Assembly (NCBI GenBank): GCA_016235345.1
Contig: JACRLG010000001.1
Span: 62,001 to 126,000 of the forward strand
From: Deltaproteobacteria bacterium
Lineage (GTDB): Bacteria > Desulfobacterota > Desulfobacteria > Desulfobacterales > Desulfatibacillaceae
Length of the DNA stretch: 64,000 nucleotides
Reading direction: 5' to 3'
Shown piece after piece: positions 1-64,000 of the stretch. The stretch's first letter is position 1, and each line of letters opens with the position of its first letter. The translations under genes were made by a program, and so were the position numbers. The notes beneath the pieces were generated by a model. It made no database searches. It was given only the letters and a program-made list of their open reading frames with translations, and was not told the DNA's origin.

Positions 1-564
1 GAGCTTTTCGATGTATTCCGCAGGGTCATCGAACTTGGGGCAGCCCATTACCACGGCCTTGCCGGGCAGAAGATCGGCGTGAAGGGCCGGGTAGGCGCAG
101 GCCGCGCAATCCGCCAGAAGCAGAAGGTCCGCGCCGCGCAGAAATGGGGCCTGGGGCTGAACCAGCTTCAGCTTCACCGGCCAGTGGCCAAGGGCCGAGC
201 CGCAGGAAGCAGCGCCGGGGACCGTGCGGGCCGGTTTCAGGGTTGTGGTCTGGGAGGACGGGCACCCGCACTCCATAAGCGGCACCAGGGGCTTTTTGCC
301 CGCCTGGGCCTTTTTCTTTTCCAGCATGGCGTGGACCGCCGCCTCGTCGAAGTCGTCAGCCTCGCGCTCGGTAATGGTGAGCGCACCCGTCGGGCAGCCC
401 GAAAGGCAGGCCCCAAGGCCGTCGCAGAAGATTTCGCCAACCAGCTTCGCCTTGCCGTCAATGATTTCTATGGCCCCTTCGGCGCAGTCCAGAACGCACT
501 GGCCGCAGCCGTTGCATTTTTTCTCGTCTATGTTGATGATTTTTCTCATGATTTTTTTGGTCAT
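1..564 (-). CDS. 4Fe-4S ferredoxin-domain protein, partial (C-terminus beyond window)
   Basis: This reading frame runs leftward off the window edge, so only the N-terminal 188 residues are visible. The ATG at 564 is preceded by a GGGGAGGA ribosome site. Residues about 9-60 carry a ferredoxin domain: one CxxCxxxCxxxC group (CNGCGQCVLDC) and a second, atypical group (CDGLGACLSGC). A linker follows, then a C-terminal part with scattered Cys pairs (CGC, CAAC, GCPKF). It probably transfers electrons in the cytoplasm; the partner is unknown. It lies directly downstream of the Rrf2 regulator gene on the same strand. In anaerobes this kind of ferredoxin often sits beside rrf2 and hcp, but hcp is not visible here. 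The family is clear; the specific role is not. Confidence 0.8.
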   Translation of the reverse strand, partial: MTKKIMRKIINIDEKKCNGCGQCVLDCAEGAIEIIDGKAKLVGEIFCDGLGACLSGCPTGALTITEREADDFDEAAVHAMLEKKKAQAGKKPLVPLMECGCPSSQTTTLKPARTVPGAASCGSALGHWPVKLKLVQPQAPFLRGADLLLLADCAACAYPALHADLLPGKAVVMGCPKFDDPAEYIEKL

Positions 565-644
565 GGCGTCCTCCCCTTAACAGGCTTATTAATCCGGTTT
601 TTCCAACGGGCTGTTCCGTTGGCTTGTTTTAGCCTGACAGATTT

Positions 645-1073
645 TCAATCAGCCTGTTCGGCATCAGGCAGCGCGGCTGCCACGTCGCCCAGGTTCTTTT
701 CGGCCAGAAACTCGCGGGCCTTCACGTCCACGTCACTTAAAAGAGATTGAAGCAGGCACTCGCCGCCGCACACGGGCTTGGACAAAAGGCACCGGGTTGG
801 GGTGAGCGTGCCCTCTATGGCCTCGTAGACCTCAAGAAGGGTTATGCCCTTCGGGTTCTTGGTCATGACGAAGCCGCCCTTGGGTCCCCGCGTGGAGGAT
901 ATGACCCCCGCCTTCACCAGCCTTTGCAGGGCCTTGGCAAGGGTGGCCTCGCTCACCGTCAGGAGCTCGGCCATATCGTGGGCCGTGTGGCTTTTTCCCG
1001 GAGCCTTGGCCATTAAAAGCGCCGCGTGAAGGGCCACCGAACTTGCTTCACTCATTTTCGCAAAATGTGACAT
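645..1073 (-). CDS. Rrf2 family transcriptional regulator with Fe-S cysteines
   Basis: A 142-residue protein of normal Rrf2 length. An N-terminal winged helix-turn-helix (residues about 10-75, with the typical 'AKALQRLVKAGVISSTRG' wing region) is followed by a dimerisation helix. The three cysteines of the cluster-binding Rrf2 subgroup are present in 'CLLSKPVCGGEC'. Such proteins sense iron-sulfur status, nitric oxide or redox state through a bound cluster. The gene is followed on the same strand by the ferredoxin gene, which suggests that is one target. A 14-bp inverted repeat lies about 30-45 bp upstream of the start, where an autoregulatory operator would be expected. The ligand sensed cannot be told from sequence. 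Confidence 0.88.
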   Translation of the reverse strand: MSHFAKMSEASSVALHAALLMAKAPGKSHTAHDMAELLTVSEATLAKALQRLVKAGVISSTRGPKGGFVMTKNPKGITLLEVYEAIEGTLTPTRCLLSKPVCGGECLLQSLLSDVDVKAREFLAEKNLGDVAAALPDAEQAD

Positions 1074-1102
1074 GATCGCCTCGCTGTGTTAATCGTTATT
1101 TC

Positions 1103-1116
1103 GGTATTAAAATACC
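1103..1116. promoter_or_regulatory. Inverted repeat upstream of rrf2, candidate operator
   Basis: GGTATT-AA-AATACC is a perfect 6-bp inverted repeat in an AT-rich stretch 30-43 bp before the Rrf2 start codon. Rrf2 proteins bind such AT-rich dyads at their own promoters, so autoregulation is inferred. There is no direct evidence of binding. Confidence 0.45.
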
Positions 1117-1320
1117 ACAATAATTTTATGAGTCAAGAGATTTTTTTGCGCCGATTGAAAATAATTTTTCAAAAAGGGTCAGGTTTCCGGGTTGACTATG
1201 ATTATTGCTGTGATTTCAGGGGGATTGAAAAAAATTGAGAGCTTTGAGAGGACCAGCGGAATGACTATAGCCTAAATGCCCCACCCGGTCAACAGGGGAG
1301 GAAGTCGGCAAGGGGCTGAC

Positions 1321-1431
1321 GTAGGTTGGGTGGTTCTGCGCGCAACGCAGGTTCACCCAACACCATTCAGCCATGGGAAAAAAAATGTTGGGTGAACCCG
1401 GTCCTTCGGACCGGAACCACCCAACCTACGA
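1321..1431. repeat. Long imperfect inverted repeat with TAGGTTGGGT ends
   Basis: The segment starts GTAGGTTGGGTGGTTC and ends GAACCACCCAACCTAC, with a further inner pair GGTTCACCCAACA / TGTTGGGTGAACC. The RNA would fold into a long hairpin. Dispersed elements with TAGGTTGGGT ends are common in bacterial intergenic DNA. Nothing in it looks coding. The surrounding 1074-1612 holds only this element, the rrf2 dyad and the YcaO fragment. Confidence 0.75.
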
Positions 1432-1464
1432 ATTACGAACTATCCCCCCGGAAAAATGTTTTCA

Positions 1465-1572
1465 CATCTTGGCTTTCAGCTTCTCCAGCCCGTTGCGGGC
1501 GAATTCGATTGAAGGGTCGAGGGCAAGGGCGCGCTGGAAACTTTCCACGGCTTCGGCGCTGATCGGCGGCGC
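1465..1572 (-). pseudogene. Fragment of the YcaO-TPR gene 3' end (last TPR)
   Basis: Read on the minus strand, this encodes the final TPR helix pair of the YcaO-TPR protein at 4370-6097: the same 'ESFQRALALDPSIEFARNGL' run, then a variant tail. Bases 1487-1545 are identical over 59 bp to 4395-4453. There is no N-terminal part and no start, so it is a duplicated remnant. It lies on the other side of the NapH-like/DUF362 pair, so the two copies bracket that pair as direct repeats. Confidence 0.8.
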
Positions 1573-1612
1573 TTGGCTCACTGAAAGCTTAACAGGCTGT
1601 TTTAATGGGTTG

Positions 1613-3211
1613 TTACGGATCAAAGCCCGGAGCAATGCCGTCAACGGTCATGGCGTCAGGGTTTTCTTTTTTGCGGTTCTGCCATGCCAAATCAAGATCA
1701 TAACCTCTATCCCTGGCGACTTCCTTGTAAGACCCGCTGGACAGCCGCACCGCGTCCTCGGATGTAACGCGTATCGCCGGTGTGGTTTTAACCGGGCAGG
1801 CGCTTTCACAGGCTCCACAGCCAGCGCAGGAACTTGATTTCACCCTGGGGACTGCAATGGGATGGCCCTTGGGATGAAAAAATTTGATGGCGTCGTAAGG
1901 GCATACTTCGTCACATGTCATGCACGCCTTTTTTCCTGCCCAGGCAAGACAGTTTTCCTTGGTGATTTTGGCGGTGCCGATCTTGACCCAGGGGCGCTCC
2001 TCATTACTCAAAGGCCGGATAGCCCCGGTGGGACAGGCATGTCCGCAGCGTGTGCATTTAGGGTCACAGCGCGCGATTTTTGTGTTAAGGCCCGGCGAGA
2101 AGAGTCCGGCCACCCCGGCTTCCAGCCACAGGGGCCTTAAGGTGTTGGTGGAACATGCGGCCATGCAGAGTCCGCACCGGGCGCACCTGGCCAGAAATTC
2201 ATCCTCGGGAACCGATCCCGGCGGGCGAACCGGTATGTGGGAAGCTCCGGGCGCTCCAGCCTCGGAATTTGAAACAGCGGGAAGCACGGCAGCAGCAGTC
2301 CCTGCAACGGCAACGGCCAGTATCCTTCTTCGGGAGGGATTTTCCGGCTCCGCAGATTTTTTTTCCCCGGCCTTGAATCCGAAAGACACCGCATTGGTCG
2401 GACATAGCTTTTCGCATTTTCCGCACAAAATACAGTCATAATAAAGGGTCTTTGAAGGCTCTTTCACAGGAATTGCCGCCATGGGGCACGCCCTTGCGCA
2501 CTTGCCGCAGCCGGTGCATGAATCTGCTATTCTGCGTGACAGCAGGGGCTTTCTTGCAAATATGGAAAACAGGGCCCCGGCGGGGCACAGGAACCGGCAG
2601 AAAAATCTGGTCCGGAAACGCGCAAGAAAAACAAGCCCTGCAAAAAACGCCACCAGAAAAAGTTGAGTGGGAAAAACCGGGGTGGCGACCTGGGCGAACA
2701 CAGCGGACTGCCAGCCAAGCATTCGGGCCAGGGGCCGGAAAACATCCAGGGCCAAGCCTGAAATAAGAGCCGCCATAGGTAGAATGACAAGGCCATAGAA
2801 ACGCGTGGACAGCGAAAGCGGAGACAATCCATAAGAAAAATTCATGCCGAAAACGGCCGATACGACAAGGGCCGCAAGAAACACGAATCGGACGGTTTTG
2901 GTGCGGGCGGAAAATGTGCCGGGCCGTTTGGCGACCCCCTTGTCGATAAAGTCAACGGTGGCGCCCATTGGACAGATGTGCCCGCAAAAAGCCCTGCCAA
3001 AAAGCAGCATGGACAACATGACAATTAATGCCGGAAAACCGAACACCTTGAAACTGCGGCCTGCTATGGCGGCTATTCCCATAAGCGCCGGATCAAGCCT
3101 GCTGAAGATATTCAGGGAAACTGGATCAGCCTGGGTAAAGGAAACAGACGACAACAATGCCAAAAACAATATGAAAGAAGCCGTTTGCGCGACTTTTTTG
3201 AAAGTGTTCAT
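1613..3211 (-). CDS. NapH/NapG-like membrane polyferredoxin (fusion)
   Basis: A 532-residue protein. The N-terminal part (about 1-230) has five or so membrane helices and two CxxxCP sites (CGHICPMG, CRFLCPAG), as in NapH/NosR-type quinol dehydrogenases. Two classical 4Fe-4S groups follow (about 230-280: CTGCGKCARACP, CILCGKCEKLCP). A second module begins with 'SRRRILAVAVAGTAAA', resembling the Tat/anchor segment of NapG/MauM, and carries further CxxC groups (CARCGLCMAAC, CTRCGHACP, CMTCDEVCP, CAGCGACESACP). It therefore looks like NapH joined to NapG, moving electrons between the quinone pool and periplasmic or cytoplasmic ferredoxin sites. It overlaps the DUF362 gene by 4 bp (ATGA), so the two are translationally coupled. 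The terminal acceptor is not encoded nearby. Confidence 0.82.
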   Translation of the reverse strand: MNTFKKVAQTASFILFLALLSSVSFTQADPVSLNIFSRLDPALMGIAAIAGRSFKVFGFPALIVMLSMLLFGRAFCGHICPMGATVDFIDKGVAKRPGTFSARTKTVRFVFLAALVVSAVFGMNFSYGLSPLSLSTRFYGLVILPMAALISGLALDVFRPLARMLGWQSAVFAQVATPVFPTQLFLVAFFAGLVFLARFRTRFFCRFLCPAGALFSIFARKPLLSRRIADSCTGCGKCARACPMAAIPVKEPSKTLYYDCILCGKCEKLCPTNAVSFGFKAGEKKSAEPENPSRRRILAVAVAGTAAAVLPAVSNSEAGAPGASHIPVRPPGSVPEDEFLARCARCGLCMAACSTNTLRPLWLEAGVAGLFSPGLNTKIARCDPKCTRCGHACPTGAIRPLSNEERPWVKIGTAKITKENCLAWAGKKACMTCDEVCPYDAIKFFHPKGHPIAVPRVKSSSCAGCGACESACPVKTTPAIRVTSEDAVRLSSGSYKEVARDRGYDLDLAWQNRKKENPDAMTVDGIAPGFDP

Positions 3212-4131
3212 ATGCGGATTTCTTTAATCATGAGATTTTCGATGTCCATTCTGCCAAGTCCCCGCTCATGGGCCAGACGCAGGTGGCGGACCTGTCGTGG
3301 CGCGTATTTTTTGCCGTACCAATCGAAGGACGCTGTAGTATAGGCGTCTGCGGCCACCATGTCGGCTGATGCGATGACCTTGCCGGGCCTTAGTATCTTG
3401 CCGGGACCGCCGGGTCCGTTGGACGACAGAACCCGCGTGGCGTCCACCACGGTAAGGTCCGCTTTTAATACGGTGTGAAGATCAACAATGCTTTCGTGGA
3501 GGCCATTGCGGTGGAATGCCTTTCGATCCAGGACAAGCCCCATCATCCCCTTCATGGAAAGGCTCACCCCTGCCCCGGTATGGGACTTGGCAACCGGCGC
3601 GGCAATGATCTTGTCGGCCAGAAGAACATCTTTCATCAACAATGTTGAATTAAGGACGCGCCCGCTCTGTATCCTTTTTTCCGAAAAAAAAGGCTCCTGA
3701 TATAAAACCCGGACATTCACCCTGGGAAGGGAGGAGCATGCCTCTCTAATACGTGTGGTATCCAGACAGCCCAGGGGATTGAACAGCGGATTGTCCACCA
3801 CAAGAACTGAAAAGGCGCCTGCTTCAAGACACAAAGCCGCCAACGCCGCCACCACCTCCGGGTGGGTGGTTGTCGCCGATTCCGGCGGCTCGGCAAAGCT
3901 CATATTGGGCTTGATGACCACCCTGTCGCCATTTTTGATGAATCTTCCCATGCCCCCCAAAACCTTGATCGCCGCCCGAACCGCCGCTCCCGGCGGGCCT
4001 TGGGCCACGGCGATGTCCGGAACGGCCGCCGACGAAACATCATCAGGAGAAAAAAGCCCGACTCCCGAAGCAGCAGCGGCGGCCATCAGGCCGAGTTTGG
4101 CCTGAAGTTTTAAAAATTCCCTTCTATCCAT
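3208..4131 (-). CDS. Tat-exported DUF362 domain protein
   Basis: A 307-residue protein starting with a twin-arginine signal ('DRREFLKLQ' then a hydrophobic alanine-rich stretch), so it is probably exported folded. The rest matches DUF362: an N-terminal 'VVIKPNMSF' motif, a central 'APVAKSHTGAGVSLSMKGMMG' segment and a C-terminal 'DMVAADAYTTASFDW' segment. The ATG at 4131 is chosen over the GTG just before it because AGGGG lies 7 bases upstream. DUF362 proteins have no settled biochemical role; many occur with polyferredoxins, as here, where the coupled downstream gene is the NapH/NapG-like protein. A joint redox function is inferred. Confidence 0.82.
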   Translation of the reverse strand: MDRREFLKLQAKLGLMAAAAASGVGLFSPDDVSSAAVPDIAVAQGPPGAAVRAAIKVLGGMGRFIKNGDRVVIKPNMSFAEPPESATTTHPEVVAALAALCLEAGAFSVLVVDNPLFNPLGCLDTTRIREACSSLPRVNVRVLYQEPFFSEKRIQSGRVLNSTLLMKDVLLADKIIAAPVAKSHTGAGVSLSMKGMMGLVLDRKAFHRNGLHESIVDLHTVLKADLTVVDATRVLSSNGPGGPGKILRPGKVIASADMVAADAYTTASFDWYGKKYAPRQVRHLRLAHERGLGRMDIENLMIKEIRI

Positions 4132-4369
4132 CACAATGCCCCTTATTGTTGATTATGCCTCCATCTGTATTTAGCTTGAGAGAAGCATATGTCAAGCAGT
4201 TTAGACAGCAATTTCCGGTTAGTAAGTTGCCTGCAAACTGTGACGATTCCGCAAAAGCCTTGCCGGGTTTCCTTAAGGCTCGCATGTCGCAGTTATTAAG
4301 TAAGCAAACATCAATATGTGGTGTGTCAAGCTCGCAGTCAGTGGGTTTTTACGAAGCCCTCAAAATTCT

Positions 4370-6097
4370 TCAGCCCTTTGCAGTCAGCTTCGAAAGCCCG
4401 TTGCGGGCGAATTCGATTGAAGGGTCGAGGGCAAGGGCGCGCTGGAAACTTTCGGCGGCTTCGGCGTTCTTGCCAAGGGCCGCCAGGTTCACGCCCAAGT
4501 TGGCGTGGTCCATGGCCGAGCCCGGGTCAAGGGCAAGAACCTTGGTGAAGGTTTCCGCCGCCGCCTCGTGGTCTTTTAGCTTGAACTGGCAGAAACCCAA
4601 AAGGTTCAGGCAGTCGGTGCGGTCGGGGTCCAGGGACGCCGCTTCCTCAAGGGTCTTTTGGGCCTCGTCGAAGCGTTCCATTTCCTTCAGGGCCATGCCC
4701 TTGTAAACAAGGATGCTCCCCAGGTCCTCGCCCTCCGGGTTGCGGGAAAGGGCCTCGTCAAAGGCGGAGAGGGCCGATTCCGGGTCTGAGAGGGCCAGAT
4801 TCACGGTCCCCCGGTAAAAGGGCAGGTAATGGGTGGGGCCGAATTTCGCCTCCATTTTGCCGATAAGGCCCAGGGCCTCGAAGGGCCCGGCGTTCCGGCT
4901 TGCCATGCGGGCAAGGAAGAGTCCCACCGAAGCCTGCTGCGCCCGCTCCCGGAAGCGGGTTCCCGGAATCATGGTGTAAAAGGATGGGATTTGAAGGCCC
5001 TTATGGGTTGTCTCGACGGCGTAAATGCTGAAATTGCGGGATGAAAGCGCCCCAAGAAGATTTTCCACCTCAATTTTCACGTTGTCGTTTGAAAGATCGG
5101 GAAGATTTGAAACCGTGGAAAGCTCGGCGGGATTTATCACCGCCCCGATTTCCGCCATGCTCTTGGGCTTGGGAAGCCCGGAGGCCACGTAAACCCTGCC
5201 GGAATTGAAATCCCCGGCGAGCTGGGCCACTTCCGTCAAGGCGCGGTTAAGGGCCTTTTGGGGATGCGGGCAGGTCCCGGCGGTCCACACTATTTCGCTG
5301 GTGCGGCCAAGCGTTACGGGGTCGAAGCCAAGGGCCGCCACCGTGGGTATGCCCATATCAAAAGTGAAATCGGACAGATAGATCACAATTCCCGCCCCGT
5401 CGTAGCGGGAAAGAAGGTCGAGCGCCACGGGGTCGTCTATGCCTTCGCGGGTGAGGCCGGGAAAGGGCCGCCCAAGGGAGGCAAGGGCGCTTGTGTGGCG
5501 CTCCACGACCTCGCAGATGCCCTGGCACAGGGCCTCCTCGGTTCCGTTTCCTGCGCTCGTGCCGTTAAACTCGTTTATGGCGAAAAACCAGTCAAAGGGA
5601 ACCAGCACGTTTTTTCCCGTGGATAGCTCTGTTGACCAGGCCCAGCGCTGGGGGTAGAGGCGGAAAAATTCCAGCGCCGCATCACGATCGCCCGATTCGT
5701 CGTTCACCGAGGCCGCCACTTGGTCAAGCGGCAGGGCGTCCGTTTCGAAATCCGCGTGGGTTCCGAAACGGAAATTGTCGGGGTCGTTCATAAAGGCGTA
5801 AAAGCTGAAGCGCTCGGAAAGCTCCATGACGGCGCTGGCGCGGGCCTGTAGGTCGGTTCCGCCTTTGCCCATCTGCTTTCTTATGCCGGTGAGAGCGCGG
5901 GCGTCCTTGCCGTAGATGGAAAAATAGACCGGAATCCCAAGCCTGCCGTTGTCAACCCGCACGACCTTATCGAAAACCGAGATTCCAAGGTTTTCCACCC
6001 GGCTCATGAAACGGGCAAGGGTTTCCTCCTGGGTGGCGGTCTTGTCCTGGTCCACCCGGCTCTTCTTGAACACGTCTTTAAGGACGATGGTTTTCAT
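4370..6097 (-). CDS. YcaO-family ATP-dependent cyclodehydratase/thioamidation-type protein with TPR tail
   Basis: A 575-residue protein. Residues about 50-380 form a YcaO domain, with the ATP/Mg-binding acidic motifs recognisable in 'ASAVMELSERFS' and 'EALCQGICEVVERH'. Residues about 410-575 are four TPR repeats, ending in 'ESFQRALALDPSIEFARN'. YcaO enzymes use ATP to activate amide backbones (azoline or thioamide formation) or assist RimO; the TPR would bind a protein partner. The start overlaps the larE stop by 4 bp, so the two are coupled. With LarE (a sulfur-inserting enzyme) next door, a sulfur-linked modification is a reasonable inference. No peptide substrate or TfuA is visible. Its last 60 bp are duplicated at 1487-1545. 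Confidence 0.82.
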   Translation of the reverse strand: MKTIVLKDVFKKSRVDQDKTATQEETLARFMSRVENLGISVFDKVVRVDNGRLGIPVYFSIYGKDARALTGIRKQMGKGGTDLQARASAVMELSERFSFYAFMNDPDNFRFGTHADFETDALPLDQVAASVNDESGDRDAALEFFRLYPQRWAWSTELSTGKNVLVPFDWFFAINEFNGTSAGNGTEEALCQGICEVVERHTSALASLGRPFPGLTREGIDDPVALDLLSRYDGAGIVIYLSDFTFDMGIPTVAALGFDPVTLGRTSEIVWTAGTCPHPQKALNRALTEVAQLAGDFNSGRVYVASGLPKPKSMAEIGAVINPAELSTVSNLPDLSNDNVKIEVENLLGALSSRNFSIYAVETTHKGLQIPSFYTMIPGTRFRERAQQASVGLFLARMASRNAGPFEALGLIGKMEAKFGPTHYLPFYRGTVNLALSDPESALSAFDEALSRNPEGEDLGSILVYKGMALKEMERFDEAQKTLEEAASLDPDRTDCLNLLGFCQFKLKDHEAAAETFTKVLALDPGSAMDHANLGVNLAALGKNAEAAESFQRALALDPSIEFARNGLSKLTAKG

Positions 6098-6930
6098 TGT
6101 GAATCCGATATGTTGTTGATGGAATCGATTGGCCGGTTGAGGCTTCCCGTGCGATAGCCTTTAAGATCGATGGCCGAATAAATAAATCCGACGGATTCCA
6201 GAAAGTCCGCCACGCAGGCCCGAAAGAGCGGATCTTTGAAGCGCGGAAAATCGGCCTCCGTAACCTCTATCCGGGCAGTGTCCCCGTGATGCCGCACCCT
6301 TAGCTGGCCGATTCCAAGATCATGCAGGAAATCCTCGGCCTTTTCAACGGCTGAGAGCTTTTCGGCGGTTATGGGGCTTCCGGTGGGGATTCGGGATGCA
6401 AGACAGGCGGAGGAGGGCTTGTTCCACGTGGAAAGCCCCATGGAGCGCGAGATTTCGCGGATTTCCGCCTTGGTAAGGCCCGCCTCCGCAAGGGGGGCGG
6501 CAATTCCCATCTCCTTTGCGGCCAAGAGGCCGGGCCGGTAATCCATCGAATCATCCGCGTTGGCCCCGTGGACAAGCGCCGGAAAGCCTTCTTTCCGACC
6601 CGCTTCCAGCATGGCCGCAAGGTGCGAGCGCTTGCAGAACCAGCACCTGTCGCGGGGGTTGGACGAAAATTCCGAAAGCTCCATCTCGCGTCCCGGAACC
6701 ACTATGTGCCTTACCCCAAGGCTTGCGGCGAGAGCCTTGGCCGCTGCAAGCTCCCGGCGCGGCACGATGGGCGAATCGACGGTTATTCCCAGAACGCCTT
6801 CGCCGAGCGCCTCGCGGGCCAGGGCCAGGAGCAGGGACGAATCCGCCCCGCCGGAAAAGGCCACGGCCAAAGGCCCGGCTTTTTTAATTATGCTTTCGGC
6901 GAGCCTGCGCTTTTCCTCAAGGACGCTCAC
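6094..6930 (-). CDS. larE: LarE-type ATP-dependent sulfur transferase (three-cysteine form)
   Basis: A 278-residue PP-loop enzyme: 'AFSGGADSSLL' (about 24-34) is the pyrophosphatase loop. LarE adenylates a carboxyl group and inserts sulfur, in Lactobacillus to build the nickel-pincer cofactor of lactate racemase. Cys176 in 'SSACLASRIP' falls at the position of the sacrificial cysteine. Cys96 and Cys99 ('CWFCK') make it the three-cysteine type, which in some bacteria holds a 4Fe-4S cluster and may turn over without losing its own cysteine (family knowledge). No larB, larC or lactate racemase gene is in the window. It overlaps the YcaO gene by 4 bp and the enoyl-CoA hydratase gene by 14 bp, so it is part of that operon. 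Confidence 0.85.
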   Translation of the reverse strand: MSVLEEKRRLAESIIKKAGPLAVAFSGGADSSLLLALAREALGEGVLGITVDSPIVPRRELAAAKALAASLGVRHIVVPGREMELSEFSSNPRDRCWFCKRSHLAAMLEAGRKEGFPALVHGANADDSMDYRPGLLAAKEMGIAAPLAEAGLTKAEIREISRSMGLSTWNKPSSACLASRIPTGSPITAEKLSAVEKAEDFLHDLGIGQLRVRHHGDTARIEVTEADFPRFKDPLFRACVADFLESVGFIYSAIDLKGYRTGSLNRPIDSINNISDSQ

Positions 6931-7690
6931 GGTCTTTTCCCGCAGTGTAGCGCGCCGCCCCGTTAAGGGTTTCGCCGCTTCTTATGGTTTCCATGCCCAT
7001 CATAAACTCGTTTTCCATGGCCTGATCAAAGGGCAGTGAAAGCCCCTGCAGCATGGCCATGCGGTCGTTTCTCATGCAGGTCTGGGGCCAGCGGGAAATC
7101 TGCTCCGCAAGGGCTTCCGCCTCCTCGCGGGCCTTTCCCGTGGGAACCACGCGGTTGGCGAGCCCCATTGAAAGCGCCTCCTGGGCGGCCACGCTTCTGC
7201 CGGTGAGCACGAGGTCCATTGCGCGGGACAAGCCGATGAGCCGCGCAAGCCGCACGGTTCCGCCGTCGATCAAAGGCACCCCGTAGCGGCGGCAGAAAAT
7301 CCCGAAAACGGCGTCTTCTTCCATCACGCGCAAATCGCACCAGATGGCGAGTTCAAGCCCCCCGGCCACTGCAAAGCCGGAAATTGCGGCGATGACGGGC
7401 TTAGATAGCACCATGCGGCTTGGTCCCATGGGCCCCACCGCGTTCATGTCTGCCTCCAGGGGGTTGGCGCGGGGAAGGCCGGGTTCGGACAGGGCCTTCA
7501 AATCCGCGCCCGCGCAGAAACATCCCCTCGCCCCCCACAAAACCGCCACCGAGGCCGAATCATCGGCGTCAAATTCCGTGAACGCCGCGAAAAGCTCGCG
7601 GGCGGTGGGTCCGTCCACGCCGTTTTTGACATCCGGGCGATTGATGATGACCGTCCACACCGGCCCGTTTTTTTCCACCAGCACGTTCAT
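6917..7690 (-). CDS. Enoyl-CoA hydratase/isomerase family protein
   Basis: A crotonase-fold protein of 257 residues from the ATG at 7690, which has GAGG nine bases upstream; the frame stays open further up but that part does not resemble the family. The oxyanion-hole segments are visible: 'GCFCAGADLKAL' and 'ISGFAVAGGLELAIWCDLRV'. The second catalytic glutamate region reads 'FGIFCRRYGVPLIDGGTVRL', typical of 'enoyl-CoA hydratase-related' proteins. It probably acts on acyl-CoA thioesters in the cytoplasm. It sits in an operon with larE and the YcaO gene, an unusual setting; whether the pathways are linked is not known. Confidence 0.85.
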   Translation of the reverse strand: MNVLVEKNGPVWTVIINRPDVKNGVDGPTARELFAAFTEFDADDSASVAVLWGARGCFCAGADLKALSEPGLPRANPLEADMNAVGPMGPSRMVLSKPVIAAISGFAVAGGLELAIWCDLRVMEEDAVFGIFCRRYGVPLIDGGTVRLARLIGLSRAMDLVLTGRSVAAQEALSMGLANRVVPTGKAREEAEALAEQISRWPQTCMRNDRMAMLQGLSLPFDQAMENEFMMGMETIRSGETLNGAARYTAGKDRERP

Positions 7691-7809
7691 GGGAATCATC
7701 CTCGATTTTGGTCTGAAAACTGAAATCCGCCTTGATTCTTCAAATCTACGCAAAAAATCCAAAAACCGCAAACGGGATTTGACACGGACTTCAGCGGCTT
7801 TCATCCGCG

Positions 7810-8988
7810 TCATTTAACCCCCGAAAGCCTCGCCGTAACAAGGGCCGCTATGTACTCGGCCTCGGCCTGGGGAACCGGAATCGTGACCGATGCAACCTTC
7901 CTGTCGTTGCGGGCAATGAGGCAGCTGTGCGATTTGGCGAATTTTTTAAAAAGTCCCAGCATGTTTTTAAGGCTCTCCCGGCCATGGTCACGGGCTGATC
8001 GTTCCGTGAGCCATGCAGCAGCGAAGAATTCCTCCATCAGTTCCGCCTTCATTTTAACAACCGTGCGGGAAATCATGCCTTTTTTTCGAATCAAAAGGCC
8101 CTGTCTATCTGCGGTTATAATGGTTCGCTCAGACGCATGCTGGAAGACAAAGAAGATGCCCAGAAAAGAAATTATATTGACAGGGTCTATTAACGGTAAG
8201 AGCAGGGCATTGACACCGGGCGGATTGACGACAATTAAGGTGCCAGTAAGATATTGAAATAATGTTATTATTCCAAACACTCCCATAATAGCCAAAACGG
8301 CTATCTTATGAAAAACGATGAAGCCCATTAACGGGATCTCAATAACAAGCGTCCTGCCGTCGTCCTCAAGGCTGGAGAGCATTTCGGCGGGTGGCTCAGG
8401 CAGGGTATCCGGTTTTTCCCTCCTGTGTGATGCCTGCGCGGCCAGGGATTCATTCAAGCGGTCGGGTTCGCGCACCACAAGGGTTCCCTCCGAGCGGTCA
8501 TGGAGGGGGACTTCCCAGAATCCGGCTATGGCCTCGGCAATACGGCGGGATTCGAGATATTGGAAGGATTTGCTGAACTCTATTTCTTCCGGCCCGCCGG
8601 CAAGTATAACCGGATAGCATGGGCGTCTTGACTTGGAACTGTCCTTGTATTTCAGGATGCGGTCTATCTCCACCCGCTCTACGCCTTTTAAAGCGAAGGT
8701 TTTGGACTTGAATTTGACGGAGGGCCACAGGCCCCACCAGATTTCACCCATTTCGTGGACGCGGTCGAATTCGGCATTTATCCGCCCCAAAAGCATTCCA
8801 AGCCCGATCAATAGAAAACCGCCGGCAGGAAAAAGCGAGGCGAATTTCTCTGAAAGGCCGGCAGGACCCACCCACTGTATGATTATGAAAGCCGCCGAAA
8901 CCACCGCAATCAGAAAACCTGCAACCGCGAGCAACCCGCCCCCGCTTGTAAGCACCAACTCCTGCCTCGTTTCCCTGGTGACTCGCAT
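7810..8988 (-). CDS. Hypothetical membrane protein
   Basis: A 392-residue protein I do not recognise. It has two hydrophobic helices at the N-terminus (about 13-70), a soluble stretch of about 140 residues, then two further helices around 220-285, and a soluble C-terminus. There are no catalytic motifs. The paired membrane helices separated by a beta-rich loop recall PH-domain-like bacterial membrane proteins, but this is only an impression. It precedes the enoyl-CoA hydratase gene by about 120 bp on the same strand. Confidence 0.6.
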   Translation of the reverse strand: MRVTRETRQELVLTSGGGLLAVAGFLIAVVSAAFIIIQWVGPAGLSEKFASLFPAGGFLLIGLGMLLGRINAEFDRVHEMGEIWWGLWPSVKFKSKTFALKGVERVEIDRILKYKDSSKSRRPCYPVILAGGPEEIEFSKSFQYLESRRIAEAIAGFWEVPLHDRSEGTLVVREPDRLNESLAAQASHRREKPDTLPEPPAEMLSSLEDDGRTLVIEIPLMGFIVFHKIAVLAIMGVFGIITLFQYLTGTLIVVNPPGVNALLLPLIDPVNIISFLGIFFVFQHASERTIITADRQGLLIRKKGMISRTVVKMKAELMEEFFAAAWLTERSARDHGRESLKNMLGLFKKFAKSHSCLIARNDRKVASVTIPVPQAEAEYIAALVTARLSGVK

Positions 8989-9000
8989 GTAAGTCTCTCC

Positions 9001-9435
9001 TTATTCCGCCTTCTCGAAAAAAGGCAGAGGTTTCCCCGTCCGAAACGCCAGCGCCTGGCAGATGGCGATGAGCCCCCCGCCGTCCTCGGTCACCCTTATT
9101 TCATAGCTTGCGGTGCGCTTGGTGAGGCTGGTCTCTTTGGCGGTCGCGGTGAGATTCGCCCCCGGCTCCGGGCTTTTGACGTAGGTGGTGGAAACGTTCA
9201 ACGCCACCGCCACCGTGCCGTGGGTCTGGCAGGCGGTCTCGAAGGCCTCGTCGATGAGGGCGAAAACCGCCCCGCCGTGGGCCCGGGAAAAGAGGTTGTC
9301 CATGCTTTCGGGTTTTAGAAGCATGGCGACCGTGGAGCATCCCTCCGAAAGCTCCACGAGTCTCAATCCCATGGTTTTTGCGAAGGGTTCCTTTTCCACT
9401 GCGGAAAATATGGCGGAACGAAGATTTTGATCCAT
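9001..9435 (-). CDS. PaaI-type hotdog thioesterase
   Basis: A 144-residue single hotdog domain. The key segment 'DNLFSRAHGGAVFALIDEAFETAC' is the HGG...D/E active-site helix of the PaaI/YdiI class, which hydrolyses acyl-CoA thioesters. Length is normal for the family. It lies 12 bp upstream of the membrane-protein gene on the same strand and may be co-transcribed with the acyl-CoA gene further down. The substrate is unknown. Confidence 0.85.
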   Translation of the reverse strand: MDQNLRSAIFSAVEKEPFAKTMGLRLVELSEGCSTVAMLLKPESMDNLFSRAHGGAVFALIDEAFETACQTHGTVAVALNVSTTYVKSPEPGANLTATAKETSLTKRTASYEIRVTEDGGGLIAICQALAFRTGKPLPFFEKAE

Positions 9436-9624
9436 GAAGCCCCCGTGTTGCGGTTTTATTCGGTTGACAACGTGAATATCCGTATTAGTTTCGGAGATTG
9501 ATAATTGCGCGGATCAAGGGCGTTTGGGCCGGCACCGGCCAGTGAAGGCGCCGGACATTTTTCAAGGTCGTTTTCCGCCAACAAAGCGTATTGCAAACCA
9601 TTTATCAAGCCCCAAGATTGAGCC

Positions 9625-10725
9625 ATGAGCGAAAAACGCTGTTATTACGAAATACTGGAAGTCAGCCGCGAAGCCACGGACGACGAGATTAAATCAGCCT
9701 ACCGGAAGCTGGCCTTGAAGTTCCACCCGGACAGGAACCCCGGCGACAAAAAGGCCGAGGACTGCTTCAAGGAAGCCGCCGAGGCCTATGAAGTCCTGCA
9801 TGACAAGGAAAAGCGCGAAGTCTACGACCGCTACGGCCACGACGGCCTTTCCGGGCGAGGGTATTCGGGTTTTTCGGGCTTCGAGGACATCTTTTCCAAC
9901 TTCGGCGACATCTTCGAGGAGTTCTTCGGCTTCGGCGGGGCCCGCCGCCGGGGCGGGCGAAGCGCGCGGGGCGCGGACCTTCGCTACGATCTCACCCTCT
10001 CCTTCATGGAAGCGGCCTTTGGCTGCGACAAGGAAATCGAGATTCGGAAGCGCGAAATCTGCGCGACCTGCAAGGGCAAGGGAAGCGCCGAGGGCAGCGA
10101 GCCTGCCACCTGCCGCCACTGCGGCGGAAGCGGCCAGATTTCCCAGAGCCGGGGCTTTTTCACCGTGCGCACCGGCTGCCCATACTGCCGGGGCGAGGGC
10201 CGGGTGATCACCAACCCCTGCCCCAAGTGCCACGGCCAGGGCATGATGGACACCCGGAAGAAGGTCACCGTGCGTGTTCCGGCGGGCGTTGACCGGGGCT
10301 CGCGGCTGCGGCTTTCCGGCGAGGGCGAGGCGGGACCCGCTGGCGGGGTTCCGGGCGACCTCTACGTGTTCCTCGACGTCAATCCCCACGAGTATTTCCA
10401 GCGCGACGGCAAAAACGTCATCTGCCGGGTCACCATCAGCTTCATCCAGGCGGCCCTTGGCGACGAGGTGATGGTTCCCACCATCAACGGCGAAAAGGCG
10501 CTCAAAATCCCCAAGGGCATTCAGCCGGGCGAGATTCTCACCTTCCACGGCGAGGGCATCCCCTCCCTTCGGGGCGGCACAAAGGGCGACCAGATAATGC
10601 AGGTTCTCATCAAGACCCCGGTGAACCTTTCAAAGGAGCAGGAAAGGCTCCTTGAGCAGTTCGCGGAGCTTGAGAAGAACAAGTTTACCTCGAAGATCAA
10701 GAAACTCTTCGGAAAAACCGCGTGA
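9625..10725 (+). CDS. dnaJ: Chaperone DnaJ (Hsp40)
   Basis: A 366-residue type I J-protein: J domain (1-70) with HPD at 34-36, a Gly/Phe-rich linker (about 75-115), four CxxCxGxG zinc repeats ([32 protein letters not shown]) and the two C-terminal substrate-binding domains. It stimulates DnaK ATPase and hands over unfolded clients. dnaK and grpE are not adjacent, so this is a free-standing copy. It is followed by a MITE-like hairpin. Confidence 0.95.
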
Positions 10726-10726
10726 A

Positions 10727-10847
10727 GCCGGTCTAAAACGCGAACTGCTGTGTCAGGCATCACCAAAAAGTCGGTCACGTACAAAGGCGTACGCTCCCTC
10801 CTTTTTGGCTCGCCTTCCTTGCATTTCATCGTTTTATCCAGGCTTCA
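10727..10847. repeat. MITE-like hairpin element, copy R1
   Basis: The ends match the family consensus (GTCTAAAACGCGAACTGCTGTGTCAG ... CATTTCATCG, ATCCAGGC). The inner core pairs CCAAAAAG with CTTTTTGG around CGTAC. It lies just after dnaJ. Confidence 0.8.
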
Positions 10848-10927
10848 CGTCGAGACTCTGCCGGAAAGTCGGGGCTGATCTTAACAGGCTTAAAAAACAT
10901 TAGCAAAAAAGGTTAACGGAAAACTCC

Positions 10928-11302
10928 ATGTACGAATTGAAGGTGAGAACAAGGTTCGCGGCTGCTCACAGGCTGGCCATGGTCGGGCATAAATGCGAAA
11001 ATCTCCACGGCCACAACTGGACCATTGAAGTGGTGCTGAAGGGCGACAGCCTGGACGGCGGCGGTGTGCTCATGGATTTCGGCATAGCCAAAAAGCATCT
11101 TGCGGGCGTCATGGACTCGCTCGATCATAAATTTCTGAACGAGTTGCCCGCTTTCCTTTCCTGTCCGCCGTCTTCGGAAAACATCGCCAGGATCGTGGCG
11201 GTAAGCATGGCCGAAAGAATAGATTCGGACAGGGTAAAGGTCTATTCCGCCACCGCCTGGGAATCCGAAGACTCTGCGGCGACCTATATTGCCGCACCCT
11301 GA
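10928..11302 (+). CDS. queD: 6-carboxytetrahydropterin synthase (QueD/PTPS family)
   Basis: A 124-residue protein. Zinc ligands His14 ('AAHR') and His27/His29 ('HGHNW') and the catalytic Cys23 ('GHKCEN') are present, as are the later 'SLDHKFLN' and 'WESEDSAATY' segments. QueD makes 6-carboxy-5,6,7,8-tetrahydropterin from dihydroneopterin triphosphate for queuosine/7-deazaguanine synthesis. The other que genes are not nearby. It is flanked on both sides by copies of the MITE-like repeat, so it may be transcribed alone. Confidence 0.88.
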   Translation: MYELKVRTRFAAAHRLAMVGHKCENLHGHNWTIEVVLKGDSLDGGGVLMDFGIAKKHLAGVMDSLDHKFLNELPAFLSCPPSSENIARIVAVSMAERIDSDRVKVYSATAWESEDSAATYIAAP

Positions 11303-11311
11303 CGGGATATC

Positions 11312-11432
11312 AGCCTGTCTAAAAACGCGAACTGCTTTGTTGCGCTTCAAAGCCAATTCCGTCACGTACATTAAGTACGCTTACTCATTGGCTTTTTGCG
11401 CGCCTTGCATTTCATCGTTTTTATACAGGCTT
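11312..11432. repeat. MITE-like hairpin element, copy R2
   Basis: Begins GCCTGTCTAAAAACGCGAAC and ends CATCGTTTTTATACAGGC. The inner core AAGCCAATTCCGTCACGTAC ... GTACGCTTACTCATTGGCTT is the most common core type in this window (also in R5, R11 and R12). Confidence 0.85.
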
Positions 11433-11467
11433 TGCATCTTGCCCTTTTTCAACAGACTGAGAACCAC

Positions 11468-11692
11468 ATGCTTCTAAGCGAAATGAAACAGGGCGACCGG
11501 GGGACCATAGTGAAGGTGGGCGGCGAGGGCTCCTTCCGCCGCAGGCTCCTTGAGATGGGCTTTCTGCGCGGCTCAATCCTCACCGTGGTGAAGTACGCGC
11601 CCCTCAAAGACCCCCTTGAGGTGATCGTGGGCCAAAGCCACGTTTCCCTCCGGGTGGAGGAGGCGGCGCAGATTGAGATGAAATCGGCCTGA
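11468..11692 (+). CDS. feoA: Ferrous iron transport protein A
   Basis: A 74-residue SH3-like protein. The start at 11468 gives the usual FeoA length and N-terminus ('LLSEMKQGDRGTIVKV'); the frame is open further upstream but only into the repeat element. The conserved 'RRLLEMGFLRGS' turn is present. FeoA is a cytoplasmic accessory of the FeoB ferrous iron transporter. A MITE-like element now separates it from feoB by about 150 bp, which may weaken coupling of the pair. Confidence 0.9.
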   Translation: MLLSEMKQGDRGTIVKVGGEGSFRRRLLEMGFLRGSILTVVKYAPLKDPLEVIVGQSHVSLRVEEAAQIEMKSA

Positions 11693-11715
11693 AAGTTTTT
11701 TCCTGGCATTTTAAA

Positions 11716-11835
11716 GGCTGTCCACAAGCGATGAGATGCAAGGAAGACGAGCCGAAAGGGAAGGACGCGTACCCCAAGGTACGCGACGCCCCTTTTGGAG
11801 AAGTCTGACGCAGCAGGTCGCGCTTGTGGACAGCC
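11716..11835. repeat. MITE-like hairpin element, copy R3 (between feoA and feoB)
   Basis: Outer arms GGCTGTCCACAAGCG / CGCTTGTGGACAGCC differ from the other copies but pair perfectly. The inner part keeps the family landmarks GATGAGATGCAAGGAAG, GTACC..GGTACG and GTCTGACGCAGCAG. Confidence 0.75.
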
Positions 11836-11847
11836 GTAAAGGTTCAC

Positions 11848-13908
11848 ATGGCAAAACTCACTGTCGCCCTTACGGGCAACCCCAACTCCGGCAAAACCAC
11901 CACCTTCAACAACCTTACGGGCACCCGCCAGAAGGTGGGCAACTGGCCGGGGGTGACGGTGGAAAAAAAGCTCGGCGCGGTTTCGCACAAGGGCGTTGAC
12001 CTCACCGTTGTTGACCTTCCCGGCACCTACAGCTTAACCGCCTTTTCCATAGAAGAGATTGTGGCTAGGAACTTCATCCTTGAAGAAGCGCCCGATCTGG
12101 TCGTCGACATAATCGATTCCTCCAACCTTGAGCGCTCGCTCTTTCTGGCCACCCAGCTTCTCGATCTCGATTCGCCGGTGCTACTGGTTCTCAACATGTC
12201 CGACGTGGCCAAGAGCCGTGGACAGACAATCGACGCGGAAAAACTCTCCGAGCTTCTGGGCGTTCCGGTTGTCTCCACCGTGGGCAACAGGAACGAGGGC
12301 ACAGAGGCCCTTCTGGACGCCATCGTGTCTGCGGCCAACAAGAACGCCTGCCCGGACCCCGGACGCCGGGTGCGCTACACCCGCGACCTGGAACAGGCCG
12401 TGGAAACGGTTCGGGAGCGCCTGGCTGCGGCGCTTTCCGCCGACTGCCCCTTTGATCTGCGCTGGACAGCGGCCAAGCTCATCGAGCATGACTCCATCGT
12501 GCGGGAAAACATCGAAAAGGCCCTTGGCGAAAACGCCCCGGCGGTGATGGCCACCCTGGACGCCGTGCGGGAGCGGCTGGCGGACCTTTTCGACGACGAG
12601 CCGGAAATAATCATGACCGAGGAGCGCTACGGCTTCATTTCCGGCATAATCCGGGAGGTGGTGAAAAACTCGGTCCAGAAAAAGGTGGACGTTTCCCGCA
12701 ACATCGATCTCGTTCTCACCAACCGGTTTCTGGGTTTTCCCATTTTCATCTTCTTCATCTGGGCCATGTTCCAGCTTACCTTTACCATAGGGGCCTATCC
12801 CCAGGGCTGGCTGGAAAGCCTCATGAACCTCATCATCAGCCTCGCCAAGGACGCACTTCCGCCCGGCGTGGGCGCGGATCTTTTGACCGACGGCGTGCTC
12901 TCCGGCGTTGGCGCGGTGATCGTGTTTCTCCCGAACATCCTTATTCTTTTCTTCTGCATCGCGCTTTTCGAAGACACCGGCTACATGGCCCGCGCGGCCT
13001 TTTTGATGGACAGGATAATGCATCTTCTGGGCCTGCACGGAAAAAGCTTCATCCCGCTCCTGATGGGTTTTGGCTGCAACGTGCCAGCAATAATGGCGGC
13101 CCGCACCCTTGAAAGCGACCGCGACCGCATTTTGACCATACTCATAAACCCGCTGATGTCCTGCTCGGCCCGGCTTCCGGTTTACGTGCTGCTTGCAGGG
13201 GCCTTTTTTCCGGGCAGGGCCGGAAACGTGATTTTCGGCATTTATTTATTGGGAATCGTTCTTGCGGTTGTTATGGGCAGGATTTTTTCATCTACGATTT
13301 TAAAGGGTTGCGTGGCTCCCTTTGTGATGGAGCTTCCCCCCTACCGGATGCCCATGGCAAAGAGCCTGGCCATCCACATGTGGGACCGGGCCAAGATGTT
13401 TCTGAAAAAGATGGGCGGGGTTATCCTGGTGGGCTCCATCATCATCTGGTTTCTGGCCTCCTTCCCGAAACCCGACGCCCCGCCCCCCGGAACCGATCCC
13501 GCGCTTGCCGCCGCGCAAGCCGTTGAAACGTCCTTTCTTGGCCGCATGGGCCATGCAGTGGAGCCGGTTTTCGCGCCCCTTGGCCTTGACTGGAAATCGG
13601 GAGTGGCCCTCATCACCGGCGCGGTCGCCAAGGAGGTGGTCGTCAGCACCCTTGGGGTTCTCCACCAGTCCGATTCCGAAGGCGGGCTGTCGGAATCCCT
13701 GCAAAAATCCGGCATGACTCCCCTATCGGCCCTGGCCCTCATGGCCTTCGTCCTCCTCTACATGCCCTGCCTCGCCACCGTCGCCGCCATCCGCCACGAG
13801 ACCGGAAGCCGCAAGTGGACCGTCTTCGCCGTAAGCTACTCCACCGCCCTTGCGTGGTTGGTCTCTTTTGGTATATACCAAGGCGGTAGATTGTTGGGCC
13901 TGGGGTAG
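11848..13908 (+). CDS. feoB: Ferrous iron transport protein B
   Basis: A 686-residue protein from the ATG at 11848, with AAAGG five bases upstream. The N-terminal G domain has G1 'GNPNSGKT' (10-17), the switch region 'GNWPGVTVEKK', G3 'DLPGTYS' and G4 'LNMSD', followed by a helical GDI domain and about eight membrane helices with Gate repeats ('PNILILFFCIALFEDTGY', 'GFGCNVPAI'). It is the inner-membrane Fe(II) transporter of anaerobes. The C-terminus is complete ('SFGIYQGGRLLG'), but 65 bp of its coding sequence (13783-13847) recur downstream of the toxin-antitoxin pair. Confidence 0.95.
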   Translation: MAKLTVALTGNPNSGKTTTFNNLTGTRQKVGNWPGVTVEKKLGAVSHKGVDLTVVDLPGTYSLTAFSIEEIVARNFILEEAPDLVVDIIDSSNLERSLFLATQLLDLDSPVLLVLNMSDVAKSRGQTIDAEKLSELLGVPVVSTVGNRNEGTEALLDAIVSAANKNACPDPGRRVRYTRDLEQAVETVRERLAAALSADCPFDLRWTAAKLIEHDSIVRENIEKALGENAPAVMATLDAVRERLADLFDDEPEIIMTEERYGFISGIIREVVKNSVQKKVDVSRNIDLVLTNRFLGFPIFIFFIWAMFQLTFTIGAYPQGWLESLMNLIISLAKDALPPGVGADLLTDGVLSGVGAVIVFLPNILILFFCIALFEDTGYMARAAFLMDRIMHLLGLHGKSFIPLLMGFGCNVPAIMAARTLESDRDRILTILINPLMSCSARLPVYVLLAGAFFPGRAGNVIFGIYLLGIVLAVVMGRIFSSTILKGCVAPFVMELPPYRMPMAKSLAIHMWDRAKMFLKKMGGVILVGSIIIWFLASFPKPDAPPPGTDPALAAAQAVETSFLGRMGHAVEPVFAPLGLDWKSGVALITGAVAKEVVVSTLGVLHQSDSEGGLSESLQKSGMTPLSALALMAFVLLYMPCLATVAAIRHETGSRKWTVFAVSYSTALAWLVSFGIYQGGRLLGLG
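13783..13847. repeat. 65-bp direct repeat, copy 1 (within feoB)
   Basis: Starts GCCGCCATCCGCCACGAGAC. It recurs at 14425-14489 with two substitutions. The two copies bracket the RelBE-like pair, giving a 642-bp offset. Confidence 0.85.
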
Positions 13909-13957
13909 CCGCTTCATCAGGCTCAAGGGTTGGCGCTTGCAAAAAGGAGTTTGGGAC

Positions 13958-14146
13958 ATGGCTATTTCACAGCAGTTCATTGTTGACGACAGCGGCAGGA
14001 AGACGGCGGTTTTGCTTCCGATAAGGCAATACCGCAAACTGATGGCCGATCTTCACGATCTGGCCGTGGTTGCGGAGAGAAAGGACGAAAAGCCGGTCAG
14101 CCTTGAAGAAATGAAAAAGAGGCTTGCCAGCGATGGCGCATTATAG
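13958..14146 (+). CDS. Antitoxin, RelB/Phd-like
   Basis: A 62-residue protein with AAAAAGGAG before its ATG. 'ISQQFIVDDSGRKTAVLLPI' followed by 'YRKLMADLHDLAVVAERK' is the usual N-terminal beta/helix pattern of small antitoxins of the Phd/RelB type that pair with RelE/ParE toxins. It ends 14 bp inside the toxin gene, the standard antitoxin-first overlap. It should repress its own promoter and neutralise the toxin. Confidence 0.78.
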   Translation: MAISQQFIVDDSGRKTAVLLPIRQYRKLMADLHDLAVVAERKDEKPVSLEEMKKRLASDGAL

Positions 14147-14399
14147 CGTTACTTTCAAGCCTTCCGTGGAGAAGGATTTTCGTGCTCTTCCCAAGGCTGT
14201 CGCCCATCGGGTGTGGGCCGCCATCGAAAAGCTCGCCGAAGAGCCATTGCCGCGAGGGGCTTTGAAGCTGACAGGTTCGGAAAGCCTCTATCGCTTGCGT
14301 ATTGGTGATTATCGGCTCATTTATGGCGTGGATAATGAAAAAAGCCAGGTATTGATTCACCATATCCGCCACAGGCGGGAAGTTTACAGGCAGTTTTAG
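14133..14399 (+). CDS. RelE/ParE superfamily toxin
   Basis: An 88-residue protein. 'MAHYSVTFKPSVEKDFRALP' at the start and 'GSESLYRLRIGDYRLIYGVD' followed by 'VLIHHIRHRREVYR' at the end are the typical beta-sheet and C-terminal helix of RelE-type mRNA interferases, including the basic residues (R/K/H) used in RNA cleavage. It overlaps the antitoxin gene. The pair was probably gained by insertion next to feoB (see the flanking repeats). Confidence 0.85.
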   Translation: MAHYSVTFKPSVEKDFRALPKAVAHRVWAAIEKLAEEPLPRGALKLTGSESLYRLRIGDYRLIYGVDNEKSQVLIHHIRHRREVYRQF

Positions 14400-14424
14400 C
14401 AACCTTGTGCCGACGTGCTCAGCG

Positions 14425-14489
14425 GCCGCCATCCGCCACGAGACCTGAAGCCGCAAGTGGACCGTCTTCGCAGTAAGCTACTCCACCGC
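14425..14489. repeat. 65-bp direct repeat, copy 2 (feoB fragment)
   Basis: A near-exact copy of feoB bases 13783-13847 (two mismatches) placed after the toxin gene, out of any gene. It marks the right edge of the inserted toxin-antitoxin segment. Confidence 0.85.
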
Positions 14490-14526
14490 TAATGAAATCC
14501 ATAGGTAACGGAAGGGCTAAAGCTAA

Positions 14527-15090
14527 ATGGATGAAACCCCGATAATGACATATAAGGATGCGTCTATAAGCAGAAAGCAAACGCTAACTTTAACGAACGA
14601 AAGTGTTAATGTAAAAGGTAAGGTGTTTTTTAAAGCAGAATATGAAGCCTCTTTTCCCTTGAACATGATTTCTCCTGAATACCATAAAATCTTTATGAGG
14701 TATAATATATTTTGGGCTTCTATTTTATTCGCCATTATCTCATTTATCGCTGCAAAAATTTATTATTCAATTCCAGGTGCAAGCATAGAAACTACCATTG
14801 GTAGACTGATTACTGTTATGCCTGTGCCTTTTATTGTAACGGCATTATTAACTTATAAAAAAATTAGAGTCGCAGTTTTTAATAACCGACAGGGGCAGGC
14901 ACTTTTTGTCATTATTGAAGACAGGAAGAAAAAGGACACGTATGGGGATATTGTAGAAGCTATAGCAAGAACAATCAAGAAAAACGAACAAGATCAAGAA
15001 AATCTTGCCACCGCGCCTAGGGAGTCTGAAAGCGATGAAATGCAAGGAAGAGTGAAGCGGGCGGGAAGGAATAGTACTTGCCGTACATGA
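14527..15090 (+). CDS. AT-rich hypothetical membrane protein, orphan
   Basis: A 187-residue protein I do not recognise. It is much richer in AT than its neighbours and rich in Lys/Ile/Tyr, which points to transfer. Two membrane helices lie at about 62-80 ('IFWASILFAIISFIAAKIYY') and 98-118; the rest is soluble. The last 17 residues (from 'EMQGRVKRAG') are encoded by the MITE-like repeat R4, so the original C-terminus was replaced or extended by insertion of that element. No function can be assigned. Confidence 0.6.
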   Translation: MDETPIMTYKDASISRKQTLTLTNESVNVKGKVFFKAEYEASFPLNMISPEYHKIFMRYNIFWASILFAIISFIAAKIYYSIPGASIETTIGRLITVMPVPFIVTALLTYKKIRVAVFNNRQGQALFVIIEDRKKKDTYGDIVEAIARTIKKNEQDQENLATAPRESESDEMQGRVKRAGRNSTCRT

Positions 15091-15135
15091 CGACCCGCCC
15101 GCTTTGCTCTGACACAGCAGTTCGCGCTTTCAGGC
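15024..15135. repeat. MITE-like hairpin element, copy R4
   Basis: Arms TCTGAAAGCGATGAAATGCAAG / CAGCAGTTCGCGCTTTCAGGC, with a GCGGGCGGG ... CCCGCCCGC inner core. It overlaps the end of the AT-rich gene and lies between convergent genes. Confidence 0.75.
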
Positions 15136-16188
15136 ACCCTGGATGACTTGCGTACACACCTGATCCAAGATATGCACCGCGAAAATAAGGCGGGCGAAGC
15201 GTTCGTCCTTGGTTTCGCCCTTGTGGAAGCGGTAGTAAATCTGCTGGGCGATGACCGCCAGGCGGAAAAGGCCGAAGCAGAAGTAGAAGGGCCAGTCGTC
15301 CACCTTACGGCCCGAAAGGGCCTCGTAGAGCGTCACAAGCTTGCTTCGGTTGAGGCAGCCCGGCATGTTGGTGGGCATCATGCGCATGGCCTCAAGCTCC
15401 GCCGGGTCCGAAGCCTCAACCCAGTAGCCAAGGGAGCTTCCAAGGTCCATTAAAGGATCGCCCACGGTGGCCATTTCCCAATCCAGCACGCCGATTATCT
15501 TCAAGGGGTCATTGGGGTCCAGCACCACGTTGTCGAACTTGTAGTCGCCATGTATTACGGCGGCCCGCGTCACGCCCTGGGGAATCCGGCCCGCCAGCCA
15601 CTGCATGGCCTCCTCGAAATCCGGGGCGTCCGGGGTGCGGGCGGCGCGGTATCGCCTGCTCCAGCCTTCAACCTGCCTTGTTATGTAGCCCTCCGGTTTC
15701 CCGAAGTTTTCCAGGCCCAGGGCCTTGTAATCCAGGCCGTGCAGTTTTACGTGAAGATCGATCAGGTTCTCGCAGAGCTTTTTCGCCATAACGGGTGTGA
15801 AGTCTATCCCCTTTGGCGGGTCCTTGCGAAGGATTATGCCCTTTATGCGCTCCATCACGTAAAAGGGCGCGCCTATTATGGATTCGTCCTCTGTGTAGGC
15901 AAGGGGCTTGGGGCAGGGGAAATGGGGGGAGAGGGCTGAGAGGATTTTAAACTCCCGGCCCATGTCGTGGGCGGTCTTGGCCTTGGTGCCGAAGGGCGGG
16001 CGGCGCAGAACGAGCCCGGTGTCGCCCACCGTTATGAGATACGTCAGGTTCGAGTGGCCGGAAGGGAACTGGCCCACGGTGACGGGGCCGGAAAGGCCCG
16101 GTATGGAATCCTTCAGAAAGGGCTCGATCTTTTTGGCGTCAAGCTCCTCGCCCTGCCTTGTTTCCTTGGCCTTGTCCAGATTATCCAT
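15130..16188 (-). CDS. APH-fold phosphotransferase (ACAD10/11 kinase-domain type)
   Basis: A 352-residue protein of the aminoglycoside-phosphotransferase fold. The catalytic and metal sites are clear: 'AVIHGDYKFDNVVLDP' (HGDxxxxN) and 'GVLDWEMATVGDPLMDLG' (DWE). A good GAGGAAATC ribosome site precedes the ATG. In eukaryotic ACAD10/11 and bacterial operons this domain occurs with an acyl-CoA dehydrogenase and phosphorylates 4-hydroxyacids or 4-hydroxyacyl-CoA as a step in their breakdown. Here such a dehydrogenase lies about 1 kb upstream on the same strand. Role inferred from this association. Confidence 0.82.
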   Translation of the reverse strand: MDNLDKAKETRQGEELDAKKIEPFLKDSIPGLSGPVTVGQFPSGHSNLTYLITVGDTGLVLRRPPFGTKAKTAHDMGREFKILSALSPHFPCPKPLAYTEDESIIGAPFYVMERIKGIILRKDPPKGIDFTPVMAKKLCENLIDLHVKLHGLDYKALGLENFGKPEGYITRQVEGWSRRYRAARTPDAPDFEEAMQWLAGRIPQGVTRAAVIHGDYKFDNVVLDPNDPLKIIGVLDWEMATVGDPLMDLGSSLGYWVEASDPAELEAMRMMPTNMPGCLNRSKLVTLYEALSGRKVDDWPFYFCFGLFRLAVIAQQIYYRFHKGETKDERFARLIFAVHILDQVCTQVIQGA

Positions 16189-16195
16189 GATTTCC

Positions 16196-16900
16196 TCATT
16201 CTATCGGAAGCGGCTTTCCGGGGCAGACAACGGCCTCGATCCAGCCGATGACGAATTTTACGTATTCTTCGACGGTTACGTTCCGCGAGCGGTATTTCCA
16301 GCGTTTGACGTACCATTCCTGGAGCATGGCCTTTATGATGGCCGCCGTCATGTCCGGGTTTTCCACGGTAAAGACGCCTTCCGCCCGCCCCTTGACCAGG
16401 ATTTCCGCAAGCACCTGCTCGGTGAAAATCTCGCTTGCGATGGCCTCCTTCATCTGCTTCTTGTCCAGGTTCCGGGCCTCCATGAAGGAGAAATAGAACC
16501 AGGGCTGCATGGCCTCCGAAAGATAGACGTGGGCGGTGATTCCGGCGCGCAGCTTTTCCCGCCAGCCGTCGGCGGCCTCAACCTGGGAGACCATTATGCG
16601 GGCGGTGAGGCGGCGGCCCTGGTCCTGGATCATGGCTAAAAGCTCGTCTTTTCCCGCGAAATACGAATAAAGCGCCCCCATTGAAAGGCCCGCGCCCTCG
16701 CTAAGATTGCGAAGGCTCATGGCGTGGAAACCCTTCTTGTTGCTGATCGCAAGGGTTGCGTCGAAGATTTTGGCCAGGTTCTTCACCACCCGGTCTTCCT
16801 TCTTCACCTTGATCTTGTCGGCGTTTTCCGCGTAAATCTCCTGGCAGATGTCCTTTTTGGACACAGAAACCAGGTTCTTGAATTCGGCAAGGGTTATCAT
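16196..16900 (-). CDS. TetR/AcrR family regulator
   Basis: A 234-residue protein. After a 45-residue leader ('LAEFKNLVSVSKKDICQEIY' region) comes the HTH 'MSLRNLSEGAGLSMGALYSYF' and a helical ligand-binding domain. The gene ends 7 bp before the kinase-like gene, so they are one unit. TetR proteins in such settings often respond to acyl-CoA compounds; the ligand here is unknown. Confidence 0.87.
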   Translation of the reverse strand: MITLAEFKNLVSVSKKDICQEIYAENADKIKVKKEDRVVKNLAKIFDATLAISNKKGFHAMSLRNLSEGAGLSMGALYSYFAGKDELLAMIQDQGRRLTARIMVSQVEAADGWREKLRAGITAHVYLSEAMQPWFYFSFMEARNLDKKQMKEAIASEIFTEQVLAEILVKGRAEGVFTVENPDMTAAIIKAMLQEWYVKRWKYRSRNVTVEEYVKFVIGWIEAVVCPGKPLPIE

Positions 16901-16969
16901 GAGTGTTTCCCCGTAAGTGGTTAATTTTTAACGGGTGTATTAAAGCAGGATGAAAACCTCTTGTCAAAC

Positions 16970-17094
16970 AAGGCCGCCCGGCTCTCGCCGATAGCGGTGT
17001 CAAACTTCGCCGGTCTCGGTGCTCACGTATCTCGATACGCTCCGCCCTCGCCCTGCTCGTTTTCCTTGCTCTCGACGATTCCGGGCGGCCTTGG
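16970..17094. repeat. Diverged MITE-like hairpin element, copy R14
   Basis: Arms AAGGCCGCCCGG / CCGGGCGGCCTT enclose a core related to R10 (CTTCGCCGG ... CACGTATC-TCGATACGC). The remaining part of 16901-17243 holds a GC-rich hairpin (CCGGGGGCC / GGCCCCCGG, 17206-17226) that could end transcription from the acyl-CoA dehydrogenase gene, and nothing else I can identify. Confidence 0.6.
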
Positions 17095-17243
17095 CCTTAG
17101 CTGCCATGTATTTTATTACAGCCATTCCAGCCGTCGAGAGACAATATGCGAAGCCCTCAAACTGCGCGTAGCGTGCGCAGCACGCGAAGCGTAAACAAAG
17201 GGGGTCCGGGGGCCGTCGGCCCCCGGTCGCCGGAGGCATTCTT

Positions 17244-18440
17244 TTACTTTTTGTACCGGTCCAGAATCCTTCTTGCCAGCGCCGCCTTATGGACTTCGTC
17301 CGCGCCGTCGTAGATGCGGGCCGCGCGTTCGTGGCGGAAGAAGAAGGCTATGGGGGTGTCGTCGGTCATTCCAAGGCCGCCGTGGACCTGGAGGGCCCGG
17401 TCAACCACCCGGTTCATGGTGTTGGCCACCACGAATTTTATCATGGACACCTCGTCGCGGGCCTCCTTGTGGCCAAGGGTTTCCATTGCCCATGCGGCGT
17501 GGAGAACCATGAGGCGGGCGGCCTGGATTTCGGCGGCGGAGTCGGCGATCCACTGCTGTACGATCTGCTTGGAGGCAAGGTTTCTGTCCGGCCCCATCTT
17601 GCGGTAAACGGCGCGTTCGCACATCAGATCGAAACTGCGGGATGCCACGCCGAGCCAGCGCATGCAGTGGTGGATTCGTCCGGGTCCGAGTCTGTCCTGG
17701 GCGATGACGAAGCCCGTGCCTTCGGGGCCTAAAAGGTTCGATTGGGGCACCCGGCAGGACTGGTAGATGATCTCGCCGTGGGAAAAGTAGCCGTCGCCGC
17801 TGTGGCCCATGACCGGAATGTTGCGCACGAGGTTGAAGCCCGGAGTGTCGGTGGGCACGATTATCATGCTGGCCCTAAGATAGGGCGAGGGGTTTTCCGG
17901 GTTGGTGACCGCCATGATGATGGAGAATTTTGAGCCGTCCGCCGCCGTGGAGTACCACTTGTGGCCGTTAATTATGTAATCGTCGCCGTCCTTCACCGCC
18001 GTTGCGTCCATCATGACCGGGTTGGAGCCGGGCATGTCAACCTCGGTCATGGAAAAGCAGGAACGGATTTTTCCGTCGGCCAAAGGCTGAAGATACTTTT
18101 CCACCTGCTCCGGCGTTCCGTACTTGTGGAGGATTTCGGCGTTGCCCGCGTCCGGGGCCTGGCAGCCGAAAACGTAGTGGCCAAGGGGGCAGCGGCCCAG
18201 AACCTCGGAGACAAGGCCGTGTTCCATGAGATTCAAGCCCATGCCGCCGATGTCTTTGGGAAGGTTGGGGGCCCAAAGCTCCATTTTTTTCACCATGTCG
18301 CGCTTCTGGTTCAAAATGGGCTCGACCTCTGCGAAGGTCTTTCCCAGGAATTCGCGCTCAAGGGGAATGAGTTCCTTGTCAACGAACTCGCGGGCGAGCT
18401 GGCAGACTGCCTGCATCTTTTCTGAAACGGTGAAGTCCAT
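17244..18440 (-). CDS. Acyl-CoA dehydrogenase (ACAD10/11-like)
   Basis: A 398-residue protein from the ATG at 18440 (AAAGGA upstream); the frame stays open for another 570 bp upstream but that is antisense-like noise over the phosphatase gene. The FAD-binding motifs 'CFSMTEVDMPGSNPVMM' and 'INGHKWYSTAADGSKFSI' and the C-terminal 'ALQVHGGLGMTDDTPIAFFFR' are typical. It oxidises an acyl-CoA, passing electrons to ETF. It follows the histidine-phosphatase gene by 14 bp. With the APH-fold kinase this resembles a two-part 4-hydroxyacid or branched-acid degradation module. Confidence 0.9.
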   Translation of the reverse strand: MDFTVSEKMQAVCQLAREFVDKELIPLEREFLGKTFAEVEPILNQKRDMVKKMELWAPNLPKDIGGMGLNLMEHGLVSEVLGRCPLGHYVFGCQAPDAGNAEILHKYGTPEQVEKYLQPLADGKIRSCFSMTEVDMPGSNPVMMDATAVKDGDDYIINGHKWYSTAADGSKFSIIMAVTNPENPSPYLRASMIIVPTDTPGFNLVRNIPVMGHSGDGYFSHGEIIYQSCRVPQSNLLGPEGTGFVIAQDRLGPGRIHHCMRWLGVASRSFDLMCERAVYRKMGPDRNLASKQIVQQWIADSAAEIQAARLMVLHAAWAMETLGHKEARDEVSMIKFVVANTMNRVVDRALQVHGGLGMTDDTPIAFFFRHERAARIYDGADEVHKAALARRILDRYKK

Positions 18441-18454
18441 TGTTTGTCCTTTTT

Positions 18455-19153
18455 CTATCGAAGGGTGAGAAGGTTTCTGTCGCCCGTTATTTCGAGATGC
18501 GCGGTGTCGTTGAAGCCCAGAAGGAAGAGGCCGCGCGGGGTGGCCTTTATGCGTGTGACCGAGGCGTTGCGTACGGCGAAGGCGAGCTCCATGGTCTTTT
18601 CTTCGGATAGCCCCAGAACCGCCTGCATGGCGGCGGACACCGGGCCTGCCGAGGTGAAGACCGCCACGTGGCGGGCATCCGCGTTTTCGTCGGCCACTTT
18701 TTGAAGCCCGTCGCGCACCCTTTGGGTGAAGGCCCGCCAGTTTTCGCCCACTCCGGGGTCGATCTCGCCCCTTGCCCAGGCCTTCATCATTTTCTCGAAA
18801 AGCCGGGCAAAGGCTTTTTTGTCGGTAAGGCACTTGGCCACGTCTGCGGCCACGTCGGGGTCTTCCCGGATCATGCGGCTTACCTCGTGATTCCACACCG
18901 TTCCCGCGTCGAACTCGTCGAACTCGGCCAGAACAGTCAGCGCCGGGGTTTCGGGCCGGGCCGAAAGGGGCTCGGCGGTCTGCCTGTGGCGCACCATGTT
19001 GCCGGTGTAGCAAGCATCAAACCGCATGGAAAGGCGCACCGCGTGGTCCGCGTAAAGGTCTGCCTGACGCCGGCCCACGGTTGATAAGAGGTCGTAGTTG
19101 GCGGCCCCGAAGGAGGCCTGGCCGTGGCGAATCAAATGGATTATGACGCTCAA
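18455..19153 (-). CDS. Histidine phosphatase family protein (phosphoglycerate mutase-like)
   Basis: A 232-residue protein with the 'LIRHGQAS' catalytic motif at 8-15, Arg at 'GNMVRHRQTAEPL', Glu in the 'EFDEFDAG' region and a second His in 'HVAVFTSAGP'-type context. The His at that last site is placed one segment early, so the second catalytic residue should be checked. It transfers or removes phosphate on a small metabolite. It begins the unit that includes the acyl-CoA dehydrogenase. Confidence 0.8.
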   Translation of the reverse strand: MSVIIHLIRHGQASFGAANYDLLSTVGRRQADLYADHAVRLSMRFDACYTGNMVRHRQTAEPLSARPETPALTVLAEFDEFDAGTVWNHEVSRMIREDPDVAADVAKCLTDKKAFARLFEKMMKAWARGEIDPGVGENWRAFTQRVRDGLQKVADENADARHVAVFTSAGPVSAAMQAVLGLSEEKTMELAFAVRNASVTRIKATPRGLFLLGFNDTAHLEITGDRNLLTLR

Positions 19154-19346
19154 TGGACGGCTCCTGTAAATGATCTCAAGCTACCGAAGATTATTCCATA
19201 AATCCGGTTCCAGTGTCAAGAAAAAAAGCGAGCGGTCGTTATTTTTTATGGAAGGGGGAAAGACCGGTCCGGGCTTTTGGGGCAAGGAGGATGAAAGGAA
19301 GGCAAAAAGACCGGAAAGCGGAATGAATCCGTTTTCCGGATATCGG

Positions 19347-20864
19347 TCAGGACGGCTGGTTGTCGGAGGGTGCGGGGGAGGGATTTCCCGAAGGATTCCC
19401 GCCGGTTTTTCTGCGCCGCCTTCTTTTTGGCCTGGAATCGGCTCCCGGCGCGTCGGGCGAGGGAGTAGCCGGGCGCGGTTCGCTTTCGGCCCTGGGCTTG
19501 GGGGCAACGGCGCCGGAAGCCGGTCTCTCCGGCCTTTTGCCCGAAAGGGGCCTTCGGCTCCTGCCCCTGTCCGCTCCCTGGCTTCCCCTTCCGCCCGGCC
19601 TTGACGGCCCGGAATCCTTCTTGCGATAAGGACGCCCCGGCTTGGAGAGGTCCTCGCCGTACCAGTCGGGTTCGGGCCAGCATACCGGAATCTTGTGGCC
19701 AAGGGAGCTTTCCAGGCCTTCCAGGTAGAAAACCGTGCGGTCGCAGGCAAGGGTTATGGCTTTTCCGGTCTTGCCCGCGCGGGCCGTGCGGCCTATTCTG
19801 TGGATGTAGTTTTCAGGGTCCTGGGGTACGTCGTAGTTGATGACGTGGCTTATGTCCTCCACGTGGATGCCCCGTGAGGCCACGTCGGTTGCCACCAGGA
19901 TGGAAAGCTCGCCGTTTTTAAAGGCTTGCATGAGCGCCAGCCGCTTTTTCTGCACAAGGTCGCCGGTTATGCCTTCCGCCGGAAAGCCGTTTTCGGAAAG
20001 ACGCCTTGCAACCTCCTCCACAGTGCCCTTCATGTTGGCGAAGATGATGGCCCGTGTCCAGTCCTCGCGCCTCAAAAGCCCCAGAAGAAGGGAGAATTTT
20101 TCGTCCACCCCCACGTGGAAAAGGCTCTCTTCGACACCGGCCACCAGGACCGTGGCTTCGGGGGCGTCCAGAAACTCCGGGCAGTTCATGTATTCGTATG
20201 TCAGTTCCAGCACCCGGTAGCTCAAGGTGGCGGAAAAAAGCATGGTCTGGCGTCGGTTGTAGGGGGGGAGGTTTTTCAGAATATAGCGCATGTCCTTGGC
20301 GAAACCAAGGTCTAAAAGTCTGTCCGCCTCGTCTATCACCGCGATTTTTATGTCTTTTGTGAGAAAGATTTTCTGCTTGAAATAGTCGATCAGGCGCCCC
20401 GGAGTGCCGATTACGATGTCCACGCCCTTTTTCAGCTCGCCGGCCTGTTTGGCGTAATCCATGCCGCCCACAACGGCGCAGGAGGAAAAGCCGGTGTGCG
20501 CGCCAAGCAGCTGCGCATCGGCGAGTATCTGAAGGGCAAGCTCGCGGGTGGGGGCCACAACGAGGGCCGAGGGGCCGCCGCCTTCGATCTTGGGTTCGGA
20601 CATAAGGCGCGTGAAGAGAGGAACAAGGAAGGCCGCTGTTTTTCCGGTTCCTGTCTGGGCCTGGCCCGCCACGTCCTTGCCTGTGAGGGCCACGGGGATG
20701 ACAAGGGCCTGGATGGGGCTCAAGTTCACGAAGCCTGCGTCCGTTATGCCCTGGGCCACCTCCTTTGGAAGGCTGAAATCATCGAAGGTCTTCCGGGTGA
20801 GAAAGCCGGGCATGGGGCCCCGCTGCCACGCGGGATCGAAATCGTTCACGTCCTCATCTGTCAT
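19347..20864 (-). CDS. DEAD-box ATP-dependent RNA helicase
   Basis: A 505-residue protein from the ATG at 20864 (CAGGA upstream). Motifs in order: Q motif ('FVNLSPIQALVIP'), Walker A 'AQTGTGKT' (69-76), 'PTRELALQ', 'TPGRL', 'VIDEADRLLDLG' (DEAD), 'SAT', 'VATDVASRGIHVEDI' and 'HRIGRTAR'. The last 110 residues are a low-complexity basic tail rich in Arg/Pro/Ser, as in RhlE-like helicases that bind rRNA or cold-structured RNA. It is transcribed alone. The exact subfamily is uncertain. Confidence 0.93.
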   Translation of the reverse strand: MTDEDVNDFDPAWQRGPMPGFLTRKTFDDFSLPKEVAQGITDAGFVNLSPIQALVIPVALTGKDVAGQAQTGTGKTAAFLVPLFTRLMSEPKIEGGGPSALVVAPTRELALQILADAQLLGAHTGFSSCAVVGGMDYAKQAGELKKGVDIVIGTPGRLIDYFKQKIFLTKDIKIAVIDEADRLLDLGFAKDMRYILKNLPPYNRRQTMLFSATLSYRVLELTYEYMNCPEFLDAPEATVLVAGVEESLFHVGVDEKFSLLLGLLRREDWTRAIIFANMKGTVEEVARRLSENGFPAEGITGDLVQKKRLALMQAFKNGELSILVATDVASRGIHVEDISHVINYDVPQDPENYIHRIGRTARAGKTGKAITLACDRTVFYLEGLESSLGHKIPVCWPEPDWYGEDLSKPGRPYRKKDSGPSRPGGRGSQGADRGRSRRPLSGKRPERPASGAVAPKPRAESEPRPATPSPDAPGADSRPKRRRRRKTGGNPSGNPSPAPSDNQPS

Positions 20865-21036
20865 GGGAAAATCCTGAACCGTGCGCCGGAAGCGCCACGG
20901 CAAAATGTATTATTATCGGAAACAGCCCTGCTGCGGGCTGTACTTGGCGTTTCGGCATCGCATGTTACGGGGGGCTTGGATGGTTGCCGGACACGCGAAC
21001 GCCGGAACCCGCGCAAAGAGAGGTCATACCATTCTC

Positions 21037-21068
21037 AATGTATCCTATAATATTTCCCATGTTGTCAA
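21037..21068 (-). promoter_or_regulatory. Possible promoter for the DEAD-box helicase gene
   Basis: On the minus strand TTGACA (21068-21063) is followed by an AT-rich AATATTATAGGAT segment; spacing to the best -10 (15-17 bp) is not ideal. It would give a leader of about 170 bases, which is common for cold-shock helicases. Apart from this I see nothing in 20865-21363. Confidence 0.35.
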
Positions 21069-21363
21069 CCTTCTTCCCGGAAAAACCCCGACAATAATTC
21101 CTGTGAACCTGGAAGGCCCCGTCCATCCGGGCGAAACCGGCCTTTTGCCGCCGCTTGACCGGCGCCGCGAGCGTTACTATATTAAGCGAAGCATGGTTCT
21201 TTTCCGTTTTTAAGGAAACCTGTCCGAAGGGCGAAATGCCGTAAGCCTGATCCTCCGCTGTTTTTGGGAGTGAGAAAGATGGAATTAAACCCTGCTCTTA
21301 ATATTATAAAACTGAGAAGCCGCGCCCCTTTCGGGCCGGCCTCGTTACAGGGAGGGGAAAAAA

Positions 21364-21534
21364 ATGCTGGAGCTGATTCTGGTGGGCGGCTTCATTGCCG
21401 CGTATCTTTTTCTGCAGCTTTACCTTCTGCCCAAAATGGGCGTCTCCACCTGAATGCGCGATTCCTGCCAGTTGGCGGGCCCTGAAAAAAAAGCGCCGGG
21501 AACGGATGGCGAAAAAGCCGTTGAAAAAAACTGA
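21364..21534 (+). CDS. Candidate 56-codon membrane selenoprotein with in-frame TGA
   Basis: A strong ribosome site (GGGAGGGG, five bases before ATG) starts 'MLELILVGGFIAAYLFLQLY', one hydrophobic helix. The frame reaches TGA at 21451-21453 (codon 30), then continues directly with 'MRDSCQLAGPEKKAPG' to a TGA at 21532. A 6-bp stem, CCTGCC-AGTT-GGCGGG, has its loop 17-20 bases after the first TGA, within the range of bacterial SECIS hairpins and with G in the loop. A Rho-independent terminator follows 7 bases after the second stop. So the locus behaves like one gene. Either TGA is read as selenocysteine (UxxxxC) or a 29-residue protein is made. Selenoproteins are common in Desulfobacterota, but no homologue could be compared. 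Confidence 0.5.
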
Positions 21535-21540
21535 CAAGCC

Positions 21541-21584
21541 CTCAAAAAGCCGCGCCGCCAGGGATCGCTGCGCGGCTTTTTAAG
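21541..21584 (+). terminator. Rho-independent terminator
   Basis: AAAAAGCCGCGC ... GCGCGGCTTTTT forms a stem with a T tract directly after the small membrane-protein gene. Confidence 0.85.
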
Positions 21585-21744
21585 GCCCCCCGCGCCCAAA
21601 TACAGGGGAAAACCTCTCGCGGCCTCCCCCAAGCCTTCCATTGAAGCCCCTTGCGAAAAGAGGCTCTGCGGTCTTGGCCGCCGCCAACTGTCCGTTCCTG
21701 GTACAACCTGCTAATTTACTTAAAAAATTTACAAAAAATGCCCC

Positions 21745-21781
21745 TTGACCCAAGGTGTTGTTACATGGTATTGTAACACCC
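21745..21781 (+). promoter_or_regulatory. Sigma-70-like promoter with overlapping dyad, upstream of the hybrid kinase
   Basis: TTGACC at 21745, 18-bp spacer, TATTGT at 21769. The spacer and -10 sit in an imperfect dyad, GTTACA-TGGTAT-TGTAAC, flanked by GGTGTT and ACACC, which looks like a repressor site. The rest of 21585-21969 is a leader of about 190 bases with no gene I can support. Confidence 0.5.
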
Positions 21782-21969
21782 GAATAGTGTGAAAGTTGCA
21801 TAATCTCCGTCCGTATTTTGTACGACGCCGTCAAACCTTGCTTCCTCGGCATGGGCCAGCCCTTATCCCTCATTCTCCGGCCAAGACTGCGTTTACAGGG
21901 CAGTGCTTTTTCCTTTCGGCCCTGATTATCCGTGTATCATAATTCCTTACGATATCAAAGGTTACGGCC

Positions 21970-24900
21970 ATGGTGGTCATTGCCCTCATAAGCAACCTTT
22001 CTCTGCTCGTGGCTTTGAGCGTGATTTCGGAATTCATCGGCCAGCGATGGAAAACCGGCGTCACGGCTGCGCTCTTGCAGGGGCTGGTCTTCGGAGGGGC
22101 GGCTGTCATCGGGATGCTGGAGCCGCTGGTGCTTGGGCCGGGCCTCATCTTTGACGGCAGAAGCGTCATGATTAGCCTGTGCGGCCTTTTTTTCGGGCCT
22201 CTCGCCGTGACAGTGGCCAGCGCCATGGCCTTCACCTGCCGGGTTCTCCTTGGCGGAGTGGGCGTTTACATGGGGGTTCTGGTCATAGCGTCCTCTGCGG
22301 TATTGGGAAACATCTATCACGGCAGGCGCATCCGCCAGGGCGGGCACTTGTCCACCCTTCAGATCTTCGAGTTCGGCCTCATAGTCCATCTGGCCATGCT
22401 CCTCCTGATGTTCGCCCTGCCCCTCAAGGAGGCGTTTGAAACGCTGAACCGCCTGGGGCTCGCCATCATGCTGACCTATCCTTTGGCCACCGTGGCCATA
22501 GGCAGGATTCTTTCCAACGGCATGGAGCGCGACAGTTTTTTCAAGGCCATGCAGGCCGGCAGGGAGGAGTTGGGCGCAACCCTTTACAGCATCGGCGACG
22601 CGGTGATCTCCACCGACGGCCATAACCGGGTCACGCGCATGAACCCTGTGGCCGAGCGCCTCACGGGATGGACCGAGGCCGAGGCAAGGGGCAGGGCCCT
22701 GGATGAGGTCTTCGCCATAGTCAACGAAAAGTCCCGCGAAAAGGTGGAAAACCCGGCCCGGAAGGTTCTCGCCGAAGGGCGGGTGGTGGGGCTTGCCAAC
22801 CACACCCTTCTTTTGGCCAGAAACGGAACCGAGTATCCCATAGCCGATTCCGGCGCGCCCATAAGGGGAACGGACGGCAGGGTTTCGGGGGTTGTCCTGG
22901 TTTTCAGGGACCAGACCGAGGAGCGCCGGGCCGAGGAGGCGCTCCGCCATAGCGAGCGCAGGCTTTCAACCCTCATCGGCAACCTTCCGGGCATGGCCTA
23001 CCGGTGCAACATGGACGCGGACTGGACCATGCAGTTCGTGTCCGAAGGAGCCGCCGCCCTTACAGGCTACGCGCCTGAAGACCTTCTTTTCAACAGGCGC
23101 ATATCCTACGCTTCCATCATCCACCCGGACGACCGTCAAATGGTTTGGGACGAGGTTGTAGCCGCGCTGGACGAAGCCTCGCCCTTCACCCTGGAATACA
23201 GGATCGTCACCGCTAACGGCAAAACGAAATGGGTGTGGGAGCGGGGCTGCGCGCTCATGGGCCCGGACGGCGAAGTGGAGGCCCTGGAGGGCTTCATAAG
23301 CGACGTCACCTCGCTGAAAAAGGCCAGGGAGGAGGCCCTGAGGGCCAAAAGGGACTGGGAGGACATTTTCCAGGCCATAGGGCACCTTACCCTCATACTG
23401 GACAAGGAGCACAACATCCTCGATGCGAACAGGGCCGCGACCCGCATAACCGGCCTTTCCGCAAAAGAGCTCTGCGGCATGAAGTGTTACGAGGTGCTTC
23501 ACATGTCAGACTCGCCTCCGGCCAACTGCCCCCTCACCAGGATGAGGCGCACCGGGCGGCTGGAAATCGAGGAAATGGAGGTTGAGGTTCTGAACCGATG
23601 GTTCCTGGTCTCCTGCACCCCGGTTTACGACGGTGACGGAAACCTCGACAAGATCATCCACATAGCCACGGACGTTACCGAGCGCAAGCAGGCCCTTCTG
23701 GCCCTCCGCCAGAGCGAGGAGCATTTCCGGGACCTTTTCCAGCGCGCACCATTGGGCTACCAGTCCCTGGACGCCGAGGGCCGCTTCCTGGAGATCAACG
23801 ACACCTGGCTGGACATCATGGGCTATGCCCGCGAGGAGGTCGTGGGAAGGTGGTTCGGGGATTTCCTGGTTCCCGAACAGGTGGCGGCATTCCGGGAACG
23901 CTTTCCGCTCTTGAAGGAAAAGGGGAGGATTCATTCGGAGTTCCGGATGCTCCACAAGGACGGAAGCGTGCGCGCAATATCCTTTGAAGGCAGCGTGGCC
24001 ACAACGCCGGACGGCGCTTTCAGCAAGACCCACTGCATCCTCTCCGACGTGACCCAGGCCAAACTTTTGGAAGAGGAAAAGGCCGCGCAGGAGGCCATAA
24101 GCGCCCAGATCAGCAAGGCCGAAAGCCTTGGCCGCATGGCCGGGGCCATTGCCCACCGGTTCAACAACCACCTGATGGCGGTCACCGGAAACCTGGAAGT
24201 GGCGCTTCTGGATCTGCCGAAAAACTCCAGCCCCGCCGAAAGCCTGTCCGACGCGCTGGATGCCGCCCGCAAGGCGGCGGAGCTATCAAGGCTCATGCTC
24301 ACCTACCTGGGCCAGACCCCGGCCCGGCGCGAGCCGGTGGACATTTCCGACCTGTGCAAAAGAACCCTGGCCTTTCTGGCGGAATCCATTCCCAGGGACA
24401 CGGTCCTGGAAGCCGACCTGCCATCGCCCGGCCCCGTCTTGAACGCCAATCCGGGCCAGATAGAGCAGATTGTCGCCAACCTGGTGGCCAACAGCCATGA
24501 ATCCTTTCCCGATGGAAGGGGACATGTCAGGGTTTCGGTGAAAAACGTACGCTGCATGGATATACCAGTTGCCCACCGCTTTCCCGCCGAGTGGCGGCCC
24601 TCCGACGACACCTGCGCCTGCCTGGAGGTTTCGGACACGGGCTCCGGCATAAAGCGCGAGGACATCCCGAACCTCTTCGATCCCTTCTTTTCCAGCAAGT
24701 TCACCGGGCGCGGCCTGGGTCTTCCGGTGGTTCTGGGAATCGCCAGGGCGCACCGTGGGGCGGTCACAGTGGAAAGCGAACCCGGCAGGGGAAGCGTTTT
24801 CCGGGTCTATTTTCCCTTGTCCGGCGAGGAGATTGCCACCAAGTCGGAAAGGGCCGCCGTGTCAACCGGCGCATCCGAGGGAGGCAGAGTGCTTCTGGTG

Positions 24901-25248
24901 GAGGATGACGACCTTGTGCGTCAACTGACCTCCGACCTTTTGAAGCGCCTTCATTACGAGGTGGTGGAGGCCAGAAACGGGCAGCAGGCGCTGGAGCTTT
25001 TCCAGCAGAACATGGATGACATCCGCTGGGTTTTGTGCGACCTCACCATGCCCGGAATGGACGGCTGGGAGACCATGGCCGCCCTGCGAAGGCTTTCCCC
25101 CGGAATCCCCGTGATTCTGGTTTCAGGCTACGACGAGGCCAGGGTGATGATGGGGGACCATCCCGAATGGCCCCAGGCCTTTCTCAGCAAGCCCTACCAC
25201 ATAAAGCAGCTCAAAGACGCCATAGCCCACGCCCTTGCCCACAGGTGA
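21970..25248 (+). CDS. Hybrid sensor histidine kinase (5TM, four PAS, HK, receiver)
   Basis: A 1092-residue protein. Residues 1-180 hold five or six membrane helices of the 5TM-LYT sensor type ('GPGLIFDGRSVMISLCGLFF'). Four PAS domains follow (about 190-310, 320-450, 455-575, 580-700), the third with a Cys-containing loop. The kinase core is about 715-945: H-box 'MAGAIAHRFNNHLMAVTGNL', N-box 'QIVANLVANSHESF', G boxes 'VSDTGSGI' and 'GRGLGLPVVLGI'. A receiver domain ends the protein (about 970-1090) with Asp in 'VLCDLTMPGMDGW'. The H-box has Arg in place of the usual Asp of HDFNN. The signal and output partner are unknown; no response regulator lies beside it. Confidence 0.92.
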   Translation: MVVIALISNLSLLVALSVISEFIGQRWKTGVTAALLQGLVFGGAAVIGMLEPLVLGPGLIFDGRSVMISLCGLFFGPLAVTVASAMAFTCRVLLGGVGVYMGVLVIASSAVLGNIYHGRRIRQGGHLSTLQIFEFGLIVHLAMLLLMFALPLKEAFETLNRLGLAIMLTYPLATVAIGRILSNGMERDSFFKAMQAGREELGATLYSIGDAVISTDGHNRVTRMNPVAERLTGWTEAEARGRALDEVFAIVNEKSREKVENPARKVLAEGRVVGLANHTLLLARNGTEYPIADSGAPIRGTDGRVSGVVLVFRDQTEERRAEEALRHSERRLSTLIGNLPGMAYRCNMDADWTMQFVSEGAAALTGYAPEDLLFNRRISYASIIHPDDRQMVWDEVVAALDEASPFTLEYRIVTANGKTKWVWERGCALMGPDGEVEALEGFISDVTSLKKAREEALRAKRDWEDIFQAIGHLTLILDKEHNILDANRAATRITGLSAKELCGMKCYEVLHMSDSPPANCPLTRMRRTGRLEIEEMEVEVLNRWFLVSCTPVYDGDGNLDKIIHIATDVTERKQALLALRQSEEHFRDLFQRAPLGYQSLDAEGRFLEINDTWLDIMGYAREEVVGRWFGDFLVPEQVAAFRERFPLLKEKGRIHSEFRMLHKDGSVRAISFEGSVATTPDGAFSKTHCILSDVTQAKLLEEEKAAQEAISAQISKAESLGRMAGAIAHRFNNHLMAVTGNLEVALLDLPKNSSPAESLSDALDAARKAAELSRLMLTYLGQTPARREPVDISDLCKRTLAFLAESIPRDTVLEADLPSPGPVLNANPGQIEQIVANLVANSHESFPDGRGHVRVSVKNVRCMDIPVAHRFPAEWRPSDDTCACLEVSDTGSGIKREDIPNLFDPFFSSKFTGRGLGLPVVLGIARAHRGAVTVESEPGRGSVFRVYFPLSGEEIATKSERAAVSTGASEGGRVLLVEDDDLVRQLTSDLLKRLHYEVVEARNGQQALELFQQNMDDIRWVLCDLTMPGMDGWETMAALRRLSPGIPVILVSGYDEARVMMGDHPEWPQAFLSKPYHIKQLKDAIAHALAHR

Positions 25249-25437
25249 TCCGGCTTTCCGGTATTAGGCCCGCCGGAAAACCAGCCGCCCCCCTCCGCCC
25301 CAAATGCGTTCGCCCTCGAAAAAATGGTTTGAGACTGGCGAAATTCCGGGTATAGTCAGAAGACAGGAAAAAAGTCGCGGGCGGCCCGTTGCCGCCCCAT
25401 CAATTTTGACAGCGGTGCGGTTTCGCAAGGAGGGCCT

Positions 25438-26088
25438 ATGTTCATAAAAGACGTCATGACGGCGAACGTGGTGACAATTTCAAGCGACACGTCGCTTTCC
25501 GAGGCAAAGCGGGTGATGCAGGCCCACAGGTTCAAGCGCCTGCCGGTGGTGGACAAGGGGCGGCTCATGGGCGTGGTCACCGAAAACCGCCTGGAGCACA
25601 TTTCCCCGGAAAAGGCCACCAGCCTCACTCTCTGGGAGGTGGGCTTTCTCCTGGAAAAAACCCCGGTGGCCCGGATCATGGAAAAAAACGTGGTCACCGT
25701 GGAGCCTGAGATGACGGTGGAGGAGGGCCTTGCCATCGCCCAGAAGAACCGGGTCGGGGCCCTGGTGGTGGTGGAGGGCGGAAAAAACGGGCAGGTGGTG
25801 GGAATAGCCACCACCAACGACTTTTTTTACAGCATCGCCAACAAGGTCCTTGGCATCGGCGAGCCTGGAAGCCGCGTTCACGTGGAAAAGGGCGGCGAGG
25901 CCGAGGCCCTGGAAAAAATCATGGCCGCCGTGGTTTCGTGCGGCATGAGCCTGACCACCGTCCACATAATCACCAACGCGCCGGGCGCGGACAAGGACGT
26001 GGTCATCCACCTTGCCGAAAACGAGCCCTCCTGCCTGGTGAAGGCCCTGGACGCCGCCGGCTTTTCCTCCGCCGTGCGCAAGAGGTGA
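25438..26088 (+). CDS. Tandem CBS-domain protein with ACT-like C-terminus
   Basis: A 216-residue protein with GCAAGGAGG before the ATG. Two CBS domains (about 1-60 and 75-135: 'FIKDVMTANVVTISSDTSLS', 'RIMEKNVVTVEPEMTVEEG') probably bind adenine nucleotides. The last 60 residues ('SLTTVHIITNAPGADKDVVI') resemble an ACT fold. Proteins of this form are common in Desulfobacterota as nucleotide-responsive regulators; the partner is unknown. Confidence 0.82.
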   Translation: MFIKDVMTANVVTISSDTSLSEAKRVMQAHRFKRLPVVDKGRLMGVVTENRLEHISPEKATSLTLWEVGFLLEKTPVARIMEKNVVTVEPEMTVEEGLAIAQKNRVGALVVVEGGKNGQVVGIATTNDFFYSIANKVLGIGEPGSRVHVEKGGEAEALEKIMAAVVSCGMSLTTVHIITNAPGADKDVVIHLAENEPSCLVKALDAAGFSSAVRKR

Positions 26089-26139
26089 ATTTTCCGCAAG
26101 AGCCGCTCCGTCAGCCCGTTGAAAAAGGCTGGACATGAA

Positions 26140-26260
26140 GCCTGTCTAAAAACGATGAAGTGCAAGGAGTGCGAAAAGCCAATGAGCAAGCGTACTAAAA
26201 GTACGTGGCGGAATTGGCTTTGAAGCACGACACAGCAATTCGCGTTTTTAGACAGGCTGT
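26140..26260. repeat. MITE-like hairpin element, copy R5
   Basis: Ends AGCCTGTCTAAAAACGATGAAG / AATTCGCGTTTTTAGACAGGCT. It has the common core AAGCCAATGAGCAAGCGTAC ... GTACGTGGCGGAATTGGCTT. Preceded by the associated string CCCGTTGAAAAAGGCTGGA. Confidence 0.85.
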
Positions 26261-26282
26261 CAGGCATCACCTGGAATACAAC

Positions 26283-27575
26283 ATGCGCCATCAGCCCTCC
26301 CTTTTGTCCGTCTACCGGGCTCTTACCCTGGCCGCGTCCATTGCGGCGTACCCGGCGGCAGGGAAAGGGCCGCCCGGCGGGGCGGCAAGCCGGTTCGGGC
26401 GCTACCCGAAGGTCTACGTTCCAGATACTGCGGGGCCGCGCCTGTGGCTCCACGCATCCTCGGTGGGTGAGGCCGAGGCCGCAAGGCCCCTTTTCGACGC
26501 CCTGGCGCTAAGGTTTCCCAGGGCCGCCTTTGTGGTTTCCACCGGCACGTCCCACGGCTTTGAAAGGGCGGAGGCCCTTTTTGAGGGGGCCGCAACGGTG
26601 GTGCCCGCGCCCCTGGATTTTCCCCGGTCGGTGAAAAACGCCCTCGATTCATTTCATCCCCACGCCCTCATACTTCTCGAAACCGAGCTTTGGCCCAACT
26701 GGATAATGGAGGCCGCAAAAAGGGGTTGCGCCGTGGCCCTCGTTAACGGGCGCATCTCGGCCCGGTCGGTGGGACGCTACGTGGCCCTAAAATCCCTCTT
26801 TGCCCCGGTTTTTGAGAGGATGTCCGTCTTTTCCATGATCGCCGCCGAGGACGCGGCCCGCATAAGAAAAATGGGCGCGCCCAAAAATCTAATACGGATT
26901 TCCGGCAACGCCAAGTACGACGCCCTGGACGAAAAGGCCCGGCGCGGCCCGGACGAGGGCGTGAAAAGGCTTCTTGGCGATTTGGGCGGCCCGGTCTTCG
27001 TGGCCGGAAGCACCCGTACCGGCGAGGAGGAGGCCGCCTGCTTCGCCTTTTCCCGGATGCTTGCGGAGTTCCCCGCCGCCCGGCTGATCCTGGCCCCAAG
27101 GCACGTGGAGCGCGCCTCTGCGGTCGAGTCGGTGCTTCACTCCTTCGGCCTTTCCTTTGACCGCTTGAGCGATCTTTCAGCGTCGGGACGCCCCTTTTCG
27201 GCCCCGGCGCTCCTGGTGGACCGCATGGGGCCGCTCTTTTCCCTCTACTGGGCAAGCGACTTCGCCTTTCTGGGCGGGAGCCTCGTTCCCAAGGGCGGCC
27301 ACAACGTGCTTGAGCCCGCTGCCTGGGCAAAGCCCGTTCTCTTCGGACCCCATACCGAGGATTTTTCCGAGGCCGCAAGCCTTCTGGAAAAAACCGGCGG
27401 CGGAATAAGGGTGAAGAGCGCGGGGGAGCTGGCCTCTGCGGCCCTCGATCTTTGCAGGAATCCCCGCCACGCGGAACTCATGGGGCAGAAAGCCCGGAAG
27501 GCGCTTTTTGCCCACCAGGGCGCGGCGGACAGGCACGCCCAAGCGGTGGCTGACGTTCTTAACAAGCCTGTCTAA
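26283..27575 (+). CDS. waaA: 3-deoxy-D-manno-octulosonic acid transferase
   Basis: A 430-residue GT-B glycosyltransferase from the ATG at 26283; the frame extends further up only through the repeat. 'LWLHASSVGEAEAARPL' near residue 60 carries the catalytic Glu of KdtA, 'LLETELWPNWI' follows, and the C-terminal donor-binding part contains 'GGSLVPKGGHNVLEPAAW'. It adds Kdo to lipid IVA on the inner leaflet of the inner membrane, so the organism has lipopolysaccharide. kdsB lies 30 kb away on the other strand. Confidence 0.93.
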   Translation: MRHQPSLLSVYRALTLAASIAAYPAAGKGPPGGAASRFGRYPKVYVPDTAGPRLWLHASSVGEAEAARPLFDALALRFPRAAFVVSTGTSHGFERAEALFEGAATVVPAPLDFPRSVKNALDSFHPHALILLETELWPNWIMEAAKRGCAVALVNGRISARSVGRYVALKSLFAPVFERMSVFSMIAAEDAARIRKMGAPKNLIRISGNAKYDALDEKARRGPDEGVKRLLGDLGGPVFVAGSTRTGEEEAACFAFSRMLAEFPAARLILAPRHVERASAVESVLHSFGLSFDRLSDLSASGRPFSAPALLVDRMGPLFSLYWASDFAFLGGSLVPKGGHNVLEPAAWAKPVLFGPHTEDFSEAASLLEKTGGGIRVKSAGELASAALDLCRNPRHAELMGQKARKALFAHQGAADRHAQAVADVLNKPV

Positions 27576-27685
27576 AAACGCGAATCGCTGTGTCAGACAT
27601 CGCCGGGCGGGTCGAAATGTACGAAAAGTACTATTCCTCCCCGCCCGGCTTGTCTTCCTTGCGCTTCATCGTTTTTATCCAGGCT
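27565..27685. repeat. MITE-like hairpin element, copy R6
   Basis: Ends GCCTGTCTAAAAACGCGAA / TTCATCGTTTTTATCCAGGC, with core CCGGGCGGG ... CCCGCCCGG around GTACGAAAAGTAC. It starts within the last codons of waaA. Confidence 0.85.
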
Positions 27686-27727
27686 TTCGGGAACTTCAGC
27701 TTGCATAAAAATGAATTGGGGGCTTTT

Positions 27728-27795
27728 CCCCTGGGAGCGCGGGCGTCCCGCCCGCTTTTGCCTTTAATGCGGGCAAGATGCCCGCGCTCCCAGGG
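27728..27795. repeat. GC-rich hairpin repeat, family 2, copy 1
   Basis: CTGGGAGCGCGGGCGTCCCG ... CCCGCGCTCCCAG inverted repeat; the same sequence recurs at 45296 and 53840. Confidence 0.85.
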
Positions 27796-27842
27796 AAAAC
27801 CATGCCATGCTGGGAACGGATTTCAAACGCCGGGGGGATGAC

Positions 27843-29651
27843 ATGAAGGGCGAAGCAGACGGAAAGAGCGGAAAAGCGGGAACCGACATGGACCGCAGGG
27901 ACTTTCTCAAGCTGGCAGCCACAGCGGCGGGCACGGCGGTTCTTGCCGGATGCGGCCTGTCGAAGGACTCCAAAAAATTCGCCGTCCCTGAAAGCCCCGC
28001 CGCCCGGAGCGGGAAGCCCAGGGCCATCTTCATAGCCATCGATTCCCTGCACCCGGCCTATCTCAACTTGAACGCGCGCGGTTTCGCCGGAGGCCGGGAG
28101 GGCGACTTTCTGATGCCCAACGTAAACAGGTTCCTCAAAGACGCCGCCTTTTACCCAAGGGCCGCCTGCTATCTTCCCTCGGCCACGGACATGAACCACT
28201 TGAACGCCCTTTCCGGCGCGAATTCCGGGTCCACCGGGATTCTTGGGGTTTACTGCCAGCCCGTGGGCTGGGATTCAAACGGGAAAATCGCGCTTAGAAA
28301 CCTCCATCTTTCAATGGCCCGCGACAATCGGGGGGAAAGGGTGGACACCCTTTTTTCCGCGTTCAAGAGAAGGTGGCCGGACTCGGTAACGGCAATGGTT
28401 TCGGGAAAATTCTGGATAAGCGACATGTTCCGCTCTACTCCGGATTTCGACACGGCGGTTGACTGGCCCATAAGCGCCATGAACTTTCCGGGCTTTATCG
28501 CACCCCCCAAAAAGGGCAGCTTCGCGGACCCGGCCACGGATTCGGACGCTGACTGCGACCCGGAATCCCCCAGCCCCTTTCTTATCGCCCCGGACAACAA
28601 GGCCTTTGACCTTCAGACCATGATAAACCGCCGTCTTTCGGGCCAGAAAAAGGGGCTTTCCAGGGTGATGGAAAAGCGCCCGGAACGCTTTCCCCACGAC
28701 GAATGGGTGGTGGACGCGACGCTGGCCCTGTACGAACGCGAGAAGCCCGACATGGGCTACGTGCTTCTTGGCCAGGCCGACGACGCGGGCCACTGCCTTG
28801 GCGCGGCCTGGGACCCGACCGAATTCGCGCCCACGGCGGATATCAAACTCCCCAAGGGATGCCCGGAAAACCAGGATTACAGGCTCGCCAGCATAAGGAA
28901 CTCCGATGTCTGGCGCGAGCCCGTGCTGGACGCCATGAGGGACGTGGACCACGAGTTCGGGCGGCTGGTGGACGGCCTCAACAAGCTGGGGGTGCTGGAG
29001 GACGCCACCGTGGTGGTGCTCTCCGATCATTCCATGGAAACCCATCGCAAGGTTTCCGCCCCGGACGCCACCGACGTCCTGGCCATTCTGAAAAACGCCG
29101 GGCTGGACGTCGCGCCCTACACAGCCGTTTTCACGGTGAGCTCGTGCGGGCTGATATACTTCCGGGAAAAAAAGGAAATCGCCGCACGGGTGAAAAAGGT
29201 CCTTTCCGATTACGCCATAACGGACCCCGTTACGGGAAAATCAGAACAGCCCTTTCGGGTGCTGGACAGGGCGGGCATGAAGGCGGGGGTTCCCGGAGTG
29301 TGCATGGCGGGCGAGCTTTTTCACGAGTTTCTGCTGGAAAAGGACATGGAAAAAAGCCTTCTGTGGCCCGATCTGGCCATTTTCTGCAGAAACGGCTGGC
29401 AGCTTCCGGTTTACGCGGGGGCCATAGCGAACATCGCCTTCAAGATTCCCAAATGGACCCCGCCCTTCCTGCCCTTTCTGGGCGGGCACGGCTCGGTGGA
29501 GACCCTTCCCATCCTGGCGGCCATCCGCTCTCCATTGGTTTCGCCCGGAGTCTTTCAGGATGATATCCGCATAGCCGACCTTGGGGTCACCGCAGCCGGG
29601 CTCTGCGGCCTCTCCTTAAGGTCCGCCGCCGTGGGCCAGAGTCTTTTTTAG
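27843..29651 (+). CDS. Exported alkaline phosphatase-superfamily protein (phosphodiesterase-like)
   Basis: A 602-residue protein. The Tat/lipoprotein signal 'MDRRDFLKLAATAAGTAVLA' then GCG at about 16-40 suggests export and perhaps lipid attachment. The remainder follows the type I phosphodiesterase/nucleotide pyrophosphatase pattern: 'AIFIAIDSLHPAY' (metal Asp), 'SATDMNHLNALSG' (nucleophile Thr/Ser region), 'LLGQADDAGHCLG' (Asp/His) and 'VVLSDHSMETHRK' (Asp-His). The substrate is unknown. The ATG at 27843 is preferred over the one at 27807, which lies beside the repeat; 27888 is also possible. Confidence 0.82.
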   Translation: MKGEADGKSGKAGTDMDRRDFLKLAATAAGTAVLAGCGLSKDSKKFAVPESPAARSGKPRAIFIAIDSLHPAYLNLNARGFAGGREGDFLMPNVNRFLKDAAFYPRAACYLPSATDMNHLNALSGANSGSTGILGVYCQPVGWDSNGKIALRNLHLSMARDNRGERVDTLFSAFKRRWPDSVTAMVSGKFWISDMFRSTPDFDTAVDWPISAMNFPGFIAPPKKGSFADPATDSDADCDPESPSPFLIAPDNKAFDLQTMINRRLSGQKKGLSRVMEKRPERFPHDEWVVDATLALYEREKPDMGYVLLGQADDAGHCLGAAWDPTEFAPTADIKLPKGCPENQDYRLASIRNSDVWREPVLDAMRDVDHEFGRLVDGLNKLGVLEDATVVVLSDHSMETHRKVSAPDATDVLAILKNAGLDVAPYTAVFTVSSCGLIYFREKKEIAARVKKVLSDYAITDPVTGKSEQPFRVLDRAGMKAGVPGVCMAGELFHEFLLEKDMEKSLLWPDLAIFCRNGWQLPVYAGAIANIAFKIPKWTPPFLPFLGGHGSVETLPILAAIRSPLVSPGVFQDDIRIADLGVTAAGLCGLSLRSAAVGQSLF

Positions 29652-29880
29652 GATTTTTTTTCGGCCCTTCCTGGCCGCCGGAGTATGCCCCGCCTGCCTT
29701 TGCCCTGGTTTTGCGGGCTTTTTGCCTTTTCCCATCAAAAAGGTCGGGTTTGCCTTTATCATTTTTTATGGTGTATGATGTTCCTATAAATTTGACATCC
29801 GCCGCGAGGCGAATTTTTCAAGGCCACCCAAGATGTAACCCGGCCTGCCGACTACAACGCACCCAGGAGTGAAAAGCGCC

Positions 29881-32800
29881 ATGAAACGCACCCTTCCCGT
29901 GTCCCTCGCCTTTGTATTGGTGTTCACCCTGGCCGCGTTTTCCGTGGACGCCTTCCTCACGCCGACGCCGCTTCACGCCTGAGCGCCTCCCCATCTGCTG
30001 ACCGTGATTGTCAGCCCCGCCAATTCAGGTGCTGTTGTGATCACCCCAGGGCCATTAGGGGGGCCGTGCCAGGCTTATCCCTGCTATCCTGCATTAAACG
30101 TAAGCGGCGACTACAGCTTTCAGGCGTATGCAAATTCGGGATACGTGTTTTCCCACTGGGCGATGGATCCCTACGAACCTGATACGCTTCCCGCTGATAA
30201 TCCACATACTGTCAATATAACATGCAATGGAACGGTAACCGCGTATTTTACGGTTCCGGCCATAACAGGCGCGGTCTGGAACGACCTTGACAAGGACGGC
30301 ATCCAGGACGGCGGCGGCGAGACTGGTCGAAGCGGCCTTGCGGTAAAGCTCAGGAAGGTCTCGGACGATTCCCTTGCGGGCGAGACAAACACCGACGCCA
30401 ACGGGGCCTTCTCCTTCACCGGAAAGGCTGCGGCTGACTACTACATCGTTTTCCCCGAAACCGTGGGCTGGCTCTTTTCCCCCATGGACCAGGGCGGGAA
30501 CGATGCGACGGATTCCGACGCGGACCCGGCCACCACACGCACCGCGAACTTCACCTGGAACGCTTCCGGCAACCTCGACCGCGACTGCGGCACATACCAG
30601 TTTCCGGGCAACGTGAGCGCGGCCACGGCAAAGACCATGACCGAGACCATCGACGGACTCGTAGTCATAGACGTCCGGGACAACTCATCCTATTGCGCGG
30701 GCCACGCGCCCTGCGCCGTCAACCGCCCCTGGGCGTCCGGGTCGCTCAATTTCACCGGGCTCACCAAGGCGGCGAAAACCCTGGTCGTGGGCGTGGACGG
30801 CATCGACTCCACCAGGGCCTCGGCCTATCTTGTGGAAAACGGCTTCACCGACGTATCCAACATGACCGCCCCCTGGTCCTCCTGGACCGGAACAAGCGTT
30901 GCCTGCGCCGACACCTACCCCGTGGCCGATCCAGGCCCGGACAGGGTAATCACCGAAGATACCCTGATTACGCTGAACGGTTCCGGCTCCACCCAGGCCG
31001 CCATCAAAAGTTACCTTTGGGAGCAGGTCTCCGGGCCAGTTGTCGCCATAAACAACGCCAACACCCTTTCTCCCTCATTCGTAACCCCAAGGGTGGACGC
31101 GCCAACCAACCTCGTTTTCCGCCTCACCGTCACCGCCATGTGCGGGTCGGTGGAACATAAGGACGTCACCGTAACAGTTACGGACACCGGCTTCACGGCC
31201 CACGCCAAGGGCATAGTGTGGAACGACCTTGACAAGGACGGCGTGCAGGACGAGGGCGAGCCGGGCTTAAGCGGGGTCACCGTTACCCTCTACCGGTCGG
31301 GAACCGGCGATTACGCCAACGAGACCACCACCGACTTGAACGGCCTGTGGGAAATGTCCGTGCCGGTTTCCGGCAACTACTACGTGGTTTTCGGGCGGCC
31401 CGCGAATATTCTTTTCTCGCCCATGGATCAGGGCGGCAACGACGCTCTCGATTCGGACGCCAACCCGGACACCGGCCAGAGCGCGGACCTTGCCTTCACC
31501 GTTGACGGAACGGACCTTGACATCGACGCGGGAACCTGGCTCTTCGAGTCGGTCTTCACTCCCGCCGAGGCCCTTTCCGCCACCAGCGCCAGGCCGGTTC
31601 CTGTGGTGATCGACATTCGGGACAACCCGGCCTATTGCGGCGGCCATATCTATTGCGCCTTCAATCTCACCTGGCCGGAGGCGCTCAAGGCTGGCATGGG
31701 CGGGATAGGCCTTGACTACGACATACTCATAGTGGACGCAGACGGAAGCCTTGCCGCAATGGCGGCGGCATGGCTGAAATCCCAGGGCTTTACCGACGTC
31801 ACCATAATGAGCGGCGGCATGGCCGCCTGGACGGGCGGGACCCAGGCCTGCGCCGAGGTCTGGCCTGCGGCGGCGGCGGGAGGCTTCATTACCGTCACCG
31901 AGGGGGCTCCGGTGAATCTTTCCGGGGCCGGAAGCTCAACCCAGGGCATCCATTCCACATCCTGGACCCAGACATCCGGGCCTGCGGTTACCCTCACCGG
32001 CGCTGACGGGCTCACGCCCTCATTCACCGCGCCCCTTGTGACCGGCAACCAGACCCTCACCTTCCGGCTTTTCATAGAGGCCGCGTGCGGCCCGACGGCC
32101 CAGGACACCGCCACCGTTATCGTTTACGACGTGGGCTTTTCGGGCAGGGTTGCGGGAAAGGCCTGGAACGACCTTGACACCGACGGCGTCCAGGACGGCG
32201 GCGGCGAAACGGGCCTTGCCGGGGTTACTGTGAAACTCTACGAGGCCTCCAACAATAACCTCACCGGCTCCGCCACCACGGCGGCTGACGGTTCCTACAA
32301 CTTCAACGTCACAAAGGACGTTGACTGGTACGTGAAGTTCACCCCGCCTGCCGGTTACGTGTTCTCGCTTCAGAACCAGGGCGGCGACGAAACGGATTCC
32401 GACGCGGACCGGGGCACGGGCGTGACGGATTCGGCCAACATTCCGGCTGACGGCGGCTCGGTGGCGCTTGACGCCGGTCTTTCCCTCTATCCCAATAACG
32501 TTGACATCGCCGGGGCCAAAAACCTCATCGACGCGAAACCGAACCTCGTGGTGATCGACGTGCGCGAGGCGGACACGGAATTCTGCGCCGCAGGCGGGCA
32601 CATCCACTGCGCCGTAAACTACCCCTTGACCAGCGGCTACCTTGCGGCCCATTACGCCGAGCTTGACCCCAACGCCGAAACCCTGGTCATCTGCGCCGTT
32701 GGCGGCAGAAGCACCCAGGCCCTGAACTTCCTTCTCTCCAAGGGCTTCACGAACCTGTACAACACGGTTCCCGGCATGAACGCCTGGATATCCGGGGGCT

Positions 32801-34662
32801 ATCCGGTAACCACCTGCGGAGCCCCCTTCCCGGTGGCCGCAGCAGGAGACGACCAGAGCGTGAACGAGGCGGCCCAGGTCACCTTAAACGGCTCGCTCTC
32901 ATCCACGGCGGGTTTTTCCGCTTACACCTGGACCCAGAAGGCAGGGCCGGCGGTCGGCCTTTCCAACATCCACGCCCAAAGCCCCACCTTCACCGCGCCC
33001 CTTGTGAACGGGGCCACTGACCTCGTGTTCGAGATAAAGGTTTCCGCCAAGTGCGGGGCCGACGCCATGGACGAGGTAAAGGTCACCGTGAACGATCTCG
33101 GATTCACGGTGGCGGCGTCGGGCTTCGTGTGGAACGATCCCGACCATGACGGCTACCAGGACCCCGAAGAAACTGGTATCGACAACGTGACGGTTAAGCT
33201 CTACGACGCCTCCACCGACGCGGTGGCGGCCCAGGCAGCCACGGCTGGCGGCGGCTTCTACCAGATGGCGGTCCCCTCGCCCGGCAATTATTACGCCCGT
33301 TTCACCCCGCCCGCCGGGTACATGTTCACGCCCAAGGACATCAACGTCGATGATCTCGATTCCGACGCGGACCCCGCCCTTGGAAAGACCGATACGGCGG
33401 CCCTTTCCACGGACGGCGTGAACCAGGACTGGGATTGCGGGATGTACGCCTTTTCCGGCAACGTAAGCCCGGCCCAGGCCCTGGACCTTTTGAAGACCAG
33501 GCCGAATCTGGTCATCGTTGATGTTCGGGAAAACGCCACCGAATTCTGCGCCGCAGGCGGACACATCTACTGCGCGGTCAATTTCCCATGGACCAGCGGT
33601 TATCTTATTGCCAATTACGGCGAACTGGACCCCACAGCCGAAACCCTCGTCACCTGCGCGGTGGGCGGGCGCAGCACCCAGGCCGTGAACTTCCTTGCGG
33701 CCCACGGTTTCACGAATCTCTACAACATGGTTCCGGGCATGAACGACTGGATAACGGCTGCCTACCCGGTTGCCGTGTGCGGCCAGCCCTTCCCGGTGTC
33801 CGACGCCGGGATCGACTCGGTGATGGAGGAAGGCCGCACCGTCACCATAGGCGGGCCTAACACCAGCCGAATGGACGATTTCTTCCAGTACGAATGGACC
33901 CAGACGGCGGGGCCGGTCGTGGCGCTTTCCAACGCGAGCGCCATAACCGCAACCTTCGTGGCCCCCAAGGTCTCCATGCCCACGTCCGTCGTGTTCTCGC
34001 TCCGAACCTATACCGACCGCTGCGAGTCGGCCACCACCGACACCGTAACCGTAACAGTGGGCGACAACGGCCTGAACGAGGCGAATTATCCTGGGGCAGA
34101 CGTCACCTTCAAGACCTGGGACGGCTCCGGCGGCCTTGGCATCGACGCGGAACTGGGCGAGCTGGTGGCTCTCGCCGCCGTTGACCCGGCCAGCATCGCG
34201 GCAACCGCCGGGCGTCCCGAAACCTTCCCCTTCGGCCTCGTAAGCCTCGGCATGAGGACAACGGTGGGCGGAACCGCTCGTTTCGTCATCATCCTTCCGA
34301 GCGCGGCCCCGGCCAACGCAAGCTGGTACAAGTACGGGCGCGCGGGCTGGAAGAACCTTGCGGCAACGGGAGCGGCGGTCTTCGACGCCACCCGCACCAG
34401 GGTCACCATAAGCATCGTGGACGGCGGGGCCGACGACGCCGACGGGCTCGCCAACGGCATGGTTCTCGATCCTTCCGGCCTTGGCACCGTAACCGCGCCC
34501 GCGCCCGACCAGGACAAGCCGAAAACCGATGCGGGAGGCGGAGGCGGCTGCTTCGTGGAGGCGCTTCCTAAGATCGGCGCGAGGTGCATGGGCAGGGCGG
34601 CCCTAAGCCTCGTGGTGCTGGCCCTGATACTCTTTCTTGCAATACCTTCAAAAAGAAGGTAG
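29881..34662 (+). CDS. Giant cell-surface protein: four SdrB-rhodanese-PKD units, interrupted by in-frame TGA
   Basis: ATG at 29881 encodes a signal peptide ('MKRTLPVSLAFVLVFTLAAF'), then TGA at 29980-29982; the same frame runs on for 1560 codons. Residues below count from the GTG at 30004. An InlB-like repeat (1-85) is followed by four units of SdrD B-like domain ('VWNDLDKDGIQDGGGETG'), rhodanese-like domain and PKD-like domain, starting near 86, 398, 712 and 1033. Rhodanese 3 and 4 keep the catalytic loop 'CAVGGRS' (Cys897, Cys1218); units 1 and 2 lack the cysteine. Near 1360-1500 is a choice-of-anchor U-type domain ('DGGADDADGLANGMVLDP'), then 'GGGGGCF', one membrane helix and KRR, a C-terminal sorting signal. 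Likely exported and surface anchored if the stop is bypassed. Function unknown. Confidence 0.85.
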
Positions 34663-34664
34663 CT

Positions 34665-34714
34665 GAAAAAGGCCGGGCCGGGGGAAGCGCAAGCGCCCTC
34701 TTCCCGGCCTTTTT
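34665..34714 (+). terminator. Rho-independent terminator
   Basis: AAAAAGGCCGGG ... CCCGGCCTTTTT directly after the giant surface-protein gene. Confidence 0.85.
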
Positions 34715-34728
34715 CCAGAGAGGGGTTT

Positions 34729-35358
34729 TTGGGTTTGGACGCGAAAAAAATTTCAGGGGCCATCCTGGCTGGCGGGGGAGCCTCCCGCATGGGAGGCGTC
34801 AACAAGGCCCTCTGCCCGGTGGGCGGCCGCCCCATGGTTTCCAGGGTGGCTGACGCCCTGGCCGGTGTTTTCGACGAGGTCTTCGTGGCGGCCAATGACG
34901 TGGCCTCGTTCATGTTTCTCGATCTTGCCGTTTTCTCCGACGTGGAAGGCGGGCTCTCGTCCCTCTCCGGCCTTCATACCGCGCTTTTTTACGCGAAGAC
35001 CTCCCACGTTTTCGTGTCCCCCTGCGACGCGCCCTTTGTCTCCCCGGAAATGATAAGGCTCATCTGCGGCGCTGCCGACGAGAACGACGACGTGGTGGTG
35101 CCCCGCACCGGTCTTGGGTTCGAGCCCCTGTGCGCCCTTTATTCAAAGCGCTGCCTCAACCCGATTGCGGCGAGGCTTGCGGCGGGAAGGCTCAAGCTCA
35201 CGGGCTTTTACAACAGCGTGCGGGTGAAGCAGATTTCCGAGGACGACTTGAGGCGGATCGACCCGCTTCTTCTGTCCTTCAGAAACGTCAACACGCCGGA
35301 AGACCTGGCCCAGGTTGAACAACTGGCCGCGCAGGGCGGCTGCACAGGGGGGAGCTGA
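34729..35358 (+). CDS. mobA: Molybdenum cofactor guanylyltransferase
   Basis: A 209-residue nucleotidyltransferase. 'GAILAGGGASRMGGVNKAL' is the GTP-binding signature of MobA, and 'SPCDAPFVSPEMI' carries the metal Asp. It attaches GMP to molybdopterin to make the bis-MGD cofactor used by formate dehydrogenases and similar enzymes. The start is TTG at 34729 with AGAGAGGGG upstream. It is followed 3 bp later by moaC, so the pair forms a small molybdenum-cofactor operon. Confidence 0.9.
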   Translation: MGLDAKKISGAILAGGGASRMGGVNKALCPVGGRPMVSRVADALAGVFDEVFVAANDVASFMFLDLAVFSDVEGGLSSLSGLHTALFYAKTSHVFVSPCDAPFVSPEMIRLICGAADENDDVVVPRTGLGFEPLCALYSKRCLNPIAARLAAGRLKLTGFYNSVRVKQISEDDLRRIDPLLLSFRNVNTPEDLAQVEQLAAQGGCTGGS

Positions 35359-35360
35359 CC

Positions 35361-35864
35361 TTGGAAGATGAAAAAGGGCGGGGCGGACTGACCCACACCG
35401 ATGGCGACGGCCGGGTGAGCATGGTGGACGTGACGGAAAAGCCCCCCACGGTACGCACGGCCCGGGCCGGGGCCGTGGTGCGCATGAAGCCGGAGACCTT
35501 GGCCCTTGTAATGGAGGGCCGGGTGAAAAAGGGAAGCGTCTGGGAAACCGCCAAAATCGCCGGGATCATGGCAGCCAAGAAAACCGGCGAGCTGATCCCC
35601 CTGTGCCATCCCTTGGCCATCACCCACGCGGGCGTGGAATTTTTTCCGGAGCCTTCAACCGGCCTTGTGCGCATAGAGGCCACGGCCACGGTCACCGGCC
35701 CCACCGGGGTGGAGATGGAGGCCCTCACCGCCGTTGCTGTGGCGGCTCTCACCCTTTACGACATGGTGAAGGCCGTGGACAGGGCCGTGGTGATAACGGA
35801 TATAAGGCTCCTGGAAAAAAGCGGCGGCAGAAGCGGGCATTACCTTGCGGACAAGGACGCCTGA
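35361..35864 (+). CDS. moaC: Cyclic pyranopterin monophosphate synthase
   Basis: A 167-residue protein. 'MVDVTEKPPTVRTARA', 'KKTGELIPLCHPLAITHAGV' and 'EMEALTAVAVAALTLYDMVK' are the conserved MoaC stretches, including the active-site Lys and His. It converts the MoaA product to cPMP in molybdopterin synthesis. The start appears to be TTG, just after mobA. Normal length. Confidence 0.94.
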   Translation: MEDEKGRGGLTHTDGDGRVSMVDVTEKPPTVRTARAGAVVRMKPETLALVMEGRVKKGSVWETAKIAGIMAAKKTGELIPLCHPLAITHAGVEFFPEPSTGLVRIEATATVTGPTGVEMEALTAVAVAALTLYDMVKAVDRAVVITDIRLLEKSGGRSGHYLADKDA

Positions 35865-35913
35865 AAGGCCGCCGCCCGGCCTTCCGCAGCCCGTTGAAAA
35901 AGGCTGGATTTAA

Positions 35914-35983
35914 AGCCTGTCTGCCAGTCTCAATTTTGGCGATGAAGCGAGGGCACTGTCGATTCGCGTTTTTAGACAGGCTG
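35914..35983. repeat. MITE-like hairpin element, degenerate copy R7
   Basis: Keeps AGCCTGTCT ... GATGAAGCGA ... GATTCGCGTTTTTAGACAGGCT but has lost the palindromic core. Preceded by CCCGTTGAAAAAGGCTGGA as at R5. It ends exactly at the stop codon of the TM2 gene. Confidence 0.7.
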
Positions 35984-36337
35984 TCAGAGGTTTCCGTACT
36001 TCGCGATAAAATCCTCCTCGCTCATCACCAGGAGCAGAATGGCTTCGATTATCCCCACCACAGCCGGAATCCCGGTCCAGAAAAAGGCGAGGTAGAGGAT
36101 TCCCCAGCCGGTCTGGCCCAGGTAGAACTTGTGCGCGCCGATGACGCCCAGAAAAAAGGCGAAGAGTATCGCCGCCAGCCTGTTTTTGCCGTTGGGGGCC
36201 GTTTGCCCCAGGCCGCCCCCGAAGGGCGGCGGAAACTGCCGGACCCCGCACTTGGGGCAGATTTCGGCCCTGGCCTTGATTATCTCGCCACATTCCGTGC
36301 AGTATTTTTCGTCGCTTGCCTTGGGGATGGATGACAT
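35984..36337 (-). CDS. TM2-domain protein with zinc ribbon
   Basis: A 117-residue protein. The N-terminal zinc ribbon 'CTECGEIIKARAEICPKCG' is followed by a TM2 domain (about 52-105: 'LAAILFAFFLGVIGAHKFYL' then a second helix after 'GILYLAFFWTGIPAVVGIIE'). It is an inner-membrane protein of unknown function. GGGAG precedes the ATG. Confidence 0.85.
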   Translation of the reverse strand: MSSIPKASDEKYCTECGEIIKARAEICPKCGVRQFPPPFGGGLGQTAPNGKNRLAAILFAFFLGVIGAHKFYLGQTGWGILYLAFFWTGIPAVVGIIEAILLLVMSEEDFIAKYGNL

Positions 36338-36510
36338 TTAAGGCTCCCTTTTTTACCGTTGACCCCCCGCGCGAAAATTTCACGGGGCGGATTTTTTCGG
36401 ATCATCCGCAATCAAACCGAATGAAAACCATACCATATAATCTGCCCGTTCGGCAAGGCGGGCCGGAATTTTCGGAAGGCGGAAATTTTGCATGGGGCCG
36501 CGTTTGCGGC

Positions 36511-36783
36511 CTAGGACCGGCCTGAAGGGCTGTTTTCCGGCGGGTTGGGCGAGGCTTCGGGCAGGGAGTAGAAAACGAGCTCCCATTCCTGGGAGCCGGT
36601 GTCGTGGCGGAGAATGTAAAGGCCCCCGTCGTCTGCGAGAACCTTGAAGTAGCGGTGATCCGGCGCAAGCCAGGCATCCAGGATTTCAGCCACCGTGCGC
36701 CTTGCTCCCCCCAAGGAAAAGGAGACCGGCGTCTCCTCGCCCCTGGAATGGGCCGTGCAGGTTACGTTGACGATTTCCATCAT
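36511..36783 (-). CDS. Small hypothetical protein
   Basis: A 90-residue soluble protein I cannot assign. 'VAEILDAWLAPDHRYFKVLA' and 'GGLYILRHDTGSQEWELVFY' look like a small beta-rich fold. No signal or membrane segment. It stands alone on the minus strand between the TM2 gene and HicBA. Confidence 0.5.
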   Translation of the reverse strand: MMEIVNVTCTAHSRGEETPVSFSLGGARRTVAEILDAWLAPDHRYFKVLADDGGLYILRHDTGSQEWELVFYSLPEASPNPPENSPSGRS

Positions 36784-36825
36784 CCGGTTTTCTTTCAGGA
36801 GCGGCTGTGAAATTCCAATCGGACA

Positions 36826-37050
36826 CTATTTGTGTTTGAGCATTTCATCCAGTGCAATACCGATGTCTTTTGATATCTGGCGCAGCAGGATGGGGGAGAT
36901 GTCGCGGCCCTGGTGAAACGGAACGGTTGTGGAGCGTCCCTGGGAGTCGCGGAACTGTTTGTGCGACCCCCTCTGGCGGACTTCGGTGAAGCCGAGTCTT
37001 AGAAGGATGGCGATGACTTCATGGGGTTTGAGAATCGGAACAGTTCCCAT
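36826..37050 (-). CDS. hicA: HicA-type mRNA interferase toxin
   Basis: A 74-residue dsRBD-like protein. The catalytic His lies in 'RQRGSHKQFRDSQGRSTTVP', and 'LKPHEVIAILLRLGFTEV' is the usual N-terminus. HicA cleaves mRNA and is neutralised by HicB, whose gene ends 3 bp upstream. The order here is antitoxin first. Confidence 0.9.
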   Translation of the reverse strand: MGTVPILKPHEVIAILLRLGFTEVRQRGSHKQFRDSQGRSTTVPFHQGRDISPILLRQISKDIGIALDEMLKHK

Positions 37051-37053
37051 GAG

Positions 37054-37263
37054 TCATGCCATTACCACGTTCTGAACTCCGATAAACTCGCATTCCAGCA
37101 CGGGTTCGCCGTCTTCGAGAAGCATTGAAATCACTTCGTGAAGGTTGCGGCGCAGCTCATCCAGGGATTCCCCCTGGGCGTGCGCGCCGGGAAATCCCGG
37201 CACAAAACCCACATAGAGGCCTGTTTGCGGGCAACGCTCGATTATCGCCGAGTAGTTTTTCAT
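37054..37263 (-). CDS. hicB: HicB-type antitoxin
   Basis: A 69-residue partial-RNase-H-fold protein: 'YSAIIERCPQTGLYVGFVPG' followed by 'GESLDELRRNLHEVISMLLE'. This is the short HicB form without an obvious DNA-binding domain after the core. The start at 37263 is chosen because the family begins there; the frame is open 117 bp further up. Confidence 0.88.
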   Translation of the reverse strand: MKNYSAIIERCPQTGLYVGFVPGFPGAHAQGESLDELRRNLHEVISMLLEDGEPVLECEFIGVQNVVMA

Positions 37264-37400
37264 TTTGCCCTGCCAGGTTAAAAAGATATCGGTGTCATCA
37301 TTTTGCCCCAAAAATCCGAATCGGAGACTGACGTTCAGTTCCGTTGATATTTTTTTACCACACATCAGGGCAGGGCGCAACGATCGGGCGGAAAAGCAGA

Positions 37401-37433
37401 CAGGGGCGACCGGCTGGCCGCCCCTGCTTTTTT
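37401..37433 (-). terminator. Hairpin terminator (possibly bidirectional)
   Basis: CAGGGGCG ... CGCCCCTG with T-rich flanks on both sides, between the end of the helical-protein gene and hicB. Confidence 0.6.
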
Positions 37434-37476
37434 GACGCGGACATCACCTGCCCGTTAACACCTCGAACCGGCCTGC

Positions 37477-37758
37477 TCAGTAGTTTTCCTTCTCCTCCAC
37501 CACGCCCTCGGCCTTGTCCAGGATTTCCGTGGCGATCTTGTCCACCTCGTTGTTGACCTTTCTTATGACGTCGTAGATGGCCCCTATGGTCTGATCCTGG
37601 AGCTTCCCGGCAGACTTGGCCGATGACTCCAGGGGCTCGATTTTTTCCAGGGCCGAAAAGGGGAGCTTCGCGATGGCCTTGTGGATTTCCTCAACAGAGG
37701 TCGCGCCCTTGTTCACAACGTCTATCACCAAATCCTTCAAGCCTCTCAAGCGGTTCAT
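37477..37758 (-). CDS. Small helical protein associated with the hydrolase gene
   Basis: A 93-residue, charged, all-helical protein ('RLRGLKDLVIDVVNKGATSV', 'DQTIGAIYDVIRKVNNEVDK') without Cys or membrane segments. It lies 18 bp downstream of the alpha/beta-hydrolase gene. My recollection is that a similar helical segment is fused to the N-terminus of some related hydrolases, which would make this a split-off partner; I am not sure. Function unknown. Confidence 0.6.
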   Translation of the reverse strand: MNRLRGLKDLVIDVVNKGATSVEEIHKAIAKLPFSALEKIEPLESSAKSAGKLQDQTIGAIYDVIRKVNNEVDKIATEILDKAEGVVEEKENY

Positions 37759-37776
37759 GGCTGCTCCTTATGGTGT

Positions 37777-38850
37777 TTACGGTTGGGGGTTCGATTCTTC
37801 CAGGCACCAGGCTTTTATCTGCTCATATACCTTGGGGTGGGCGGCCAGGGCGAAATGGTGAAGGCCCGGAAAGACCACCTGGTTTTCCGCCTCGAAAACC
37901 GGGGCGTTTTTGACTCCGGAGGCAGGCGGCACGGCGCTGGGTATGCGCACCAGAATGTCGCCTATGGCCTTGGTGACCGGGTGGTCCGGGTCGCGGTTCA
38001 GGGTCCCGGCCACGGTGTAGTGGCGGGCGTGGGGCAAAAGCTCAGCCTTTTGGCGGCGGTTCTTCAAAAGCTCGTCAGGATCGTGCCCCTTCCACTCCTC
38101 GTCTATCACGTATCCGAAGCGCAAATCCTTGATGGCGGCGCTTCTTAAGTTGATGAGGTCCGCAACCACCCAGGTGTAGGCGGTGGGCACGGCCTTTAAA
38201 AGCCACGTGAAGGTGTTGCCCACTTTTTCCAGGGGGGCTCCCAGGTGGGGCGAGCCCAGGTAGAAAACCCGGCTTACGGCGCGGGTCCAGGCCGAGCCCT
38301 TTTCGATTCCGTAATGGCAGGCGCTTCGAATTATAAGCCCGCCCATGCTGTGGCCTATCAGCACGATCTCGGAGATTTTTCCGGGCCAGACGGAGAAAAG
38401 CTCCTCCATCATGCGGTTGAACTCCCTGCCGTTTTCCGAGATGTGAAGACCCGTATTATACCTCAAATAAAAGGGAGTGTATCCCAAATCTTTTTTAAGA
38501 AGCGTTCCGTAGTCGGTTTCCGGCTCGCCTGGAAAACCGAACAGGACCTCGTTGCAGCAGAGGCCATGAACCATTACAACGACCTTTTCCCCGGCGTCCG
38601 GGTGGGCCGCGCGGACGCCGCGCCACGAAAGGGAAAGGGGCTCGCCCTTGTGGTAAAAGGCCATTTTCTGGGAAAGGCCGTTATTCCTGGCCGAGAGATA
38701 ATCCCCCGCAATTCCATTCACCACCCCCTGGCCAAGGTCAGCCGAAGCCTTGAAAATGCCGCCCATCCTTTCGAAGAAGCGGTTCATTTTCCGCCACGGG
38801 CTTTCCACAGGCTCCGCACTCCGCCCGACCACACAGCATTGATCATCCAT
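37777..38850 (-). CDS. Alpha/beta hydrolase (lipase/esterase, PGAP1-like)
   Basis: A 357-residue protein from the ATG at 38850, which has AAGGAG eight bases upstream. 'VVVMVHGLCCNEVLF' is the oxyanion strand, 'EIVLIGHSMGGLIIRSACHY' the nucleophile elbow (GHSMGG), with a C-terminal His in 'PGLHHFALAAHPKVY'. It probably acts on lipid esters or a polyester. It is the second gene of a three-gene unit and overlaps the upstream 63-codon ORF in another frame. Confidence 0.85.
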   Translation of the reverse strand: MDDQCCVVGRSAEPVESPWRKMNRFFERMGGIFKASADLGQGVVNGIAGDYLSARNNGLSQKMAFYHKGEPLSLSWRGVRAAHPDAGEKVVVMVHGLCCNEVLFGFPGEPETDYGTLLKKDLGYTPFYLRYNTGLHISENGREFNRMMEELFSVWPGKISEIVLIGHSMGGLIIRSACHYGIEKGSAWTRAVSRVFYLGSPHLGAPLEKVGNTFTWLLKAVPTAYTWVVADLINLRSAAIKDLRFGYVIDEEWKGHDPDELLKNRRQKAELLPHARHYTVAGTLNRDPDHPVTKAIGDILVRIPSAVPPASGVKNAPVFEAENQVVFPGLHHFALAAHPKVYEQIKAWCLEESNPQP

Positions 38851-38975
38851 GATTCCATCTCCTTGCCCGCTGTGGCGTCCATCAAGGTGAAATCCCTCAC
38901 AAAAAGCGCCGGTTGTGCGGTGAACCTGGTTCCGGCTGCTGCGGACCTTGTTTTTCTGGTTCTGCACGGTGTCAT
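38784..38975 (-). CDS. Small basic ORF overlapping the hydrolase start
   Basis: 63 codons with a near-perfect ribosome site (AAGGAGGA, six bases before ATG) and a good promoter 50-85 bp upstream. The product starts 'MTPCRTRKTRSAAAG', basic, then 'PALFVRDFTLMDATAGKEME'. Its last 67 bp overlap the hydrolase gene in a different frame. It is either a real leader gene coupled to the hydrolase or the true hydrolase N-terminus separated by a frameshift. No homologue recognised. Confidence 0.5.
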   Translation of the reverse strand: MTPCRTRKTRSAAAGTRFTAQPALFVRDFTLMDATAGKEMESWMINAVWSGGVRSLWKARGGK

Positions 38976-39031
38976 GGCGGCTCCTCCTTGTTGTTTTTCT
39001 CAAGGGCCAAATTTTCCGCCCTTTTGGAAAG

Positions 39032-39060
39032 ACCATAAGACACGCAAATTTATTTGTCAA
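39032..39060 (-). promoter_or_regulatory. Sigma-70 promoter of the hydrolase unit
   Basis: On the minus strand: TTGACA, 17-bp spacer, TATGGT. It lies next to the palindrome TCAAAATATTTTGA (39070-39083). Confidence 0.7.
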
Positions 39061-39069
39061 GAAAAATAA

Positions 39070-39141
39070 TCAAAATATTTTGACATTAATTTTTGCGCAG
39101 AAAATTTATGCTCTTTTTTTATGCTCAAAATATTTGAGCAT
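39070..39141. promoter_or_regulatory. Two related palindromes between divergent promoters
   Basis: TCAAAATATTTTGA at 39070-39083 and ATGCTCAAA-ATA-TTTGAGCAT at 39121-39141 share the TCAAAATATTTGA core. One adjoins the leftward promoter and the other the rightward promoter, as expected for operators of a shared regulator, probably the small protein encoded at 39199. Confidence 0.65.
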
Positions 39142-39147
39142 TAAATA

Positions 39148-39176
39148 TTGACAAAAAGGATCGGGCGTTGTATTTT
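39148..39176 (+). promoter_or_regulatory. Sigma-70 promoter of the 69-residue protein gene
   Basis: TTGACA at 39148-39153, 17-bp spacer, TATTTT at 39171-39176. The start codon follows 22 bases later, after AAGGAGG. Confidence 0.8.
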
Positions 39177-39198
39177 GTAATCAAGGAGGAAAAGAAAA

Positions 39199-39408
39199 AT
39201 GGCGATAAGGCGAGCTGACGAAAACAAGGACGAGAAGACCACTATACTTCGGGTGACCATTCCCAAGAGGCTTTTGGACGAGATACGGGAAACCCGGAGG
39301 GCCTGCTCGAAACAGGGCTTTGTGTTCGACATAAAGCCCGACGTGGAACAGGCCCTGGAACGGGCGCTCTTCGAGGCCAAAAAGGCCCTGGGCGCGGCAG
39401 GCGGCTAG
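39199..39408 (+). CDS. Small ribbon-helix-helix-like protein, putative autoregulator
   Basis: A 69-residue protein with AAGGAGG before the ATG. 'TTILRVTIPKRLLDEIRETR' fits the strand and first helix of a ribbon-helix-helix DNA-binding dimer, followed by a second helix ('DVEQALERALFEAKKAL'). It is transcribed away from the hydrolase unit across a region with two related palindromes, so it may repress both promoters. The fold assignment is by eye. Confidence 0.6.
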   Translation: MAIRRADENKDEKTTILRVTIPKRLLDEIRETRRACSKQGFVFDIKPDVEQALERALFEAKKALGAAGG

Positions 39409-39465
39409 ACGGGGAAGCCCCGGCGCTTTCCCAGCCGGGTTGTGATCAAAAACATGGACCACTAT

Positions 39466-39502
39466 GCGCCATCCCCCTGGTTCCTTACCAGGGGGATGGC
39501 GC
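39466..39502 (+). terminator. Perfect 15-bp hairpin
   Basis: GCGCCATCCCCCTGG-TTCCTTA-CCAGGGGGATGGCGC. It lies 58 bp after the small regulator gene and probably ends its transcript, though the T tract is weak. Confidence 0.6.
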
Positions 39503-39568
39503 TGTTTGCCGACTTCATATTGTTAAGGAAAATATTATTGTTTCAAACTCCAATTTGGATGAAACATA

Positions 39569-40006
39569 ATGAAAACAGCCAAAACAATTGTATATCTAAC
39601 TGTTGTTTCTATTTTTGCTGTTATTGTTTCGGTTGCTTATTGCGATGAATATTCAAATAAGACAAGACAAGATGATAAAAAATTTGGCCTTACTATAGAA
39701 CAAGATGTTGTTGAAACAGATAAAGAAGGCGATACATCTTCCAATGAAAGATGGGAGCACATACAAAATCAATTAAGATACGTAAAAATTGGAATGAAAA
39801 AAACTGAAGTTATTGAACTATTGGGATATCCAGATGGAATTGAATATACCCCGTCAAATATCATGCAATATTCAGCAGATGATAATATTTTAGGAAATCG
39901 ACATCTATCTGTTCCAATGCATATTAATATTGTTTTAGATGACGATAACAAAGTAATTGAAATACGGAAAAACGCTTTTCTTTATGGCCCGCAGCCTGAT
40001 TGTTGA
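39569..40006 (+). CDS. AT-rich secreted protein with SmpA/BamE-like motif
   Basis: A 145-residue protein with an N-terminal signal peptide (about 1-25, no proper lipobox). 'VKIGMKKTEVIELLGYPDGI' resembles the SmpA/OmlA (BamE-like) motif found in many small envelope proteins. Its base composition is far more AT-rich than the surrounding genes, so it was probably acquired. Function unknown. Confidence 0.6.
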   Translation: MKTAKTIVYLTVVSIFAVIVSVAYCDEYSNKTRQDDKKFGLTIEQDVVETDKEGDTSSNERWEHIQNQLRYVKIGMKKTEVIELLGYPDGIEYTPSNIMQYSADDNILGNRHLSVPMHINIVLDDDNKVIEIRKNAFLYGPQPDC

Positions 40007-40061
40007 AGTTTAAGAATTGCCAAGGCATTAATGCATGGAATGAGTCAAAAAGGTGAGAACT

Positions 40062-40655
40062 GTGAGAAAAAAAACTGTAAATCTAAAAATTGTATGTTAT
40101 ATTATAATGATAATGTTTATTTTTCAGTTGTCAAACTATAATATTGATATTGTAAATAGCGGTGAGCCACAAGCTAAGCCTGTAATTAAAAAAATGCCAA
40201 CCAGCGAAATATTTAAAAAACTTGGTACTATTTTATCAGATAGTAATGTAATTGTTGAAATTTTTGATGCTAACTCAGTTATTTTAAACCAAGCCAACAA
40301 AAAAATTTTTATCACACAGCTTAAAAAAATTGCATTAATGAAAGATATTGAAATTATATTTGATCCGGTTGGACATTATGGTCCACCTCTTATTATGCCA
40401 GATACAGGCGTTAATATATATAAAAAGAATAATAAAGATAAGAAAATGATACAAATTTTATATTTTTCTGGACCGATTTCTAAAAATGAATCAGAAGAAG
40501 GAACAGAGTGTATTTTTTTCTCAACATTATACATTGATACAAAACAAATCCCAGGTTTTATTATTTCCATTTGGGGCAAGGATGCTCATAATTTCATTTC
40601 CGAAATTAGGGCAATCTATAACAAGCAGCAGGCCGCTTCATTAAAAAAGCGCTGA
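40062..40655 (+). CDS. AT-rich hypothetical exported protein
   Basis: A 197-residue protein I do not recognise. GTG at 40062 is preferred (AAGGTGAG upstream); another GTG lies nine bases before. One hydrophobic segment near the N-terminus ('IVCYIIMIMFIFQL') is a signal or anchor; the rest is soluble and Lys/Ile-rich. It follows the SmpA-like gene by about 55 bp and has the same AT-rich composition, so the two form one foreign block. Confidence 0.55.
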   Translation: MRKKTVNLKIVCYIIMIMFIFQLSNYNIDIVNSGEPQAKPVIKKMPTSEIFKKLGTILSDSNVIVEIFDANSVILNQANKKIFITQLKKIALMKDIEIIFDPVGHYGPPLIMPDTGVNIYKKNNKDKKMIQILYFSGPISKNESEEGTECIFFSTLYIDTKQIPGFIISIWGKDAHNFISEIRAIYNKQQAASLKKR

Positions 40656-40766
40656 GTTTCCATATTTTATCGTAATGCAACAGGCCGTCATCTCACCTCG
40701 AAATCGACCTTGCGGTCTGCCGGGATGGCGGCTGAGATTTTTATGCCCGCTTTACAAATGCTCAAT

Positions 40767-40786
40767 TTGGGTATAAATTGACCCAA
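40767..40786. promoter_or_regulatory. TTGGGT/TGACCCAA dyad upstream of the sigma-54 activator gene
   Basis: TTGGGT-ATAAAT-TGACCCAA. The same half-sites recur three times after the activator gene, before the hydrocarbon operon. Likely a binding site of the activator, here allowing autoregulation. Confidence 0.6.
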
Positions 40787-40883
40787 TATGGCCGAAAAAG
40801 TCCCGGATCGTCCTTTTTGCGACCCAATCCGGCAGGCCGTCCCTGTTCCCAACCCGTCTTCCCTTCCCGGAAAAGAGGCGTTC

Positions 40884-42755
40884 ATGTCACCAACCGACCC
40901 CAAGTACGTCCTGGCCGAACACCTCAATATACTTGCCGAGCAAAAGGGGAAGCTCGAGGAGAAGAGCAGGTTCTTCGAGGCCCTTCTGCGCGGGCTTCCG
41001 GGCATCTTCTACGTTTTCGACGAGAAGCTGAAACTGGTCCTCTGGAACGAAAACGCAGAAGCCGTCACGGGCTACAGCCAGGACGATCTCAAGCAGGACG
41101 ACCTTCTGGAAATGATCACCGAGGCCGACCGCCGCACGGTCCTCCGGGCCATAAGGGGGGCCTTCGCCACGGGTTTCGGGGTCACCGAGGCCCGCATGAC
41201 CACCAAGGACGGGCGGGCCATTCCGTATTTTTTCACCGGCCAGAGCACCCGCATCGACGACAAGGCCTACCTTGTGGGCATGGGCCTGGATATGAGCCCG
41301 GTGAAGCAGGCCGAAAGCGCCTTGAAGGAAAGCGAGGCCCTTTATCATCTTTTCGCCGAGCGCATGACCGAGGGCGTGATGCTCTTCACCGGCCCGAAAA
41401 TCCTTTTCGTGAACCGGGCCTTTTGCGACATGTGCGGCTATGAAAGCATGGAAGAGCTGATGAAGGTGAAGCCCCTGGACCTTGCCGCCGAAAGCTACAC
41501 CATATACTTCCGGGAGCTTTACGACGCCCTGGCGGCGGGGCTTGCCCAGGAGCGCTTTTTCCAGGCCCGCTGGAAGAAAAAGGACGGCGCGGAAATCTGG
41601 GTGGAGGGCAGGGGAAACCGCATCTTCTGGAAGGAAAAGCCAAGCATCATCATAACCGTGCGGGACATCACCGAGGCCAAGGAAAAAGAGCTTTCCATGA
41701 AGGAGGAGGCCGAGCAGCTCCGGCGTGAAAACGTCAATCTGCGAAGCTCGATCAAGGACCGCTACAAGTTCGGCGACATAATCGGCAAAAGCCCCGCCAT
41801 GCAGAAGGTTTACGAGCTGGTGCTTAACGCCGCAGCCACCTCCGCCAACGTCATAATATACGGTGAGTCCGGCACGGGCAAGGAGCTTGTGGCGCGCGCC
41901 ATTCATCTCATGAGCAGCCGCAGCAAGAACGATTTCGTGCCCGTGAACTGCGCGGCCATTCCCGAAAACCTTCTGGAAAGCGAGTTTTTCGGCCACAAGA
42001 AGGGGGCCTTCACCGGCGCCCACACCGACAAGCACGGGTTTTTGGACCTTGCCGACGCGGGCACCCTTTTTCTGGACGAGGTGGGCGAGCTTACCCCGGT
42101 CCTCCAGGTGAAGCTCCTGCGGGCAATTGAGGGCGGCGGCTACACCCCGGTGGGGTCCAACGCCACCAAGACCTCCAATTTCAGGATCATCGCCGCCACC
42201 AACCGGAACCTCATGGACCTTTGCCGCAAGGGCCAGATGCGCGAGGACTTCTTCTTCAGAATCCACATAATCCCCATCACCATCCCGCCCCTTCGCCAGC
42301 GCAAGGACGACATACCGCTTCTGGTGGAGCATTTCCTTCGGGTCTACTCGCCCGATAAAAAATTCGTGCCCCTTCCGGGGCAGGTGATGGAGGCCCTTTC
42401 CAACTACGACTGGCCGGGCAACGTCCGGGAGCTTCAGAACGTGATCCAGCGCTACCTTACGGTGAAGCGCCTGGACTTCCTCACCCCCCAGGCCCTTGGC
42501 GGCCACTCCGGGCGGGGGGCCGAGCCTTCGCCAGCTCCTTCAGCATTCGCGCACAATCCTGCCGCCAACCCCGCGTACTCCGGCGAGGACGAGGAAGGCC
42601 AGGTGGGCCTTAGGGACGCCACCCAGAGTGTGGAAAAGAACGTGATCCAGGAGGCCCTGGACCAGAACCGCTGGAACAAGTCCAGGACCGCCCTGGCCCT
42701 TGGAATTTCCCGAAAAACCCTTTTCCGCAAGATGCAGCAGTTTGGGCTGATTTGA
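40884..42755 (+). CDS. PAS-PAS-AAA+-Fis sigma-54-dependent transcriptional activator
   Basis: A 623-residue protein from the ATG at 40884 (AGAGG five bases upstream); the ATG at 40788 lies against the dyad and has no ribosome site. Two PAS domains (about 25-135 and 150-265) would sense a small molecule or redox state. The AAA+ domain (about 310-545) has 'GESGTGKE' and the sigma-54 contact loop 'GAFTGA'. The C-terminal Fis-type helix-turn-helix is 'NKSRTALALGISRKTLFRKM'. It should open the -24/-12 promoter at 42982 and so switch on the glycyl radical enzyme operon. The hydrocarbon itself or a derivative may be the ligand, which is inference. Confidence 0.92.
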   Translation: MSPTDPKYVLAEHLNILAEQKGKLEEKSRFFEALLRGLPGIFYVFDEKLKLVLWNENAEAVTGYSQDDLKQDDLLEMITEADRRTVLRAIRGAFATGFGVTEARMTTKDGRAIPYFFTGQSTRIDDKAYLVGMGLDMSPVKQAESALKESEALYHLFAERMTEGVMLFTGPKILFVNRAFCDMCGYESMEELMKVKPLDLAAESYTIYFRELYDALAAGLAQERFFQARWKKKDGAEIWVEGRGNRIFWKEKPSIIITVRDITEAKEKELSMKEEAEQLRRENVNLRSSIKDRYKFGDIIGKSPAMQKVYELVLNAAATSANVIIYGESGTGKELVARAIHLMSSRSKNDFVPVNCAAIPENLLESEFFGHKKGAFTGAHTDKHGFLDLADAGTLFLDEVGELTPVLQVKLLRAIEGGGYTPVGSNATKTSNFRIIAATNRNLMDLCRKGQMREDFFFRIHIIPITIPPLRQRKDDIPLLVEHFLRVYSPDKKFVPLPGQVMEALSNYDWPGNVRELQNVIQRYLTVKRLDFLTPQALGGHSGRGAEPSPAPSAFAHNPAANPAYSGEDEEGQVGLRDATQSVEKNVIQEALDQNRWNKSRTALALGISRKTLFRKMQQFGLI

Positions 42756-42789
42756 CCCAAATTGGATACTTTGGGTCATCATGACCCAA
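42753..42789. promoter_or_regulatory. Triple TGACCCAA/TTGGGTCA half-sites (candidate enhancer)
   Basis: TGACCCAA (42753-42760), TTGGGTCA (42771-42778) and TGACCCAA (42782-42789). The last two form a perfect dyad with a 3-bp centre. They lie about 200 bp upstream of the -24/-12 promoter, the usual distance for an enhancer-binding protein. The first site overlaps the activator stop codon. Confidence 0.7.
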
Positions 42790-42981
42790 TTTGAGGCGTC
42801 CCGCCAATTATTTCAAGCTCTTAAGCCGTAGCGCGACCCGCTCCGGCCCCGTCTTTTTCGAATCATGAGTCAACTGCGCCCGCCTGCGCCCTGTCCGGGC
42901 GGGCGCGGGACGGTTTCCCGTCAAGGGCCTTTCCAGTTCAACATCCTGAAATAACAAGCATACCTTAAAAGCATCCTCCTT

Positions 42982-42997
42982 TGGCACTCATCTTGCT
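42982..42997 (+). promoter_or_regulatory. Sigma-54 (-24/-12) promoter
   Basis: TGGCAC-N5-TTGCT with exactly 10 bp between the invariant GG (42983-42984) and GC (42995-42996). Transcription should start near 43008. This is a close match to the RpoN consensus and sits between the activator gene and the operon. Confidence 0.85.
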
Positions 42998-43071
42998 CTA
43001 TCATGGATGAAAAGGACAATTGTCCATATTTTGCCGTTGCCCGAAAAGGGGCGCGCACATGGGAGGAACAA

Positions 43072-43482
43072 ATGGAAGAGGGCGGAAAAATCCGGGTTCT
43101 GATCGCAAAACCGGGCCTGGACGGCCATGAACGCGGCGCGCGCATCATCGCATACGGCCTTAGGGACGCGGGCTTCGAGGTCATCTACACGGGCCTTCGC
43201 CAGACGCCCCAGGAAATAGCCAGGGCCGCAGTTGAGGAAGACGCCGACGTGGTGGGGCTTTCCATTCTTTCGGGCGCGCACCTTTCCCTCACCCAAAAGG
43301 TGCTGGACCGCCTGAAAGACGCCAATGCGGGCGACATAATGGTGATCGTGGGCGGGGTCATACCGGATGCCGACGTGGAACCCCTGGAGAAAATGGGCGT
43401 GGCGGGAGTCTTCACCGCAGGAACGCCCATAACGGCGGTGGCGGAATTCATCAAGACAGAAATCGCCAAGAAATCGAAATGA
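43072..43482 (+). CDS. B12-binding subunit of a methylmalonyl-CoA mutase-type enzyme
   Basis: A 136-residue Rossmann-type cobalamin domain. The base-off motif DxHxxG is 'DGHERG' with His19 as cobalt ligand, followed by 'GLSILSGAH' (SxL) and 'VIVGGVIPDADV' (GG). The ATG at 43072 is chosen because GGGAGG precedes it and because the upstream ATG at 43003 would lie before the predicted transcript start. It pairs with the large subunit encoded 34 bp downstream. In alkane degraders such a mutase rearranges (1-methylalkyl)succinyl-CoA into (2-methylalkyl)malonyl-CoA. Confidence 0.9.
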   Translation: MEEGGKIRVLIAKPGLDGHERGARIIAYGLRDAGFEVIYTGLRQTPQEIARAAVEEDADVVGLSILSGAHLSLTQKVLDRLKDANAGDIMVIVGGVIPDADVEPLEKMGVAGVFTAGTPITAVAEFIKTEIAKKSK

Positions 43483-43516
43483 TACGGGGATAATCCCGAT
43501 AGGAGCTTACGCCCCC

Positions 43517-45262
43517 ATGAGCGACATCGAAAAAATAAAAAAGGAAAAGGCCCGGTGGGAGGAGGAAGAGCTCACCCCCAGGCTGAAGAAATTCAACCTG
43601 GAAAAGCCCGTAACGAGCTTCTGCACCCCGGTGGACCTTCCGGAACACGATTTTCTTAATAAGGTAGGCTTTCCCGGCGAATACCCCTTCACAGCCGGAA
43701 ACGCCTCGGTGGAGTTCTGGAAGGCGAATTCAAAGCTGGCGGCCCTTTTCGGGTTCCGGCCCGACTGGGGCGGCACGCGGGGCGTGGGCAAATACGGCGG
43801 CTTCGGCACAGCAGAGGATTACCGCGACTATCTGATCAGGATGCATTCCATGGGCCGCACGGGCGGGCCCAACATCGCCTTCGATCTGGCCACCCAGTGC
43901 GGCTATGATTCGGACTCCGAGTACGCCGAGGGTGAAATCGGCAAGGTGGGCGTGGCCATTGACACCTTCCGCGATCTGGCCGTGATCTACGAGCCCTACA
44001 CCGGCGACAAGGAAATCGACAAACAGCCGTCCAATTTCACCATCAACGCGCCCTGCGTGGTGATCCTGGCCATGTATTATGTTTTGGCCAAAAAGCGCGG
44101 GGTAGACCCCGCCAAACTCCACGGCACGCCCCAGAACGACATTTTAAAGGAATTCATAGCGCGCGGCACCTACATCTATCCGCCGGGGCCGAGCCTTCGC
44201 CTGTTCAAGGACTCGCTGGTCTTCATGCGGCGGAACATGCCGAAATTCAACGTGAATTCCATCGGCGGCTACCACATGCGCGAGGCGGGCGCTACACGCG
44301 TGCAGGACCTGGCCTTCTCCATGGCCAACGCGGCGGCCTACTTGAAGGCGGGAATCGAGGCTGGGCTCGACATCAACGACTTCGCCCAGATGTTCACCTT
44401 CAACGCCTTCGGCGGCAGCATGGAGATTTATCACGAGATCGCCTTTCACAGGGCCTCCCGCCGCATCTATTCCAGGCTTTTGAAGGAGACCTTCGGGGCC
44501 ACAAATCCCAAGGCCATGATCATCCGCCAGCCGGTTTCGGCCCACATCGGCTGCTCGTCAACAACCCTCCAGAGGCCCATCAACAACTGGGTGCGGGCCG
44601 CAGTTGGCGGGGTGGCGGCTGGCATGACGGGTTACATCCCGGCGGCCTTCCCGCCCTGGGACGAGCCTATGGGCCTTGGCCACAGCCAGGAAGCCACCCA
44701 GATGCAGTTCGACGCCACCCGGATCCTCATGTACGAAACCGGTCTCACCGACGTGCAGGACCCCTGGGCCGGGTCGTATTTCATGGAGAGCCTCACGGAT
44801 CAGACCGAAGCCGAGGCCCTTGCGGAAATGGCGAAAATCGAGGCCATGGGCGGGGCGGTGGCGGCCATAGATTCCGGCTACATGCAGCGGGCCGTGGCGA
44901 AATCCGCCTATGAGAAGCAGAAGCGCATCGAGTCCCAGGAAGACCTTGTGGTGGGCGTCAACTGCTTCACCGGCCCCCTTGAGCAGGATGTGAGGGTCAA
45001 CACCGCCGTGGAGCCGACTTATGACCCGGTGCGCATGGCCACAGCCGAGGAGCGCCAGGTGGCCAAACTTAAGGCGCTCAAGCGCGAGCGCGACAACAGG
45101 ACCGTCGCCTCGCTCTTAAACACCCTGAAAGATCACGCGAAGGACGAAAACAAGAACCTCATGCCGGACATCTGCGAGGCTGTGGAAAACGACTGCACCT
45201 TGCAGGAAATCTGCGATGTCATGAGGGAAGTTTTTGGAGTCTATCAGCAGGTGAAGCTGTAG
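43517..45262 (+). CDS. Methylmalonyl-CoA mutase-type large subunit, divergent active site
   Basis: A 581-residue TIM-barrel protein without B12 domain. Gln206 ('GTPQNDILKE') and His253 ('GYHMREAGAT') have the same 47-residue spacing as Gln197/His244 of Propionibacterium methylmalonyl-CoA mutase. The preceding substrate loop, usually 'RPWTIRQYAGF', here reads 'RPDWGGTRGVGKYGGF' (81-96), and the stretch around 395-440 is also unusual. This suggests a substrate other than methylmalonyl-CoA. Position in a fumarate-addition operon points to an alkyl- or arylalkylsuccinyl-CoA mutase. AGGAG lies 10 bases before the ATG. Confidence 0.9.
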   Translation: MSDIEKIKKEKARWEEEELTPRLKKFNLEKPVTSFCTPVDLPEHDFLNKVGFPGEYPFTAGNASVEFWKANSKLAALFGFRPDWGGTRGVGKYGGFGTAEDYRDYLIRMHSMGRTGGPNIAFDLATQCGYDSDSEYAEGEIGKVGVAIDTFRDLAVIYEPYTGDKEIDKQPSNFTINAPCVVILAMYYVLAKKRGVDPAKLHGTPQNDILKEFIARGTYIYPPGPSLRLFKDSLVFMRRNMPKFNVNSIGGYHMREAGATRVQDLAFSMANAAAYLKAGIEAGLDINDFAQMFTFNAFGGSMEIYHEIAFHRASRRIYSRLLKETFGATNPKAMIIRQPVSAHIGCSSTTLQRPINNWVRAAVGGVAAGMTGYIPAAFPPWDEPMGLGHSQEATQMQFDATRILMYETGLTDVQDPWAGSYFMESLTDQTEAEALAEMAKIEAMGGAVAAIDSGYMQRAVAKSAYEKQKRIESQEDLVVGVNCFTGPLEQDVRVNTAVEPTYDPVRMATAEERQVAKLKALKRERDNRTVASLLNTLKDHAKDENKNLMPDICEAVENDCTLQEICDVMREVFGVYQQVKL

Positions 45263-45295
45263 CGCTCAGAGACTGGCCGGGCGGGTTTGATCTTT

Positions 45296-45362
45296 CCTGG
45301 GAGCGCGGGCGTCCCGCCCGCCATTTCCGGCAAAAGCGGGCGGGACGCCCGCGCTCCCAGGG
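45296..45362. repeat. GC-rich hairpin repeat, family 2, copy 2
   Basis: CCTGGGAGCGCGGGCGTCCC ... GGGACGCCCGCGCTCCCAGG between the mutase and meaB genes; a nearly perfect 28-bp stem. Confidence 0.88.
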
Positions 45363-45381
45363 TTGAGACATAACTAATGCG

Positions 45382-46377
45382 ATGCAGTTGAACGTCTTTA
45401 AGGAAAACCGTGGCGTGGCAAAGGCTTCCTGGAAAGAACTGACCGACGGGGTTTTAAAAGGCGACGTGCGGAGCCTTGCCCGGATCATCACCCGCGTGGA
45501 AAACCGCGAGCCCGGATGGCACGAGGCCATGAAGGCCCTGTATCCGGCATCCGGCGGGGCCGTGGTGGTGGGAATCACAGGCAGCCCCGGCGCGGGAAAA
45601 AGCACCCTCACCAACGCCATCGCAGGGGCCTTTGCCAAAGCGGGAAGAAAAATAGGCGTCATCGCTGTTGACCCAAGCTCTCCATTTTCGGGCGGGGCTC
45701 TTCTGGGCGACCGCCTGCGGATGCGGGAAAGTTCCACCCACCCGGATATCTTCATAAGATCGATGGCCACGCGCGGCGCGCTGGGCGGGCTCTGCCAGGG
45801 GGCGCGGGACGTGGCCCGGATAATGGCCGCCTTCGGCAAGGATTTGATCCTCATCGAAACCGTGGGGGTGGGCCAGGACGAGATAGAGGTGGTGAAAGCG
45901 GCGGACTGCGTGATGGTGGTTCTCACCCCCGGCCAGGGCGACGGAATCCAGGCCCTCAAGGCCGGAATCATGGAAATCGCCGACATCTACGTGGTGAACA
46001 AGGCGGACCGGGAAGGCGCTGATGAGGTTGTGGCGGACGTATTGGGGATGCTCTCCATAGCGGGCGGCGACCAGTCCCCGGTCTTGAAGGTTTCGGCCCT
46101 GAAAGGCCTTGGAATCGACGAGGTTGTGAAGGCTGTGGACGCCCACGCGGGCCGCTCCAGGAACCGAGAAACCTGGATGAGGGAGCGCATAAAGGCGGAA
46201 ATACTGACGCTTCTGGAAGGCGAGATTTTAAACCGTCTCATCGCAAAATTCGGTAAAAACGGGGCTTTGGACAAGGCCGTGTCCCAAATTCTGGAACGCG
46301 AAAGCGACCCATATACGGCGGTTGAAACGCTTCTGCCCAGGATGGCGGAGGCGGCCTCAGGAGAAACGAAAAAATGA
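45382..46377 (+). CDS. meaB: MeaB/ArgK-type GTPase, mutase chaperone
   Basis: A 331-residue G3E GTPase. G1 is 'GITGSPGAGKSTL' (about 70-82), 'VIAVDPSSPFSGGALLGDR' is the typical second motif, 'LIETVGVGQDE' the third and 'VVNKADREGAD' the fourth. MeaB protects and reloads B12-dependent mutases, which fits its place straight after the mutase genes. It overlaps the next gene by 4 bp (ATGA). No clear ribosome site precedes the ATG; the hairpin repeat lies just upstream. Confidence 0.93.
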   Translation: MQLNVFKENRGVAKASWKELTDGVLKGDVRSLARIITRVENREPGWHEAMKALYPASGGAVVVGITGSPGAGKSTLTNAIAGAFAKAGRKIGVIAVDPSSPFSGGALLGDRLRMRESSTHPDIFIRSMATRGALGGLCQGARDVARIMAAFGKDLILIETVGVGQDEIEVVKAADCVMVVLTPGQGDGIQALKAGIMEIADIYVVNKADREGADEVVADVLGMLSIAGGDQSPVLKVSALKGLGIDEVVKAVDAHAGRSRNRETWMRERIKAEILTLLEGEILNRLIAKFGKNGALDKAVSQILERESDPYTAVETLLPRMAEAASGETKK

Positions 46378-47714
46378 CCCAGGAAAATCTCGGAATGACC
46401 CGGCGGCTGGCCCGCTTCATAGTGAACACCGAAGCGTCCGCGATTCCGGCTGAAATCTACGAGCACGCCAAGGTGGCCTTTCTGGACACCCTGGCCGTCA
46501 CCTACGGCGGCAAGGACGACCCCCTGGTGGGCAAACTCGTGAAGTACGCGGACGTGATGGGCGGAAAGCCCTCGGCCACCCTCATCGGCCTTGGCCGCAA
46601 GGCGAGCCTGGAGCAGGCGGCCCTTATTAACGGCGCGGCGGCCCACGCCCTGGATTACGACGACACCCTGGTATCCTTTCTGGGCCATCCGTCCGTCACG
46701 CTCTTTCCGTCCCTCCTGGCCTTATCCGAAGACAGGGGATTGAGCGGCAGGGAATTTCTGGCGGCCTATCTCATCGGCCTTCAGACCGGCGGAACCATAG
46801 GGGCCTGCGCCGGGCTCGACCACTACCTGGGCGGCTGGCACGGAACATCCACCCTTGGGCACCTGGCCTCGGCGGCAGGCTGCGCGAAGCTCCTTGGGCT
46901 CGACGAGGAGCGCACCCTCTGGGCGCTAGGCATCGGCGGAACCCTGGCGTCGGGCCTGAAGCGCAACTTCGGAACAATGGTGAAGCCCTTTCACGCGGGC
47001 AGGGCCTCCAGCGCCGGGCTCACTGCGGCGCTTTTGGCCGAGGACGGTTTCACGGCGGCGGAGGACATACTTGAAGGCCCCCAGGGTTTTTTCGAGGCAT
47101 TGAAGGGCAAGGTCAACCCGGACATCCTGGGTTTTCTGGGCTTGGGATGGGACGTGGTGAACCTGTCGCAGAAATATCACGCCTCCTGCCACGCCACCCA
47201 TTCGCCCCTGGAAGCGGCCCGGGACTGCGTGAAGGAGCACGGAATCGCGGTCTCGGACATCGAAAAAATCCGCGTCTTCTGCTCGGAAGTCACCATGCAG
47301 GCGGCGGCGAAACTTACGCCACAGACGGGGCTTGAGGGCAAGTTCTCGGTTCCATACTGCGTGGCGAACGCCCTTTTGAGGGACGTCACCGGCATGGCGG
47401 CCTTCACCGACGAGATGGTGGCGGACCCGGCGGTAAAGGCCCTCACCGCCCGGGTGGAGCTTGTGAAGGACCCGGAAAAGACGGCGCTGGAAGCAAACGT
47501 CGAGATCACAACCAAGGCCGGTAAAACCGTGTCCGCCTTCTCTGACATTCTCCAGAAGATTCCGCCCCTTGACAAGAAACAGGTCAACGTGCGGGCGAAA
47601 TTCCTCGATCTGGCCTCGCCCGTGATCGGATCCGCCAAGGCCCTCAAAGTCGCGGACATGGTGGCTGGCCTGGAAAATGTTACGGACATGAAGGAAGTAG
47701 CGGGGGGGCTGTAA
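46374..47714 (+). CDS. MmgE/PrpD family protein
   Basis: A 446-residue protein of the MmgE/PrpD fold. 'VAFLDTLAVTYGGKDDPLVG' near the N-terminus, 'GAAAHALDYDDTLVSFLGHP' and 'KPFHAGRASSAGLTAALLAE' are the family segments that build the active site. Members include 2-methylcitrate dehydratase, cis-aconitate decarboxylase and iminodisuccinate epimerase. There is no other methylcitrate-cycle gene here. Coupled to meaB by a 4-bp overlap, it may act on a substituted succinate made by the glycyl radical enzymes, for example as an epimerase; this is inference. Confidence 0.85.
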   Translation: MTQENLGMTRRLARFIVNTEASAIPAEIYEHAKVAFLDTLAVTYGGKDDPLVGKLVKYADVMGGKPSATLIGLGRKASLEQAALINGAAAHALDYDDTLVSFLGHPSVTLFPSLLALSEDRGLSGREFLAAYLIGLQTGGTIGACAGLDHYLGGWHGTSTLGHLASAAGCAKLLGLDEERTLWALGIGGTLASGLKRNFGTMVKPFHAGRASSAGLTAALLAEDGFTAAEDILEGPQGFFEALKGKVNPDILGFLGLGWDVVNLSQKYHASCHATHSPLEAARDCVKEHGIAVSDIEKIRVFCSEVTMQAAAKLTPQTGLEGKFSVPYCVANALLRDVTGMAAFTDEMVADPAVKALTARVELVKDPEKTALEANVEITTKAGKTVSAFSDILQKIPPLDKKQVNVRAKFLDLASPVIGSAKALKVADMVAGLENVTDMKEVAGGL

Positions 47715-47716
47715 CC

Positions 47717-47977
47717 ATGATGACTTTGAAATGCCCCCAGTGCGGCCACTGCGCGGCCAAGATCGATTTCCGGTTTCTCTCCCACGCCCACGCGGCGGGG
47801 GGCGACACATACCGGCAATGCCCCAAGTGTAACGGGCCTGTTTACTGCGAAGAGGCCGAAGACGCGGAAGACTACGCGAGCGGAAAAGTGTGGGGGACTT
47901 CAGCCCTTCGCGGAAAGACCTTCACCCGTGAAAACCGCCCCGGCAAGGGCGAAAAAAAGGACGGCGCAGATGCCTGA
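47717..47977 (+). CDS. Rubredoxin-like small protein 1
   Basis: An 86-residue protein with Cys6/Cys9 (plus Cys12) and Cys35/Cys38 (plus Cys44), a zinc- or iron-binding ribbon. It resembles the small protein at 53521: both have KCxxC, then an FR[FY]L strand and 'RQCPxC'. Small Cys-rich proteins accompany the catalytic subunits of alkyl- and benzylsuccinate synthases, so this is probably an extra subunit. It overlaps the first activase gene by 8 bp. Confidence 0.7.
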   Translation: MMTLKCPQCGHCAAKIDFRFLSHAHAAGGDTYRQCPKCNGPVYCEEAEDAEDYASGKVWGTSALRGKTFTRENRPGKGEKKDGADA

Positions 47978-48941
47978 AACATGCCTTGTTACCGACATTC
48001 AGAAATTCGCGGTGAACGACGGGCCGGGCTTCCGCACCAACGTCTTTTTAAAGGGCTGCCCGCTTTCCTGCGCTTGGTGCCACAACCCGGAAACCATATC
48101 GCGGGAGCCTGAGATTTTCTGGAAGCGCCGCCTTTGCGTCCAGTGCGGGGCCTGCCTTACCGCCTGCCCGAAGGACGCCATAAATCCGCCCATAGACCCG
48201 GCCCTTTCACAGCCGCCGGAGTCGCGGTACCGGAAGATCGACCGGAAAAAGTGCGACCGCTGCATGGCCTGCGTGGACGCCTGCGCCTACGGGGCGCTGG
48301 TGATTACCGGAAAGCCCATGACCATCGACGAGATTTTGTACGAGGTGGAGCAGGACCGGCCCTTTTACGACAACTCGGGCGGAGGAATGACCCTCTCCGG
48401 CGGCGAGCCAACCGCCAACATGGAATTCGCCGAAGCCCTTCTGACGGAAGCCAAGAACCGTGGACTTCACGTCTGCCTCGACACCAACGGCTTCTCATCC
48501 TGGGAAAACCTGGAGCGGCTGGCCCGCCACGCCGACGTGATTCTTTACGACATCAAGCACCTGGACCCGGCGGCCCACAAGGAAAAGACCGGGGTGGACA
48601 ACGGCATCATCCTGGAAAATTTGAAGCGCCTTACCAAAAGTGGCAAGGACGTGTGGGTGCGGATTCCGGTGGTCCCCGATTACAACGATTCCCTCGGCTT
48701 TCACAAGGAAGCCGCCGAATTTCTGGCGAATCTTCCGGGGAAAATTTCCCGGCTCGATCTTCTGCCTTATCACAACTGGTGCCAGGACAAGTACGACTGG
48801 CTGGGAATTGACTGGCCCATGGGGGAAATCCAGGCCATGGAGCCGTCCATGCTGGAAATTCCCGTGGACTTCTACCGGGAAAAAGGCATACCGGCGACGG
48901 TGGGGGGATCGGGCTTCGAGGATGGAAAGGCGGAGGAATAA
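47970..48941 (+). CDS. assD: Glycyl radical enzyme activase 1 (radical SAM)
   Basis: A 323-residue radical SAM protein. The SAM cluster motif is CxxxCxxC at Cys30/34/37 ('CPLSCAWCHNP'). Two inserted 4Fe-4S ferredoxin groups follow (Cys56-66 and Cys95-105), as in activases of the benzylsuccinate/alkylsuccinate group. 'GGGMTLSGGEPT' is the SAM-binding GGE motif. It abstracts hydrogen from the glycine of the catalytic subunit to form the radical. It is the first of two activases in tandem; it may serve one or both catalytic subunits. Confidence 0.92.
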   Translation: MPETCLVTDIQKFAVNDGPGFRTNVFLKGCPLSCAWCHNPETISREPEIFWKRRLCVQCGACLTACPKDAINPPIDPALSQPPESRYRKIDRKKCDRCMACVDACAYGALVITGKPMTIDEILYEVEQDRPFYDNSGGGMTLSGGEPTANMEFAEALLTEAKNRGLHVCLDTNGFSSWENLERLARHADVILYDIKHLDPAAHKEKTGVDNGIILENLKRLTKSGKDVWVRIPVVPDYNDSLGFHKEAAEFLANLPGKISRLDLLPYHNWCQDKYDWLGIDWPMGEIQAMEPSMLEIPVDFYREKGIPATVGGSGFEDGKAEE

Positions 48942-48944
48942 GGC

Positions 48945-49889
48945 ATGAGCCAGGACATCCAAATAAGCTGGGGCGTGGTGAACGACATCCAGCGCATGTG
49001 CGTGAACGACGGGCCCGGATACCGCACCACGGTCTTCCTCAAGGGGTGCCTCCTGGACTGCCGCTGGTGCCACAACCCGGAGGGCAAGCGCCGGTTCCCG
49101 GAGGTGATCCCCTACGTGAGTAACTGCAAGGTCTGCGGCGAGTGCCTGCCCGCCTGCCCCACGGGGGCCCTTCACATGAACGGCAACGGCTTTCCCCACG
49201 TGGCCCGCGCCCTGTGCTCGGACTGCATGCAGTGCGCGGCGGCCTGCGCCCACGACGCCCTGATCGTCTGGGGCCGGGTGATGTCATCAAGCGACGTGAT
49301 GGTGGAGGTAATCAACGACAAGCCCTTCTACAAGACCTCCGGCGGCGGCATGACGGTTTCCGGCGGCGAGCCCATGAGTCAGCCGGCCTTCGTGGCCGCC
49401 CTCATGCGGGCGGCGAAATCCGACCCTGACCCCAACGAACGCGTCCACACGGCACTTGACACCTGCGGACACGCGGCCTGGGCCGACTACGAGAAGGTGC
49501 TGGAATACGTTGACATGGTGCTTCTGGACATAAAGCACATGGACCCAGCAGCCCACAAGTCCTACACGGGCCGGGACAACGCGCTCATTTTATCCAACGC
49601 CCGGAAAATGGCCGCGCGGGGCTTGAAGATGCGCCTCCGGGTCCCGGTGATCCCCAACGTTAACGACACGGAGGAGAACTTCACAGCAACCGCGAAGTTC
49701 GCGGCGGAGCTTGGGGAGGCCGTGAGCGGCGTGGACCTTCTGCCGTATCACCCTTACGCGGGCGGCAAGTACCGGGCCTTTGGCATGGATTACGAGTTTC
49801 CCACGGGCGAAGGCTACGACGATTCCATGCTTGAGCCCATCATCAACCTGTTTCTGGACTATGTGCCGGAAGTCACCATCGGCGGATAA
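48945..49889 (+). CDS. assD: Glycyl radical enzyme activase 2 (radical SAM)
   Basis: A 314-residue paralogue of the preceding activase, starting 3 bp after it. SAM cluster Cys35/39/42 ('CLLDCRWCHNP'), ferredoxin groups Cys61-71 and Cys91-101, and 'GGGMTVSGGEPM'. The two activases are clearly diverged, so they are not a recent duplication; this matches the presence of two diverged catalytic subunits and suggests one activase for each. Confidence 0.92.
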   Translation: MSQDIQISWGVVNDIQRMCVNDGPGYRTTVFLKGCLLDCRWCHNPEGKRRFPEVIPYVSNCKVCGECLPACPTGALHMNGNGFPHVARALCSDCMQCAAACAHDALIVWGRVMSSSDVMVEVINDKPFYKTSGGGMTVSGGEPMSQPAFVAALMRAAKSDPDPNERVHTALDTCGHAAWADYEKVLEYVDMVLLDIKHMDPAAHKSYTGRDNALILSNARKMAARGLKMRLRVPVIPNVNDTEENFTATAKFAAELGEAVSGVDLLPYHPYAGGKYRAFGMDYEFPTGEGYDDSMLEPIINLFLDYVPEVTIGG

Positions 49890-49891
49890 CA

Positions 49892-50010
49892 CCTGTCTAA
49901 AAACGCGAACTGCTGTGTCAGATTGAAACGGTCGGGTCGTCATGTACGAAAAGTACTATTCCTCCCCGCCCGTTTCAATCTTCCTTGCATTTCATCGTTT
50001 TTATCCAGGC
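49892..50010. repeat. MITE-like hairpin element, copy R8
   Basis: Ends CCTGTCTAAAAACGCGAAC / TTCATCGTTTTTATCCAGGC. Core GATTGAAACGG-CGGG ... CCCGCCCGTTTCAATC around GTACGAAAAGTAC. It sits inside the operon between the second activase and the first small subunit. Confidence 0.85.
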
Positions 50011-50131
50011 TTGGCACTGTGCCTGCAAAAAAATTAACGGGAATAATTTTAACAACCACACACAAGGCCGATGGAAAACGACGCGTGAATACTGCCGGAT
50101 CGCGTTTTCCGACGGCCGCAATGGAGGCAAT

Positions 50132-50500
50132 ATGGGAAGACGTGATCAATGGAAGCAGGTCCAGGACAGCATGTACGGCGAAGTCACCAGGGCCCGCTCG
50201 GTGGAGGAGCGCGAGAACGTGCCGGCCACCGCCTGCGGCTTTTGCAAGAACTTCGCCGAAAACGCCTACGCCTCGGATGGCCGGGGCCTGTGCAAGATTC
50301 TCAAGATGGGATCGAACATTTTAAGCGCCCAGCCGGTTTTCGTCACAGAAGGCGAAGTGGGCCACCCAACCATGTTCAACACCGAAGCCGCCCGTTGCAC
50401 GTACTTCGAGCGCATGGATTTCATTGACACAGACGGCAACGAGGTGGCGGACCCCAGCTACAGGCGGGTTCAACGGCAGATGGAAAGCAAGGGCAAGTAA
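50132..50500 (+). CDS. Cys4 small subunit 1 (BssC/AssC-like)
   Basis: A 122-residue protein with GGAGG five bases before ATG. Cys35, Cys38, Cys54 and Cys89 ('ACGFCKNF', 'GLCKIL', 'RCTYFE') form the spacing seen in the gamma subunit of benzylsuccinate synthase, which binds one 4Fe-4S cluster and sits on the catalytic subunit. The protein is about twice as long as BssC. A homologue, 57% similar by eye in the Cys region, is encoded at 56987. It precedes the frameshifted small ORF and the first catalytic subunit. Confidence 0.8.
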   Translation: MGRRDQWKQVQDSMYGEVTRARSVEERENVPATACGFCKNFAENAYASDGRGLCKILKMGSNILSAQPVFVTEGEVGHPTMFNTEAARCTYFERMDFIDTDGNEVADPSYRRVQRQMESKGK

Positions 50501-50543
50501 GAGCTTTTTTCCGCAACCGAAAACTTACAGGAGGACAAGGCCA

Positions 50544-50710
50544 TGAAGTACAAGGAATCGAAGAATTTTTTTCCGCACCAGGACAACCCCAATCGCGGCG
50601 ACTACGTGGAGCGGGTGGTTGATCCCCGCCAGGCCTACTACAAGGTGAAACCCGTCAACGCCGAGGACGAAGTCCCCGAATCGGCGTCGGAGTTTTCCGC
50701 CAACAAATAG
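50544..50710 (+). pseudogene. Small ORF with apparent -1 frameshift at TTTTTTC
   Basis: A strong ribosome site (AGGAGG) precedes ATG at 50544. The frame codes 'MKYKESKNFF' and would then end after 34 codons. At the heptamer T-TTT-TTC (50567-50573) a shift of -1 gives a sensible product of 55 residues continuing 'PHQDNPNRGDYVERVVDPRQ' and ending 'SEFSANK' at TAG 50710. The composition of the shifted part (acidic, no Cys) looks like a real protein. It may be a programmed -1 frameshift, a one-base deletion in the T run, or a sequencing error. A small unassigned subunit of the synthase is likely. Confidence 0.6.
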
Positions 50711-50762
50711 GCGGGCCAAAGAAATCGAGATCGCCCCGCGCCCCGGAATGGCGGGGGGCGAC

Positions 50763-50810
50763 GCCTGGATAAAAACGCTCCAGCCGAGTGTCTGACGTTT
50801 TTATCCAGGC
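50763..50810. repeat. Short MITE-like derivative, copy R9
   Basis: GCCTGGATAAAAACG ... CGTTTTTATCCAGGC with almost no core, upstream of the first catalytic gene. The rest of 50711-50959 has no other signal I can name. Confidence 0.75.
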
Positions 50811-50959
50811 TCGAATAACCTGCACATAAGACGGGACAGGTAGTCTGCCCCCGTGCCCCGTACCTCGCCGTCGAGCTCAAAAGCCGGAGCGATTGCGAGT
50901 GATTAAAGCAGGTTGAGCGATAGTATCCATCGGGCGGACATCAAAAAGGAGTAACGAAA

Positions 50960-53452
50960 ATGGCTGATGCGGCATTGACCCAGAGCGTTGAAGAGCTTGA
51001 GAAAAAACAGGAATGGTGGTGGATCGCCGAAAAGAAGCGCTCCAAACGCCTTGACTATCTAAGGAAGGCCGTGTGGAAAAAGGGCGCAATCGGCGGCAAC
51101 TACGCCCCCGGAATCAAGGTTGACCTGGAAATCCCCACCCTCTTCACCCAGATGTACAACTGGTGGAAGTTCGATCCGCCCATGCTGCGCAGGGCCAAGG
51201 CCATGAGCCACGTTCTGGACAACATGACCATCTTCATAACCGACCACGCCCAGCTTGTGGGCTACATGGGCACCACCCCCAACACCCTGGCCTGGCGCAT
51301 AGACGGAGCCTCAGTAGTCAACGAGGAGCTCTACAACGAGCCCGGCATCATGCCGGAGCCGGAGCAGGCATCATTAAAAAAGGTGGCTGACTTAAACGCA
51401 ATCTGGGCGGGCAACACCGCCATTGACAAGGTGGCCCGGATTCTGGACCCGGAAGACGCCGTGAAGTTCCTTTCAGGGGCAATCGGCTGGGGCGCTCCCA
51501 CGTCGGCCTACGGCTACTCCGGCAAGGACTACGAGTTTTTGTTCGCCCAGAGAAACGGCTTTTCGGACATCATCGAAAAAATCGATGAAAACATAGAAAA
51601 GGCCGAAGACAGAACCATGGGCAGGCCCGGACCGGACATCCTGCCGCTTTACGACAGGCTCCAGAACTGGGACGCCATGAAGATGATGCTGGAGGCGGCC
51701 ATCCGCTACGCCAACCGCTTTGCCCGGCTGGCCCGGATCATCGCCGAAAACTACGAAACCGACCCCAAGCGCAAAGATGAGCTGATAAGGATCGCCGAAA
51801 CCTGCGAGCACGTACCGGCCCATCCTCCGCGCAATCTTCAGGAATCATTGCAGTACGACCATTTCGTGCAGATGCTGGCCCGCCTGGAGGCACACGAGGG
51901 CGCGTGGCCGGCCCGGCCAGATTACTACCACTGGCCCATGTACGACAAGGACGTGAACGTCGAAAAGAACATCACCCGCGAGGAGGCGCTGGACCTCGTG
52001 GGCGAGTTCATGATCCGGGCCTACGAGGTGGGCGGCTTCGGCCCCCGCTGGGCGCGGGAGGGACTCCAGGGCATCACGGGAACCTGGGTGTGGACACTTG
52101 GCGGCGTCAATAAAGACGGCTCCGACGCCTGCAACGATCTCACCATAGCCTTTCTGCAGGCGGCCCGCATGGTTCGCGTGGCCAACCCCACCTTCGGTTT
52201 CCGCTGGCACCCCAAGGTGAAGGACGAGGTGATGCGCGAGGTCTTCGAGTGCATACGCCACGGCCTTGGCTATCCTTCCATCAGAAACGATCCTGTTCTT
52301 ATCCAGAACGCCATGCACTGGCACGGCCACCCGCTGGAAGAAGCCCGCACCTGGGTGCACCAGGCCTGCATGAGCCCCTGCCCCACCACCAAGAACGGGG
52401 TTCAGCCCATGCGCATGGCTTCGGCCACGGCAAACTGCGCCAAGATGGTGGAATACGCCCTGCATAACGGTTTCGATCACGTGGTGCAGATGCAGATGGG
52501 ACCCAAAACCGGAGACGCCTCAAAGTTCACGGACTTCGAACAGCTTTTCGCCGCCTGGGTGACCCAGATGGAATGGCTCACCAACACCCTGGTGCGCACG
52601 GTTAACCTTGGCCGTTACAAGGACCCGGAATTCTATGGCAGGCCCTTCCTTTCCGCCACCTACGAGCGGGCCGTGGAGTCCGGCCTGGACGCGGTAAGCC
52701 CTGTGGGCGACCGGGGCAACTGCTGGATAACCGGCTTCACCTGGGTTGAAAACATAGACAGCCTTGCGGCGGTGAAGAAGCTTGTTTTCGACGACAAAAA
52801 ATACACCATGACCGAGCTTCTGGACGCCCTTCGCACCAACTGGGAAGGCCGGGAGCAGATGAGGCTCGATTTCGTGAACGCGCCCAAGTGGGGCAACGAC
52901 GATGACTACGTCGACTCCATCATGGTGCGCTGCCTAAAGGAAGTGGCCCGGCACTCCAAGGTGATCAAGTGCCCCAGCGGCAACAACTGGCCGCTTCTGC
53001 CGGAAAACGTCTCAGGCAACATCCATTACTCCTCCATCGTGGGAGCCCTTCCCAACGGCAGGCGGCACGGCGACGCCCTTTACGACGGCGGCATTTCGCC
53101 CGGCCCCGGCCTGGACAAGAAAGGCCCCACGGCGGTTTTGAAATCCTGCGGCAAGATCGACCACGTGGGCGACGGGCGCGCCTTTCTTCTGAATCAGCGC
53201 CTCTCCCCAACCCAGCTCGCAGGCGAAAAGGGCTACCAGCTCTGGAGGGCCTACATCAAGACCTGGGCCGATCTTGGCCTGGATCACGTTCAGTTCAACA
53301 TGGTCTCCGACGAGACCCTTCGCTCGGCCCAGAAGGATCCGGAAAAGTATCAGGAGGTCATCGTCCGGGTGGCGGGATACTCCGCGCACTTCGTGGATAT
53401 CAGCCGTAAGACCCAGGACAATATTATACAACGCACCATCCAGGGAATCTGA
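50960..53452 (+). CDS. assA: Fumarate-adding glycyl radical enzyme, catalytic subunit 1
   Basis: An 830-residue glycyl radical enzyme. The thiyl Cys470 lies in 'VHQACMSPCPTTKNG'; Arg485 ('PMRMASATANCAK') is 15 residues on, as Arg508 is from Cys493 in benzylsuccinate synthase, where it binds fumarate. Gly806 in 'RVAGYSAHF' is the radical site, 336 residues after the Cys as in BssA. It adds a hydrocarbon C-H bond across fumarate. The mutase and MeaB in the same operon favour an alkane ((1-methylalkyl)succinate synthase) or ethylbenzene-type substrate over toluene, but the substrate cannot be read from the sequence. AGGAG precedes the ATG. Confidence 0.92.
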   Translation: MADAALTQSVEELEKKQEWWWIAEKKRSKRLDYLRKAVWKKGAIGGNYAPGIKVDLEIPTLFTQMYNWWKFDPPMLRRAKAMSHVLDNMTIFITDHAQLVGYMGTTPNTLAWRIDGASVVNEELYNEPGIMPEPEQASLKKVADLNAIWAGNTAIDKVARILDPEDAVKFLSGAIGWGAPTSAYGYSGKDYEFLFAQRNGFSDIIEKIDENIEKAEDRTMGRPGPDILPLYDRLQNWDAMKMMLEAAIRYANRFARLARIIAENYETDPKRKDELIRIAETCEHVPAHPPRNLQESLQYDHFVQMLARLEAHEGAWPARPDYYHWPMYDKDVNVEKNITREEALDLVGEFMIRAYEVGGFGPRWAREGLQGITGTWVWTLGGVNKDGSDACNDLTIAFLQAARMVRVANPTFGFRWHPKVKDEVMREVFECIRHGLGYPSIRNDPVLIQNAMHWHGHPLEEARTWVHQACMSPCPTTKNGVQPMRMASATANCAKMVEYALHNGFDHVVQMQMGPKTGDASKFTDFEQLFAAWVTQMEWLTNTLVRTVNLGRYKDPEFYGRPFLSATYERAVESGLDAVSPVGDRGNCWITGFTWVENIDSLAAVKKLVFDDKKYTMTELLDALRTNWEGREQMRLDFVNAPKWGNDDDYVDSIMVRCLKEVARHSKVIKCPSGNNWPLLPENVSGNIHYSSIVGALPNGRRHGDALYDGGISPGPGLDKKGPTAVLKSCGKIDHVGDGRAFLLNQRLSPTQLAGEKGYQLWRAYIKTWADLGLDHVQFNMVSDETLRSAQKDPEKYQEVIVRVAGYSAHFVDISRKTQDNIIQRTIQGI

Positions 53453-53520
53453 TCCACTAAAACCGGCGGCGGGGGGCGACAAGCCTCCGCTGCCGGAACC
53501 CAAACGGAAGGAAAACGAAA

Positions 53521-53751
53521 ATGAAGTGCACCGAATGCAGCTTTGAAGCCCCGGTGGCCAAGTTCCGCTATCTTTACAACGCGCGGATCGACGCCTCCAT
53601 CAGCCTTCGCCAGTGCCCCCAGTGCCAGGCGTGGCTGGCCATTGACGAGCTTGCCGGAAGCGTAAAGCAGAAGGTCGGCGCGGGCGACGCCCCCTGGGGA
53701 AAATCCGCCGGTATCGAGGGCTTGGCCCAGGATGCCCAGACCTCGGCCTGA
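53521..53751 (+). CDS. Rubredoxin-like small protein 2
   Basis: A 76-residue protein with Cys3/Cys6 and Cys32/Cys35 ('KCTEC', 'RQCPQC'), homologous to the one at 47717. It lies between the two catalytic genes, where BssB/MasB-like small subunits are found in known fumarate-adding operons. It probably binds a metal or 4Fe-4S site and a catalytic subunit. Confidence 0.75.
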   Translation: MKCTECSFEAPVAKFRYLYNARIDASISLRQCPQCQAWLAIDELAGSVKQKVGAGDAPWGKSAGIEGLAQDAQTSA

Positions 53752-53839
53752 ATCTGTCCCTGTGTTTCCGTCTGACATGCTGACCTTGCGTATTGGCCGC
53801 ATGTCGGACGGAAGACGGCAATAACGGGGCTATTCCCTT

Positions 53840-53903
53840 CCTGGGAGCGCGGGCGTCCCGCCCGCATTGAACGGCAAAAGCGGGCGGGACGCCCGCGCTC
53901 CCG
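53840..53903. repeat. GC-rich hairpin repeat, family 2, copy 3
   Basis: CTGGGAGCGCGGGCGTCCCG ... CGGGACGCCCGCGCTCCCGG between the small-protein gene and the second catalytic gene. 53752-54120 holds no other feature I can name. Confidence 0.88.
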
Positions 53904-54120
53904 GAGAAAAATTTCAGCGCCCCAAAACCCGGCCAAAATCTGGGGCCATTCGCGGAATGAAATGTCATTATCCAAAATTTGCTTGTAATCCGATAGGTTG
54001 ACGACAGCACGACAAACGCTTTTCCGCGCGGACGCTTGAAGGCCCAGGGAAACAGGAAGCCTTCAGGTGATCTGTTTTCCGCTTTTTCGTCGCCGCACAA
54101 AAATCAGGAGGGCGCAAGCC

Positions 54121-56631
54121 ATGACAGCCGAAGCCGCAGTTAAGGACGCCAGTGTTTCCGACTTGGAAAAAAAGCAGGAATGGTGGTGGGTGGCGGAAAA
54201 AAAGCGCTCCCGCCGGTTGGATTACCTAAGGAAGGCCATCTGGAAAAAAGGCGCGGTGGGCGGGCTCTACAACCCGGGCATAAAGGTGGACCTGGAAATG
54301 GGCAAGCTCTACATCGAGGCCCACAAGGCGTCCATGGTCTTTCCGGAGCCCCCGCCCATAAGGGTTGCCAAGCGCCTGGCCCATTACCTGGACAACAAGA
54401 CCATCTTCATCACGGACCACGCCCAGCTTGTGGGCTACGTGGGCTCGTACCCCAACACCATTTTCTGGGACCCCTCCTTCGGCGAGATGCTGAACGAGGA
54501 AATCTACAACGATTCCACGGCGATCCCGGAGCCGGTGGACCAAAACCTCAAGGTGGTTGCGGAAATCTGCGATTACTGGGCCGGGAAAACCGACCAGAGC
54601 GTACTTTTGCAGTTCAACGACCTTGAAGACATGATGAAGGTGATGAGCGGGGCCATCGGCTGGGGCATCGCATCAACCAGGGGCGGCTATTCGGGCAAGG
54701 ATTACGAGTACCTCATGACCGGCCAGCGGGGTTTCGCCGAGTGCCTGGAGGAAGTCAACAAAAAGCTCGACGAGACCGACGAAATCCTCCACACCACCAC
54801 CCCCACAAACGAAACCCTTCCGCTTTATGAAAAAATAGCCAACTGGGAAGGAATGCGCATAATCCTGGAAGCCGCCATCCGCCACGCCGGGCGCTACGCC
54901 CGCCTTGCACGGACCCTTGCGGAAAACTACGAGGCCGACCCGAAACGCAAGGAAGAGCTTATCCGCATCGCCGAAACCTGCGAGCATGTTCCCGCCCACG
55001 CGCCCCGGAACCTCCAGGAGAGCTTCCAGTACGATCTTTTCATCCAGCTCTTCTCCCGCACCGAGGCCATTGAAGGCGCATGGCCGGCCCGGCCCGACTA
55101 CTACCACTGGCCTCTGTACGACAAGGACGTGAACGTCGAGAAGAACCTGTCGAAAGAGGAGGCCCTCGATCTGGTGGGCGAGTTCCTCATCCGGGCCGCC
55201 GAAGTGGGCCAGTACAAGCCCCGTTGGACAAAGGAAGGGCTTCAGGGAATCGACGGAACCTGGGTGTGGACCATGGGCGGCGTGAACAAGGACGGAAGCG
55301 ACGCCTGCAACGATCTCACCATAGCCTTCATGCAGGCCGCCCGCCTGGTTCGCGTGGCCAACCCCACCTTCGCCTTCCGCTGGCATCCGAAAGTCAAAGA
55401 CGAGGTGATGCGCGAGGTCTTCGAGTGCATAAGGCACGGCCTTGGGTATCCGTCCATACGCAACGATCCTGTTCTCATCAGTAACGCAATGCACTGGCAC
55501 GGCCACCCCCTTGAGGAGGCCCGGACCTGGGTCCATCAGGCCTGCATGAGCCCGGCCCCCACAACCAAGCACGGTTTCCAGCCCATGCGCATGGCATCGG
55601 CCACCGCAAACTGCGCGAAAATCGTGGAATACGTGTTCACGCGCGGCTTCGACAAGGTGGTCAACATCCAGATGGGCGCGAAAACCAAGGACCCCCTGGA
55701 ATTTGCTGATTTCGAGGACGTGATGGAATCCTGGGTGGCCCAGATGAAGGCCATCTTCTCCCTTCTGGTGCGCACGGTGAACCTTGGCCGGTTCATTGGG
55801 CACAAGCTCGTTCCAAGGCCCTATCTTTCCTCCATCTCGTCGCGCTCCATAGACAGCGGCCTGGACGTCTGCGACCCCTCCATCTCGCGGGGAAACGCAT
55901 GGATAACGGGCTTCACCTGGGTGGAGAACGCCGACAGCCTTGCAGCGGTCAAAAAGCTCGTGTTAAAAAACAAAAAATACACCATGGCACAGCTTGTGGA
56001 GGCCTTGAACGCCAACTGGGAGGGGTATGAGGCCATGCGCCTGGATTTCGTCAAGAATGCTCCCAAGTGGGGCAACGACGATGACTACGTGGACTCCATC
56101 ATGGTGCGCTGCCTTCGTGAAGTGGCGAAGTTCTCCCACGAGCTCAAATGCCCCTGCGGCAACAACTGGCCGCTTCTGCCCGAAAACGTATCCGGCAACA
56201 TCCATTACGCAAACGTGGTGGGGGCGCTCCCCTCAGGCCGCAGGCTCGGCGACGCCCTCTACGACGGCGGCATTTCCCCCGGCCCCGGCCTGGACAAGAA
56301 AGGCCCCACGGCGGTCCTGAAATCCTGCGGCAAGATCGACCACATCGCCGACGGACGGGCCTTCCTCTTGAACCAGAGGCTATCCCCCACCCAGCTTGCG
56401 GGGGAAAAGGGCTACCAGCTCTGGAAAGCCTACATCCGCACCTGGGCCGACCTGGGCCTCGATCACGTCCAGTTCAACATGGTCAGCGACGAAACCCTTC
56501 GCTCGGCCCAGAAGGACCCGGAAAAGTACCAGGAGGTCATCGTGCGTGTTGCGGGCTATTCGGCTCATTTCGTTGACATAAGCCGGAAGACGCAGGACAA
56601 TATCATTCAACGCACCATCCAAGGAATCTAG
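54121..56631 (+). CDS. assA: Fumarate-adding glycyl radical enzyme, catalytic subunit 2
   Basis: An 836-residue paralogue of subunit 1, with AGGAGGG before ATG 54121. Cys475 in 'VHQACMSPAPTTKHG', Arg490 in 'PMRMASATANCAK' and Gly812 in 'RVAGYSAHF' are all present. The two proteins are alike over the whole length, with near-identical C-terminal thirds, but differ strongly in the N-terminal 150 residues ('YIEAHKASMVFPEPPPIRVA' here, 'FTQMYNWWKFDPPMLRRAKA' in subunit 1) and beside the thiyl Cys (Ala for Cys). Such differences could change the hydrocarbon pocket. Both appear active. Confidence 0.92.
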   Translation: MTAEAAVKDASVSDLEKKQEWWWVAEKKRSRRLDYLRKAIWKKGAVGGLYNPGIKVDLEMGKLYIEAHKASMVFPEPPPIRVAKRLAHYLDNKTIFITDHAQLVGYVGSYPNTIFWDPSFGEMLNEEIYNDSTAIPEPVDQNLKVVAEICDYWAGKTDQSVLLQFNDLEDMMKVMSGAIGWGIASTRGGYSGKDYEYLMTGQRGFAECLEEVNKKLDETDEILHTTTPTNETLPLYEKIANWEGMRIILEAAIRHAGRYARLARTLAENYEADPKRKEELIRIAETCEHVPAHAPRNLQESFQYDLFIQLFSRTEAIEGAWPARPDYYHWPLYDKDVNVEKNLSKEEALDLVGEFLIRAAEVGQYKPRWTKEGLQGIDGTWVWTMGGVNKDGSDACNDLTIAFMQAARLVRVANPTFAFRWHPKVKDEVMREVFECIRHGLGYPSIRNDPVLISNAMHWHGHPLEEARTWVHQACMSPAPTTKHGFQPMRMASATANCAKIVEYVFTRGFDKVVNIQMGAKTKDPLEFADFEDVMESWVAQMKAIFSLLVRTVNLGRFIGHKLVPRPYLSSISSRSIDSGLDVCDPSISRGNAWITGFTWVENADSLAAVKKLVLKNKKYTMAQLVEALNANWEGYEAMRLDFVKNAPKWGNDDDYVDSIMVRCLREVAKFSHELKCPCGNNWPLLPENVSGNIHYANVVGALPSGRRLGDALYDGGISPGPGLDKKGPTAVLKSCGKIDHIADGRAFLLNQRLSPTQLAGEKGYQLWKAYIRTWADLGLDHVQFNMVSDETLRSAQKDPEKYQEVIVRVAGYSAHFVDISRKTQDNIIQRTIQGI

Positions 56632-56639
56632 GATTCGGC

Positions 56640-56758
56640 CGTCCAAAAACGCGATCTGCGGTGTCAGACTTCGCCGGGCGCGGTGCGCACGTATCCTTGA
56701 TACGCTTGCGCCCGCACCCGGCTCGCCTTCCTTGCAGCTCATCGTTTTTGATCGGCCT
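56640..56758. repeat. MITE-like hairpin element, copy R10
   Basis: CCGTCCAAAAACGCGATCTG ... CATCGTTTTTGATCGG, with core GCCGGGCGCGG / CCCGCACCCGGC around CGTATC..GATACG. Confidence 0.8.
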
Positions 56759-56840
56759 GGATGCGGGGCGGATTGAAAGAAACGGAAAAAGCCGGTGATG
56801 GTTTTGAGGGCCGGGAAGATAAAAATATCCGGCCCTCTAA

Positions 56841-56960
56841 AGCCTGGATAAAAACGATGAAGCGCAAGGAACGCGAGAAGCCAATGAGCAAGCGTACTGA
56901 AAGTACGTGGCGGAATTGGCTTTGAAGCGTGACACAGCGATTCGCGTTTTTATCCAGGCT
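56841..56960. repeat. MITE-like hairpin element, copy R11
   Basis: AGCCTGGATAAAAACGATGA ... TCGCGTTTTTATCCAGGCT, with the common AAGCCAAT ... ATTGGCTT core. Opposite orientation to R10, 80 bp away. Confidence 0.85.
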
Positions 56961-56986
56961 GTTACCCTTTTTGAAGGGAGGAAGAG

Positions 56987-57340
56987 ATGTCAAGACGGGA
57001 TGAGCTTAGACAGGCTTCCATGATGATGTACCAGAAACAGACCGCGCCCAAGAGCGAACAGAAACGGGCGGAAAAGGTCTGCGGGCTGTGCAGGAACTTC
57101 CGGGAAACGGCCTTTACCGGCGAGGGCAAGGGCGCGTGCACGGTTTTGAAGTTCGGATCGAACATCGAGGCCGACCCGCCCAAGTACGTGCTGGACCAGG
57201 AAAACGGCTACTTCACCATGAACCTCATGGACGCCACAAAATGCCAGTATTTCGAGAAAATGGACTTTGTGGACAAGGACGGCACCGAGTGCTCGGACCC
57301 CGTGTACCGCCGCTCCATGCGCCAGCTGCAGGACGGTTGA
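56987..57340 (+). CDS. Cys4 small subunit 2 (BssC/AssC-like)
   Basis: A 117-residue homologue of the protein at 50132, with Cys32, Cys35, Cys51 and Cys86 ('VCGLCRNF', 'GACTVLKFGSNI', 'KCQYFEKMDF'). GGGAGG precedes the ATG. It follows the second catalytic gene and is probably its cluster-binding small subunit. It is the last gene of the operon: a strong terminator follows 33 bp later. Confidence 0.8.
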   Translation: MSRRDELRQASMMMYQKQTAPKSEQKRAEKVCGLCRNFRETAFTGEGKGACTVLKFGSNIEADPPKYVLDQENGYFTMNLMDATKCQYFEKMDFVDKDGTECSDPVYRRSMRQLQDG

Positions 57341-57373
57341 TTCCATACGTCGCGCCAACTGGCCGGTTCGCAT

Positions 57374-57419
57374 CAAAAAGGCCCGCCCCGCGCTTGATTG
57401 CGGGGCGGGCCTTTTTTTT
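57374..57419 (+). terminator. Rho-independent terminator of the glycyl radical operon
   Basis: AAAAAGGCCCGCCCCGC ... GCGGGGCGGGCCTTTTTTTT, a long GC stem with a full T tract. The remaining 57420-57674 shows nothing I can assign. Confidence 0.93.
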
Positions 57420-57674
57420 AAAGGGCGGAAAGACATCGGGGGCGCGCCCGTGTGCCGGCGGGCGCGCCCCCGTGGAGGTAATTCCCTGGGAGGTATGGTC
57501 TTCCAGGAAGTCCCTCCGAAACATCACACACCCTATGGTGCGCAGTTTTTATCTATCCTTTTATGGATAATATGTCAAGGCGTATTTTGGTTTTACTGAT
57601 ATAATATGGTATTTTCATTGCCCTTGTATCCCTTTTTCTCCGCTATCAAGCAATTGGCGGCAAGCGCCGGATTT

Positions 57675-58409
57675 TCACTCTTCCATCATGGCCCTTATGC
57701 GCGGAACGTCCGAGGGCAGGTCAACCTCTGGCGAATCGTAGGCCGTCACAACCACGCGGATTTTAAGGCCGTGTTCCAGGGCCCTTAGCTGCTCCAGCTT
57801 TTCTATGTTTTCCAGGGGCCCTTCCGGCAGGGCCGCGAAACGCTCCAAAAATTCCCTGGTATAAGCGTATATCCCCAGATGCTTATAAGTGGGAAACCGG
57901 GTTCCGGGGTCGCGCCCGAAGGGGATGGGCGAGCGCGAAAAATAAAGGGCGAAGCCGAAGCTATCCATCACCACCTTGACGTCCTTGGGGTCGGTGATCT
58001 CACTTTCCCGCACTATTTCAAAGGCCAGGGTGCTCATGCCGACGGACGGGTCGGCAAGAAGCGGGGCCGTGACCTCGTCGAGGCTTGCGGGCTCGAAAAC
58101 CGGCTGGTCGCCCTGAACGTTCACCACGATGTCGGTGGGATCGAGCCCCAGAAGCCGGGCGGTTTCGGCGGCCCGGTCGGTGCCGGAGCGGCACGAGGCC
58201 GAGGTCATGCGGACGTTTCCGCCGAAACTTTTCACCTCGTCGTAGACCCGCTGGTCGTCGGTGGCCACAACCACCTCGGTTACGGACAAAGCTCCGGCGG
58301 CCCTCTCGTACACGTGCCGTATCATGGATTTTCCGGCTATCAGCGCCAGGGGCTTTCCGGGAAAGCGGGTGGAGCCGTACCTGGATGGAATTACAACCGC
58401 TACGCGCAT
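57675..58409 (-). CDS. kdsB: CMP-Kdo synthetase
   Basis: A 244-residue cytidylyltransferase from the ATG at 58409 (GGAG upstream). 'VVIPSRYGSTRFPGKPLALI' is the CTP-binding N-terminus, 'VVVATDDQRVYDEVKSFGG' and 'VVNVQGDQPVFEP' carry the metal Asp residues, and 'RLEQLRALEHG'-type residues occur as 'EKLEQLRALEHGLKIRV' near the end. It activates Kdo for lipopolysaccharide synthesis (partner of waaA at 26283). Confidence 0.95.
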   Translation of the reverse strand: MRVAVVIPSRYGSTRFPGKPLALIAGKSMIRHVYERAAGALSVTEVVVATDDQRVYDEVKSFGGNVRMTSASCRSGTDRAAETARLLGLDPTDIVVNVQGDQPVFEPASLDEVTAPLLADPSVGMSTLAFEIVRESEITDPKDVKVVMDSFGFALYFSRSPIPFGRDPGTRFPTYKHLGIYAYTREFLERFAALPEGPLENIEKLEQLRALEHGLKIRVVVTAYDSPEVDLPSDVPRIRAMMEE

Positions 58410-58441
58410 GTATTTTCTCCGCAAAAGGGAAACACCGTTAA

Positions 58442-58613
58442 CAGCCTGTCTAAAAACGCGAATTGCTGTGTCGTGCTTCAAAGCCAATTCCGTCACGTAC
58501 GAACATCCTGATTTAGCCCAAGAACTCTGCGATTTCTTGGGCAGGTACGCTTACTCATAGGCTTTTCGCACTCCTTGCACTTCATCGCCAATTTTCTAAC
58601 TGGTATCCAGGCT
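58442..58613. repeat. MITE-like hairpin element, copy R12 (with internal insertion)
   Basis: Standard ends and AAGCCAATTCC ... CATAGGCTTTT core, but the loop carries an extra palindrome (AGCCCAAGAA ... TTCTTGGGC, about 50 bp). A nested insertion or a recombined core. Confidence 0.8.
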
Positions 58614-58651
58614 TCATATCCAGCCTTTTTCAACGGGCCGTTAAAGGCGGT

Positions 58652-59962
58652 TCAGGCGCCCTTTATGGAGCGGGCGATTTCGCGCACCCGCTTAAGGGCC
58701 TCATGAAGATCGAAGGTTGTGATTTTTCCGTCTTTCACCACGATTTTTCCGTCAACCAGGACGTGGCGCACACAGGGGCCGGAGGCCGCGTAAACCAGGG
58801 CCGAAACCGGGTCATACACCGGGTTGAGCGCCGGAGCCTCCGGGTCCAGGACGATGATGTCCGCCCGCTTTCCCGGCTCGATGGAGCCGGTCACTTCCCC
58901 CAGGCCCATGGCGCGGGCCGCGCCCAAAGTGGCCATTAGAAGAGCCTGCCTTGCGGGAAGCGCCGTGGGGTCGAGGCTTGTAACCTTGTGGAGCTTGGCG
59001 GTCAGGTTCATTTCAAGGAACATGTCGAGGCTGTTGGACGAAGCCGCCCCGTCCGTCCCAAGGCCCACGGTGACGCCCGCAGCCAGGAATTTCGCCACAG
59101 GCGCGACGCCGCTCGCCAGCTTCATCTGGCTGGAGGTGCATACCGCCACCTTAGCCCCGGTATCGGCGATGATTTTTATATCCTCGTCGTCGCACCAAAC
59201 GCAGTGGACCAGGAGGGTGTCCGGGTCCAGCAGGCCCAGGCCCGCAAGGTAAGCAATGGGGCTTTTCCCGTGCCGGGAGATTGACTCCTCGCGCTCGGCG
59301 CGGGTCTCGGCGGCGTGGGTCTGAAAGAGGATTCCCTGCCTCTTAGTCTCCCTCTTGGCCGCAACCAGGGTCTTTTCCGAGCAGGTGTAGGGGCTGTGGC
59401 AGAAGATGGAGGGCGAAATCCGGGGATTTTCGCCTTTAAGCTTTAAGGCGAAGGCCGCCGCTTCCTCCACGTTTTTCATGGGGTCCGTGCCGTCCACCGG
59501 GTCCAGCATCCCGAAACCGGCAACCGCCCTCATCCCGGAGTCCGCGAAGGCGCGGGCCACCTCGTCCTCGAAAAAATACCCGTCGCAGCAGGCCGTTGTT
59601 CCCGAAAGGAGCATCTCCGCCGCCGCAAGAAGGGTCCCGGCCCTGGCGTTTTCCGGGTTCATGTGCCGGGCCTCGGCGGGGAAAATGTGGTTGAAAAGCC
59701 AGTCAGAGAGTAGAAGATCGTCGGCAAGGCCCCGGAAAAGGGTCATGGGCGCGTGGCCGTGGGCGTTCACGAGGCCGGGGGCCACGATGGAGGACGATGC
59801 GTCGATGATCTCCCCTGACGGTGGCGCTGGCTCCGCCGATTCGGGCGTCAGCACCTTTTCGATCAGGCCGTCCTTCACGCAGACCAGGGCGTCCGAAAGG
59901 ACTTCGCCCGAAGCGTTCATGGTGACCAGATGCCCGGCCTTTATGATGAGGTCGTAAGTCAT
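58652..59962 (-). CDS. mtaD: 5-methylthioadenosine/S-adenosylhomocysteine deaminase-type amidohydrolase
   Basis: A 436-residue TIM-barrel amidohydrolase. Metal ligands: 'LVNAHGHAPMTLFRGL' (HxH, about 66-68), 'ILFQTHAAETRAE' (His) , 'LVHCVWCDDEDI' (His) and 'GLGTDGAASSNSLDMF' (Asp). This pattern matches MtaD/SAH deaminases, which turn SAH or MTA into the inosine form. A purine nucleoside phosphorylase is encoded 1.3 kb away on the same strand, fitting a nucleoside salvage route. The substrate is inferred from the family. Confidence 0.88.
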   Translation of the reverse strand: MTYDLIIKAGHLVTMNASGEVLSDALVCVKDGLIEKVLTPESAEPAPPSGEIIDASSSIVAPGLVNAHGHAPMTLFRGLADDLLLSDWLFNHIFPAEARHMNPENARAGTLLAAAEMLLSGTTACCDGYFFEDEVARAFADSGMRAVAGFGMLDPVDGTDPMKNVEEAAAFALKLKGENPRISPSIFCHSPYTCSEKTLVAAKRETKRQGILFQTHAAETRAEREESISRHGKSPIAYLAGLGLLDPDTLLVHCVWCDDEDIKIIADTGAKVAVCTSSQMKLASGVAPVAKFLAAGVTVGLGTDGAASSNSLDMFLEMNLTAKLHKVTSLDPTALPARQALLMATLGAARAMGLGEVTGSIEPGKRADIIVLDPEAPALNPVYDPVSALVYAASGPCVRHVLVDGKIVVKDGKITTFDLHEALKRVREIARSIKGA

Positions 59963-60336
59963 TTTTTAAAATACTCTTGTGCGCAGGAGAGAAATTCCCT
60001 GGCCCATGAAATCATTTCTGCTGTTTCATGGCCTGTAATTGACTCGGTCAGGCCATAATCTCCGGTATTGCGCATATCCTGGGCGTTTATAAGATAGCGA
60101 TGAAACTTTGGGTCCACTTTTCGGGTTTTCGAAAACTCCCTGCCAAAAGCACCAATTACGCCACCGTGACTTGAATAAGACTGGCCAAGAGACACAAGAA
60201 AAGCCTCTGCCACATAAAACATGGCATAATAAGCCCTGGAAGCTGAAAAACTTTGATAGCCGCTCTTTGAAAGAAGCTCTGCGGCATCCAGGCTTTCTTC
60301 GGCTTTGTTAAGGAGCATTTCAATTTCCGGAATCAC
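59959..60336 (-). CDS. HEPN domain protein (HepT-like)
   Basis: A 125-residue all-helical HEPN protein. 'SRAYYAMFYVAEAFLVSLGQ' is the typical first motif and 'AQDMRNTGDYGL' the R-N-x-x-D-Y motif of this family, linked to RNase activity in toxins. It overlaps the nucleotidyltransferase gene by 4 bp (ATGA) and the deaminase gene by 4 bp. It forms a HEPN/MNT toxin-antitoxin pair with its upstream neighbour. Confidence 0.87.
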   Translation of the reverse strand: MIPEIEMLLNKAEESLDAAELLSKSGYQSFSASRAYYAMFYVAEAFLVSLGQSYSSHGGVIGAFGREFSKTRKVDPKFHRYLINAQDMRNTGDYGLTESITGHETAEMISWAREFLSCAQEYFKK

Positions 60337-60659
60337 AGCCTTATTCCCTCCCGGCGTACGTTCTGGAAGAAAGGAAGGTTGCAGTATAAGTATTCATCCT
60401 CCGAAACAAAGGCGCGGGAAAGGACCGCGTCGAAGTCTAGGCTGAGTGATGCAGTAAGTTCGCCGGTTTTTCGGATCATCTCACCATACTCGAAGGGTCC
60501 GTCCATCACGCATAACACGTCGATGTCCGATCCTGAATGCGAGTCCCCGCGCGCCCGCGACCCGAACAGGATAACGTTTTTCAGTTTTTCGCCGAAGATT
60601 GCGAAAAGTCCTTCCCGGTATTTGTCAAGAATCGCCTGGGCGTTTTTTGGTGGATTCAT
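60333..60659 (-). CDS. MNT-type nucleotidyltransferase (antitoxin-like)
   Basis: A 108-residue minimal nucleotidyltransferase from the ATG at 60659 (GGGAGG upstream). 'VILFGSRARGDSHSGSDIDV' holds the GSxxxG and DxD active site. In HEPN/MNT systems it adds AMP to the HEPN toxin and so inactivates it. The frame is open further up only through a repeat remnant. Confidence 0.88.
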   Translation of the reverse strand: MNPPKNAQAILDKYREGLFAIFGEKLKNVILFGSRARGDSHSGSDIDVLCVMDGPFEYGEMIRKTGELTASLSLDFDAVLSRAFVSEDEYLYCNLPFFQNVRREGIRL

Positions 60660-60681
60660 TCGAGCCTCCCTCATTTTTCCG

Positions 60682-60704
60682 CAGTTCGCGTTTTTATCCA
60701 GCCT
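60682..60704. repeat. MITE-like element remnant, R13
   Basis: Only the right end survives (AGTTCGCGTTTTTATCCAGCC), between the MNT and Nudix genes. Confidence 0.65.
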
Positions 60705-61177
60705 TACCATCCGCCCACCTTAACCGTTCCATCCCAGGCCAGATACTCCCGAAGCCTTCTGCGGGTGGCCGGGGAGACGGCCTTGTCGCTTATGGCCCGG
60801 TCCAGGGGGAAAAAAGCGCATCGCTCGATCTCAAGGCTTGGAAAACGCCTTCCGTTCATGGTGAAGTCCCGGCTTAAAAACAGGGCCACGTGATCGCTCT
60901 TTCCCTCTCCGAAGGCCGTGTACACGCCCATGAGGACCAGGGGATCGCCCAGGATCGCGCCTGCCTCCTCGCGGGTCTCGCGCCGGGCCGCATCCACGAG
61001 GGTCTCCAGCCTTTTAACCCCGCCGCCGGGAAAACACCAGTATTTCTGGTAGGTTGGCTTGACCAGCAAAACCGCGTCGTTTTTCACCGCACAGACCCGC
61101 ACCCCCACGGTGAGCGGGCCGGTCACCTGCCAGTAAAGCCTTGCGGCCCTGTAAAAAAGAGTGTTGACGAGCTTCAT
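60704..61177 (-). CDS. Nudix hydrolase
   Basis: A 157-residue protein. The Nudix box is complete: 'GGGVKRLETLVDAARRETRE' followed by EAGA, starting near residue 50. It hydrolyses a nucleoside diphosphate linked to another group; the substrate is not predictable. It overlaps no gene and lies 62 bp after the phosphorylase gene on the same strand. Confidence 0.9.
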   Translation of the reverse strand: MKLVNTLFYRAARLYWQVTGPLTVGVRVCAVKNDAVLLVKPTYQKYWCFPGGGVKRLETLVDAARRETREEAGAILGDPLVLMGVYTAFGEGKSDHVALFLSRDFTMNGRRFPSLEIERCAFFPLDRAISDKAVSPATRRRLREYLAWDGTVKVGGW

Positions 61178-61239
61178 GCTTCCAGTTTCCAGACCTTATG
61201 CAAAAAATAGGCAGAACAGTCAGGGGACTTCCGCTGCAA

Positions 61240-62073
61240 TTATTCCGCGCAAACCGCACGGGTTTCCAGAACCCTCTGAAAAAGGGAGGTAACCCTGGGG
61301 GCGGCCTGGCCAGCCACGGCGAGTATGTCCTTCAGGCTGGCGGAACTGGTCTTTCCGGGCGAGGTGGTGTTGGTTATCACCGCCACCCCAAGGACATCCA
61401 TGCCCGCGTGGACGGCGGCTATGACCTCGTTCACCGTGGAAAAGCCCACTGCGTCGGCCCCGATGGTTGAAAGCCATCTTATTTCAGCCGGGGTTTCCAG
61501 GGAAGGCCCTTTCAGGCCCGCGTAAACGCCCTTTTTTACGCTAAGTCCAAGGCCCGCCCCCAGGGTAAGGGCCGTTTTCAGGAGGGCCGGGTCGTAGGCC
61601 GCGTTCATTTCGGGAAACCTTGGGCCCCAGTCATCCTCGTTCTTTCCGGCCAGGGGGTTTTCCCCGGTAAGGTTTATGTGATCGCTTATCAGCATGAGGT
61701 CCCCGGTTTCAAGGCCGGGATCGATTCCCCCAGCAGCGGTGGCGATGAAAAGGGTTTTCACCCCCATTGCCTGCATGACCCTTATGGGAAAGGCGACCTC
61801 GCGGGCCGAGTAGCCCTCGTAGAGGTGAAAGCGCCCCTGGAGGGCCATGACGGAGCGCCCGGCAATCTGGCCGAAAACAAGCCTGCCCTGGTGGCCCGCC
61901 ACCGTGGAGACAGGAAAATGCGGAATTTCGGAATAGGAGAAGGATGCGGTTTTTCCGCCCTCAGCCGCGTTTCCGAGGCCGGTGCCCGTGATGAGGCCGA
62001 TTTCGGGCAGGGCGCTTATCCTTCCCGAAAGCCACCTGGAAACCTCGTGAACTGTCTCGACGTATCCGCTCAT
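61240..62073 (-). CDS. Purine nucleoside phosphorylase (trimeric, PNP/MTAP family)
   Basis: A 277-residue protein from the ATG at 62073. 'IGLITGTGLGNAAEG', 'SEIPHFPVSTVAGHQGRLVF', 'MALQGRFHLYEGYSAREV' and 'GADAVGFSTVNEVIAAVHAG' are the phosphate, ribose and base-binding stretches of trimeric PNPs. It splits purine nucleosides with phosphate. The residue that decides 6-oxo or 6-amino preference was not resolved, so PNP against MTA phosphorylase stays open. Confidence 0.9.
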   Translation of the reverse strand: MSGYVETVHEVSRWLSGRISALPEIGLITGTGLGNAAEGGKTASFSYSEIPHFPVSTVAGHQGRLVFGQIAGRSVMALQGRFHLYEGYSAREVAFPIRVMQAMGVKTLFIATAAGGIDPGLETGDLMLISDHINLTGENPLAGKNEDDWGPRFPEMNAAYDPALLKTALTLGAGLGLSVKKGVYAGLKGPSLETPAEIRWLSTIGADAVGFSTVNEVIAAVHAGMDVLGVAVITNTTSPGKTSSASLKDILAVAGQAAPRVTSLFQRVLETRAVCAE

Positions 62074-62363
62074 GGCGCTTTCTCCTGCCTTGGAGTTTAT
62101 TGAACAGACATAATCCAAGGCGCGTTTCGCGTCAAGGCGGCGTTGGGCCGGGCCTCCCGTCCCACAGCCGAAATTGTTCATCCTCCCGAATTTTTATCTT
62201 TACAATCGCCCTTCGAGAGATTAATTTTTACTACTTATATCAAGCCGACCGGATGGAGGCGCATTCTTTGCGGTCGGCGGGCGCAATGCCGCCCCTTACG
62301 GTTTCCAGGCTTACGAGATCGAAACCCCATCCTGCTCAAAAACCCTCCAGCCACGAGGTGACC

Positions 62364-62726
62364 ATGAAAAAAAGAGACCTCGAAGAATTCAGGAACCTTT
62401 TGAACGCCCAGCTTCAGGATCTCCTGAGCCAGGCCGGCGACACCGTTTCCGGCATGTCGACCCAGAAGGAGAGCTTCCCCGACCCCACCGACCGCGCCTC
62501 GGCTGAGACCGACCGCAATTTCATGCTGCGCATAAGGGACCGGGAAAGTAAGCTCATCAAGAAGGTGAAAAAGGCCCTGGAACGCATTGACAACGGGACC
62601 TTCGGACTCTGCGAGGAGTGCGGCGAGGATATAAGCCTGGCGCGCCTTAGGGCCCGCCCGGTCACCACCCAGTGCATCGAATGCAAGACCCGGCAGGAGG
62701 CCATGGAGAAGGCCCTTGGCGTTTGA
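62364..62726 (+). CDS. dksA: DksA/TraR family zinc-finger protein
   Basis: A 120-residue protein: a coiled-coil N-terminal half with 'DPTDRASAETDRNFMLRIRD' (the DxxDxA tip that reaches the RNA polymerase secondary channel) and a C-terminal zinc finger 'CEECGEDISLARLRARPVTT' then QCIEC. It modulates transcription initiation with ppGpp. GAGG lies before the ATG. The gene end overlaps the PHP-RNase III frame by 11 bp. Confidence 0.93.
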   Translation: MKKRDLEEFRNLLNAQLQDLLSQAGDTVSGMSTQKESFPDPTDRASAETDRNFMLRIRDRESKLIKKVKKALERIDNGTFGLCEECGEDISLARLRARPVTTQCIECKTRQEAMEKALGV

Positions 62727-64000
62727 AGAAGCGGTTGGCGGGATCGATCTCCACGTCCACTCAACGGCTTCCGACGGATCGTTTTCGCCTGCCGAAATCA
62801 TGGGGATGGCGGCTGAAGCGGGCCTGCGCGCGGTGGCCCTCACGGACCACGACACCGTTTCGGGCGTTAGCGCGGTGTTGGCGGCGGGCGTCCCCGACTC
62901 GCTAATATTCGTTCCCGGTCTTGAGATATCGGTGGAGGTTCCGCATCCTTTTCCCGATTCAGGGGTTTTTCACCTTCTGGGCTATTTCATAGACCCCGAT
63001 TCCCCCCGGCTGGGCGAGACCCTGGCCCGGCTGCGAAACGCCCGCCGGGAGCGCAACCCGAAAATTCTCGCACGCCTGAACGACCTTGGCGTAAACTTAA
63101 GCTACGACGACGTGGCCCGCTTCGCCCCGGACGGGCAGGTGGGCCGTCCCCACTTCGCCCAGGCCCTGGTGAGCGCGGGAGCCGCCCTCGACTTTTCCGA
63201 CGCTTTCAAAAAGTACCTTGCAAAGGGTTCGCCCGCCTACGTGTCCAAGTTCCGCCTTCCCGCAGACGAGGCCCTGGAGGCCGTCCTTGGGGCCGGGGGA
63301 CTTGCCGTGCTGGCCCATCCCTCGTCTTTGGGAATGGACCCCTCAACCCTTGCGAGCTTCCTCCTTCACCTTAAGGGCCTGGGCCTTTCCGGGATCGAGG
63401 CCCTTTACCCCTCCCACAGCCCCGACTCCACCGAACGCTATATCTCTCTGGCCCGCGAGCTGGACCTTAGCGTAACCGGCGGAACCGACTTTCACGGCCT
63501 GGCCAAGCCGGACGTGGCCTTAGGCATCGGGCGCGGCGGGTTTTTCGTGCCCTTTTCCGCCTACGAGGAGCTTTTTGCCCGGCGTGGCCCCAGGGGCTTT
63601 GTAAGACCGCCCCACTCCCAGCTTGAGGCAAGGCTCGGGTACCGTTTCAACAGGCCGGAAATTCTCGCAGAGGCCCTTACCCACTCATCCCACCTTGGCG
63701 ACGGCGCACCCTGCGGCACCCGCGACAACCAGCGCCTGGAGTTTCTGGGCGACGCGGTGCTTGGCCTGTGCGTGGCCATGCTTCTCATGGAGCGCCTGCC
63801 GGAGGCCGACGAGGGCCAGCTAACCCGCATGAGGGCCGCCCTGGTCTCGGAAAAGGCCCTTGCAGACCTTGCCCGCTCCCTGGAGCTAGGCCCGCACATA
63901 GTGCTTTCGAGAGGTGAGGCCGGGGCCAGGGGCTACGACAAGAACGGCATTCTGGCCGACTGCTTCGAGGCCGTCACAGGGGCCATGTTCCAGGACGGCG
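62716..64000 (+). CDS. PHP-domain phosphoesterase fused to ribonuclease III, partial
   Basis: One open frame from TTG 62716 (GGAGAAGG upstream, overlapping dksA) to the window end, 428 codons seen. Residues 1 to about 290 are a PHP domain: 'DLHVHSTASDG' (His13, His15), 'VALTDHDTVSG', 'GLEISVE', 'LAVLAHPSSLG', 'GGTDFHG'. From about 303, without a stop or Met, begins RNase III: 'LEARLGYRFNRPEILAEALT', 'NQRLEFLGDAVLGL' (signature with catalytic Glu/Asp) and 'GILADCFEAVTGAMFQDG'. RNase III cuts double-stranded RNA (rRNA, mRNA); PHP proteins of the RNase AM/TrpH type act on RNA or nucleotide 5' ends. The dsRNA-binding domain would lie beyond the window. Confidence 0.88.
   Translation, partial: MAFEEAVGGIDLHVHSTASDGSFSPAEIMGMAAEAGLRAVALTDHDTVSGVSAVLAAGVPDSLIFVPGLEISVEVPHPFPDSGVFHLLGYFIDPDSPRLGETLARLRNARRERNPKILARLNDLGVNLSYDDVARFAPDGQVGRPHFAQALVSAGAALDFSDAFKKYLAKGSPAYVSKFRLPADEALEAVLGAGGLAVLAHPSSLGMDPSTLASFLLHLKGLGLSGIEALYPSHSPDSTERYISLARELDLSVTGGTDFHGLAKPDVALGIGRGGFFVPFSAYEELFARRGPRGFVRPPHSQLEARLGYRFNRPEILAEALTHSSHLGDGAPCGTRDNQRLEFLGDAVLGLCVAMLLMERLPEADEGQLTRMRAALVSEKALADLARSLELGPHIVLSRGEAGARGYDKNGILADCFEAVTGAMFQDG

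Follow-up and report, generated by a model that had tools for sequence, protein, structure and literature searches.

Recurrent fusion of an RNase AM-like PHP phosphoesterase to RNase III in Desulfobacterales: a putative cut-and-trim ribonuclease

Introduction

The processing of bacterial rRNA precursors begins with cuts by RNase III, which works as a dimer and leaves 5'-phosphates on its products. To our knowledge, the way in which the 5' ends of rRNA are finished is poorly known outside a few model bacteria. A study on Escherichia coli describes that the leader-trailer helix of 23S rRNA is a substrate of both RNase III and RNase AM, and that rnc is dispensable, so that a role essential for ribosome biogenesis is excluded in this organism (PMC10250234). 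RNase AM degrades 5'-phosphorylated and FAD-capped RNA and acts processively on a 40-nt RNA with a 5'-phosphate (PMC9410882); according to a further article, RNase J1 and RNase AM were in 2022 the sole 5'->3' exoribonucleases known from bacteria (PMC9757072).

The DNA analyzed here, a 64,000-nucleotide stretch that we refer to as the window, contains a gene in which relatives of RNase AM and RNase III share one reading frame. Like bacterial RNase III (rnc; TIGR02191), its product possesses catalytic and dsRNA-binding domains, the acidic residues E/D/D/E and a score above the family cut-off, but it bears in addition an N-terminal, nuclease-like domain of about 300 residues. This domain has in common with RNase AM (RNase RNM/TrpH; YciV; PDB 7ug9, 9etk) the PHP fold with its insertion domain, the metal ligands, the arginine residues of the phosphate pocket and a stacking phenylalanine; it differs from RNase AM by a serine (Ser204) in the place of Arg201, by a score far under the cut-off and by the attached RNase III. 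Among PDB entries, the highest-ranking match by sequence (2.2e-39) is CV1693 (PDB 2yb1), which we take to be a 3',5'-nucleoside bisphosphate phosphatase. Fold and ligands are shared with this protein as well, whereas the PHP half falls under the cut-off of the phosphatase model, and its rnc context points to RNA, not to pAp. The eukaryotic multidomain enzymes Drosha and Dicer, which were found among the PDB matches, also join RNase III to other RNA-handling domains; we know of neither a PHP domain nor a tethered exonuclease in them.

Results

A single open reading frame encodes a PHP phosphoesterase and a complete RNase III

The original prediction held that PHP metal motifs and an RNase III signature lie in the same frame without an intervening stop codon. 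The frame beginning with the TTG codon at 62716 (Table 1) is open up to the end of the window (428 codons), and its last 302 bases lie beyond it. Followed along the host contig, it comprises 528 codons up to its stop (L032:2717-4303, corresponding to window positions 62716-64302), and both domains are found in one uninterrupted frame whose product carries a PHP phosphoesterase at its N-terminus and a complete RNase III with a dsRNA-binding domain at its C-terminus. Pfam matches in this protein are, in order, PHP, Ribonuclease_3 (81 bits; cut-off 27) with an overlapping Ribonucleas_3_3 match (110.2 bits; cut-off 35), and dsrm (PF00035; 47.8 bits versus a cut-off of 23), which places a dsRNA-binding domain at the C-terminus. 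The PHP domain (PF02811) scored above the gathering cut-off of 26.4 in the three fusions compared, with 33.4 (window), 26.8, and 37.2 bits.

Table 1. Coordinates of the php-rnc fusion gene, its parts and the adjoining gene in the window
Feature	Position	Strand	Description and evidence
php-rnc fusion gene	62716..64000; stop codon 64300-64302, past window	+	TTG start, 528 aa; open frame, domains, three relatives
PHP phosphoesterase domain, RNase AM/TrpH-like, about residues 10-290	62743..63585	+	profile matches, alignment
PHP domain residues			H13, H15, D20, H45, E70, H86, H201, D258, H260; R110, R113, R144 (5'-phosphate pocket); F164 (stacking)
Interdomain linker, about residues 291-302	63586..63621	+	
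RNase III catalytic domain, from residue 303	63622..64000	+	signature NQRLEFLGDAV at 63727-63759
dsRNA-binding domain, residues 457-520	about 64084-64275, past window	+	
dksA-like gene directly 5' of the fusion	62364..62726	+	PF21157 92.3 bits, PF01258 51.6 bits

The final 11 bases of the dksA-like gene overlap the TTG start of the fusion. A separate feature of the window is a pair of adjoining 125-aa open reading frames on the minus strand (59959-60710) that resembles a HEPN-MNT toxin-antitoxin system, with matches to HEPN (PF05168; 62 bits) and nucleotidyltransferase (PF01909; 41 bits) domains.

A PF00636 search of the host assembly, which is 97% complete, yielded the fusion as its sole RNase III match; no second rnc gene was found. 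The same genome contains, as candidates for a second RNase AM-like PHP protein, just three weak PHP matches that extend over 65, 38, and 79 model positions. It also encodes an RNase J (573 bits) and two proteins of the RNase E/G type; its match to 16S rRNA is partial and is located at a contig end.

Both halves of the fusion look active

The nearest NCBIfam models of the PHP half are those for nucleoside bisphosphate phosphatase and for RNase RNM, and it stays below the equivalog cut-offs of both. Three fusions scored 161.3 (window), 163.5, and 165.2 bits against the RNase RNM model NF047791 (cut-off 375), and we therefore do not file the PHP half as RNase AM itself; the corresponding values for the phosphatase model NF041577 (cut-off 400) are 200.1 (window), 187, and 184 bits. 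A study of RNase AM gives its metal ligands as His13, Asp20, His45, Glu72, His83, His198, Asp255, and His257, places the modelled 5'-phosphate in a pocket formed by Arg107, Arg110, and Arg141, and describes that the base can stack on Phe161 (PMC9410882). In our alignment these ligands correspond to H13, D20, H45, E70, H86, H201, D258, and H260 of the window protein, and the pocket residues and the phenylalanine to R110, R113, R144, and F164. The second histidine of the HxH motif, H15, is presumably a metal ligand as well. Together with H15, the eight ligands are present in all 39 fused rows (38 distinct), in all 58 rows from adjacent separate genes and in all 22 rows from other phyla; R110, R113, R144, and F164 are likewise retained in 39/39 fused rows (38 distinct) and 58/58 adjacent rows, and in the rows from other phyla only R113 varies among the ligand and pocket residues (20/22). 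Arg201 of RNase AM, which contacts a sulfate, aligns with Ser204 of the window protein; the fused rows have L (26), S (8), I (4), or F (1) in this column, in an alignment that is loose past the AHP motif. Judged from these residues, the PHP half is RNase AM-like.

The RNase III half passed the TIGR02191 cut-off of 166.25 in three fusions, with 220.9 (window), 203.7, and 239.3 bits, and the catalytic acidic residues E, D, D, and E are present in each of the 41 fused rows (40 distinct). The column of the second aspartate (E. coli D114) differs between the groups: it is Asp in 41/41 fused rows, but Asn or Gly replaces it in 13/58 pairs of adjacent separate genes, and Asn or Cys in 14/59 rows without php. 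In seven pairs of related fusions pN/pS was 0.23 for the PHP part, 0.22 for the RNase III part and 0.44 for a 25-codon linker, ratios that are rough because pS is high (0.43-0.51). Purifying selection acts on both halves, and more weakly on the linker. Taken together, both halves look active from their conserved residues.

An AlphaFold2 model of the Desulfatibacillum homologue L072 was calculated from a 53-row alignment (mean pLDDT 93.3; pTM 0.62). Runs with pLDDT below 50 are restricted to residues 1-3 and 296-300, and the pTM value fits two rigid domains that would lack a fixed mutual position. The model matched the uncharacterized PHP phosphoesterase 3e0f (Z 33.7), Vibrio cholerae RNase AM (Z 33.0; rmsd 2.3 over 271 residues), and CV1693 (Z 32.8), three scores that are tied within about 1 Z, and E. 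coli RNase AM with Z 25.5. Among RNase III structures it matched with Z 24.1 (151 residues), and the E. coli post-cleavage complex with Z 23.7 (rmsd 5.8).

Sequencing error and internal translation starts

A frameshift or assembly error as the cause of the joined frame is rejected by the occurrence of the same fusion in many genomes. The congener G001 carries it with 70% identity to the window protein, G005 and G008 of another genus with 46-47% identity, and the junctions differ by whole residues; this renders a frameshift error at the junction, the doubt that had accompanied the original prediction, very unlikely. The prediction had furthermore pointed to a stretch without a plausible start between about residues 290 and 303, and the window gene indeed lacks an in-frame ATG, GTG, or TTG codon after Val278 until 11 codons into RNase III.

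An internal GTG near 63550 had also been raised as the possible start of a separate RNase III. This codon (63547) specifies Val278 of an F-V-P motif that is invariant in the proteins of G000 (window), G001, G005, and G008; it reads GTG in the first three of these and GTT in G008, so that no start is possible in the latter. Shine-Dalgarno matches in front of the three GTG codons comprise 3, 0, and 4 nt, and GTG 63547 is at best a weak candidate for an internal start in the window gene. Between 40 codons upstream and 11 codons downstream of the RNase III start, the window gene has start codons only at -36 and -25, both GTG, and a shorter product is thus possible by sequence alone.

In the interval from -25 to +2 codons around the RNase III start, 13 of the 40 fusions contain no ATG, GTG, or TTG codon, compared with none of 59 separate pairs and with 29% of control windows placed inside the PHP part (n=940). 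Shine-Dalgarno matches of at least 4 nt occur in this interval in 8/40 fusions, 23/59 separate pairs and 19% of the control windows; their frequency in the fusions looks like background. Five fusions (G363, G331, G372, G339, and G180, the last three being close relatives) have no such start codon anywhere from -40 to +11, and an ordinary start for a separate RNase III is missing from these sequences.

The fusion is widespread in the order Desulfobacterales

The search for the joined architecture in related genomes, proposed along with the original prediction, covered 389 genomes sampled from the order and detected it in 87, distributed over 10 families; 38 of the 87 were read directly at the locus and 49 were assigned by the stop count of the search tool. 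A full-length match to the fusion alignment without an internal stop was obtained in 79/389 genomes (f1, 4; f36, 61; eight further families together, 14), and all 30 of these that were fetched for locus reading proved to be fused. Locus reading added eight further genomes, six with complete genes (G341, G043, G180, G208, G339, and G372) and two with genes cut by contig ends (G374 and G384). Several fused genomes are assemblies of one to three contigs.

In the window's family, f1, four genomes carry the fusion, one pair belonging to the window's genus and one pair to a second genus; Desulfatibacillum is placed by NCBI in the Desulfatibacillaceae of the Desulfobacterales. The family f36 is most likely Desulfobacteraceae, because its rows group on the tree with the named fusions L078 (Desulfobacula) and L074 (Desulfobacteraceae). 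In this family 69 of 76 genomes are fused, three more (G328, G355, and G383, with unread loci and outside the 87) are fused by appearance, and four show no fusion, namely G268, with rnc alone, and G358, G359, and G373, in which only a divergent PHP gene was found. At least three fusions occur in named genomes among the matches listed (L072, L074, and L078); L072 repeats the gene of G008, so that counts holding both contain one distinct fusion fewer.

Some members of f36 depart from the common layout. Six fusions of the genus g40 (L162 and L196-L200) have longer frames (563-591 aa) with extra residues within or just past the PHP part, and the profile match is split in five of them. Six genomes (G358, G359, G373, G374, G384, and G268) contain a divergent PHP gene that is unjoined to RNase III and encodes 309-324 aa (E 3e-37 to 6e-33). 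The lone rnc gene L201 (G268; genus g134) stands amid a nearly all-fused family and is a candidate for fission or for loss of the PHP half.

The phylum was sampled with 297 genomes; among the matches listed at E up to 1e-90 (97 genomes), an uninterrupted full-length fusion was found only in G000 and G005, both of the window's family; fusions with split matches, as in g40, could score below this limit. Open frames of more than 435 aa were otherwise represented, among the matches listed, only by the interrupted G011 and G028. The matches listed in a class-level search (340 genomes) were all labelled as the window's order or nearer and added nothing. Among named rnc loci, which stem mostly from other classes and phyla, those offering 1,200 nt or more of upstream sequence have a PHP gene directly upstream in 0/51 cases (two of 53 were dropped for want of room).

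The fusion arises from a conserved dksA-php-rnc gene order

Outside f36, php and rnc are usually neighbors located 3' of dksA, a gene concerned with the control of rRNA synthesis. At 31 rnc loci, consisting of the window's and the best 30 of 39 matches, php is separate and directly upstream in 23, fused in three and neither in five (one of which has just 335 nt of upstream sequence); php hence adjoins or is fused to rnc at 26 of the 31. A dksA-like gene is found upstream of php, at most 600 nt from its domain, at all 96 loci with room (58 separate and 38 fused, with L072 and G008, the same gene, among the fused); four further loci have no room. Among adjacent separate pairs, 31/59 share a frame, and 18 of these 31 have exactly one intervening stop, situated 24-81 nt from the RNase III domain, although the in-frame frequency is not a fair estimate since the pairs were partly picked by an in-frame search. 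Where a single stop codon lies between in-frame php and rnc genes, loss of this one stop would fuse the pair. In family f22 (L043-L045 and L048-L051) the two genes share a frame that is interrupted, a short distance 5' of RNase III, by one or two stop codons.

On a quick tree built from 95 rows, 38 of which are fused, 13 changes between the fused and the separate state were needed, at least eight of them forced by starred branches; five remained after the fusions of f39, f40, f59, f60, f61, and f71 had been left out. A single clade comprising the fusions of f1, f24, f36, and f52 plus two named ones, a group chosen after the tree had been seen, was rejected by an AU test with 30 rows (p-AU 0.000147). 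Arranging the four f1 fusions (window's genus and Desulfatibacillum) as one clade was 12.6 log units better (p-AU 0.639); since they can form one clade, the tree overcounts there, and the raw numbers of changes are upper guesses. On these sequences, php and rnc appear to have fused more than once, and fission after an older fusion is possible. Going beyond the original prediction, the fusion is thus both widespread and recurrent in the order and arises from a conserved dksA-php-rnc gene order.

Discussion

On balance, we infer that the fusion is probably a bifunctional cut-and-trim ribonuclease acting mainly on rRNA precursors; the two activities, their coupling and the rRNA substrate all belong to this inference. 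Its C-terminal half would be an ordinary bacterial RNase III that dimerizes and cuts double-stranded RNA, and its N-terminal half a PHP nuclease of the RNase AM/TrpH type that would remove nucleotides from the 5' end of 5'-phosphorylated RNA. Through the tether, each RNase III dimer would carry a pair of 5'->3' trimmers close to both of the 5' ends that it has just produced. Since RNase III leaves 5'-phosphate ends and RNase AM degrades RNA with a 5'-phosphate, such a tether makes sense as a cut-and-trim device. Its main task would most likely concern rRNA precursors, with RNase III opening the leader-trailer helices and the PHP half trimming towards the mature 5' ends. The fusion is real, and the initial suggestion that one protein might cut dsRNA and trim the product stands as the best-supported reading, with a putative enzymatic coupling. 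Only tentatively would we go as far as a self-contained enzyme that matures rRNA in one step and whose neighboring genes were repeatedly fused in Desulfobacterales by selection for this coupling. Several points weigh against cut-and-trim. The RNase J and the two RNase E/G proteins of the host could mature the 5' ends of rRNA, the ends freshly made by RNase III are base-paired and may have to be opened for the PHP half, and this half, by its profile scores and alignment, is under both equivalog cut-offs and has Ser204 in the place of Arg201. In E. coli, moreover, rnc is dispensable (PMC10250234). Most sampled families of the order keep php and rnc separate, and the fusion is consequently not required.

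An explanation that we regard as somewhat unlikely, although it deserves serious attention, is that the loss of a stop codon between neighbors was merely tolerated, that the tether is without a role and that the PHP half does unrelated work, for example the dephosphorylation of pAp or the degradation of short RNAs. Among NCBIfam models, the PHP half comes closest to that of the 3',5'-nucleoside bisphosphate phosphatase (200 bits, sub-cut-off), the 18 adjacent pairs with a shared frame and a single stop show how little a fusion takes, constraint is lowest in the linker, and RNase J and RNase E/G are encoded in the same genome. Yet a roleless tether fits poorly with a fusion that is nearly fixed in f36 and kept in other families, with the joining of the same gene pair in lineages whose single origin is rejected, and with the retained residues of the pocket for the 5'-phosphate of RNA. 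We give distinctly less credence to a decay enzyme whose RNase III would open antisense or sRNA-mRNA duplexes and whose PHP half would degrade the 5'-phosphorylated or FAD-capped fragments. The processivity of E. coli RNase AM on 40-nt 5'-phosphate RNA, its removal of FAD caps in vitro and the effect of its loss on the levels of FAD-capped RNA in cells (PMC9410882) would suit such a role, as would the many mRNA targets of RNase III (PMC10250234); two papers, however, tie RNase AM to rRNA ends, and the upstream neighbor of the fusion is dksA, with its role in the control of rRNA synthesis.

That the joined frame reflects a sequencing error, or that an internal start or proteolysis yields separate PHP and RNase III proteins, strikes us as very improbable. 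Within the interval from -25 to +2 codons, 27 of the 40 fusions do have an in-frame start codon, the GTG at -25 of the window gene recurs in G001 and G005, and the fusions known from a single genome per family (f39, f40, f59, f61, and f71) could be assembly errors. Against this stand the open frame common to many genomes, several of them assembled into one to three contigs, the fusions without any start in the same interval, a state found in no separate pair although in 29% of the PHP control windows, the background-like frequency of Shine-Dalgarno matches in comparison to that of separate pairs, and the five fusions that are startless from -40 to +11.

The original prediction knew of no described fusion of this kind, and we found no published description of a PHP-RNase III fusion in the open-licence PMC literature, which was searched in part. 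Both protein families are known; their joined architecture is new and recurrent within one order, and genome databases may already list it uncommented. The repeated fusion of rnc to an RNase AM-like gene constitutes 'Rosetta stone' evidence for a shared pathway, and it makes cutting and trimming accessible to joint tests on one and the same protein. It furthermore provides a function-linked candidate for the TrpH-like PHP proteins across an order of sulfate reducers.
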